Below are positions 1 to 36,828 of a stretch of DNA of 36,828 nt, piece by piece; position 1 is the stretch's first letter; each line of letters starts with the position of its first letter. The notes below the pieces were generated by a model. That model saw only the letters and a list, made by a program, of their open reading frames with translations, searched no databases and was not told the origin of the DNA. This DNA comes from Flavipsychrobacter stenotrophus (GTDB lineage: Bacteria; Bacteroidota; Bacteroidia; Chitinophagales; Chitinophagaceae): the NCBI GenBank assembly GCA_945902755.1, contig CAMDNC010000014.1, positions 1-36,828 on the forward strand, in the 5' to 3' direction. The position numbers and the translations under genes are program-made.

Positions 1-606
1 GCCAACGATGTAAACAGCAACACTATAACCATGCGTGTAGAAGACCTGTACATCCCAGAGGTAACGATTACAGCCAACCCAGGAACAGTGATCACCGAAG
101 GTACGGAAGTGGCATTTGCAACTACAGTAACTAATGCTGGACCATCACCAAGGTATCAGTGGTTGATAAATGGTGCAGCAGTAGCAGGTGCTACAATGGC
201 TACATTTAGCTACAACAACTTTGCAGATGGCGATTCATTGACCTGTATTGTAACTGGAACAGGATTATGTGGTCTGTCAACTATCAATAGTGTGGTGATG
301 AAAGTAACCCCATCGAATGGTATAGGCAGCACGGGTACAATAGGTGGCGACATCAGACTGATACCTAACCCTAACACTGGTAAGTTTGTGCTGAGTGGCA
401 CAGTGGGTAGCAACAACAATGCACCTATGAGTGTAGAGGTAACAAACATGCTGGGACAGGTGGTGTATAGCAGCGAAGTGACAGTGAAAGGCGGTGCAAT
501 AAACGAGCGCATAGAACTGAACAACACACTAGCGAATGGTATGTACCTGCTGAACCTGAGCAATGGCAGCGACCGTAAAGTGTTCCACTTTGTGGTGAAA
601 CAATAA
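1..606 (+). CDS. 3' end of a T9SS type A secreted protein with Ig-like domain (5' truncated)
   Basis: The reading frame is open from the first base of the window, so the first in-frame ATG (position 31) is internal and the true start lies upstream; 201 residues are visible. Residues about 12-100 look like an Ig/PKD-type beta-sandwich, with the YQWLINGA motif and a Cys in the second half. The last ~80 residues (from IRLIPNPNTGKF) form a T9SS type A sorting domain: the PNP motif, then GQVVYSS and NGMYLLNL, ending in FHFVVKQ. By family knowledge such proteins cross the outer membrane by T9SS and are released or anchored after removal of the C-terminal domain. The passenger domain that would define function is outside the window. 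The same domain type ends the giant protein at 7732-15390, so both should share the export route. Confidence 0.85.
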   Translation, partial: ANDVNSNTITMRVEDLYIPEVTITANPGTVITEGTEVAFATTVTNAGPSPRYQWLINGAAVAGATMATFSYNNFADGDSLTCIVTGTGLCGLSTINSVVMKVTPSNGIGSTGTIGGDIRLIPNPNTGKFVLSGTVGSNNNAPMSVEVTNMLGQVVYSSEVTVKGGAINERIELNNTLANGMYLLNLSNGSDRKVFHFVVKQ

Positions 607-637
607 GAGCAACAACAAAAATAACAAAGTAAAAAAG

Positions 638-665
638 ATGAGGGCTGCCAATTGGCGGCCCTCAT
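638..665 (+). terminator. Rho-independent-like hairpin after the T9SS protein
   Basis: A 12-bp stem (ATGAGGGCTGCC pairing with GGCGGCCCTCAT, one G-U pair) closes an AATT loop and is followed by a short TTT. It lies 32 nt after the stop at 606 and before the next + strand gene. Confidence 0.75.
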
Positions 666-754
666 TTATGTTGTTAGCTACCACACCAAAACCAATGATT
701 TCTATGAAATTCAACACTTTTATTTCTGCATATTTAGGGTAATTTTACAGCATT

Positions 755-2371
755 ATGGCTACCGCAAATCGAAATACATTGTTGTTTATTGTATTTATTG
801 CAGTGGTGGTATTCCTAGAGGGCTCCGTTCCGTATTGGTGCGCAGAACATTTTGCGCCCAAAGGATATACGTTTTCAGGTCAGATAATGTATGCTCCTGA
901 TCAAAACATGTATTTCTCATTTATAAGTCAGGCTGCAGATGGTGCATTTCTCCTTCGGAATAAGCTTACAGCAGTGCCACACGAACCAGTTTTTCTAAAT
1001 TTAGAATACTGGCTAATTGGATTCCTCCAGCGGGCCTCTGGACTCTCACAAAATAATATTTATCACGTTTGGCGATTGTTTGGGGTAGTGCTGCTAGCTG
1101 TTGGGTTTAGTATGCTAGCACATATGGTACTGCAGAGTCAGCGCCGTCGTAGGGTAGCGGTAGCTACTTTTTTTCTTACAGGCGGTTTTGGATTCATTTT
1201 TGCTATACTCGATGCGTTTCATTTACTCAGTTTCAATACCATGCAATGGGGAATCATCGATATGCGGTTTGGAATGTTGCCATTACAGCAAATCATTACC
1301 AATCCTCATTTTTCCTTCCCTCACGGGCTTATACTGATTGCCTATGCCTTTTTTCTGAAGGGTGAGCGAAGCGGTCTCATGAAATATTACCTATATTCTG
1401 GGTTGTTTTTTAATATTATTGGCCTTGTCCGCCCATACGATATTATCCCACCTATAGTTATATTTCCGATTTATGCCTTGGCCGTCAATGGTGGCTGGCG
1501 TGTAGATGTCAAGCAGTGGCTTATACGCATGTTGCCCTTGATTATGATAGTGCCTGTATTCCTATACAATGTATGGTTGTTTTCATTGCACCCTGTATTT
1601 AAATATTGGGCTAGTCAGGGACACAATTCGGGTAGTTTGCCATCTATTCATTGGCATTATATGGTTTACGGTGTAGTGGGTTTGCTAGCCATCTATAGGT
1701 TATTTCAAAATGTGGGTCGGCCATTAGGTCGTACTGGCAGATTTATGATATTATGGTTTGGGGTTACTTTTGCTTTTATACAATTGGGTAAAGTTGTTCC
1801 AGCGTTGGGATGGAGCCCACAAATAGGAGTTTATCTGGCAGCTCCACTTACCCTTGCTGCTTGTTCCATACAGTTTACTGGTTTTGCAGCATCTTGGTCG
1901 TTTCGCAGGTTGATATTGCCAGCTGTCGCAGTAGTCATATTGGTTAGTAATTTGGCAGTAGTTGCGTATCATTGCCGCAAGTTTGTTACCCAAACTAATT
2001 CTCTAGGTTTTTACACTAGTATTTCCAATCTGGAGGCCATGCAATGGTTGCAGCAGTATGATAGGTCGGGCAGTGTAGTATTAGCAGATGTACCTTCGTC
2101 GCAGCATATAGCCCGCTATTCTAGCCACTCAGTTGTGGCTGCGCATTACAGTGTTACCCCACGTTTTGAGCAGCGAGCTACAATAGCTGCCTTACTTTTA
2201 GCAGATACTATGATTACTACAGGCAGGTTAGCATTGCCGGATAGCTTAGGGGTTAGTTACCTTTTTCTCAAAAACGATACTCTAGCTCACCCGTCTACTG
2301 CCACACACGTTGAAGAGGTATACAGAAATCAAGAAGTGACCATATACAAGGTAAATCAAGTAGGTCAATAG
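755..2371 (+). CDS. Polytopic membrane protein, GT-C glycosyltransferase-like
   Basis: The 538-residue protein has about ten hydrophobic membrane segments, the first at residues ~8-24, and a soluble C-terminal part of about 100 residues. The large loop after the first segment carries APDQNMY. In GT-C enzymes that loop holds an acidic catalytic residue, so the Asp is a candidate. The C-terminal part (MQWLQQYD..VVLADVPSS..IARYSSHSVVAAHYSVTP) has the layout of periplasmic domains found after the membrane part of PMT/ArnT-like proteins: 'residue WL', a volatile beta strand, then a YS..VV.H..TP motif. Likely role: transferring a sugar from a polyprenyl carrier at the periplasmic face, but donor and acceptor cannot be read. 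A weak -7-like TAATTTTA lies at 740-747. No neighbouring polysaccharide cluster supports a specific pathway. Confidence 0.6.
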   Translation: MATANRNTLLFIVFIAVVVFLEGSVPYWCAEHFAPKGYTFSGQIMYAPDQNMYFSFISQAADGAFLLRNKLTAVPHEPVFLNLEYWLIGFLQRASGLSQNNIYHVWRLFGVVLLAVGFSMLAHMVLQSQRRRRVAVATFFLTGGFGFIFAILDAFHLLSFNTMQWGIIDMRFGMLPLQQIITNPHFSFPHGLILIAYAFFLKGERSGLMKYYLYSGLFFNIIGLVRPYDIIPPIVIFPIYALAVNGGWRVDVKQWLIRMLPLIMIVPVFLYNVWLFSLHPVFKYWASQGHNSGSLPSIHWHYMVYGVVGLLAIYRLFQNVGRPLGRTGRFMILWFGVTFAFIQLGKVVPALGWSPQIGVYLAAPLTLAACSIQFTGFAASWSFRRLILPAVAVVILVSNLAVVAYHCRKFVTQTNSLGFYTSISNLEAMQWLQQYDRSGSVVLADVPSSQHIARYSSHSVVAAHYSVTPRFEQRATIAALLLADTMITTGRLALPDSLGVSYLFLKNDTLAHPSTATHVEEVYRNQEVTIYKVNQVGQ

Positions 2372-2390
2372 TATTGGAGGACATAAAAAA

Positions 2391-2416
2391 AGTGGCACTG
2401 GATTAGCAGTGCCACT
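2391..2416 (-). terminator. Hairpin terminator between convergent genes
   Basis: A perfect 10-bp stem (AGTGGCACTG / CAGTGCCACT) with a 6-nt loop is preceded on the + strand by AAAAAA. Read on the minus strand it is therefore followed by a T-run, so it best fits the end of the 2448-2879 gene. It may also stop transcription from 755-2371, although that side has no T-run. Confidence 0.7.
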
Positions 2417-2447
2417 GAAATATAAGAAGCGTTTATTTGCAATAAAC

Positions 2448-2879
2448 TTAGAAAATTGGTAGTGGGGCAAAACCACCAAAAATCGAAATAAGTATCGCGG
2501 CCAAACCTAGTATTAAACCTACTAAGGCCAATCCACGGTTTCTCATTATTTTACGCAGTAAACCTAGAAAGCCTAACATCATAGCCGCTATTGCAAACAA
2601 TGGAGAGAAAAATCCCAGTATACCGCATACAAAGGCTAGTAGGCCTATAGTACCATTATACATCATTCCTAGAAACGATGGCGAAGCCAACCGTTGAATT
2701 GCAGATGCTGCTTCACTGGTCTTGTTCTCAACTGTTGTTACCGTACTGATGGCATTGGATGTGGCGTTTTGTTGCAAGACAATTGAATGTGCTTTTTTTG
2801 TGCTGTATCCAGCATAAGTAATGTGTGGTACTAACAGAAAAAGGGCTGCAGTAAGCACAAGAGAGCAAAAGTTCTTCAT
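2448..2879 (-). CDS. Small exported/membrane protein with two C-terminal TM segments
   Basis: The 143-residue protein starts with a signal sequence (MKNFCSLVLTAALFLLVPHITYA), followed by a Ser/Thr/Asn-rich stretch of about 50 residues and then two hydrophobic segments: GTIGLLAFVCGILGFFSPLF and GLALVGLILGLAAILISIFGG. The glycine-rich GLALVGLILG pattern resembles DUF4190-type small membrane proteins, which have no assigned biochemical role. A minus-strand -7-like box is at 2899-2906 (TATATTTG), 20-27 bases upstream of the start. It converges with the GT-C-like gene. No enzymatic motif is visible. Confidence 0.65.
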   Translation of the reverse strand: MKNFCSLVLTAALFLLVPHITYAGYSTKKAHSIVLQQNATSNAISTVTTVENKTSEAASAIQRLASPSFLGMMYNGTIGLLAFVCGILGFFSPLFAIAAMMLGFLGLLRKIMRNRGLALVGLILGLAAILISIFGGFAPLPIF

Positions 2880-2898
2880 AAAGGATATTTTATGGCAT

Positions 2899-2906
2899 CA
2901 AATATA
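2899..2906 (-). promoter_or_regulatory. Putative -7 box for the small membrane protein
   Basis: TATATTTG on the minus strand matches TAnnTTTG and sits 20 nt upstream of the start at 2879. No TTTG is present at the expected -33 spacing. Confidence 0.45.
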
Positions 2907-2971
2907 GTGTTTTGCTATCACCTTGTATATCATACCGTTCTAAAAAATTACAACTAGCCGTACTTATGCTA

Positions 2972-3003
2972 TTTCATAGCCACATTTATTAGCTGTAACT
3001 TTG
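2972..3003 (+). promoter_or_regulatory. Putative promoter of the aldehyde dehydrogenase
   Basis: TAACTTTG at 2996-3003 exactly matches the Bacteroidota -7 consensus. TTTC at 2972-2975, a near match to TTTG, lies 20 nt further upstream. The start codon at 3023 is 20 nt after the box. Confidence 0.65.
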
Positions 3004-3022
3004 CACACAAATACACAATAAC

Positions 3023-4555
3023 ATGAAAATGGAAAAAGTGCTCGGTAAACTGGGTATTGATAAAGTAAACGATGGCGCAGCCACAGGTGCTAAATGGATA
3101 AAAGCTAATGGCGAAAAGATTGATTCATTTTCGCCTGTAGATGGTAAGCGAATAGGATCTGTAGCTACGGTCACTCGTGAAGATTACGATACCGTAGTAG
3201 CAAAAGCTCAGGAGGCATTTATTGAGTGGCGCACATGGCCAGCCCCCAAGCGTGGCGAAGTAGTACGTCAGATGGGCGATGCCCTCCGCAAGCACAAGGA
3301 GCACTTGGGTAAGCTAGTATCTTATGAAATGGGTAAAAGCCTTCAAGAAGGATATGGTGAGGTGCAGGAGATGATAGATATATGCGATTTTGCTGTAGGT
3401 CTTTCGCGCCAGTTGTATGGCCTTACCATGCATAGCGAGCGTCCACAGCACCGTATGTATGAACAGTGGCACCCATTGGGCGTTGTAGGTATTATAAGTG
3501 CATTCAATTTCCCGGTAGCTGTGTGGAGCTGGAACAGCATGTTGGCATTCATTTGTGGTAATACCTGCATATGGAAACCTTCTGAAAAAACACCATTATC
3601 TGGGCTTGCTTGTCAGAATATCATAGCCGATGTGCTCAAAGACAACAATGTACCAGAGGGCGTTTGCAATCTTGTAATAGGTGGTCGCGACTGTGGTGAG
3701 TGGATGAGTAGTGATGTTCGGATTCCGTTGATGTCAGCCACAGGTTCTACACGGATGGGCAAGGCTGTAGGCGCAGCAGTAGCAGCACGCTTAGGTCGTT
3801 CTCTGCTGGAGCTAGGTGGCAACAATGCAATTATCGTTACCGAAAACGCCGATCTTAACATAGCTCTTCGTGCGGCCATATTTGGTGCTGTAGGTACTGC
3901 TGGTCAACGTTGCACTACAACCCGCAGACTTATCATACACGAGAGCATTTACGATGCTTTCAAGAAAAAACTTGTTGCAGCTTACAAGCAATTGGTTATT
4001 GGTAGTCCGCTCGATGAAAACAGCCATGTTGGTCCGTTGATAGACACAGATGCGGTGGCTGCATATACCCAAGCGATAGCCGAGGTTAAAAAAGCTGGTG
4101 GTAAGGCAGTAGTAGCTGGTGGTGTGCTCACTGGCGAAGATTACGAAAGTGGTTGTTATGTAAAGCCTTGCGTTTTTGAGGTGCAGAATGAATGGCCGAT
4201 AGTGCAGCACGAAACCTTTGCACCAATATTGTATATCATGAAGTACAGTACTCTGCAAGAAGCTATTGCTCTGCAAAATGCTGTTCCGCAAGGTTTGTCT
4301 TCATCTATCATGACCCTCAACATGCGTGAGGCTGAGCAATTCCTTTCTTGCGCAGGTAGCGATTGCGGTATTGCTAACGTTAACATTGGAACAAGTGGTG
4401 CTGAGATAGGTGGTGCGTTTGGTGGTGAAAAGGAAACAGGTGGTGGTCGCGAAAGTGGCTCAGATAGCTGGAAAGCATACATGCGTCGTCAGACAAATAC
4501 GATCAATTACAGCGATCAGTTGCCATTAGCACAGGGTATTAAGTTTAATATATAA
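3023..4555 (+). CDS. Aldehyde dehydrogenase, ALDH7 (alpha-aminoadipic semialdehyde dehydrogenase) type
   Basis: The 510-residue protein is a full-length NAD(P)-dependent aldehyde dehydrogenase. Visible motifs in order: SAFNFP (159-164), cofactor-binding WKPSE (K185), GSTRMG (241-246), the general-base Glu in LELGG (E263) and the catalytic Cys in GQRC (C297). The GGNNAI stretch after the Glu, the SATGSTRMG variant and C-terminal GGGRESGSDSWKAYMRR are characteristic of antiquitin/ALDH7A1 and bacterial piperidine-6-carboxylate dehydrogenases. These oxidise alpha-aminoadipic semialdehyde in lysine breakdown. Substrate is inferred from family resemblance; no lysine-catabolism gene is adjacent. It is a single-gene unit with its own promoter and terminator. 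Confidence 0.92.
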   Translation: MKMEKVLGKLGIDKVNDGAATGAKWIKANGEKIDSFSPVDGKRIGSVATVTREDYDTVVAKAQEAFIEWRTWPAPKRGEVVRQMGDALRKHKEHLGKLVSYEMGKSLQEGYGEVQEMIDICDFAVGLSRQLYGLTMHSERPQHRMYEQWHPLGVVGIISAFNFPVAVWSWNSMLAFICGNTCIWKPSEKTPLSGLACQNIIADVLKDNNVPEGVCNLVIGGRDCGEWMSSDVRIPLMSATGSTRMGKAVGAAVAARLGRSLLELGGNNAIIVTENADLNIALRAAIFGAVGTAGQRCTTTRRLIIHESIYDAFKKKLVAAYKQLVIGSPLDENSHVGPLIDTDAVAAYTQAIAEVKKAGGKAVVAGGVLTGEDYESGCYVKPCVFEVQNEWPIVQHETFAPILYIMKYSTLQEAIALQNAVPQGLSSSIMTLNMREAEQFLSCAGSDCGIANVNIGTSGAEIGGAFGGEKETGGGRESGSDSWKAYMRRQTNTINYSDQLPLAQGIKFNI

Positions 4556-4604
4556 CTAGGCTGCCAGCTTCGATTGGCCCATACATTACAGCTAGTATTT
4601 TCTG

Positions 4605-4637
4605 CCGGAGGTGTACCCTGCACCTCCGGTTATTTTT
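4605..4637 (+). terminator. Intrinsic terminator after the aldehyde dehydrogenase
   Basis: A 9-bp GC-rich stem (CCGGAGGTG / CACCTCCGG) closes a 7-nt loop and is followed by TTATTTTT. It lies 49 nt after the stop codon. Confidence 0.85.
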
Positions 4638-4666
4638 GAAATTGATTTCAATGAAATGCAGATTTT

Positions 4667-5920
4667 ATGAAAAATGCCCTGTTTACATTTTTAGTTTTAT
4701 TGATAGCCAAATTATCATTGGCTCAGGTGCCCGATACAGCTATGAAGCACCTCATGGATTATCGAGTTTATGACTGCTACGAGGTGGAGTACAATTCGAT
4801 TGTGCAATCCCAGCGACTTCACACACAAGGTAAGCGCGACTCGCTGAATGCACTCATTACTTTTTGGAAAAATCATTGTGCACCTAACGAGCGCATTATT
4901 TCGTTATCCATTCTAAATAGTATTAAAAACAACACTTTTAAAGAAAGCCTTACTGAAAATGAGTTTTTAAATCCTCGTTCGAAAACAACGTTTACAGACA
5001 GCGACATATATGTAAGGGATATCTTTTACTATCTCAAAGAATATAGAGCAGCGGTAGCGGGAGCAATATCTGACAACCAATATAGTATATGGGTAGATAA
5101 TAATTATTCATTGCCCAAAGATTACACAGAGTACTACAAATTTTACAAACAATATTATGGCTTTTTGCAAGAGTTGGCAGCATCATTAGAAGGCAAGAGA
5201 GTCTATTCTCCTGCAGAGGAGTTTTTGATTAAGTTTTACGCAAGACCAGACAGTGTAGCGTTTACCCAGCTCGATTCTTTGAAGTTTCAATCTTCTATTA
5301 TTGGTAAAAAATATCTAGCAAGCAAAAACTTTCATAATAAAATACATGGCTTCAGTAGCAATATACAAATGGGAATGTGGCTGCCCAATGGACCACTAAG
5401 TACTTTGGGTAGTCATCCCTATATTGCTTACAATCTTGGTGGCAGAGGAGAAGTGATAATGGTAGATTTTACCTTTGGGTTGAGGTTTGGTGATGCTAAA
5501 AACAACTATACAGTACTGAAGGATGGAATATATTACAATAGTAATAATTACATAAGTTGGTTTACAGGTGTCGATATTGGCTGTAAGTTGTTTCGTACCC
5601 GCAGAAGTGAATTTGACTGTTTAGTAGGTCTCGGGTACGAAGAGATTCAAACGCTGTATGAGCCAGTTGCGGAAGACGTGGCGAATACACAATCGGTAAA
5701 ATCTTTTTATGCCAATGCAGGTCTTGCTTATAAAATATACGTAAGAGATGCTGTAATAAAAGGTAAGCATAAACGTTCCTATTTTTCATTGCAGGCAAAA
5801 TATAACTATGTCAATTACAACAATAGGGGAGGCACAGACCTGACAGGTAATGCCTTAATTATAGGTCTTGTTTACGGTAGCTACACGCATGGCTACATCA
5901 AGTACCCGAATTTGAATTAG
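4667..5920 (+). CDS. Exported protein of unknown function, helical N-half and beta-barrel-like C-half
   Basis: The 417-residue protein has a clear signal peptide (MKNALFTFLVLLIAKLSLAQ). I do not recognise a named family. Residues ~21-215 are charged, Tyr-rich and predicted mostly helical by eye (YYKFYKQYYGFLQELAASLE). From about 225 onward the sequence switches to alternating hydrophobic/polar strands with turns: IQMGMWLPNG, PYIAYNLGGRG, MVDFTFGLRFG, WFTGVDIGCKL, CLVGLGYEEI, SFYANAGLAYKIYV, YFSLQAKYNYVNY and LIIGLVYGSY. These resemble outer-membrane beta strands, about eight to ten in all. Outer-membrane location with a periplasmic helical domain is inference. The C-terminus (KYPNLN) lacks the usual aromatic terminal residue of barrel proteins. 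It is a single-gene unit between a terminator and a response regulator. Confidence 0.7.
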   Translation: MKNALFTFLVLLIAKLSLAQVPDTAMKHLMDYRVYDCYEVEYNSIVQSQRLHTQGKRDSLNALITFWKNHCAPNERIISLSILNSIKNNTFKESLTENEFLNPRSKTTFTDSDIYVRDIFYYLKEYRAAVAGAISDNQYSIWVDNNYSLPKDYTEYYKFYKQYYGFLQELAASLEGKRVYSPAEEFLIKFYARPDSVAFTQLDSLKFQSSIIGKKYLASKNFHNKIHGFSSNIQMGMWLPNGPLSTLGSHPYIAYNLGGRGEVIMVDFTFGLRFGDAKNNYTVLKDGIYYNSNNYISWFTGVDIGCKLFRTRRSEFDCLVGLGYEEIQTLYEPVAEDVANTQSVKSFYANAGLAYKIYVRDAVIKGKHKRSYFSLQAKYNYVNYNNRGGTDLTGNALIIGLVYGSYTHGYIKYPNLN

Positions 5921-6021
5921 TAATTGCATAGAATTTCTTGTGTGTTAAACTATACCTAGTTAACAAAATATTGTACATTACAATATCTTTATGGTATTAC
6001 ATTTGATAAACAATTAGCAAC

Positions 6022-6723
6022 ATGGAAAAGGAAAAAAATAAAATACTGTTGGTTGAAGATGATACCAACTTCGGTCATGTACTGAAAAGCTATCTTGAAT
6101 TAAACGATTTTGTAGTAGAACTAGCCAGAGATGGTATACTAGGTTTGGCAGCTTTCCGCAGAGAACGTTTCGATGTTTGTCTGCTGGATGTGATGATGCC
6201 AAATATGGATGGATTTACATTGGCAGAAGAGATACGTAATGTAGATCCAGATGTGCCATTGTTTTTCTTATCTGCGAAAAGCATGAAAGACGATATACTT
6301 ACTGGCTATAAACTAGGTGCAGATGATTACATCACGAAGCCTTTTGACAGTGAGGTGTTGCTTCATAAGATTAAAGCTATTCTGAAACGAAATCAGGAGA
6401 TGCATGAAAAAAACCACTCTCAAATAGAGTTTGTAATAGGGAGCTACCATTTCAATAGTAAGTTACGCACTTTGAAGCATGGTGAGCTGTCTAGTACTTT
6501 ATCGCCAAAAGAGAACGAACTTTTGTTGATGTTGTGCGAATATAAGAATGATCTACTGCCACGCGAAACTGCCCTCAAGCGGATATGGGGTAGTGACACC
6601 TACTTCAATGGTCGTAGTATGGACGTGTATATAGCTAAGCTGCGTAAATATCTCAAAGAGGATAGCTCAGTTGAAATTGTCAACATTCATGGTAATGGTT
6701 TCAGACTAGTAGTGCCCGAGTAA
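6022..6723 (+). CDS. OmpR/PhoB-family response regulator (orphan)
   Basis: The 233-residue protein has an N-terminal receiver domain (about 7-125): acidic pair D13/D14, phospho-acceptor D56 in CLLDVMMP, S84 in FFLSAKS, and K106 in DYITKPF. A C-terminal winged-helix DNA-binding domain follows (about 135-232), with LSPKENELLLMLCEY, the recognition-helix stretch SMDVYIAKLRKYL and IHGNGFRL at the wing. This matches the Bacteroidota RprY-like group by architecture. No histidine kinase gene lies within the window on either side, so its signal and partner cannot be inferred. A TATCTTTA -7-like box lies at 5984-5991. The strong hairpin downstream makes it monocistronic. Confidence 0.93.
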   Translation: MEKEKNKILLVEDDTNFGHVLKSYLELNDFVVELARDGILGLAAFRRERFDVCLLDVMMPNMDGFTLAEEIRNVDPDVPLFFLSAKSMKDDILTGYKLGADDYITKPFDSEVLLHKIKAILKRNQEMHEKNHSQIEFVIGSYHFNSKLRTLKHGELSSTLSPKENELLLMLCEYKNDLLPRETALKRIWGSDTYFNGRSMDVYIAKLRKYLKEDSSVEIVNIHGNGFRLVVPE

Positions 6724-6744
6724 TATTCTAGTTTATTTTGATAA

Positions 6745-6781
6745 AAAAAGTGGACGCATCTAGCAGATGCGTCCACTTTTT
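6745..6781. terminator. Bidirectional terminator between response regulator and SOD
   Basis: A perfect 17-bp stem (left arm AAAAAGTGGACGCATCT at 6745-6761) with a 3-nt loop has an A-run on one side and a T-run on the other, so it works for both convergent genes. Confidence 0.9.
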
Positions 6782-6803
6782 AGCTTGTTACTTACTTGGT
6801 ATT

Positions 6804-7406
6804 TTATAGAGCTGCTTGGTATCGTTTAGCTACTTCAGCCCAGTTTACAACGTTCCATATGGCAACCATATAGTCTGGACGTTTATTTTGGTATTTTAGA
6901 TAGTAAGCATGCTCCCAAACATCTATGCCCAATATTGGAGTGCCTTTTACTTCTGCGATGTCCATCAGTGGGTTATCTTGGTTTGGAGTAGAACTAACGA
7001 CAAGTTTACCTTCACTAACTGATAGCCAAGCCCAACCACTACCGAAACGGGTAGTACCGGCAGTGTTCATTTTTTCTTTAAGTCCATCCAACGAACCAAA
7101 TATTTCATTGATTGCTGCTTCTAGGTCACCATTTAACGGGCTACCTCCTGGTGTGAGTACAGACCAGAAAAGGGAGTGATTATAATGACCGCCACCGTTA
7201 TTGCGTACGGCTGGTGGATAAGCCGATATACTTGCCATCAATTCTTCAAGCGACTTATTTTCCCCTTCCGTACCAGCTAATGCCTTGTTAAGGTTGTCTA
7301 CATATGCTTGGTGATGTTTGCCATGGTGAATTTGCATAGTCAGCGTATCGATATGTGGTTCCAGTGCATCGTGCCCGTAAGGCAATGTTGGGAGCGTGTG
7401 TGCCAT
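6804..7406 (-). CDS. sodA: Superoxide dismutase, Fe/Mn family (Mn-type signature)
   Basis: The 200-residue cytoplasmic enzyme disproportionates superoxide to peroxide and oxygen. The four metal ligands are visible: H27 in [10 protein letters not shown]77 in HYNHSLFW, and D162 and H166 in IDVWEHAYY. The outer-sphere glutamine sits in the PNQDNP loop (Q143), with Gly in the GGGH segment, the arrangement typical of Mn rather than Fe enzymes. Metal choice is inference, since cambialistic SODs are known in this phylum. No signal peptide is present. The -7 box on the minus strand (7436-7443) lies 30 nt upstream. OxyR is encoded about 11 kb away, and no OxyR site could be identified here. Confidence 0.96.
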
Positions 7407-7435
7407 AGTTATTTGCGTTTTAGTTTGTTGTAGGT

Positions 7436-7443
7436 CAAAGTTA
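7436..7443 (-). promoter_or_regulatory. Putative -7 box of sod
   Basis: TAACTTTG followed by ACC on the minus strand exactly matches TAnnTTTG. TTTG elements lie 17 and 23 nt upstream, on either side of the usual ~20 nt spacing. Confidence 0.65.
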
Positions 7444-7610
7444 AGTCAATAAGCTGTTACCAAAGGCAAATGCGAAATAAGTAAAACAGATAGTGGTATA
7501 AACTTTTGTACAGTTGAAGCATCAATACGTTCGATTTGTGTGTATCTGTATTGGTTCATTACCTATTAATTAACATTGACCCAGCGAAGGCATAGATGTT
7601 GAAAAAACGG

Positions 7611-7641
7611 TTGGTGTTTTGGTTAAAAAAAATTAACTTTA
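7611..7641 (+). promoter_or_regulatory. Putative promoter of the giant adhesin
   Basis: TTG at 7611-7613 and TAACTTTA at 7634-7641 are separated by 20 nt, fitting the Bacteroidota -33/-7 layout with one mismatch in the -7 box. The implied leader is about 80 nt. Confidence 0.45.
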
Positions 7642-7671
7642 TCGCTTATACTTGTCAGCGATAAGTGTAAG
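7639..7671 (+). promoter_or_regulatory. Two overlapping, mutually exclusive hairpins at the adhesin promoter/leader
   Basis: Hairpin A pairs TTATCGCT (7639-7646) with AGCGATAA (7657-7664), a perfect 8-bp stem with a 10-nt loop. Hairpin B pairs CTTATACTT (7645-7653) with AAGTGTAAG (7663-7671), 9 bp with one G-U. They share bases, so only one can form in RNA. Hairpin A also overlaps the end of the -7 box and could instead be a DNA operator. Confidence 0.5.
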
Positions 7672-7731
7672 TGATTGAGTGCTATTTGTTTACTATACTA
7701 ATTCTATTAAAAAGTTGTCAAAATTCAGTTT

Positions 7732-10700
7732 ATGAGAAAAATGTTACCTTTTAATTTGCGTAGTTTCATTTTGGTGTGTTTTGTCTTATTATCCGCATTG
7801 TCTTCAAAGGCGAATCACATTGTTGGTATGGATTTAAGCTATGCTTGGGTGTCGGGCAATACCTACCGCATCACCTTGGTTGCCTATGGCGATTGTGGTG
7901 TGGCTACTCCTGATTTAAGCGTGGCATCCCCACAAATTTGTATTTATAACGGTACTACATCTGTTGGTAACGTCAACCTCACAATAGTACCGCCGTCTAC
8001 AGGTACCGAAATTACACCTGTGTGTCCTGCCAGTATCGGGTCCACTACTTGTTCGGGAGGTACCATACCCGGTGTTAAACGCTATGTGTATTCAGGCACT
8101 TACACCCTACCAACAACATCTAGAAACTGGCGCTTCATTTTTAATGGTAATATGAGTGGTAGCTCCGCTGGTAGGGCTTCTACCATCACCAATACTACAG
8201 GTGTAACGGTTATGCAATTGATAGACTCGCTTGATAATAGATTTGTAAATAACTCAAGTCCGGTACTCACGGTGCCTCCTACACCCTACTTCTGTCTGAA
8301 TAATCCTAACACTTACAACCCTGGTGGGGTGGATCCGGATGGTGACAGTCTGGTATTTACTTTGGTGAGAGGAAGAGTAGCTTCTAGCAACTGCGGTAAC
8401 ATAGGCACAGGAAGTTCTCAAGTTAATTATACTTCAGCGTTCGAGGCATGGCCTGGTACTCCGATTTCTGCTACTACACCATTAAGGGTAGCAACAGGAG
8501 AATTTACGTTCAACTCAACCAATGGTCAGGTAAATTTCAATCCTAATTTCAATCAGGTTGCATTGGTTGTATATAACGTAAAGGAATACAGAGGAGACTC
8601 AGTAGTAGGTACTAGTCAAAGAGAGATGACTTTTTTGGTGCAACCATGTACCGTTACTCCACCTACAGGTGTTATTTCTTCACCTGTCAATGGTGCTATT
8701 ACTGGTCCAACTTCTTTTCAGGTTTGTGCGGGAACTGGTCCGTTTAGTTTTCATATTTTACCAACAAGCCCCGATCCATTACTGAACATCAAAGTAACCG
8801 CGGCAGGTATTCCAGCAGGTGCTACTTTTAATGTAATTAATGATAGTACCCCCAATCCTGATGCAACGTTTTCATGGACTTCTACATCGGTCGCGCCTGG
8901 TTTATACACCATTTTCGTTACAATGAAAGATGATCAGTGTCCTATTTCAGGCACTAATACGATTGCTTATTCTATCACCATCAATTCGCTCGCAGATATT
9001 GCTGGAACTGGTGTTTTGTGTGCGGGAGCCACCACTACACTCACTAATACTACTGCTGGTGGGTCTTGGAGTAGTAGCAACACTGCGATCGCTACCGTGG
9101 GGTCGGGTACAGGAATAGTAACTGGTGTTGCAGGTGGTACTGTAACTATTTCGTATTCTGTAGGAACCTGTTTCAAAACAACAGTTGTAACAGTCAATCC
9201 ACAGCCAACCACCTTTACAGGTTCCTTGGCACTTTGTGTGGGGCTAACTACAACACTCAACTCCACACCAGCAGGCGGAACTTGGACTAGTTCTAACCTT
9301 GCTGTGGCTACTGTAGGAGCTGCAACAGGAGTGGTAACGGGTGTATCGGCAGGTACTGCTGATATCAGCTACACGCTACCTGTAACTGGTTGTGTGAGGG
9401 TAGGTACAGTTACTGTAAACGCATTGCCAGGAACAATAACTGGTACACAAACTGTATGTGTAGGTGCCACTACTACTTTGGCATCAACTCCCGCAGGTGG
9501 TACATGGAGCGAGGCGTCCGCCAATATAACTGTAAATGCAACTACGGGTGTAGTTACAGGTATAGCTGCTGGTACAGCAATAGTTACTTACTCATTGGGT
9601 ACTGGTTGTACAACTACGGCAGTTGTAACTGTTAACCCTTTACCCAATATTATCAATCCAATTCCCCCTACTATTCTTTGTGTAGGCAACACAGCTACAT
9701 TTACCAACACTACACCTGGTGGTACATGGAGCAGTAGTAATACTGCTGTCGCCACCGTTAGTGCTGGTGGATTGGTAACGGCTGTTGCTCCTGGTACCGC
9801 TAATGTTACGTACACTATCTCTGCCACTGGTTGTTTTATCATAAAAGGTGTAACTGTCAATACATCTCCTGCGGCGATAACTCCTGCAAGTGTAGCTGTA
9901 TGTACAGGTAGCTCGGTAACGCTGAGCAATACTGTAACTGGCGGCACATGGAGTAGTAGCAATACAGCCCGTGCCACTGTAGTATCTACTACAGGCGTAG
10001 TGACTGGTGTAGTGGGTGCTACCGCGGGGACGGTGAACATAACTTATGCAATTGGTACTTGTACTGCCATCAGGGAAGTCACAGTAAATGTGACTCCCGG
10101 AGCAATAACAGGCGGCGTAACATCATTGTGTATAGGTGATAATACTACTTGGACAAATGCAGCCCCTGGTGGCACATGGAGCAGTAGCAATGCTGCTGTA
10201 GCTACTGTAACTGCAGGTGGTGTAGTAGCGGGTATATCTTCGGGTACAGCTACGATATCGTATATTATTACAGCTACTGGTTGTTTTGCGACCCGTGTTG
10301 TAACTGTTAATACCACTCCGGCAGCTATCACGCCAGCAAGTGTGGCTGTATGTACCGGTAGCACAGTAACACTTAGCAACACTGTAGCCGGTGGTACTTG
10401 GAGCAGCAGTAATACTGCTCGCGCTACAGTGGTAGCTACTACAGGCGTAGTTACGGGTGTAGTAGGAGCAACAGCAGGTACAGTGAATATAACCTATACA
10501 GTGGGCACTTGTACTGCGGTAAGAGTTGTAACTGTGAATGTGACTCCAGGAGCAATAACCGGTGGCTTAGCATCAATATGCATAGGTGACAATACAACTT
10601 GGACTAACATTACACCAGGTGGTACATGGAGTAGCAGCAATGTGGCTGTAGCTACAGTAACGGCTGGTGGAGTAGTGAACGGCGTAGCTGCCGGTGTAGC

Positions 10701-13700
10701 AACAATCACCTACACCATTACAGCTACTGGCTGTTTTGTAACAAGAACTGTTACGGTCAACACTACTCCTGCTGGTATATCGCCCACACTGGGCAACGTA
10801 TGTGTGGGAACAAGTACTTCGTTTACAAACGCTACACCCGGTGGTACGTGGAGCAGTAGCAACACTGCTATTGCTACAATAGGTAGCGCTACAGGTGTGG
10901 CTACGGGTGTTTCTTTCGGTACTGCAAATATTTCTTATTCTATAGGTAGTTGTTTTGCCGTAGCTACTGTGGTTGTAAATACTACGCCTGCAGCTATTAA
11001 TCCTGCAGGTCCTGTATCTGTGTGTGTGGGCGATGCAACTACACTTACCAATACTACACCCGGTGGAGTATGGAGCAGTAGTACTCCTGCTGTGGCTACC
11101 ATAGGCACTAGTGGTGTTGTAACTGGCGTGTCATTGGGTACAACTACTATTTCTTATACTTTAGGTAGCTGCTCCGTAACCAAAGTTGTTTCTGTTGGGG
11201 TTACTCCTTCGGCTATATTGCCTTCCTCGCCTACTGTATGTGTGGGTGGAGTAGCCACACTTACTAATACTGTGCCTGGTGGAACGTGGAGCAGTGGTAA
11301 TCTTACCATAGCCACTGTAGGCAGCACTACTGGTGTTGTTTCTGGTGTCGCATTAGGTACAGCAGTTATTACGTACTCAATTGGTAGCTGTTTTGCTACT
11401 GCGACAGTTACTGTTATTTCTTTGCCGGCCTCAGGTACTATATCTGGTCCGTCAATAATATGTGTGACAACGACAGGTAGTTACAGTAACGCTACCCCCG
11501 GTGGCGTGTGGAGTACCGTGAATGGTAATGCAAGTATTTCAGCTGCTGGTATAGCTACTGGTGTGTCTGCGGGTATAGACACTATTCGATATTCTGTAAC
11601 AAATGCATGTGGCACATCCGTTGCTTCTTTTGCTGTTACAGTTAATCCATTGTCGAGTGCTGGTACTATTACCGGACCTACATCAGTTTGTGTGTCTGGT
11701 CTCATCACACTTTCGGCTTCAGTGCCCGGTGGTGTGTGGAGCAGTAGCAATACCAATGCTACTGTGGGAAGCATAAGCGGTGTAGTAACAGGCGTATTGC
11801 CAGGGCTAGATACCATAACCTACACAGTAAGTAGTGTGTGTGGCGTAGCATCTGCCAGTCGCATTGTGACTATTAACGCATTACCAACTGCGGGTAGTAT
11901 AACTGGACCAGTTACAGTCTGTGTAGGCGCGACCGTATCAGTATCAGGAACTGTACCTGGTGGCACATGGAGTGTTGCAAATAGTACCGCTACTATTAAC
12001 TCTACGACAGGATTGGTAACTGGTGTAACAGCAGGAACTAATTTTATCACATACACCGTTAGTAATTCGTGCGGAACAGCAACTACTACTCGTGGACTTA
12101 CTGTAAATCCGCTGCCCAATGCAGGTACCATTAGTGGTGCAGATAGTGTATGTATAGCTTCTTCAATAGCTCTTACGGCATCGGTGCCCGGCGGAGTGTG
12201 GAGTGCTGGTAACACCAATGCGACAGTGTCTGGTGTGGGGCTGGTGACTGGTGTTAGTGCAGGCACTGTGCCTATTTCATACACGGTAACGAATGTGTGT
12301 GGAGTGACATCTGCTGTTAAAATCATAACGATAGTAGCTCCACCAGTTTCCGGTACTATATCTGGTCCTGCGGCTGTTTGCTTGGGTTCTGGTATTACAC
12401 TTACAAGTTCATCACCCGGAGGTGTTTGGACATCTAGTAATGCTAATGCTATTGTGTCAGGGCCTGGTATTATAACTGGTGCTGTGGTAGGAACTTCAAT
12501 TATTTCCTACTCTGTTACCAACCTTTGTGGTACAGCTACTAGTACTCGTACTATAACAGTGAATCCTATACCTTCAGTAGCATCTATCACTGGTCCTACT
12601 AGTCATTGTGTAGGTTCAACAATTACACTTGCTAATACTACACCTGGTGGCAATTGGACAAGTAGTGATATGTCTGTGGCAACTGTAGGATTGACTACTG
12701 GTATAGTTAATGGCGTTTCGGCTGGCGTGGTCAACATCACTTATACTGTTACCAATGGTTTTGGATGTCCAGCAAGTGCTATAGCAGTAGACTCAGTATT
12801 GGTGGTGCCAATAGTACCTGCAATAGCTGGTAATCATAATGTATGTTTAGGTGCTACCACTACACTAACAAATGCAGTAGCCGGTGGTACCTGGAGCAGC
12901 AGCAACACTGCAGTTATATCTATCGATGCTGTTGGTGTAGCTACTGGCTTGTCGCTAGGTACTGCTACAATAACATATACTGTGAACAACATATGCGGAA
13001 CTACCGTAGTGACAAGAGTACAAACAGTGGTACCATTGCCAACAGTAGCACCTATTACTGGTACTGCTACACAATGTGTGGGCTTATCTACTACACTTTC
13101 TTCTGCTACCGTTGGTGGTGTTTGGACTTCTGCCGACATTAGCATAGCAACCGCTGGAGCTACTACTGGTGTGATAACTGGTGTTGCTGCTGGAATTGCA
13201 AACATCACCTATACATTTACAGATGCCATAGGCTGTGCTAATTTTGCAACAATTGCCAATACGGTGCAGGCATTGCCGGTGGTAGCGCCAGTTACGGGTA
13301 CAGCATCTGTATGTATTGGTAATTCTACTAATCTTTTCAATGCTACTCCTGCTGGAACGTGGAGCAGCGCAGACACTACTATCGCTACTGTAGGAGCTTC
13401 TACTGGCGTGGTAACAGGTGTTGCTGCTGGTACTAGTACCATTACTTATTCTGTAGCTAACGCATTTGGCTGTATAGGTATTGCTACGATCGAAGCTACT
13501 ATTAATCCATTGCCGGTTGTAGACCCTATAACTGGAACTGCTACTGTGTGTGTAGGTGCAAATACAATATTGTCGTCTACTACAGCCGGTGGTGTATGGA
13601 GCAGCAGTGATGTAGCTATTGCATCAATAGATGCTGTGGGTGATGTAACAGGCATTGCTGCTGGTACTGTAACTATATCTTATGGATTTACTGATGGATT

Positions 13701-15390
13701 GGGTTGTACAGGGTATGCTAGCACCGTTGTAACGGTAAATGCACTACCTGTGGTGCCAGTAATAACTGGTACTGCATCGGTTTGTGTAGGTGCATCTACT
13801 ACACTTAGCAACAGTCTTGCTGGTGGAGCATGGAGCTCTGCCGATATTTCAGTTGCTACAGTTACTACAGCTACAGGTGTGGTAGTTGGTGTAGCAGGGG
13901 GTGTAACTGACATTACTTATACTTATACGGATTTGTTGGGCTGCTCGGGCATTGCCACCACTTCAGTAACAGTAAACGCACTGCCAGTAGTTGCCCCAAT
14001 AACTGGTGTCACTAACGTGTGTGTAGGAGGTACTGCTACCTTGGCGAATGCGACTGCAGGGGGTGTTTGGAGCAGTAGCAACACTGCAATAGCTACAATA
14101 AGCGGTACTGGTACCGTATCAGGCATATCCAGTGGTATCGTTACTATAAGTTATTCGGTTACAGATGGTTTAGGTTGTACAGGCATAGCAACTTCGCCAG
14201 ATACGGTTAATATAGTACCCGTTTCTACTCCTATCACTGGCGTACGTAATATTTGTCTTGGCGGCACCACTGCACTTAGTAGCACCTCCGCTTTTGGTGC
14301 GTGGAGCAGTAGCGATGTATCTGTTGCTACTGTTAGTACTACGGGTATTGTTAGTGGTTTGGCAGCGGGCACTGCTATCATTACTTATTTCGTTAGCAAT
14401 CCTTGTGGATCGGCTACTGATGTAGTTGTTGTAACAGTTAATCCATTACCATCTGCAGGTACTATTACCGCACTTTTTAGCACAGTTTGCGCAGGTGGAG
14501 TAACAAACTTAAGTAGCACGGTGCCGGGCGGTGTATGGAGTAGCAGCGATGTATCTGTAGCAACTGTGGATGCTTCAACTGGCGCAGTAACATCTTTGGT
14601 GCCTGGAACAGCTATTATTACCTATTCTGTTTCGTCTGCTGGATGTTCTGGGTTCTCTACCTATACACTTACAGTAGGGCCAGCCATTCCAGGTTTGGCT
14701 GTACTACCCATAGGTTCATCGTCTTTGTGCAACGGCAATCCGGTGAACATGCATGTGTCGTCACTGACTCCAGGCCTTAGTTACCAGTGGCTAATTGACG
14801 GAAACATAATAGCGGGTGCTACAAACTCGGGGTACGTAACTGACACTGTTGGTTTGTATTCAGTCATTGTAGACAATGGTATTTGTAGCCAAATACTTGC
14901 CGGTCCTAATGTAGTGTTTATGCCACAGCCAGTTGTTGCATTTAATGCACCTAATCTGCTATTCACTGGATCATACGCAACTTATCAGTGGTATCGCAAT
15001 GGTGTAGCTATAGCGGGTGCTAATAGTAGTATACTTACATTGCTTGGTGTAGGTGCATATACAGTTATAGTAGAAGACGCTAATGGTTGCAGAGATACAT
15101 CGGCAGTTTATTACGTAACTGGTGGTGGAGGCGGAGGTTCGTCTAATGTTTCAAATACAAGTATTGCTGAGGTTAAGATATTCCCTAACCCTGCAACAGC
15201 AATGCTTAGCATAGATGCACCAGTAAGTGTGAATGCAATAGTAATGACTATGGACGGCAGAAAAATAATGGAGCACAAAAATGCTACAACAATAGACATC
15301 TCTAAACTATCATCTGGCATGTACATGATAATGGTATATGATGGACAGAATATGCTGTTGAAAACAGCTAAGTTTACTAAGTCTGAATAG
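7732..15390 (+). CDS. Giant T9SS-exported adhesin-like protein with 25 BIG2/Ig-like repeats
   Basis: The 2552-residue protein has a signal peptide (about 1-27, ending SSKA). The mature N-terminus NHIVGMDLSYAW..YRITLVAYGDC resembles the first domain of many gliding-associated Bacteroidota surface proteins. Residues ~28-418 hold that domain and a cadherin/Ig-like segment. Residues 419-2316 are 25 tandem BIG2-like repeats of about 76 residues, each with the core VCVG..TTLTNTTPGGTWSS, ATV..TGVVTGV and GTATITY, plus two conserved cysteines. Two more divergent Ig-like segments follow (YQWLIDG, YQWYRNG), then a Gly6 linker (2464-2469) and a T9SS type A sorting domain (from ~2478: AEVKIFPNP, SSGMYMIMVYDG). 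The likely role is a long surface filament or adhesin; the ligand is unknown. The gene stands alone between a long regulatory region and a terminator. Confidence 0.93.
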   Translation: MRKMLPFNLRSFILVCFVLLSALSSKANHIVGMDLSYAWVSGNTYRITLVAYGDCGVATPDLSVASPQICIYNGTTSVGNVNLTIVPPSTGTEITPVCPASIGSTTCSGGTIPGVKRYVYSGTYTLPTTSRNWRFIFNGNMSGSSAGRASTITNTTGVTVMQLIDSLDNRFVNNSSPVLTVPPTPYFCLNNPNTYNPGGVDPDGDSLVFTLVRGRVASSNCGNIGTGSSQVNYTSAFEAWPGTPISATTPLRVATGEFTFNSTNGQVNFNPNFNQVALVVYNVKEYRGDSVVGTSQREMTFLVQPCTVTPPTGVISSPVNGAITGPTSFQVCAGTGPFSFHILPTSPDPLLNIKVTAAGIPAGATFNVINDSTPNPDATFSWTSTSVAPGLYTIFVTMKDDQCPISGTNTIAYSITINSLADIAGTGVLCAGATTTLTNTTAGGSWSSSNTAIATVGSGTGIVTGVAGGTVTISYSVGTCFKTTVVTVNPQPTTFTGSLALCVGLTTTLNSTPAGGTWTSSNLAVATVGAATGVVTGVSAGTADISYTLPVTGCVRVGTVTVNALPGTITGTQTVCVGATTTLASTPAGGTWSEASANITVNATTGVVTGIAAGTAIVTYSLGTGCTTTAVVTVNPLPNIINPIPPTILCVGNTATFTNTTPGGTWSSSNTAVATVSAGGLVTAVAPGTANVTYTISATGCFIIKGVTVNTSPAAITPASVAVCTGSSVTLSNTVTGGTWSSSNTARATVVSTTGVVTGVVGATAGTVNITYAIGTCTAIREVTVNVTPGAITGGVTSLCIGDNTTWTNAAPGGTWSSSNAAVATVTAGGVVAGISSGTATISYIITATGCFATRVVTVNTTPAAITPASVAVCTGSTVTLSNTVAGGTWSSSNTARATVVATTGVVTGVVGATAGTVNITYTVGTCTAVRVVTVNVTPGAITGGLASICIGDNTTWTNITPGGTWSSSNVAVATVTAGGVVNGVAAGVATITYTITATGCFVTRTVTVNTTPAGISPTLGNVCVGTSTSFTNATPGGTWSSSNTAIATIGSATGVATGVSFGTANISYSIGSCFAVATVVVNTTPAAINPAGPVSVCVGDATTLTNTTPGGVWSSSTPAVATIGTSGVVTGVSLGTTTISYTLGSCSVTKVVSVGVTPSAILPSSPTVCVGGVATLTNTVPGGTWSSGNLTIATVGSTTGVVSGVALGTAVITYSIGSCFATATVTVISLPASGTISGPSIICVTTTGSYSNATPGGVWSTVNGNASISAAGIATGVSAGIDTIRYSVTNACGTSVASFAVTVNPLSSAGTITGPTSVCVSGLITLSASVPGGVWSSSNTNATVGSISGVVTGVLPGLDTITYTVSSVCGVASASRIVTINALPTAGSITGPVTVCVGATVSVSGTVPGGTWSVANSTATINSTTGLVTGVTAGTNFITYTVSNSCGTATTTRGLTVNPLPNAGTISGADSVCIASSIALTASVPGGVWSAGNTNATVSGVGLVTGVSAGTVPISYTVTNVCGVTSAVKIITIVAPPVSGTISGPAAVCLGSGITLTSSSPGGVWTSSNANAIVSGPGIITGAVVGTSIISYSVTNLCGTATSTRTITVNPIPSVASITGPTSHCVGSTITLANTTPGGNWTSSDMSVATVGLTTGIVNGVSAGVVNITYTVTNGFGCPASAIAVDSVLVVPIVPAIAGNHNVCLGATTTLTNAVAGGTWSSSNTAVISIDAVGVATGLSLGTATITYTVNNICGTTVVTRVQTVVPLPTVAPITGTATQCVGLSTTLSSATVGGVWTSADISIATAGATTGVITGVAAGIANITYTFTDAIGCANFATIANTVQALPVVAPVTGTASVCIGNSTNLFNATPAGTWSSADTTIATVGASTGVVTGVAAGTSTITYSVANAFGCIGIATIEATINPLPVVDPITGTATVCVGANTILSSTTAGGVWSSSDVAIASIDAVGDVTGIAAGTVTISYGFTDGLGCTGYASTVVTVNALPVVPVITGTASVCVGASTTLSNSLAGGAWSSADISVATVTTATGVVVGVAGGVTDITYTYTDLLGCSGIATTSVTVNALPVVAPITGVTNVCVGGTATLANATAGGVWSSSNTAIATISGTGTVSGISSGIVTISYSVTDGLGCTGIATSPDTVNIVPVSTPITGVRNICLGGTTALSSTSAFGAWSSSDVSVATVSTTGIVSGLAAGTAIITYFVSNPCGSATDVVVVTVNPLPSAGTITALFSTVCAGGVTNLSSTVPGGVWSSSDVSVATVDASTGAVTSLVPGTAIITYSVSSAGCSGFSTYTLTVGPAIPGLAVLPIGSSSLCNGNPVNMHVSSLTPGLSYQWLIDGNIIAGATNSGYVTDTVGLYSVIVDNGICSQILAGPNVVFMPQPVVAFNAPNLLFTGSYATYQWYRNGVAIAGANSSILTLLGVGAYTVIVEDANGCRDTSAVYYVTGGGGGGSSNVSNTSIAEVKIFPNPATAMLSIDAPVSVNAIVMTMDGRKIMEHKNATTIDISKLSSGMYMIMVYDGQNMLLKTAKFTKSE
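9862..10311 (+). repeat. Copy 1 of a 450-bp two-domain tandem duplication (repeats 5-6)
   Basis: Encodes a pair beginning TSPAAITPASVAVC and VTPGAITGG. The next 450 bp encode a near-identical pair of exactly the same length, with identical domain boundaries. Confidence 0.85.
10312..10761 (+). repeat. Copy 2 of the 450-bp two-domain tandem duplication (repeats 7-8)
   Basis: Encodes the pair beginning TTPAAITPASVAVC and VTPGAITGG. The protein closely matches copy 1, but most differing codons are synonymous changes. Confidence 0.85.
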
Positions 15391-15413
15391 TGAAGGATGT
15401 ATGAAATACTCAC

Positions 15414-15446
15414 AAAAGCCGCACTTTATTTGGTGCGGCTTTTTTT
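15414..15446 (+). terminator. Intrinsic terminator after the giant adhesin
   Basis: An 11-bp stem (AAAAGCCGCAC / GTGCGGCTTTT) with an 8-nt loop runs into a T-tract, 23 nt after the stop codon. Confidence 0.9.
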
Positions 15447-15463
15447 GATGTTTGTATTCCCAC

Positions 15464-15471
15464 TATTTTTG
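15464..15471 (+). promoter_or_regulatory. Putative -7 box of the AIM24-family gene
   Basis: TATTTTTG matches TAnnTTTG and sits 19 nt before the ATG at 15491. It lies downstream of the more upstream ATG at 15452, which therefore could not be in the transcript. Confidence 0.5.
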
Positions 15472-15490
15472 TACACACAAAACACACTTT

Positions 15491-16279
15491 ATGCTAAATC
15501 ACGAAATAGATTATCAGATACACGGTGAAGAAATGCAGTTCGTAGAAGTAGAACTTGACCCTCAGGAAACCGCAATAGCAGAGGCAGGTAGCTTTATGAT
15601 GATGGACGATGGCATAACCATGGAAACAATTTTTGGCGATGGTAGCCAGCAACAAAGCGGCTTGCTGAATAAGCTATTTTCGGCTGGCAAAAGATTGCTG
15701 GTAGGTGAGAGTTTGTTTATGACAGCTTATACCAATGTGGGTTCTGGCAAAAAGAGAGTGTCCTTTGCCTCACCTTATCCCGGTAAGATTATCCCACTAG
15801 ACTTAAATAGGTTGGGCGGCAAGGTAATTTGCCAGAAAGATGCTTTTTTGTGCGCCGCTAAAGGTGTGTCAATTGGTATTGAGTTTCAGAAAAAGTTGGG
15901 AACTGGGTTGTTTGGTGGCGAAGGGTTTATAATGCAAAAAGTAGAAGGTGATGGAATGGCATTTGTACATGCAGGAGGTCACGTTTTTGAGCGTCACCTG
16001 ATTCCCGGCGAAATGCTGAAAGTAGATACAGGGTGTATTGTTGGTTTTACCGCAAATGTAAATTATGACATACAGTTTGTAGGTGGTATCAAGAATACAA
16101 TTTTTGGTGGAGAAGGTGTGTTTTTCGCCACGCTTCGCGGCCCAGGTACTGTATGGCTACAAACATTGCCTATAAGCCGTTTGGCTGGCAGAATCCTATC
16201 TTATGGTGGGTCTAGGCGCAAGGAAGAGGGTAGTATTCTTGGCGGAATTGGTAACCTTTTGGATGGTGACGGAATATAA
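15491..16279 (+). CDS. AIM24/TIGR00266-family protein
   Basis: The 262-residue protein shows the TIGR00266/AIM24 pattern: [25 protein letters not shown] near the N-terminus, glycine-rich strands ([38 protein letters not shown]) and a second repeat with [26 protein letters not shown]. The fold is a trimeric beta structure in known members; the biochemical role in bacteria is not established. An in-frame ATG at 15452 would add 13 residues, but it lies upstream of the -7 box and adds a non-homologous [10 protein letters not shown] leader, so I use 15491. No signal peptide or membrane segment is present. Confidence 0.88.
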
Positions 16280-16299
16280 ATTCGGTATTAACCTAATAG

Positions 16300-16334
16300 A
16301 AAATGGCTGTGCGTTCATAACTCACAGCCATTTT
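16300..16334. terminator. Bidirectional hairpin between AIM24-family gene and ilvE
   Basis: A 12-bp stem (AAAATGGCTGTG / CACAGCCATTTT) with an 11-nt loop has a T-run on the + side and an A-run on the other, serving both convergent genes. Confidence 0.85.
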
Positions 16335-16357
16335 TCTTTTGCATATTTTCAAATTGA

Positions 16358-17428
16358 TTACGGACGAACGATCCAGTTGTGCGTATCTTCTTTGCGACCA
16401 TAACGAATGTCTGACAGTTCTTTTTTCAACCAGTTAGCAACATCCCATTTTTCAAGCGGAGGTAATTCCATCTTATCATCATGGTAGGTAAGGGCATAAA
16501 TGGGGGCTATAGATGCAGCAGTACCAGTACCGAAAGCTTCTTTCAGCATGCCAGCGTGATGTGCATCTTGAATCTCGTTAATACTAATGTTCCTTTCTTC
16601 TACTACTACACCTTTTTCTTGCAATAAGGTTATTACACTGTCGCGGGTAACACCAGCTAGTATGGTGTCCTGATTGATATCGGGAGTGATAACTTTATCG
16701 CCTATCACAAAAAATACGTTCATCGTTCCTATTTCCTGTACGTATTTATGCTCAAAACCATCGGTCCACAATATTTGATCGTATCCCTTTTCTTTAATTT
16801 TCATAGTAGGGTACATGCTCATGCCATAGTTACCAGCAGCCTTGGTATAACCAATACCTCCAGGAAATGCACGTACATACTGATCTTGAACAAATATCGA
16901 TACTGGTTTGTTGTAGTATGGGCCTGCAGGGCTGGTAATAATAATAAACATGAATTTTTCTGCAGGGCGAACACCAATAAACTCATCTACAGCAAACATA
17001 AATGGACGAATATATAATGATGTATCCTCGCCAGTTGGTATCCAGTCGCGGTCCAGTTGTACAAGTGTTTTAATCCCCTCTACAAATATTTCCATTGGCA
17101 CATCTGGCATAGCCATGCGATGAGCAGAGCGGTTCATACGTTTCCAGTTGTCATACGGACGAAAAATCAATGGATTGCCATTTGGGTCTTTGTATGCCTT
17201 TATTCCTTCAAATATTGCCTGTCCATAGTGCATAAATGTGGTAGCTGGGCTTAGGGACAAATTGTTGTAAGGCATGATTTCAGGTTGTTTCCAAGCACCA
17301 TCTTCGTAGTAAGCTACAAGCATATGATCGGAATAGTTTTTTCCGAACTGCACGTTAGCTAGGTCAACTTCGTTTATCCTGCTGTTTTCTACTTTATTCA
17401 CTACAAATTCTGCTGTGGAAACACTCAT
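16358..17428 (-). CDS. ilvE: Branched-chain amino acid aminotransferase
   Basis: The 356-residue fold-type IV PLP enzyme matches the long (type II, eukaryote-like) BCAT form. Features: HYGQAIFEGIKAY near the N-terminus (67-79), the IRPFMFA arm, the PLP-lysine K196 in GGIGYTKAAGNYG, QEIGTMNVFF, and the phosphate-binding GTGTAASIAPI near the C-terminus. It transfers amino groups between glutamate and the keto acids of Leu, Ile and Val. No other branched-chain biosynthesis gene is adjacent. No exact -7 box is visible upstream; TTTCTTTG is the closest match. Confidence 0.95.
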   Translation of the reverse strand: MSVSTAEFVVNKVENSRINEVDLANVQFGKNYSDHMLVAYYEDGAWKQPEIMPYNNLSLSPATTFMHYGQAIFEGIKAYKDPNGNPLIFRPYDNWKRMNRSAHRMAMPDVPMEIFVEGIKTLVQLDRDWIPTGEDTSLYIRPFMFAVDEFIGVRPAEKFMFIIITSPAGPYYNKPVSIFVQDQYVRAFPGGIGYTKAAGNYGMSMYPTMKIKEKGYDQILWTDGFEHKYVQEIGTMNVFFVIGDKVITPDINQDTILAGVTRDSVITLLQEKGVVVEERNISINEIQDAHHAGMLKEAFGTGTAASIAPIYALTYHDDKMELPPLEKWDVANWLKKELSDIRYGRKEDTHNWIVRP

Positions 17429-17582
17429 GATTTACATTTTTTTTAATTCGATATTGCTTACTTTTGCGCAAAGAAACAAAAATTTCTGCGTAATACATCT
17501 ATGCAGGTCGTTCATAATTTGATACTAAGTATTTTTTGAATTCGAAGAATATTGATGCATTGGATGCCAAATACAATTAACA

Positions 17583-18071
17583 ATGAACATTATTACTACC
17601 AAAATAATTACTACCCAAAACGATACTGTTTGGAATCGCCTACCAGAGGGCATTAACAACATGACCCCAAAACCGGTATTGGTGCTTACTAATGTTATGG
17701 AACAGGACAGTGATGAATATAAAATACTAATGAAAATGTTGGATGGTAGTAAATTGGTGCCTGACCAATACAATCATGTGCAAATAGCTGACGCTGACGA
17801 AATTTCATGGTCGCAATTACATCACCATCTCAATCCTTTTGTAGTGTTTCTTCTAGGTGTTTTGCCATCTAAGCTAGGTGTAGCAGCTTTGTTCAAGATC
17901 AATGAACCAAATAATTATGATGGAACTATTTGGTTGCCTACAATTAGGATAACTGATGTGATACGTGATGAGAGTTTTAAATCACATTTGTGGAATAATG
18001 GTATGAAGCCATTATTTTTAAATAAAGAAAAAGGAGAGCTTCTTTGTCCGTCCACACAAGTAAAATGGTAA
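17583..18071 (+). CDS. Small protein of unknown function, possible psi (HolD)-like or UDG-like fold
   Basis: The 162-residue cytoplasmic protein has no signal or TM segment. Its pattern is a hydrophobic strand PVLVLTNVM, a helix SDEYKILMKMLDGSKL, VQIADADEISW, the strand FVVFLLGVLPSKLG, then WLPTIRITDVIRDESFKSHLWNNGMKPLFL. The order and spacing recall the E. coli DNA polymerase III psi subunit: a hydrophobic strand ending in N-D, a helix, 'V.QLTPEKI', then a 'PALTDL..NP..R..LWQ' end. I regard this as a lead only. It lies 70 bp upstream of oxyR, which has its own strong promoter, so co-transcription is not required. ATG at 17583 is the only sensible start. Confidence 0.6.
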   Translation: MNIITTKIITTQNDTVWNRLPEGINNMTPKPVLVLTNVMEQDSDEYKILMKMLDGSKLVPDQYNHVQIADADEISWSQLHHHLNPFVVFLLGVLPSKLGVAALFKINEPNNYDGTIWLPTIRITDVIRDESFKSHLWNNGMKPLFLNKEKGELLCPSTQVKW

Positions 18072-18091
18072 TGTTAATGTTTGTCATAGAT

Positions 18092-18123
18092 TTTGCCTAT
18101 ATCCTGTATTAACGTTATGTTTG
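18092..18123 (+). promoter_or_regulatory. Promoter of oxyR (best -33/-7 match in the window)
   Basis: TTTG at 18092-18095 and TATGTTTG at 18116-18123 are separated by exactly 20 nt, an exact match to the Bacteroidota consensus. The expected start of transcription is about 12 nt before the ATG at 18142. Confidence 0.8.
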
Positions 18124-18141
18124 TTCTATAATATCAACTAA

Positions 18142-19098
18142 ATGACCATTACACAACTAGAATACGTAGTAGCCGTAGCAACATATAAAAGCTTTGTAGC
18201 TGCTGCAGAGAAATGCTTTGTCACACAACCCACCTTGAGTATGCAAATACAAAAGTTGGAAGACGAGATGGGTGTGAAAATCTTTGACCGCAACAAACAC
18301 CCCATAGCCGTAACAGATATGGGTGAAATAATAGTAGCACAGGCACAAACAGCCTTGGCTGAGTGTGAGCGAATACACGAGCTCATACAAGCTCAACAGA
18401 AAACACTTTCTGGTAAGTTCAGATTTGCAGCTATACCCACAGTAGCACCTAACATTTTGCCAGCTTTGCTCGATAATTATTCCAAGGCTTTTCCAGACAT
18501 GAAACTGGAGGTTAAGGAAATGGAAACTAACCAAATTATATCCGCGCTTCGCAACAATGAAATTGATGCTGCACTACTGAGTACGCCACTAGAAGAAAAC
18601 GGCATAAAAGAGTATCCATTGTTTTACGAGCCATTTGTAGGTTATTTTAGTGAAGGTGAACCAGCACTGAGCAAACGGATGATAGTGCCTGAAGATATTG
18701 CGCTGGAGAGAATATGGTTGCTCAATGAAGGCCACTGTATGCGCAATCAGATTATTAACCTGTGTAGCGATCAGATACAAAAACTACAGTCTGAAAGACC
18801 CTACAGGTATGAATCTAGTAACGTGGAAACACTACGTAAGATGGTAGAGAAAAATGGCGGTATGGCAATTTTACCTGAGCTGGCTACACTAGAGTTTAAC
18901 GAAGATCAGATAGAGCATATCCGTTACTTTGATGGTGCAGAGCCTGTGCGCGAAATAAGCTTGGTGACTAGTAGTCATTTCGTGAGAGATAGTGTGTTGC
19001 AAAGCCTGATGGACGAAATACTAAAACTGATTCCCGAAAAAATGAGGGTGCAAAAGAAAAACAGAAAAGTATTGCGCATACAGAGCGCGAAATTGTAA
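18142..19098 (+). CDS. oxyR: OxyR, LysR-family peroxide-responsive regulator
   Basis: The 318-residue LysR-type regulator has an N-terminal winged HTH (1-60, ITQLEYVVAVATYKSF..AAEKCFVTQPTLSMQI). A linker helix and a substrate-binding-like domain follow (about 90-300). The redox pair is visible as C199 in LNEGHCMRNQ and C208 in INLCSDQ, the same numbers as the peroxide-sensing C199/C208 of E. coli OxyR. By family knowledge peroxide forms a disulphide between these and activates transcription of catalase and peroxiredoxin-type genes. None of those is in the window; sod lies about 11 kb upstream. It is monocistronic, with a perfect promoter and an intrinsic terminator. Confidence 0.95.
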   Translation: MTITQLEYVVAVATYKSFVAAAEKCFVTQPTLSMQIQKLEDEMGVKIFDRNKHPIAVTDMGEIIVAQAQTALAECERIHELIQAQQKTLSGKFRFAAIPTVAPNILPALLDNYSKAFPDMKLEVKEMETNQIISALRNNEIDAALLSTPLEENGIKEYPLFYEPFVGYFSEGEPALSKRMIVPEDIALERIWLLNEGHCMRNQIINLCSDQIQKLQSERPYRYESSNVETLRKMVEKNGGMAILPELATLEFNEDQIEHIRYFDGAEPVREISLVTSSHFVRDSVLQSLMDEILKLIPEKMRVQKKNRKVLRIQSAKL

Positions 19099-19117
19099 CA
19101 ACCAAGTTATTATTTTT

Positions 19118-19155
19118 AAAAAGTGCAGCAATTGTAAAACCGCTGCACTTTTTTT
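19118..19155 (+). terminator. Intrinsic terminator of oxyR
   Basis: A 12-bp stem (AAAAAGTGCAGC / GCTGCACTTTTT) with a 12-nt loop runs into further T residues, 19 nt after the stop. Confidence 0.85.
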
Positions 19156-19304
19156 TGTTACCACTATGCTGTTATCTTTTGGTATATGTCACATTATTAC
19201 ATAAAAGCGGTTGCTTTTTGGGTGACTACTGTTGGCAGGTCTATTTATTTATTGTCGTACCTTTACAACTCATCAATCAAACCACATATTTGACTATCAA
19301 ACAA

Positions 19305-20153
19305 ATGCAGTTCAGAAAACTATTGATGTGCTTTGGTATTTATGTACTCATTGCCCTTTCGTACAAAATAGTATTGGCTACAGAAGCCAATGCCACCAAC
19401 GAAGCAGCGAGGATAGAAAACTATATTGCTACGCTATACAAACAGTTAGACTTCACTAATCGTGAACGTCTATCTTATGTGGTGTTCAACAAGGCTATGC
19501 GTGGATATATGAATCTAAAAAATGCAGGTAAACTCACGAATGAAAAGGAAATCCTTACCATTTGCGACTTCAACCAGCCATCTACTATCGATAGGATGTG
19601 GGTAATAGACCTTGCCGAACGCGAGATATTGTTCAACACTTATGTGGCTCATGGGCAGGCTACTGGCGAGGACTGCGCCATGGCTTTTTCAAATAAAATA
19701 AACTCACACCAAAGTAGCTTGGGCTTTTATGTAACAACAGATACATACGAGGGTGATCATGGATATTCACTACATGTAGAAGGGCTTGACCAAGGATTTA
19801 ACGATGCAGCGTTCAAGCGCGACATTGTAGTGCATGGTGCAGAATATGTGAGTGATAAATACATCTGCGAAAATCAACGTTTGGGTCGCAGTTGGGGTTG
19901 TCCTGCTGTTCCGGTAGAGTTGTCAGCGCCTATCATCAATACTATCAAAGAGGGTACGTGTTTGTTTATCTACTATCCCGAACCTAGATATCTAGGTACT
20001 TCCTATTGGCTAAACAAAAGGATATCATCATTGCCCGATTACAGCCTTTATGGCGATATGATACCAACCGAAATCAATAGGCCTCGTTTTCGCACCATAC
20101 AGTACATCAGTAATGGCAAGGTAGACAGTGTGAAGCGTGTACCTGTGCAGTAG
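19305..20153 (+). CDS. Murein L,D-transpeptidase-like protein (YkuD_2 type)
   Basis: The 282-residue exported protein starts with a signal sequence (MQFRKLLMCFGIYVLIALSY, cleavage probably near residue 25). The catalytic-domain motifs are WVIDLAEREILFNTYVAHG (~99-117), SSLGFYVT, the histidine in IVVHGAEYVS (H177) and the nucleophile in GRSWGCPAV (C199). These are the His and Cys of the YkuD fold in the 'murein L,D-transpeptidase catalytic domain' family. Expected location is the periplasm, acting on peptidoglycan cross-links or as an amidase-like relative; activity is inferred. An in-frame ATG at 19155 overlaps the oxyR terminator and adds a non-homologous leader, so I start at 19305. A weak TACCTTTA -7-like box lies at 19258-19265. 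Confidence 0.85.
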   Translation: MQFRKLLMCFGIYVLIALSYKIVLATEANATNEAARIENYIATLYKQLDFTNRERLSYVVFNKAMRGYMNLKNAGKLTNEKEILTICDFNQPSTIDRMWVIDLAEREILFNTYVAHGQATGEDCAMAFSNKINSHQSSLGFYVTTDTYEGDHGYSLHVEGLDQGFNDAAFKRDIVVHGAEYVSDKYICENQRLGRSWGCPAVPVELSAPIINTIKEGTCLFIYYPEPRYLGTSYWLNKRISSLPDYSLYGDMIPTEINRPRFRTIQYISNGKVDSVKRVPVQ

Positions 20154-20219
20154 GGTAGGAACGTTAAAATTTTGCTACGCCGTTTGTTGGTTATTATTTG
20201 TTGAACAAACTTTCTTTTC

Positions 20220-20627
20220 ATGCGGCTTTTGTGGGTGTTTTTAATGGCGTATTTCTTCATTTTTTCTACCACTTTGCTCGCGCAGAGCGTGGCTACAGTA
20301 CCCAAACCCTCATTTTTAGATGCTAAAAAAATGACAAATGGTACGAGGTATATTGTAGACTATCACTGCTATGTGTATAACATGAAGGATCTACCACCAA
20401 GGCAGCATATAAAGCCCTTAATACCATTGCCTGATATTGAACTGCCTACCCGTTACACATTTGCCACGGAAACGATAAAGACGCTGCCATATACAGATAT
20501 TGTTGACATGATAGCCTATCTGCCATCAGTAAGACAAACAAGCAGAGGTGGTTTTATAGACATCAGTACATGTGGTAAGTATGGTGTGCTGTATGTGGTA
20601 GATGGTATGGTGGTGATGCGGCGATAA
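20220..20627 (+). CDS. Small exported protein resembling a TonB-receptor plug fragment
   Basis: The 135-residue protein has a signal peptide (MRLLWVFLMAYFFIFSTTLLAQ). The C-terminal half, TETIKTLPYTDIVDMIAYLP, SVRQTSRGGF and GVLYVVDGMVV, has the pattern of TonB-dependent receptor plug domains ('I..LP..DI..ML..LPGV', then 'VLYVVDG'). The barrel that would follow in a receptor is absent: the frame ends after MVVMRR. The middle part (proline-rich, HIKPLIPLPDIELP) has no recognisable domain. It stops 3 bp before the end of the convergent MBL-fold gene, with no terminator between. It could be a free-standing plug-like periplasmic protein or a relic; a coding role is supported by the signal peptide and the clean frame. 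Confidence 0.6.
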   Translation: MRLLWVFLMAYFFIFSTTLLAQSVATVPKPSFLDAKKMTNGTRYIVDYHCYVYNMKDLPPRQHIKPLIPLPDIELPTRYTFATETIKTLPYTDIVDMIAYLPSVRQTSRGGFIDISTCGKYGVLYVVDGMVVMRR

Positions 20628-20630
20628 AAT

Positions 20631-21269
20631 CTATTTCAAAAATGGGTTGTGCTTTTTTTCGTCGCCGATAGTAGTCGCTGGTCCATGCCCTGATAATACA
20701 ATAGTGTTGTCGGGCAAGGTAAACAGGTGGGTGCGTATCGATTCAATAAGTGTATCAAAGTTGCCACCCGGTAGGTCAGTTCTGCCTATGCTGCCATTAA
20801 ATAATACATCACCTGCTATTACCCAGTTGCCTTCGGCATTATAAAATGATACGCTGCCGGGTGAGTGACCTGGTGTAAGAAACACCATGATTTCATCATC
20901 TCCCAATTTCATTTTTTTTCCATCTTCTATAAAGAAGTTGGAAGTAGGTAAATCTTTAAACTGCAACCCAAACATAGCAGCTGTATCCGCACCTCGTTTC
21001 AAGATGGGCAGCTCCTTCTCATGTATGCCGAAAGGAATAGCATACTTATCTACAACTGCTTGCACTCCAAAAATATGGTCGAGATGACCATGAGTATTGA
21101 TGACAGCCTGTGGTATAAGTTGATTTTTTTCGATAAACGAAATAAACTCGTTTGTTTCACGTTGTTCATACATTCCGGGATCTACAATCCAGCATTCTTT
21201 TTTATGATTGCTAATGATATAGGTGTTTTCCTGAAATGCGTTGAAGGTGAAAAAATGAATATTTAACAT
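20631..21269 (-). CDS. MBL-fold metallo-hydrolase (glyoxalase II-like)
   Basis: The 212-residue protein has the metallo-beta-lactamase motifs: T-H-x-H-x-D-H at 59-65 (THGHLDH), H135 in TPGHSPGS, D154 in AGDVLF and H195 in SGHGPATT. Small single-domain members of this group hydrolyse thioesters such as acylglutathione analogues or act as general esterases; substrate cannot be read. The frame can be extended 18 residues to 21323, but the -7 box at 21303-21310 lies inside that extension, and MLNIHFFTFNAFQENTY at 21269 is the family-like N-terminus. It converges tightly with the plug-like gene. Confidence 0.9.
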   Translation of the reverse strand: MLNIHFFTFNAFQENTYIISNHKKECWIVDPGMYEQRETNEFISFIEKNQLIPQAVINTHGHLDHIFGVQAVVDKYAIPFGIHEKELPILKRGADTAAMFGLQFKDLPTSNFFIEDGKKMKLGDDEIMVFLTPGHSPGSVSFYNAEGNWVIAGDVLFNGSIGRTDLPGGNFDTLIESIRTHLFTLPDNTIVLSGHGPATTIGDEKKHNPFLK

Positions 21270-21302
21270 GTCGGAGTGGTATAATTTCTTTAATTTGTAT
21301 AG

Positions 21303-21310
21303 CAAATGTA
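21303..21310 (-). promoter_or_regulatory. Putative -7 box of the MBL-fold gene
   Basis: TACATTTG on the minus strand matches TAnnTTTG and lies 33 nt upstream of the chosen start. TTTG is 16 nt further upstream, shorter than usual. Confidence 0.5.
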
Positions 21311-21416
21311 GCAAATTAGCCATTCACAAAAGATGTGGTGGTGGTGGTGCTTGCAAAATGGCTCGTTTTTTGTAGTAATAATCTATAAATGAGTTGGATA
21401 AAAAAGAGTTGAATAC

Positions 21417-24400
21417 ATGAGCATATCTAGAGGCTTGAGGGGTTTGGTTTTGTCGCTTTGTACGGCGACATTAGCAGTTTTTATGCCATTGTTTTCGTTT
21501 GCCCAGTCTAACATAGAACAGTTTGGGCAAAACAGAATTCAAGACCGAAAATTTGCCTGGAAGTTTTTTGATACCCGTCACTTCAGAGTATATCATTATG
21601 ACAAAGCTGGTAGGCAACTTGGCAGATATGTCGCTGAGGAGGCTGAGTATGACATCGCTGTAGTTGAAAAAAAACTTGGTGGGGCGTTTCCATCAAGGTT
21701 CAATATTATATTGTACAACTCATACGATGAATACCGTCAGTCTAATGTAGGGCTTAAAGAAGAATCTCCATTATTAGGTAACTCTAGAGCGGGGTCGTTG
21801 AAAATTGTTGATGATAAATTGGTCGTATATTTTACCGGAGATCATGCCGACCTGCGTAGACAAATTCGCTCAGGTATGGCTCTCGTGGTCATGCAACGAA
21901 TGATTTTTGGCGACAATCTGAAGAAGATGGTGAAAAATGCTTTATTACTCAATTTACCAGACTGGGTAACTGCGGGGTACATAGCTTTTTTGGTAGATGG
22001 CTGGGACGAAAAGAGTAACAGCGAATGGAAAGGAATACTTGACGCAAATCCCAAAAAAGGTTTTTACGAACTAGCTGAGTTACATCCTGAGCTTGGAGGG
22101 AAAGCATTTTGGAAATTTGTTGCTAATCAATATGGTCCCAATACCGTAAAAACACTTCTGTATGGTATGCAGCAAAAGTCAGGTCTTAATAAGGCGATGA
22201 AAGATCCTACTAACCTAAACATGAAAGTCACTAAAGCCTACGATTCTTGCATTAGATACTACAGAAACGTATATGTATTAGACGAAAAGAAGCAAGATAA
22301 ACCTGACAGTACTAATGGTAGAATTACTATCAAAGTACCCAAAGATAACAGCGTGCTGCGCCACATAGTAGTGTCGCCTAGTGGCAGAGACATAAGTTAT
22401 GTGGCATGGAAAGACGGTTTGTATACCGTATACATGCAAAAAACCACTGGCAGTCAAACAATTTCTAAATTGCTTGAGGGTGGGCAAAAAGACCTTACCG
22501 ATCAGATTGACCCTAGCTATCCTATGTTGGCATGGTCTAAAAGTGGCGACAAACTGGCCATACTATATCGTGCCGGATCCACTACTTTGTTGCGCATTTA
22601 TAATAACAACAGAGGCAGAATAGAAAACTATAAAATACCCAAAAACCGTTTCGACCGAGTGCTTTCAATGGCATTTATGGAGGATGATAAAAACCTCGTT
22701 TTTTCTGCTATCCGTAAGAGCCAGACAGATCTTTACATGTTTTCTATCAGAGGTACCAAGATGACCAACATCACAGACGATGTGTGGGATGATCTTTCCC
22801 CTGAGTTTATTAGTGGTGGATCTCGCACAGGTATCCTCTTCTTATCTAACAGGCCCAAACCTAACATTGATGTACCTGTTAGGGTAAATGAACTTCCTGC
22901 AGGTCCAACTAATTTGTTTTTTTACAACACCAAAACATTGCAGAAGGAATTGATACAATGCACTGATGTAAAAAAAGGTCGCATTACGCAGCCTGTTCAA
23001 TATGGTCCTGATAATTTCGCTTACCTCCATGATAGCAATGGTATCAATAATAAATACGTAGTTCTGTTTACCCGAAATAAAAATAACCTTGATTCTGCAT
23101 ATTCTATGCCAGTTACCAACTATAGTACTAGTGTGGTGAAGCATCAATATAGCCCATCGACAGGTGAGGTAACAGATGTAGTGCAGCTGAAAGATAAGTA
23201 CATTGTTTACTACCACAATGCTCACATGCCTGGCGACAGTGCTGCAGCTAGGTCTATTTCGCCTACGATATTATCTGCAGAGCGCTTAGAGCCAGAGATT
23301 GTAGTGCCAGCAGCAAGTAAAAATTCTGCTATCGTAAGAGATCCTTCAGGAATTGTGCGCTACGACCAGCCTGTGCGCACGCAGATAAAAGGGGGTAACG
23401 TTTTTCAATCAGAGTTCTCTGATAACGAAACTCAGCCGAAAGTAGGTTTTGGAACACTGGATACATCCACGCTGATAAAAGACGAACCTGTTGCGGCGCA
23501 GCCAGACGATAGCACTGTGCTCACTGTTATTACTGACAGTGCTTATCTCAAAATGAAGCCAGCAGCTTACAGAAACAGCTTTAAACCCGACTTTTTATCT
23601 GTAAAGCTAGATAATACTATACTTTTCAATCAATATCAGTCAATTGCTGCTAACGGAGGTCAATTTGTTAATCCATCCTTGGCCGCTCTCACTACCTTGT
23701 CGCTCAATGAATTGATGGAAGATCACCGATTTACTGCTGGCTTTCAGTTGCCAGTTTCAGGTGCCAATTCTACTTATTTTTTACAATATCAGAATTTTAA
23801 AAGAAGAGTAGATTGGGGAATTCTCTTTTTGCGCTCTCAAAACAAAGAGTATAAAGATGTAGGATATGTAGATCGCAACAATGTATTGCTATTTGTAAAG
23901 CAACAATTGTTTAAAACTACTACTCACATGGCTAAGTTTGAGCTCAGTAGGCCAATTGATCGTTTGCGCAGCGTGCGTTTCAATACATTGGTACGAGAAG
24001 ATAGATTCGTGCAAAAGGTAATTGATACATTAAGTCTGGCGCTCGACTTCTCCAACACATCCTCTTACACATCTATGAGCAGATTAGAGTTTGTGTTCGA
24101 CAATACAATTACGCCTGCACTCAACATCATGAATGGTACTCGTTACAAGGTTTACGCTGAGTATTTCGCTGGTCTCAACAATGGTAATCGTAGTTGTTAC
24201 AACATAGGCCTTGATTTTCGCCATTATCAGAAACTGCACAAAAACTTCATTTTGGCCAATAGGGTAGCTTATGCCCACTCTGACGGTAGCAGCATGGTGC
24301 AATATCTTATGGGTGGGGTAGACAACTGGATGTTTCCTCAAAACAGTGCCAATGCCAATCAAGCACCTGCCGATCATTTTGGCTTTCAGATGTTAGCTAC

Positions 24401-24812
24401 TTCGTTGCGTGGCTACAATCAGTACGCTCGCACCGGCAACAACTTCGGAGTTGTATCTACCGAACTTCGTTTGCCAGTTGTTACCACTTTTGTTAAGCGA
24501 CCAGTACAGTCGCCCATGCTCAAAAACTTACAATTGGTAGCATTTGTAGATGCCGGAACTGCTTGGAAGGGATTTTTACCAGATGCTGGTAATCTTTCAA
24601 ATACGTATGTCTTCCCAAATTTTGGCAACCCTCAGGGGTTGAATAACGTGGCGCTTAGTCTTACAGTGCCCAATAGCGGAGGTTTGGCCGTAGGGTATGG
24701 TGCTGGTCTCAGAACATCATTGTCGGGCTATTTTGTTAGGCTGGATGCTGCTTGGAATATTGAAGGCAAACCTACACCTATAGTCTATTTTGCTTTAGGC
24801 ACAGATTTCTAA
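21417..24812 (+). CDS. Surface protein: inactive peptidase-like domain, TolB-like propeller, Omp85-like barrel
   Basis: The 1131-residue protein has a signal peptide (1-30, ending FSFAQ). Residues ~45-260 resemble the MA-clan gluzincin domain of Bacteroidota exported proteins (FDTRHFRVYHYD, then DLRRQIRSGMALVVMQRM at ~146-162 and LPDWVTAGYIAFL at 180-192). The expected HExxH and the later Glu are replaced (S152, G153, L156, A186). A TolB/DPP-IV-like propeller follows (about 310-640: HIVVSPSGRDISYVAWKDG, LAWSKSGDKLAILYR, DDLSPEF). The last ~400 residues form a BamA-like barrel with GYGAGLRTSL and the C-terminal signal YFALGTDF. The likely location is the outer membrane with a surface or periplasmic propeller; function is unknown. 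It is followed 88 bp later by the O-antigen ligase-like gene. Confidence 0.85.
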   Translation: MSISRGLRGLVLSLCTATLAVFMPLFSFAQSNIEQFGQNRIQDRKFAWKFFDTRHFRVYHYDKAGRQLGRYVAEEAEYDIAVVEKKLGGAFPSRFNIILYNSYDEYRQSNVGLKEESPLLGNSRAGSLKIVDDKLVVYFTGDHADLRRQIRSGMALVVMQRMIFGDNLKKMVKNALLLNLPDWVTAGYIAFLVDGWDEKSNSEWKGILDANPKKGFYELAELHPELGGKAFWKFVANQYGPNTVKTLLYGMQQKSGLNKAMKDPTNLNMKVTKAYDSCIRYYRNVYVLDEKKQDKPDSTNGRITIKVPKDNSVLRHIVVSPSGRDISYVAWKDGLYTVYMQKTTGSQTISKLLEGGQKDLTDQIDPSYPMLAWSKSGDKLAILYRAGSTTLLRIYNNNRGRIENYKIPKNRFDRVLSMAFMEDDKNLVFSAIRKSQTDLYMFSIRGTKMTNITDDVWDDLSPEFISGGSRTGILFLSNRPKPNIDVPVRVNELPAGPTNLFFYNTKTLQKELIQCTDVKKGRITQPVQYGPDNFAYLHDSNGINNKYVVLFTRNKNNLDSAYSMPVTNYSTSVVKHQYSPSTGEVTDVVQLKDKYIVYYHNAHMPGDSAAARSISPTILSAERLEPEIVVPAASKNSAIVRDPSGIVRYDQPVRTQIKGGNVFQSEFSDNETQPKVGFGTLDTSTLIKDEPVAAQPDDSTVLTVITDSAYLKMKPAAYRNSFKPDFLSVKLDNTILFNQYQSIAANGGQFVNPSLAALTTLSLNELMEDHRFTAGFQLPVSGANSTYFLQYQNFKRRVDWGILFLRSQNKEYKDVGYVDRNNVLLFVKQQLFKTTTHMAKFELSRPIDRLRSVRFNTLVREDRFVQKVIDTLSLALDFSNTSSYTSMSRLEFVFDNTITPALNIMNGTRYKVYAEYFAGLNNGNRSCYNIGLDFRHYQKLHKNFILANRVAYAHSDGSSMVQYLMGGVDNWMFPQNSANANQAPADHFGFQMLATSLRGYNQYARTGNNFGVVSTELRLPVVTTFVKRPVQSPMLKNLQLVAFVDAGTAWKGFLPDAGNLSNTYVFPNFGNPQGLNNVALSLTVPNSGGLAVGYGAGLRTSLSGYFVRLDAAWNIEGKPTPIVYFALGTDF

Positions 24813-24900
24813 GTATGTTTTATTCTGGTTCTCCGAGATTGCTTTCATTTAATCGCTTTTTTTTCTCGTATTTTGGCGCTCGATGGCGGAATTGCCATAA

Positions 24901-26181
24901 ATGAAAATGAAAAGTCCCTTAAATAGCATTCAGAAGATAGATATATACATAGCCAGATTGCTGGTTATATGCATATTTCTACCTGAGCGATTTCAGGTGT
25001 TTTCTGCTATCGGGGCATGTATTTATTTCGTTATTCGCACACTATTCACCATGCAATGGCCTGATACAAAACTACTGTTCTGGGCATTTCTTTTGGGTGG
25101 TGGGTACTTGTTTTATGTAGGGGCAGTTCCGCTCACAGATATGCCTTATCGCACTTTTGTACTCACTTTGTGCGAGCGTAGAGCAGCCTACTTTCTACTT
25201 CCTTTCGTTTTTGCCATTACAGCTCCTTCATTCAGGGGTGTTGTTAAGGATCAGCTACTATTTTTTGTGTATGGTTGTATCCTAATGTGTTTACTGGGGA
25301 ATGGTTATTTTTTATACCAACATTTTGTTGTGGATGGCGGTTTATTGCCTTTATCACACGTGCGTTACCGCACCATTTTCGAGCCATTTACGGGTATTCA
25401 TCCTACCTATATGAGTATGTATTTGGCGTTTGCTATTTGCATTACGCTATTACAGCCAGTACCCACCATCCGTCACAAGATTATTAGAAATACCATTGCT
25501 TATCTCCTATTGGTATTTATGTTGGCATTGTTTGCTAAGTCACCCATTATAGCGCTGGTATTGGTAGCTCTTCATTTTGTCTGGATTCAGCGCCATGTTT
25601 TGCGTCAGTTCAGAGGTGCATTTATTGTATTAGCCGGTATTGTGGGTGCTGCTTGGGTTTTCATTCCCTTTTTTCGTCAGCGTGCAGCAGAGATGTTAGG
25701 CATGTTTCAGTCTGACTCAGGTAAAGCTGTAGTGGAAAACTCAGTCCATGCGCGCAAGCTCATATGGCAGACAGATATAACCATGCTACAGCATTATTGG
25801 CTTACAGGAGTTGGACCCGGTAGAACGCTGGAATTATTAAACCAGCGCTATTTTTTTAACTCTTTACATCGAGGCTTCTGGGTAGGCTACTTCGATCCTC
25901 ACAACCAATATCTTTCTGATTGGCTGTCATTCGGTATCATAGGTATTGTTGGCCTGATTGCGGTTTTGGTACTCCAGTTTGTCCGTGCGTTGCGCACCCA
26001 CAACAAACTTTATCTCTATTTACTTATCATCATAAGTATTACTTTTTTCACAGAGACATTGCTTGCTCGGCAGCAGGGTATTTTATTTTATTCGATTTTC
26101 ACATCATTATTATTCTTTGCAAAGCACACAGAAAGTAACACTGAAAACAAAAAAGTAGCCTCGCAATTTATACACACATAG
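24901..26181 (+). CDS. O-antigen ligase / Wzy-type polymerase family membrane protein
   Basis: The 426-residue polytopic protein has about ten hydrophobic segments. The large periplasmic loop (about 270-350) shows the family signature: ARKLIWQTDITMLQHYWLTGVGPG, then HNQYLSDWLSFGIIGIVGL. The ligase family uses such an H-N-x-Y/F motif and nearby Arg residues in transferring polysaccharide from undecaprenyl carrier to lipid A core or protein acceptor, or polymerising it. Ligase versus polymerase cannot be separated from sequence. No other LPS gene is adjacent, apart from the GT-C-like gene 22 kb away. The stop abuts the dprA stop on the other strand. Confidence 0.85.
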   Translation: MKMKSPLNSIQKIDIYIARLLVICIFLPERFQVFSAIGACIYFVIRTLFTMQWPDTKLLFWAFLLGGGYLFYVGAVPLTDMPYRTFVLTLCERRAAYFLLPFVFAITAPSFRGVVKDQLLFFVYGCILMCLLGNGYFLYQHFVVDGGLLPLSHVRYRTIFEPFTGIHPTYMSMYLAFAICITLLQPVPTIRHKIIRNTIAYLLLVFMLALFAKSPIIALVLVALHFVWIQRHVLRQFRGAFIVLAGIVGAAWVFIPFFRQRAAEMLGMFQSDSGKAVVENSVHARKLIWQTDITMLQHYWLTGVGPGRTLELLNQRYFFNSLHRGFWVGYFDPHNQYLSDWLSFGIIGIVGLIAVLVLQFVRALRTHNKLYLYLLIIISITFFTETLLARQQGILFYSIFTSLLFFAKHTESNTENKKVASQFIHT

Positions 26182-27294
26182 TTAATCCATTCTGTAGAAC
26201 TTTCCGGGCAGTGATTTTATAAGTCCTTGCATTTCCAGTTGCAGCAGTGTTGCAGCCAGCATCGAGCTAGCCAATCCAGATTGGTGAAATAGCTCATCAC
26301 TATGCACACTTTCTCTAGTTTGCAGTACGTCTATAATTTTTTGCTCCTCTTCAGTTAGTGTAATGAATAATTGTTGCTGCACTGGTCTGCGAATTTTTTT
26401 TGTATCCCAGTTCATGAGCTCTATCAGGTCGTCAGCCTTCGTTATCATTGCCGCTACATTAGTGCGTATCAGTTCATTACAGCCAGCGCTTCGGGTGTCG
26501 GTTACTCTGCCGGGGTATGCGGCTACTTCTCGGTTATATCCTGCCGCCATAGTAGCGGTTATTAGCGCCCCGCCTGTAGCGTGGCTTTCTACCACCACTG
26601 TCACATCGCTCATGCCGGCCACTATTCTGTTTCTTGCCGGGAAGTTACCTCTTTCTGGTGCTGTTTCCGATGCAAATTCAGACAGAATCCCACCATTCTC
26701 TTCCATTTGTGTTGCCAGCCCTTTATGTGTAAACGGGTATATGCGGTCTAATCCATGCCCTAATATACCTACTGTTGGTATACCTTGTTGCACACAACGT
26801 TTGTGAGCTATAGCATCTATCCCTAATGCTAGTCCGCTTACTATTAGTATATCGTCCACTTGTTTTAGTCTGTCTACTAGCTCTTCGCACAATTTGTGCC
26901 CATAGTCAGTATTTTTCCTAGTACCTACAATAGCCACTATTTTGGCAGCATCTAGGTCAGCATTGCCTCTATAGTACAGTATTGTAGGAGCATCTACACA
27001 GTTGGTCAGCCGTTTGGGGTAGTTATCTTTGACACACAGCACTTTTATATCATTCTTCAATACAAAGTTTAATTCCTGTTCACCTCTTTTCAGAACCTCT
27101 GCATCTACAAAGCCTTTAGCTTTAATATCTGTTATTCCATCTATGGTTTTCAGCTCTTTTAATGGCGACTTAAATATTGCGGTGGCACTACCATATTTTT
27201 CCAGCATGGCCCTGCTGGTCTTATTTCCTACACCTTGCACAAACGGCAGTGAAAGTCTGTAAAATAGTTCTTCATGTTCTTCTATTCTTTGCAT
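26182..27294 (-). CDS. dprA: DNA-processing protein DprA
   Basis: The 370-residue protein has an N-terminal HhH/SAM-like region (~16-70), a Rossmann-fold DprA domain (~80-290) and a C-terminal winged helix (~310-368). Motifs: IVGTRK (122-127), SGLALGID (153-160), GNFPARNRIVAG (217-228) and ESHATGGALITA (236-247). By family knowledge it loads RecA on incoming single-stranded DNA during natural transformation. No competence gene is adjacent. The C-terminal winged helix (DELFHQSGLASSMLAATLLQLEMQGLI) is intact. The gene converges with the O-antigen ligase gene with zero intergenic bases. Confidence 0.96.
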   Translation of the reverse strand: MQRIEEHEELFYRLSLPFVQGVGNKTSRAMLEKYGSATAIFKSPLKELKTIDGITDIKAKGFVDAEVLKRGEQELNFVLKNDIKVLCVKDNYPKRLTNCVDAPTILYYRGNADLDAAKIVAIVGTRKNTDYGHKLCEELVDRLKQVDDILIVSGLALGIDAIAHKRCVQQGIPTVGILGHGLDRIYPFTHKGLATQMEENGGILSEFASETAPERGNFPARNRIVAGMSDVTVVVESHATGGALITATMAAGYNREVAAYPGRVTDTRSAGCNELIRTNVAAMITKADDLIELMNWDTKKIRRPVQQQLFITLTEEEQKIIDVLQTRESVHSDELFHQSGLASSMLAATLLQLEMQGLIKSLPGKFYRMD

Positions 27295-27338
27295 GGCATG
27301 TAGTGTTTAGGGTAGGGAGCTTTCTCGTTTTATACAAC

Positions 27339-27346
27339 TATCTTTG
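27339..27346 (+). promoter_or_regulatory. Putative -7 box of the DUF6438 gene
   Basis: TATCTTTG matches TAnnTTTG and ends 20 nt before the ATG at 27367. No -33 TTTG is at the expected distance. Confidence 0.5.
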
Positions 27347-27366
27347 GGGTTGTAAATTAAAATAAA

Positions 27367-27861
27367 ATGAAGAAAATTGCTTTGGTTATTTTAATGCTTT
27401 CCACCCTTTCGTGCGCATTAGCCAAAAAGTCAAAACAAAAGAAAAAGCCAAAATCTACGGTCGGCAACATCGTATCTGTAGGCATGCACCGCACCATGTG
27501 TTATGGTCAGTGCCCAGACTATGTTATCGATATCAACAAAAATGGTATTGCTACTTACACAGGCAATCGTTTCACCCAAGACACAGGTATATTCCAGAAA
27601 AATATTGGGGTAGAAAAAGCCAAAGGTATTATAGAAATGTTTGTAAAGTATAGGGTAGATACCTGCAAAGAAATGTACGACAATCCGCTACCAGACTTGC
27701 CAGGGCTGAACATCACAATCAATTATAAAAGTACTAAGAAGACAATTTATAGTGCTTCCTTCGGTCCTGATTTTCTTAAAGAAATAGCAGAAGTGCTAGA
27801 TGAAGCAGGATTGAAAAAAGATGACTCTTGGAAGAAAATAGGAATGCCTAAACTAGACTAA
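27367..27861 (+). CDS. DUF6438 exported protein
   Basis: The 164-residue protein has a signal sequence (MKKIALVILMLSTLSCALA). Cleavage may be after ALA or at the Cys of an imperfect lipobox (TLSC). The mature part has the DUF6438 pattern: MHRTMCYGQCPDYVIDI with a C..GxCP pair, then GIATYTGNRF, and PDLPGLNITINY. The domain is common in Bacteroidota exported proteins and has no known activity; the conserved C-x3-CP motif could form a disulphide or bind metal (inference). A lysine-rich stretch (KKSKQKKKPK) follows the signal. It is divergent from dprA and convergent with the ferredoxin gene. Confidence 0.8.
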   Translation: MKKIALVILMLSTLSCALAKKSKQKKKPKSTVGNIVSVGMHRTMCYGQCPDYVIDINKNGIATYTGNRFTQDTGIFQKNIGVEKAKGIIEMFVKYRVDTCKEMYDNPLPDLPGLNITINYKSTKKTIYSASFGPDFLKEIAEVLDEAGLKKDDSWKKIGMPKLD

Positions 27862-27867
27862 AATTAC

Positions 27868-27904
27868 ATTTAGCCTAATCAGTTATACACTGATTAGGCT
27901 AAAT
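27868..27904. terminator. 16-bp perfect hairpin between DUF6438 gene and ferredoxin
   Basis: A 16-bp perfect stem with a 5-nt TATAC loop has no clear T-run on either side. It lies between two convergent genes and is probably a shared 3'-end structure. Confidence 0.7.
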
Positions 27905-27921
27905 GATATAGTTACTTAAAA

Positions 27922-28269
27922 TTATAGGTGCAATTTGCCTTTTTTAGCCAATAACTCATCTACGGTTTCTCTGTACATTTCATCAGGCACGCAGCAGTCT
28001 ACAGGGCATACTGCAGCACATTGTGGCTCTTCATGAAATCCTTGGCATTCCGTACACTTGTTGGCAGTAATGTAGTAGGTGTCTACAGAAAATGGTTGAT
28101 GTGCAGCAGTGGCATCAGTTACAGTTCCGTCCATAAGGGTGTAACTGCCTTTCACCGATGTTCCGTCCGCTATTGCCCATTCTACACCACCTTCATAAAT
28201 TGCATTATTAGGACATTCTGGTTCGCAAGCACCACAATTAATACATTCGTCGGTTATTTTTATTGCCAT
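27922..28269 (-). CDS. Ferredoxin, two [4Fe-4S] clusters (Alvin-like)
   Basis: The 115-residue protein has a first cluster motif C9-x2-C12-x2-C15-x3-C19-P. The second is C72-x2-C75-x8-C84-x3-C88-P, with the x8 loop characteristic of the Allochromatium-type 2[4Fe-4S] ferredoxins. An insertion of about 50 residues separates the motifs, and extra cysteines C92 and C93 follow the second. It is a soluble electron carrier of low potential. The divergent gene is the LuxC-type reductase, a neighbourhood common in Bacteroidota, so ferredoxin could supply or accept electrons in a related process; the link is inference. Confidence 0.94.
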
Positions 28270-28300
28270 AAAACTTTTCTTTTTTACAGATTTTGTTGGT

Positions 28301-28308
28301 CAAAGTTA
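28301..28308 (-). promoter_or_regulatory. Putative -7 box of the ferredoxin gene
   Basis: TAACTTTG followed by ACC on the minus strand sits 31 nt upstream of the start. The same extended box occurs before sod and the M16 peptidase gene. Confidence 0.6.
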
Positions 28309-28365
28309 CAACTTCGCTTCAAATACTGTACCCTAAATTGTACCATATCAAGCATAAGATTTATT

Positions 28366-29367
28366 ATGATAGAAAATGCATTAATCTCCCAAAGAATAGA
28401 CTTACTAGTCAGTGTCGGTGAGTATCTGAAAGCTAACAACGAAGAGTGGCAAAATGCCAAGTTCAGAGCCGCCCAAGCTAACGCTTGGTTTACAGCTGCT
28501 CACATTGACATGGCAGTGGTTAATATAGTTGAGCAATACTTAGACAGAGCAAAACTTACAGAATGGGTAGCCTCGTATCCCATGCCAGCAACCATTCGAA
28601 ATGTGGGTATCATTATGGCAGGTAACATTCCTTTGGTTGGTTTCCATGATTTTTTGTGCGCTTTTATTTGTGGTCATAATCTTCATATCAAGTTGTCATC
28701 AAAAGACGATGTCCTGCAGAGGCATATCATTGAGCAAATGATAAAAACTGATTCTACCTTAGCTGGGAAAATAACTATTGCAGATCGACTAAATGGTTGT
28801 GATGCATACATTGCTACTGGTAGTAATAATACTGCTCGTTATTTCGAACAATATTTTGGTAAGTATCCTAATATCATACGCCAAAATCGTACATCTGTTG
28901 CTATTCTTGATGGTAATGAAACGGATGAGCAGCTGGCATCGTTGGCAGACGATGTCTACCTTTACTACGGACTAGGGTGCAGAAATGTTACGCAGATTTG
29001 TGTGCCTCGCAATTTCGATTTTGCCAGATTGTTAAACGCTTTTGGTAAGTATAATGATTATGCCGACCTCAATAAATACAAAAACAACTACGATTATCAC
29101 TTAGCTATCTATTTACTAAATAGGGTGCCTTATATGAGCAATGAGTCTTTACTGCTCGTTGAGAACGATCTCCCTTTTTCTGCAGTTAGTGTGTTGCACT
29201 ATCGTTATTACGACGATTATCAAACTTTGATTGCGTCGCTATCTGGAAACCAAAATATTCAAGCTATTATAGGGAAAAACTTTTTCCCTTATGGTAGTGC
29301 TCAAAAACCAGCCCTAAATAATTATGCCGATGGGGTAGATACAATGGCATTCCTTACAAGCCTGTAG
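28366..29367 (+). CDS. Acyl-CoA reductase, LuxC-type
   Basis: The 333-residue protein matches the LuxC/aldehyde-dehydrogenase-like acyl-CoA reductase family: an N-terminal helical part, GIIMAGNIPLVGFHDFLCAF (81-100), the HIKLSSKD segment (107-114), and the catalytic Cys in YYGLGCRNVTQI (C205). It would reduce acyl-CoA to fatty aldehyde with NADPH. An in-frame ATG at 28021 lies inside the ferredoxin gene and adds a non-homologous leader, so I start at 28366. There are no lux genes nearby. It is divergent from the ferredoxin gene, with 96 bp between starts. Confidence 0.9.
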   Translation: MIENALISQRIDLLVSVGEYLKANNEEWQNAKFRAAQANAWFTAAHIDMAVVNIVEQYLDRAKLTEWVASYPMPATIRNVGIIMAGNIPLVGFHDFLCAFICGHNLHIKLSSKDDVLQRHIIEQMIKTDSTLAGKITIADRLNGCDAYIATGSNNTARYFEQYFGKYPNIIRQNRTSVAILDGNETDEQLASLADDVYLYYGLGCRNVTQICVPRNFDFARLLNAFGKYNDYADLNKYKNNYDYHLAIYLLNRVPYMSNESLLLVENDLPFSAVSVLHYRYYDDYQTLIASLSGNQNIQAIIGKNFFPYGSAQKPALNNYADGVDTMAFLTSL

Positions 29368-29393
29368 CTTACAGGGATTTGTAATGAGCATTT

Positions 29394-29438
29394 AAAAAAG
29401 CAATGGGACTGAAGAAACTTCAGCCCCATTGCTTTTTT
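29394..29438. terminator. Bidirectional terminator between LuxC-type gene and LamG gene
   Basis: A 21-bp stem with one mismatch and a 3-nt loop (left arm 29394-29414, right arm 29418-29438) has an A-run at one end and a T-run at the other. It serves both convergent genes. Confidence 0.9.
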
Positions 29439-29458
29439 ATTATAAAAATTATCGTATT

Positions 29459-32110
29459 TTATCTTAGCAATGTAACGTTGCCCTGTTTACGCAGAATTTT
29501 GCCTTTATCAGTTACTGCTTCTGCTTCGTATACGTATACCCCTAAAGGTTGAGATACGCCACCAATATTTCCATCCCATCCGTCGGTTATATCATCGCTT
29601 TCATACACCAAATTACCCCATCTGTTGTATATCCTAAAATAACGCAAACGGGCAATGCCATTCAGTATTACTTTCAGTTTGCCATTCACAGAAGAACTTG
29701 GAGCAAAAGCATTGGGAACAGAAATAATGGAGTTTTCATTTACTCTAATGCTAATTGAATCGATAGCCTTACATCCATCTTCTGTACGGGCTGTTACTAT
29801 ATATTTTGTACTAACAGGTGGGTTCGCAACAGGATTGGATACGGATGTGTCTGACAGTCCTACTGGTGGAGCCCATGAGTAATAGTTACAGTTGGAAACC
29901 GGAGAGATCTGATAGGTTTCACCGGGGAACAGTACTACGGAGTCTGTTATTGTAATTACAGCAGCCGGATTTACTTTTATTGAATACGACAGCGTGTCTT
30001 TACATCCGAACATACTTGTGGCAATAATATCATAATTTATATTGGTTATTGGTTTGATAGTAGGTGTTGCTGAGAATGCATCATTGATGTAAGTAGCCGG
30101 ATACCATGAGTAAAAAGTAGTGCCAGGTTCGGTGGATAACGGGAACAAAGTTACAGAATCTCCAGGGCAAACCGTCGTGTCCGTTCCCATAAAGGCAAAG
30201 TTACCGTTGTACTTAAATATTATTATGGAGTCGGCACTAGTACAGCCTGCTGGAGTAGTCACTATCAATACTAGTTTTGTAGTGTCTCCTGCAGTGAAAA
30301 TGACACTTGGAGCCGTTGAATCATCAAGGAAAGTGCCTGGGGTCCAGTCGTAAATGTAATTCGTGTACCACCCCGGCGACACAATCGGAGTTATCTTTAT
30401 CGTGTCAAATTCACAAATGTTTCTGTAACCTCCCATATTCACAATTGGAGTAGGTTGTACGTCGATATAGAAAGAGTCTCTTGCTACACAAGACAAAATC
30501 GTTGCATTTACTACGTACCATGCAGATGTATCTGGTGTTATAAGCGGAGTAGGAATGGTAGATACAGGCATACCTGTCGTTGGTGTCCATTGGTAGGTTA
30601 TTGCTGGGTCAAATGATGATATTGCTGTTACTGAGGCTCCTTTGCATATTGCAGTGTCATTACTCAAAACGGTAACAGTGTCATACACTATCGTGATGTT
30701 TACCGTGTCTGCATCTTTACAACTGTTGTCAGTCACTTCAAGCCAATAAGTACCCGATGCAGTCACATTCAGGGTCGGAGTACTGGTTATTCCGTCGCTC
30801 CAAACATATACTGGTGCTGTATAAGGCGTGTCAAGCGAAGAAAGCAATACTGACCCACCCTGACACAATAGAGTATCGCTGCGCAATCTTACGCTTGTGG
30901 GTGGTACTACTAATACCGAAACGGTATCAAAAGCGATACATCTGCCTGATAAACTATCAACTACTACTGAGTAAATTCCTGTTACGCCTACTTTTATTGT
31001 AGAAGTTGTATCGCCTGTACTCCACAGATATTCGGAAACAGCATTAGGTACAGAATTTAGTTGTAATGAGTCGCCCGAACAAAATATGGTATCATTGCCA
31101 AGGTCTACTTTAGGTATAATGTGGCGTATCGTAACGGCTCTATTTGTAGGGCAAGAATAAAGCTTTTCAATGGTCAATGAGCGCGTAGAATCGGGAGTAA
31201 CAATACCATTTGGGAAGTTGATTGTTATTCTTGATTTCGTAGTGTCACCAGTGCTCCATGTGTATTTATATCCGCCTGCAAAAAACTGTTTGTTAGGATA
31301 TTGTGTTGTATCTAATCCTGCACCCGTACCTCCACCACCAATATTCACTACGTTTTCGCATACTGCAGTATCTACGCCGAGGGTAAACAGTATGTTTGGG
31401 TTAAAATCACGTAGCCTTAATACTTCAGGATTGTTTACCTGACGGCTGTAAATGGCAACATCGTCAATTCTGCCAGTAAATGCTCTCGCGTTTGAGGTAA
31501 AATCATATCCCAGTTGAAATACTGTTGTAGGTGATGCAAATCCTGGCGCTGTGGCAGGGATGTAGCTGCCTACATTAACACCATCCACAAAAAACACATA
31601 ACCATTACCCACTCTGCGCAGTAACAAATGATGCCACTGGTTGATTGTTATGGGGGTTGCTAATTGTTGATCTGTTCCGTTGAGCAAAATAGAAACACTG
31701 TTTCCAGGCCCTCCACCAAAAGTACCATCGTTCATCACTATTCCTAATCCATTTACAGTAGGATTACCATTGTAAAGGATGATTGCATCTTGAATGGCAG
31801 TGGGGTATATGTGGCAAGAATAAGTAAACTCACTCACTCCAAATACAGGTATGGGAAAGAAGGTAGAATAGTGCATTTCACTATTTACTCCATTAAAACT
31901 GTATGCCCTATTAGGACGACCAAAACGGTCCGTGGCAGGCGTAAGGTTGGCGCCAGTTAAGTCATATCCAGCAAACGTTCTGTCTACTAGATCTGCTCCA
32001 CTACAAAAAGGATACCATGCATCAAGATTGCCCGTAGGTAGCGTTATCGCCTGCCCGAACAAGTCATGGATACATAAGAATATGGCTATGGTAAATAAAA
32101 ATCTCTTCAT
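29459..32110 (-). CDS. LamG and Ig-like repeat protein with T9SS type B (gliding-motility-associated) sorting domain
   Basis: The 883-residue protein has a signal peptide (MKRFLFTIAIFLCIHDLFGQ). Residues ~25-235 form a LamG/concanavalin-like domain (AYSFNGVNSEM, NQWHHLLLRRVGNGYVFFVDG, GRIDDVAIYSRQV). About seven Ig/PKD-like domains follow (to ~792), each with a C.GDS or C.GAS start, a YxW core and a later Cys. The last ~90 residues (from NSIISVPNAFAPS) form the type B sorting domain with FRIYNRWGNLVYES and DGWDGNIGG. By family knowledge such proteins leave through T9SS and may be cell-attached. Carbohydrate or adhesive binding by LamG is inference. The promoter is at 32125-32156. Confidence 0.92.
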   Translation of the reverse strand: MKRFLFTIAIFLCIHDLFGQAITLPTGNLDAWYPFCSGADLVDRTFAGYDLTGANLTPATDRFGRPNRAYSFNGVNSEMHYSTFFPIPVFGVSEFTYSCHIYPTAIQDAIILYNGNPTVNGLGIVMNDGTFGGGPGNSVSILLNGTDQQLATPITINQWHHLLLRRVGNGYVFFVDGVNVGSYIPATAPGFASPTTVFQLGYDFTSNARAFTGRIDDVAIYSRQVNNPEVLRLRDFNPNILFTLGVDTAVCENVVNIGGGGTGAGLDTTQYPNKQFFAGGYKYTWSTGDTTKSRITINFPNGIVTPDSTRSLTIEKLYSCPTNRAVTIRHIIPKVDLGNDTIFCSGDSLQLNSVPNAVSEYLWSTGDTTSTIKVGVTGIYSVVVDSLSGRCIAFDTVSVLVVPPTSVRLRSDTLLCQGGSVLLSSLDTPYTAPVYVWSDGITSTPTLNVTASGTYWLEVTDNSCKDADTVNITIVYDTVTVLSNDTAICKGASVTAISSFDPAITYQWTPTTGMPVSTIPTPLITPDTSAWYVVNATILSCVARDSFYIDVQPTPIVNMGGYRNICEFDTIKITPIVSPGWYTNYIYDWTPGTFLDDSTAPSVIFTAGDTTKLVLIVTTPAGCTSADSIIIFKYNGNFAFMGTDTTVCPGDSVTLFPLSTEPGTTFYSWYPATYINDAFSATPTIKPITNINYDIIATSMFGCKDTLSYSIKVNPAAVITITDSVVLFPGETYQISPVSNCNYYSWAPPVGLSDTSVSNPVANPPVSTKYIVTARTEDGCKAIDSISIRVNENSIISVPNAFAPSSSVNGKLKVILNGIARLRYFRIYNRWGNLVYESDDITDGWDGNIGGVSQPLGVYVYEAEAVTDKGKILRKQGNVTLLR

Positions 32111-32124
32111 AAAAATTTATCGGG

Positions 32125-32156
32125 TAAAGATAAAAATACTATACAAATATATCAAA
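32125..32156 (-). promoter_or_regulatory. Putative promoter of the LamG/T9SS gene
   Basis: On the minus strand TTTG (32156-32153) is separated by 20 nt from TATCTTTA (32132-32125), a one-mismatch -7 box. The leader would be short (about 10 nt). A second TATATTTG at 32144-32151 is an alternative -7 box. Confidence 0.45.
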
Positions 32157-32285
32157 GTAAATCAAGTTCATTAACTTAATTTCCCTAGATACAAACAACA
32201 GCTTATTTTGCAACATTCAGCTAATGTTGTAATGCTAATTACAGACGGTGCAAAAGGGTAAAACGTTGGTGAATATACATATATA

Positions 32286-33251
32286 TTAAAGGGTAAATGG
32301 TGAACTGCAAGCTATATTAAATTCTTTCCACACTAGTGCTACCACATCGGCAGCCGGCGTTATATCGCTGATTATGCTACTTACCTGCCCTATTTCCAAT
32401 TCGCCTTCTGCCATATTACCTTCAAACATACCTAGTTTCGCTCTTCCTCTGCCTAGCAGGGTGTTTAGTTCTTCTGGTGTAGCACAATTGTTCTCTGCAG
32501 CGGCAACTTTGGCATAGAATTCATTTTTGATAAGCCGTACAGGCGTAAGTTTTTTCAACGACAGCATAGTGTCACCCTCATTTGCTGTGACAACCGCTTG
32601 TTTAAATGCATCATGACTTGATGCTTCTGGTGTACACACAAATCTGCTACCCATTTGCACGCCCTCTGCTCCTAGCACCATTACAGCCATCATTCCTCTA
32701 CCTGTTGCTATCCCGCCTGCGGCTATCAGTGGAATATTGATGGCAGCTCTCACTGCTGGTATCAGGCAAAGGGTGGTTGTTTCTTCTCGCCCGTTATGTC
32801 CACCGGCTTCAAATCCTTCTGCCACCACTGCATCTACACCAGCATCTTGGCTCTTCAGCGCAAATTTCGCACTAGACACCACATGCACTACTACTATGCC
32901 GTGTGCCCTCAAGTGCGCTGTCCATGTTTTGGGGTTACCTGCCGATGTAAACACTATAGGCACTTTTTCTTCTATTATTGTAGCTACATGTTCCTCTATA
33001 GATGGGTACAACAAAGGTAGATTCACTGCAATTGGTTTATTGGTGGCTGCTTTGCACTTTTTTATATGTTCCTTCAGCACCTCTGGGTACATACTACCGG
33101 CTCCTATTATACCCAGTCCACCGGCATTACTCACAGCAGCAGCTAGTCGCCAGCCTGCAGCCCATATCATTCCACCCTGTATGATGGGGTATTTAATCCC
33201 AAATAGTTTGGTGATTCGGTTCTCAAATTCTCTATTATTGTTTTGCTCCAT
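32286..33251 (-). CDS. FabK-like enoyl-ACP reductase / nitronate monooxygenase family FMN protein
   Basis: The 321-residue TIM-barrel flavoprotein starts with KYPIIQGGMIWAAG and has SNAGGLGIIG (41-50), FTSAGNP, AEGFEAGGHNG with H152, AAGGIATG and GAEGVQMGSRFVCTPE. The GGM, GGLGIIG and EAGGHxG motifs, and the C-terminal RLIKNEF and GQVSSIISD stretch, resemble FabK more than classical nitronate monooxygenase. It could reduce enoyl-ACP in fatty-acid synthesis or oxidise nitronates; sequence alone does not settle it. It starts 6 bp after the M16 peptidase gene ends and is almost certainly co-transcribed with it. I see no terminator in the 118 bp between its stop and 32168. Confidence 0.85.
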   Translation of the reverse strand: MEQNNNREFENRITKLFGIKYPIIQGGMIWAAGWRLAAAVSNAGGLGIIGAGSMYPEVLKEHIKKCKAATNKPIAVNLPLLYPSIEEHVATIIEEKVPIVFTSAGNPKTWTAHLRAHGIVVVHVVSSAKFALKSQDAGVDAVVAEGFEAGGHNGREETTTLCLIPAVRAAINIPLIAAGGIATGRGMMAVMVLGAEGVQMGSRFVCTPEASSHDAFKQAVVTANEGDTMLSLKKLTPVRLIKNEFYAKVAAAENNCATPEELNTLLGRGRAKLGMFEGNMAEGELEIGQVSSIISDITPAADVVALVWKEFNIACSSPFTL

Positions 33252-33257
33252 TGTTTT

Positions 33258-34499
33258 TTATTTGGCCGTTGCCCGGTACAATAGTGTGTTGCCGTTGCCT
33301 GATCTGAATATCTCTTTTGCTTCGGTTAGTAGGCTAGTCGTAGTTACAGCATTGTATTTTTCCCACTCCACATTTATGAGTGATGCATCACCTATAAGCT
33401 CATAGTATGCCAGATTATTGGCTCTATTTAGCAAACTCATATCTTCAAAGGCTATCATGGACTCTATTTTGTTTTTGGCCTTTTGCAATTCGCTGTCACT
33501 TACGCCAAGTTCTGTCAGGTGTGTTACTTCTTTTTCTACAGCCTCATTGGCTTGTTCTAGAGTCACACCCTCGCGCACCTTGCCCTCTATAACCAGCAAA
33601 CCGGGGTCTAGGCTACCAGTATGGTAGCAATTGATACTACTGAATAGTTGTTCTTCTTTTACCAGCCGCTGATACAATCTTGATGACAAGCCACTACCCA
33701 TTATCTCCGTGATGAGGTCGGCAGCATAATAGCCAGGTGTCAGCCTGCCTGTAATATGCCAAGCCTTGTATAGCGCATCAAGTGGCACATTGGCCGTATG
33801 TTCTTGTATTCTGGCCTCTTCTTGTCTAGGCTCGGTAGGAAGTTGTCTTACATATTTTTCACCAGCTTCTATATCGCCAAACCATTTAGTAGCTAATGCT
33901 TCTACCTGTTCTTTGGTCACATTTCCAGCTACACACAATATGGCATTTACAGGTCTGTAATGTTTAAAGAAAAATGCTTTTACATGTTCTAGTTGCGCAG
34001 TTTCTATCTGTTCCAAATTTTCACCGATAGTAGGCCATTGGTAGGGGTGCGTTTTATAGGCCAATTTACGTAACAAATGCCAAGCATCGCCATAGGGCTT
34101 GTTGAGGTAGTGCTCTTTAAATTCTTCACACACTACTTTGCGCTGTACATCTAGGCTTTTATCGCCAAATGCCAGTGACAACATTCGGTCGCTTTCCAGC
34201 CAAAAAGCAGTTTCTATGTTTTGCAGTGGTAATTGTATGTAATAGTTGGTAATGTCGTTGGTAGTGTAGGCATTGTTTTCGCCTCCTGCCATTTGCAGTG
34301 GTTCGTCATATTCAGGTATGTTCACACTGCCACCAAACATCAGGTGCTCAAAAAGATGTGCAAATCCCGTTCTGCCTGCTTCTTCATCTCTTGCACCTAC
34401 ATCATACAGCAGGTTTACTGCTACCATAGGTGTAGCAGTATCTGTATGTACTAATACACGTAATCCATTATTCAATATAAACCTTTCGAAATCGAGCAT
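33258..34499 (-). CDS. M16 family zinc metallopeptidase (processing-protease/PqqL-like)
   Basis: The 413-residue protein has the inverted zinc motif H-x2-E-H at H48-E51-H52 (FAHLFEHLMFGG). The third-ligand Glu is expected in the VVCEEFKEH helix. PLDALYKAWHI and GSGLSSRLYQRLV in the second half are typical of the paired inactive M16 domain. Members degrade or trim short peptides; the substrate is unknown. No signal peptide is visible. The frame can be extended 16 residues to 34547, but the -7 box lies at 34524-34531 inside the extension, so 34499 is the start. It is the first gene of a two-gene unit with the FabK-like gene. Confidence 0.92.
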   Translation of the reverse strand: MLDFERFILNNGLRVLVHTDTATPMVAVNLLYDVGARDEEAGRTGFAHLFEHLMFGGSVNIPEYDEPLQMAGGENNAYTTNDITNYYIQLPLQNIETAFWLESDRMLSLAFGDKSLDVQRKVVCEEFKEHYLNKPYGDAWHLLRKLAYKTHPYQWPTIGENLEQIETAQLEHVKAFFFKHYRPVNAILCVAGNVTKEQVEALATKWFGDIEAGEKYVRQLPTEPRQEEARIQEHTANVPLDALYKAWHITGRLTPGYYAADLITEIMGSGLSSRLYQRLVKEEQLFSSINCYHTGSLDPGLLVIEGKVREGVTLEQANEAVEKEVTHLTELGVSDSELQKAKNKIESMIAFEDMSLLNRANNLAYYELIGDASLINVEWEKYNAVTTTSLLTEAKEIFRSGNGNTLLYRATAK

Positions 34500-34523
34500 A
34501 TCACCACTTTGTTTTAAGGCGGT

Positions 34524-34531
34524 CAAAGTTA
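34524..34531 (-). promoter_or_regulatory. Putative -7 box of the M16-FabK-like operon
   Basis: TAACTTTG followed by ACC on the minus strand lies 24 nt upstream of 34499. It fixes the start codon and is the third copy of the extended box in the window. Confidence 0.6.
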
Positions 34532-34657
34532 GTGGAAAATAGACCACTATAGCCTCATGTTTACATTCTTTGCAAAACTGTGTAGCATCTGTTTTAAGTA
34601 GAAGGTATTAACTATTTCGTTATTGTATTCTTCAAAATACAACACCCCCATTCGTAA

Positions 34658-34690
34658 ATCAGCCCCGAATGTTATTCATCCAGGGCTGAT
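34658..34690 (-). terminator. Possible hairpin after fbp
   Basis: ATCAGCCC (34658-34665) pairs with GGGCTGAT (34683-34690), with a smaller GAAT/ATTC stem inside the loop. There is no T-run on the minus-strand exit side, so the terminator call is weak. Confidence 0.4.
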
Positions 34691-34727
34691 AGTATAGATG
34701 TTAATGCTTAATTTATTTTGCTAGTTC

Positions 34728-35735
34728 TTAGGCTCCTACAAATTCCATTGCTTTTTCTACCATGTTTTTAGAGCCTATAAATATAGGTACACGCTGGTGT
34801 AGCTCTGTGGGTACTATATCCAATATGCGCTCGTGATTGTTTACTGCTTTACCGCCTGCCGCCTCTAGTATAAAAGCCATTGGGTTGCACTCATATTGTA
34901 AGCGTAATTTGCCTTTAGGCGCACTTTTGTCGCCCGGATACATAAATATGCCACCTTTTATAAGTGTGCGGTGCATATCAGCGACCATTGAGCCTATGTA
35001 GCGTTGTGTGTAGGGTCTGCCATCTTCTTTACTCTCTTCCATACAGTAACGTAGGTAAGCCAGCATACTGTCTTCATACTTTACGCTATTGCCCTGATTG
35101 ATAGAGTATATTTTGCCATTTTCTTTGCACTGCATGTTGGGGTGAGACAAACAAAACTCACCGATCGACGGCTCTAGTGTAAAGCCATTTACGCCCAATT
35201 TGGTTGCATACACCATCATCGTGCTACTACCATAAATGATGTAACCTGCAGCTACTAGCTTATTGCCGGGTTGTAAAAAGTCTTCTTCAGTACACGTAGT
35301 ACCTAATGGGCTCACACGACGATAAATAGAGAATATAGTACCTATAGATGCATTAACGTCTATGTTAGACGAGCCATCTAGTGGGTCGAATAGTACTACA
35401 TATTTAGCATTGCACGAGAATGTATCTTCATAAGATACGTGGTTGTCATTCTCTTCAGATGCTATACCTGCACATTCTGAGCAGTTCTTCAGTATGTTGA
35501 TCAGGGTTTCATTGGCAAACACATCTAGTTTCATTTGCTCTTCGCCCTGCACATTGGTAGCACCATGTTTGCCTAGTATATCCACTAGGCCCGCTTTGCG
35601 CACTTGTTTGTTGATGATTTTACCTGCCAGTCCCAGATCTCTAAGCAGTGCCGATAAGTCTCCGGTTGCTTGTGGAAATTTGCGTGTCTCTTGGATGGTG
35701 AACTCATCCATCGTTATTAATTTGCTCTGCGACAT
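34728..35735 (-). CDS. fbp: Class I fructose-1,6-bisphosphatase
   Basis: The 335-residue gluconeogenic enzyme hydrolyses fructose-1,6-bisphosphate to fructose-6-phosphate. Visible motifs: the active-site acidic pair in ASEEND (E94, E95), the metal-binding FDPLDGSSN (116-124), [14 protein letters not shown] with substrate-binding Arg/Lys, and [21 protein letters not shown] near the C-terminus. Length and order match the class I family. It is cytoplasmic. The -7 box lies at 35762-35769. It is a single-gene unit; the next gene on the same strand begins upstream, with 110 bp between. Confidence 0.96.
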
Positions 35736-35761
35736 TACTTTTACGTATTGTTTATTTTGTT

Positions 35762-35769
35762 CAAAATTA
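35762..35769 (-). promoter_or_regulatory. Putative -7 box of fbp
   Basis: TAATTTTG on the minus strand matches TAnnTTTG and lies 26 nt upstream of the start at 35735. No -33 element is at the expected spacing. Confidence 0.5.
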
Positions 35770-35845
35770 CCATGTTATCGCCAATGTAGGTAACACAACC
35801 CTCAAAAAAGGTGTGATTCTACATGGTGTGTTCTTTTGTTAGTGC

Positions 35846-36394
35846 TTACCTGCTCAGTTCAAAACGCTCAGAAGCTGGTTGACCGTTCATGGTGCCATAT
35901 ATCACTGCAGTTAGTTTATTGTTGGCAAGTTTGTAGTACACTATACGGTTGGGGAAGTCATGTTCTTTATTTTCAAACACAAAACTATCTGCCACCGCAC
36001 TCGTCATCTCAAACGGTATGGGCTGGTCGTTATTCTGTCCCTTTACAGTAGGTATGTAGTATGTGTTGTTTTCCTTTTTTTCTACCACTATTGTTTCAGA
36101 CACTATCGTGTCCTTACCCACCACCATGCCGCTTCTGCCGGTCATAGTGCCATTGTCATTCAGTTTCCAGTCTTCAAATGCTATGCCCACCTTGCTAGGG
36201 TTTTGCCACCAGCCATTGAGCCAGTGTAGCTCATGCACATCGCTTTGGGTGGTGTTGGCAGGGGCTACCATGGTGGTATCAGCAGCAGTTGTACCAGCGG
36301 GCGCTTCGGCTGTGTTGCCACAACTCATGGTAGCAGTTATAACACTGGCTATCACTGCCAGTTGTACTGAGTGTTGAATAGATTTTACAGTCAT
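35846..36394 (-). CDS. Probable lipoprotein with a DUF6265-like domain
   Basis: The 182-residue protein starts with a signal sequence (MTVKSIQHSVQLAVIASV) ending in an imperfect lipobox (TMSC-GN). A Thr/Ala-rich spacer follows, then a ~110-residue domain: HELHWLNGWWQN, GTMTGRSGMVVGKDTIV, NNTYYIPTV, DSFVFENKEHDFPNRIVYY and GTMNGQPASERFELSR. This has the lipocalin/calycin-like pattern of DUF6265-type proteins; ligand unknown. The frame is open back to 36574, but that extension would overlap the divergent gene at 36514 and lacks a signal-like start; M at 36394 gives a proper signal peptide. A TAAGTTTA -7-like box lies at 36416-36423. Confidence 0.7.
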   Translation of the reverse strand: MTVKSIQHSVQLAVIASVITATMSCGNTAEAPAGTTAADTTMVAPANTTQSDVHELHWLNGWWQNPSKVGIAFEDWKLNDNGTMTGRSGMVVGKDTIVSETIVVEKKENNTYYIPTVKGQNNDQPIPFEMTSAVADSFVFENKEHDFPNRIVYYKLANNKLTAVIYGTMNGQPASERFELSR

Positions 36395-36513
36395 TTTATG
36401 TGTGTTTTTCTGTGGTAAACTTACAATAATTATTGAGTCCGTTGTTTTCATCATCCCTCCTTTCATTTTGCGGAGCTCAGGGTTAGTATATTGCACCACA
36501 AATGCAAGGTAGT

Positions 36514-36828
36514 ATGAGAGTTTTGTTGTTTTTAGTTGTGTTGTGCGCCCAATGGTCAGCATTTGCAGGGCCATTAAGGCCCGGTTTTGATGCCGATGAA
36601 TACATCGAAACCCTACAGCGTTGCTCGGGGCATATGGACCGAGTTCTGTTTCCCAAAACTGCCCCCAAGCTTAAGTATACCCGTTTATACAAATCGCCCG
36701 AAATGGGGCTGCACAACCAGTGGAGCCTGTGGCGCAGTGCCGATGGTGCTACCATAGCCATCAATCTCAGGGGCACAGTACCTGCCACTGACAACGGTAT
36801 GGAGAATATATTTGCAGCCATGATACCT
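36514..36828 (+). CDS. Start of a secreted class-3-lipase-like protein (3' truncated by window end)
   Basis: The frame runs off the window. The first ATG is at 36502, but MRVLLFLVVLCAQWSAFA at 36514 gives the cleaner signal peptide. The mature part (GFDADEYIETLQRCSGHMDR, YTRLYKSPEMGLHNQWSLW, TIAINLRGTVP, MENIFAAMIP) matches the N-terminal part of the alpha/beta-hydrolase lipase-3 group, in which 'I.LRGT' precedes the GHSxG nucleophile elbow. That elbow lies outside the window, so activity is unproven. It is divergent from the lipoprotein gene with about 120 bp between starts. Confidence 0.7.
   Translation, partial: MRVLLFLVVLCAQWSAFAGPLRPGFDADEYIETLQRCSGHMDRVLFPKTAPKLKYTRLYKSPEMGLHNQWSLWRSADGATIAINLRGTVPATDNGMENIFAAMIP

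What the first reader, a model, noticed from the sequence alone, without database searches (positions are those of the whole stretch)
21417..24812. Zinc-ligand-less peptidase domain fused to a propeller and an Omp85-like barrel
RSGMALV stands where RHELAHV-type sequence is expected, and PDWVTAGY where a W-x-x-E-G is expected, so all three zinc ligands appear lost. A dead peptidase plus a TolB-like propeller on a barrel would be a binding scaffold rather than a protease. The role of the family is unknown.
Basis: partly seen in the sequence, partly recalled or inferred. Interest (0 to 1): 0.5.

Follow-up and report, generated by a model that had tools for sequence, protein, structure and literature searches.

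The report
Dead peptidase on an Omp85 barrel
This bacterial outer-membrane protein carries a peptidase-shaped domain that has lost its zinc site across its class of Bacteroidota but not in sister classes, and in several families its gene sits beside type IX secretion genes, so it probably works as a docking scaffold and not as a protease.

Summary
Observation confirmed. The 1131-aa protein at 21417-24812 is a signal peptide, a gluzincin-fold domain, a TolB-type propeller and an Omp85 barrel. S152, G153, L156 and A186 replace the zinc-site H, E, H and E. A model built from zinc-less sequences only still matches M9, M30 and M1 gluzincins.

The loss is no isolated mutation. In the trees all zinc-less rows lie on one side of one branch and come from the window's class. 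In 35 of 35 homologues from other classes the site is intact; an intact paralogue survives in part of the class. The zinc-less domain is under strong purifying selection.

New leads: an MBL-fold gene lies head to head with it in 71 of 79 named relatives. [quoted passage not shown] one locus reads as a tight porU-porV-mbl-omp operon. Among active relatives, half the loci have RNase R, often with a TamB-like gene, directly upstream.

Best reading: a non-proteolytic outer-membrane docking or assembly factor, T9SS-linked in part of Bacteroidia. Function is inferred; genomes with PorV but without this protein show that T9SS does not require it. The architecture resembles published WD40-Omp85/OMP-TolB proteins.

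The parts
21417..24812 (+). Whole gene: pseudo-gluzincin / TolB-type propeller / Omp85 barrel protein, 1131 aa
   Evidence: ORF list; full-length homologues; model pLDDT 81.5, pTM 0.79
21417..21506 (+). Probable Sec signal peptide (residues 1-30, ...FSFAQ), no lipobox Cys
   Evidence: My reading of the sequence and helix 6-21 in the model; no signal-peptide program was run
21504..22304 (+). Gluzincin-fold domain without zinc site (residues 30-296)
   Evidence: hhalign to intact set E 5.6e-56; model pLDDT 85; Foldseek and VIA-align to gluzincins
21843..21908 (+). Helix 143-164, equivalent of the HExxH helix; RSGMALV at 21867-21887
   Evidence: G153 kept in 60 of 61 rows, R151 in 55, A155 in 54
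21957..21980 (+). PDWVTAGY, equivalent of W-x-x-E-G with the third zinc ligand replaced by A186
   Evidence: P181, W183, G187 kept in 61 of 61 rows
22302..23231 (+). TolB-type beta-propeller, about six blades (residues 296-605)
   Evidence: TolB Z 21.7, rmsd 2.9 over 241 residues, model range 296-582; strands
23232..23561 (+). Low-confidence, fast-evolving linker (residues 606-715)
   Evidence: pLDDT under 50 at 624-709; dN/dS 0.207 and 0.052, highest of the regions
23562..24809 (+). Omp85 barrel (residues 716-1131), LRGY loop motif at 24405-24416, C-terminal Phe
   Evidence: BamA Z 25.9, TamA Z 22.5; PF01103 37.7 bits; R998, G999, F1131 invariant in A1
20631..21323 (-). Head-to-head MBL-fold hydrolase gene, 93 bases away
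   Evidence: Pfam Lactamase_B 107.6 bits; conserved arrangement

Best explanation
Shown by computation: an outer-membrane Omp85-type protein with a TolB-type propeller and a gluzincin-fold domain that lacks the zinc site in a clade spread over the window's class, while homologues in other classes keep it. Inferred: it works without proteolysis. Propeller and former peptidase cleft form a periplasmic docking platform that holds a client or partner next to the Omp85 barrel, which helps fold or deliver it at the outer membrane. Inferred less firmly: in part of the class the clients belong to the type IX secretion pathway (PorV barrel, PorU or cargo), because the gene travels with porU, porV and an MBL-fold gene. 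The ancestor was probably an active peptidase working with a TamB-like bridge.
For: Architecture and fold. Homology to intact Peptidase_MA_2 proteins. Class-wide loss with one change of state on the tree. Purifying selection on the zinc-less domain. porU-porV-MBL-omp block in 7 of 7 loci read from families f100 and f110 and in named loci L154, L188, L190; variant order in 6 genomes of f27 and f28. MBL-fold neighbour in 27 of 29 genus and 71 of 79 named loci. RNase R upstream in 7 of 14 and a TamB-like gene before it in 5 of 14 outgroup loci.
Against: No experiment. 25 of 29 class genomes without a match still have PorV, so T9SS does not need it. In the window's own genome porU-porV lie on another contig. 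Outgroup loci show no porU/porV nearby. Loci for the porU/porV check were mostly picked after proximity was seen. The side of the membrane is assumed. The PF19572 family also hits outgroup genomes, so presence of PorV tells little by itself.
Confidence: 0.5

Rival explanations
1. General outer-membrane assembly factor of the WD40-Omp85 kind (a BamA-BamB-like or TamA-like fusion), unrelated to type IX secretion; porU/porV and MBL neighbours are inherited gene order only.
For: Omp85 barrel and propeller; TamB-like neighbour in 5 of 14 outgroup loci; the WD40-Omp85 proposal in section 10 of PMC4104836.
Against: porU/porV lie in the same block in several families and in two different orders, which plain inheritance of one order does not fully explain.
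Confidence: 0.33
2. PlpD-like (type Vd) display: the barrel moves the N-terminal part to the surface, where the dead domain and propeller act as adhesin or binding protein.
For: Fusion of an enzyme-like domain to an Omp85 barrel, as discussed for PlpD in PMC4104836 section 10.
Against: TolB-like propellers are periplasmic in the known cases (recalled); no test of topology was made here.
Confidence: 0.07
3. The domain still catalyses something with other residues in the old cleft.
For: R151, G153, A155 conserved; D or E often at the third-ligand place (44 D and 12 E of 80 named).
Against: Both His and the catalytic Glu positions lost and partly variable; no new constant metal-ligand set at these places.
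Confidence: 0.08
4. Isolated mutation or decaying gene.
For: One genus locus (L004) has an in-frame stop.
Against: Class-wide loss in open frames and strong purifying selection.
Confidence: 0.02

Closest known systems
WD40-Omp85 subfamily (Heinz and Lithgow 2014, PMC4104836, section 10 read)
   Same: Omp85 barrel preceded by a TolB-like propeller
   Different: That section names no peptidase-like domain in this subfamily and no T9SS link; their member lists (supplements) could not be opened, so identity is not proven
OMP-TolB-like proteins (PMC12204202, section 9 read)
   Same: Outer-membrane proteins with a six-bladed TolB-like periplasmic propeller and an adjacent domain, often annotated TolB
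   Different: Their adjacent domain is called a Rossmann fold; here it is a gluzincin fold. Whether these are the same proteins is open
Peptidase_MA_2 (PF13485) / gluzincins (M9, M30, M1)
   Same: Fold and homology of the N-terminal domain; outgroup relatives match PF13485 above cut-off
   Different: Both His, the catalytic Glu and in this copy the third Glu are replaced
TamA/TamL-TamB module
   Same: Omp85 barrel; outgroup loci with a TamB-like gene upstream
   Different: No POTRA domain seen in the model; in class Bacteroidia loci read here no TamB neighbour was found
PorE and other T9SS envelope proteins
   Same: TolB-like propeller in Bacteroidota linked to T9SS (passages of PMC12204202)
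   Different: PorE is described as an OM lipoprotein with CpoB-, TolB-, carboxypeptidase- and Pal-like parts, without an Omp85 barrel

Membership tests
Omp85 superfamily | Omp85-type barrel | tested here: met
   Z 25.9 to BamA, 22.5 to TamA; PF01103 37.7 bits, cut-off 24
WD40-Omp85 subfamily | Propeller N-terminal to the barrel | tested here: met
   TolB Z 21.7 at residues 296-582
WD40-Omp85 subfamily | Clusters with the published members | not testable with these tools
   Supplementary lists not available (0 look-ups allowed)
BamA / TamA | POTRA domains before the barrel | tested here: inconclusive
   Model shows gluzincin fold, propeller and a disordered linker there; no POTRA-specific search was run
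Gluzincin peptidase | Gluzincin fold | tested here: met
   Foldseek 1.3e-4 to collagenase T; Z 14.3 M9, 13.1 M30, 12.7 M1; hhalign to intact set
Gluzincin peptidase | HExxH plus third Glu ligand | tested here: not met
   S152, G153, L156, A186
TolB | NCBIfam TolB equivalog cut-off | tested here: not met
   24.5 bits against 343.15
T9SS component | Genes in the T9SS neighbourhood | tested here: met
   porU-porV block in several families, but not in the window's own genome
T9SS component | Present wherever T9SS is present | tested here: not met
   25 of 29 class genomes without a match have PorV
T9SS component | Needed for secretion or bound to PorU/PorV | not testable with these tools
   Needs experiment

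The most novel reading that the evidence does not exclude
An unrecognised accessory factor of the type IX secretion pathway: a former TamB-linked membrane peptidase whose catalytic site was lost early in class Bacteroidia as it joined the porU-porV neighbourhood, turning a protease into an Omp85 docking and assembly platform for PorV, PorU or CTD cargo.
Probability: 0.3. Interest if true: 0.72.

Novelty: new variant of a known kind. Interest (0 to 1): 0.52.

Why it matters
It gives a protein with no Pfam match a fold, a history and a testable role; an N-domain profile of the family (both paralogues) hits 168 of 197 genomes sampled from the class. It is a clean natural experiment on enzyme-to-scaffold conversion, with intact homologues still present, and it points to a possible helper of type IX secretion. 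It may also bear on the OMP-TolB-like proteins proposed as the source of TolB.

Tried and rejected
Tried without gain: phmmer of the whole protein against PDB sequences (0 hits); a profile of the zinc-less domain against PDB sequences gave 26 weak hits, best E 0.036, mostly annexin A2 constructs, taken as chance; Pfam on the window protein. The full-model Foldseek list was filled by BamA.

Considered and rejected: isolated mutation or pseudogene; core T9SS component (families f23 and f24 have PorV and no strong match here); PorV co-occurrence as proof. Among 'same phylum' genomes the strong hits are the same handles as the PorV-positive rows (compared by eye), but the negatives listed there all belong to family f36 and 49 more negatives are not shown. 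G327 lacks both; G061 lacks PorV and its one match is the intact paralogue.

Corrections and dropped rows: one search counted the site one column off; redone. In one search the longest ORF of L091 and L098 was antisense; fixed. One search read 24 of 30 loci; one search read all 30. L004 (in-frame stop) was left out of the genus site counts (29 of 30 loci). Loci cut short by the search (L062, L064-L067, L071, L072, L079, L080) and L001 (a copy of the window) were left out of the tree set; near-copies were left out of the tree (86 of 95 rows). One search used loci of 4.5 kb or more. Trees are quick searches (SH-aLRT only); one search warns of long branches (L047, L262, L247).

Full report
WHAT IS THERE. 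The window holds a complete ORF, 21417-24812 (+), of 1131 aa. It begins with a hydrophobic stretch ending in FSFAQ that I read as a Sec signal peptide (no program was run). Pfam gives nothing at E<=1, NCBIfam only sub-cut-off Omp85 and TolB matches. A genome search with PF01103 hits the barrel above the curated cut-off (37.7 vs 24 bits) and finds two further Omp85 matches in the same assembly.

STRUCTURE. AlphaFold2 on 61 aligned zinc-less sequences gave pLDDT 81.5 and pTM 0.79. Residues 723-1131 match BamA (Z 25.9) and TamA (Z 22.5); residues 296-582 match TolB (Z 21.7, rmsd 2.9 over 241 residues). The strand list shows about six blades and about sixteen barrel strands (my reading). A separate model of residues 30-296, again from zinc-less sequences and without templates, has pLDDT 85. 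Its best solved matches are gluzincins: collagenase T (Foldseek E 1.3e-4), M9 collagenases (Z up to 14.3), M30 lugdulysin (13.1), M1 aminopeptidase N (12.7). The tool warns that Z under about 13 can be a common arrangement for helical folds, so the sequence homology below matters more.

THE SITE. Homologues from other classes of the phylum align over the full length and read IHHELVHAV ... PLWFNEG where the window reads IRSGMALVV ... PDWVTAG. Profiles of the two N-terminal sets match with probability 100 and E 5.6e-56 over 257 columns. Five of five outgroup N-domains tested hit PF13485 Peptidase_MA_2 at E 4.9e-18 to 3.2e-13, above cut-off and over nearly the whole profile; the window's domain does not. 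So S152, G153, L156 and A186 stand for His, Glu, His and Glu.

HOW GENERAL IS THE LOSS. Rows examined: other classes 35 of 35 intact at all four places; order-level rows of this clade 0 of 36 intact (Gly at the catalytic Glu in 34); named relatives 0 of 80 (Gly in 78); genus loci 0 of 29 (Gly in 29); other orders of the class 0 of 12, with mixed residues (one keeps the first His, one the Glu). Two further paralogues in one genome (L047, L048) are also zinc-less. One search adds 30 of 30 and 10 of 10 class-level loci without the site. Exceptions in the class are eight loci of a separate intact paralogue with HELVH or HEMVH (L049, L050, L251-L256): blastp puts L251-L256 closest to L049/L050 among the 95 proteins compared. 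On a tree built without the site columns the state changes once; a second tree gives three groups, each one side of a branch with support 99-100: intact outgroup, intact paralogue, zinc-less. The trees are unrooted quick searches; that the change ran from intact to zinc-less is inferred from the match to Peptidase_MA_2.

DISTRIBUTION. A full-length profile hit 240 of 296 genomes of the phylum at E<=0.001, some weakly; an N-domain profile hit 168 of 197 genomes of the class, both paralogues together. Families f23 and f24 show no strong match. Of the same genus 33 of 35 genomes (own included) had a match. Named hits are mostly Chitinophagaceae, Saprospiraceae and other Chitinophagales, with two Bacteroidales assemblies.

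CONSTRAINT. Only two genus pairs had dS under 1.2. The peptidase-like domain has dN/dS 0.026 and 0.005, the pseudo-site stretch 0.009 in both, the linker 0.207 and 0.052; several regional dS values are near or above 1, so the ratios are rough. Among 61 rows R151, G153 and A155 are kept in 55, 60 and 54, and P181, W183 and G187 in all. The domain is maintained, not decaying.

NEIGHBOURS. An MBL-fold gene (20631-21323, -) lies head to head, 93 bases away. In one search this holds within 600 bases in 27 of 29 genus loci (the other two hold 543 and 0 bases upstream) and in 71 of 79 named loci (six of the other eight have no such gene in that place although 3.5-6 kb upstream were read, one has it at 922 bases, one holds only 251 bases upstream). 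In six class-level 16-kb loci it is present in five, four of these at 1.2-1.5 kb with an FAD-oxidoreductase gene between; in 14 outgroup loci of 12-17 kb it is absent. In families f100 and f110, 7 of 7 loci read have porU-porV-MBL-omp; six were chosen because PorV lay near, the seventh (L278) was not. In L272 and L273 all four are codirectional; in L273 the gaps between first-ATG ORFs are 57, 8 and 31 bases. Named loci L154, L188 and L190 have the same block. In f27 and f28 (six distinct genomes read; L220 ends before porV) the order is porV-porU-pssA-MBL, then divergently FADox-omp. In L277 porU/porV lie 13 kb off. PorU was identified in L219 by NCBIfam NF033707 (1331.6 bits) and PorV by PF19572, elsewhere by tblastn. 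In seven genomes without the gene, porU-porV has no such MBL gene beside it (L283-L288, L291; L291 holds under 1 kb on one side); in the window's own genome porU-porV lie on contig C41 without it (L289). I saw the proximity by comparing coordinates by eye: 13 of 168 positive class genomes within about 8 kb, plus G384 on fetching. The lists are cut, so this is a lower bound and not a designed test. A Cytophaga hutchinsonii paper notes porU, porV and then a gene annotated as a zinc protease (passages of PMC8564354); whether that relates to this block I could not tell.

OUTGROUP NEIGHBOURS. RNase R lies directly upstream in 7 of 14 outgroup loci, and a TamB-like gene before it in 5: L201 (PF04357 E 9.7e-36), L210 (NCBIfam TamB E 1.1e-19 but below its cut-off) and BLAST kin in L207 (partial), L209 and L213. 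In L209 the three genes are codirectional with gaps of a few bases and about 40 bases. No porU/porV was found in these loci.

MECHANISM. Shown: architecture, homology, class-wide loss, constraint, linkage. Inferred: a periplasmic docking platform (propeller plus former cleft) next to an Omp85 barrel that helps assemble or deliver outer-membrane or secreted proteins; a T9SS role in part of Bacteroidia; an ancestral active protease with a TamB-like partner. Against a T9SS role: 25 of 29 class genomes without a match still carry PorV. For a one-way dependence: of the five PorV-negative class genomes, four (G288, G296, G374, G464) have no match, and G061 has only the intact paralogue; G327 of the window's family lacks both. 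These are few events.

LITERATURE. Read: section 10 of PMC4104836 and passages; section 9 of PMC12204202 and passages; passages of PMC12611786 (outline), PMC12045153, PMC4494059, PMC8564354 and PMC10202324. WD40-Omp85 and OMP-TolB-like proteins are published. My searches (open-licence PMC only, listings of at most 20 papers each) showed no title or abstract on the gluzincin domain, its class-wide loss or the porU/porV linkage; subscription papers and supplements were not searched.

VERDICT. Observation confirmed; interpretation supported and extended. New variant of a known kind: the architecture is close to published families, the class-wide loss with intact kin and the T9SS-gene linkage are what is new here.

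Noticed in passing
window 7732-15390 (+): 2552-aa ORF with Big_2 Ig-like repeats and a T9SS type A sorting tail at its C-terminus: a probable giant T9SS cargo 6 kb upstream of the finding.
   Followed up: partly
window 29459-32110 (-): 883-aa ORF with a sub-cut-off match to the T9SS type B sorting domain (26.3 vs 35 bits).
   Followed up: no
window 28021-29367 (+): 448-aa ORF with a marginal match to LuxC acyl-CoA reductase (E 3.9e-5, 23.2 vs cut-off 21 bits); nothing in NCBIfam.
   Followed up: no
L049, L050, L251-L256: A separate paralogue within the class with intact HExxH and W-x-x-E-G; L049 and L050 also match PD40 strongly.
   Followed up: partly
L047 and L048 (G035 contig C5): Two further, very divergent zinc-less paralogues on one contig of a same-family genome.
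   Followed up: no
L201, L207, L209, L210, L213: TamB-like gene, RNase R gene and the intact peptidase-propeller-Omp85 gene in a row, codirectional, in other classes of the phylum.
   Followed up: partly
L217, L219, L220, L279-L282: Phosphatidylserine-synthase-like gene (CDP-OH_P_transf in L219) between the MBL gene and porU in families f27 and f28.
   Followed up: no
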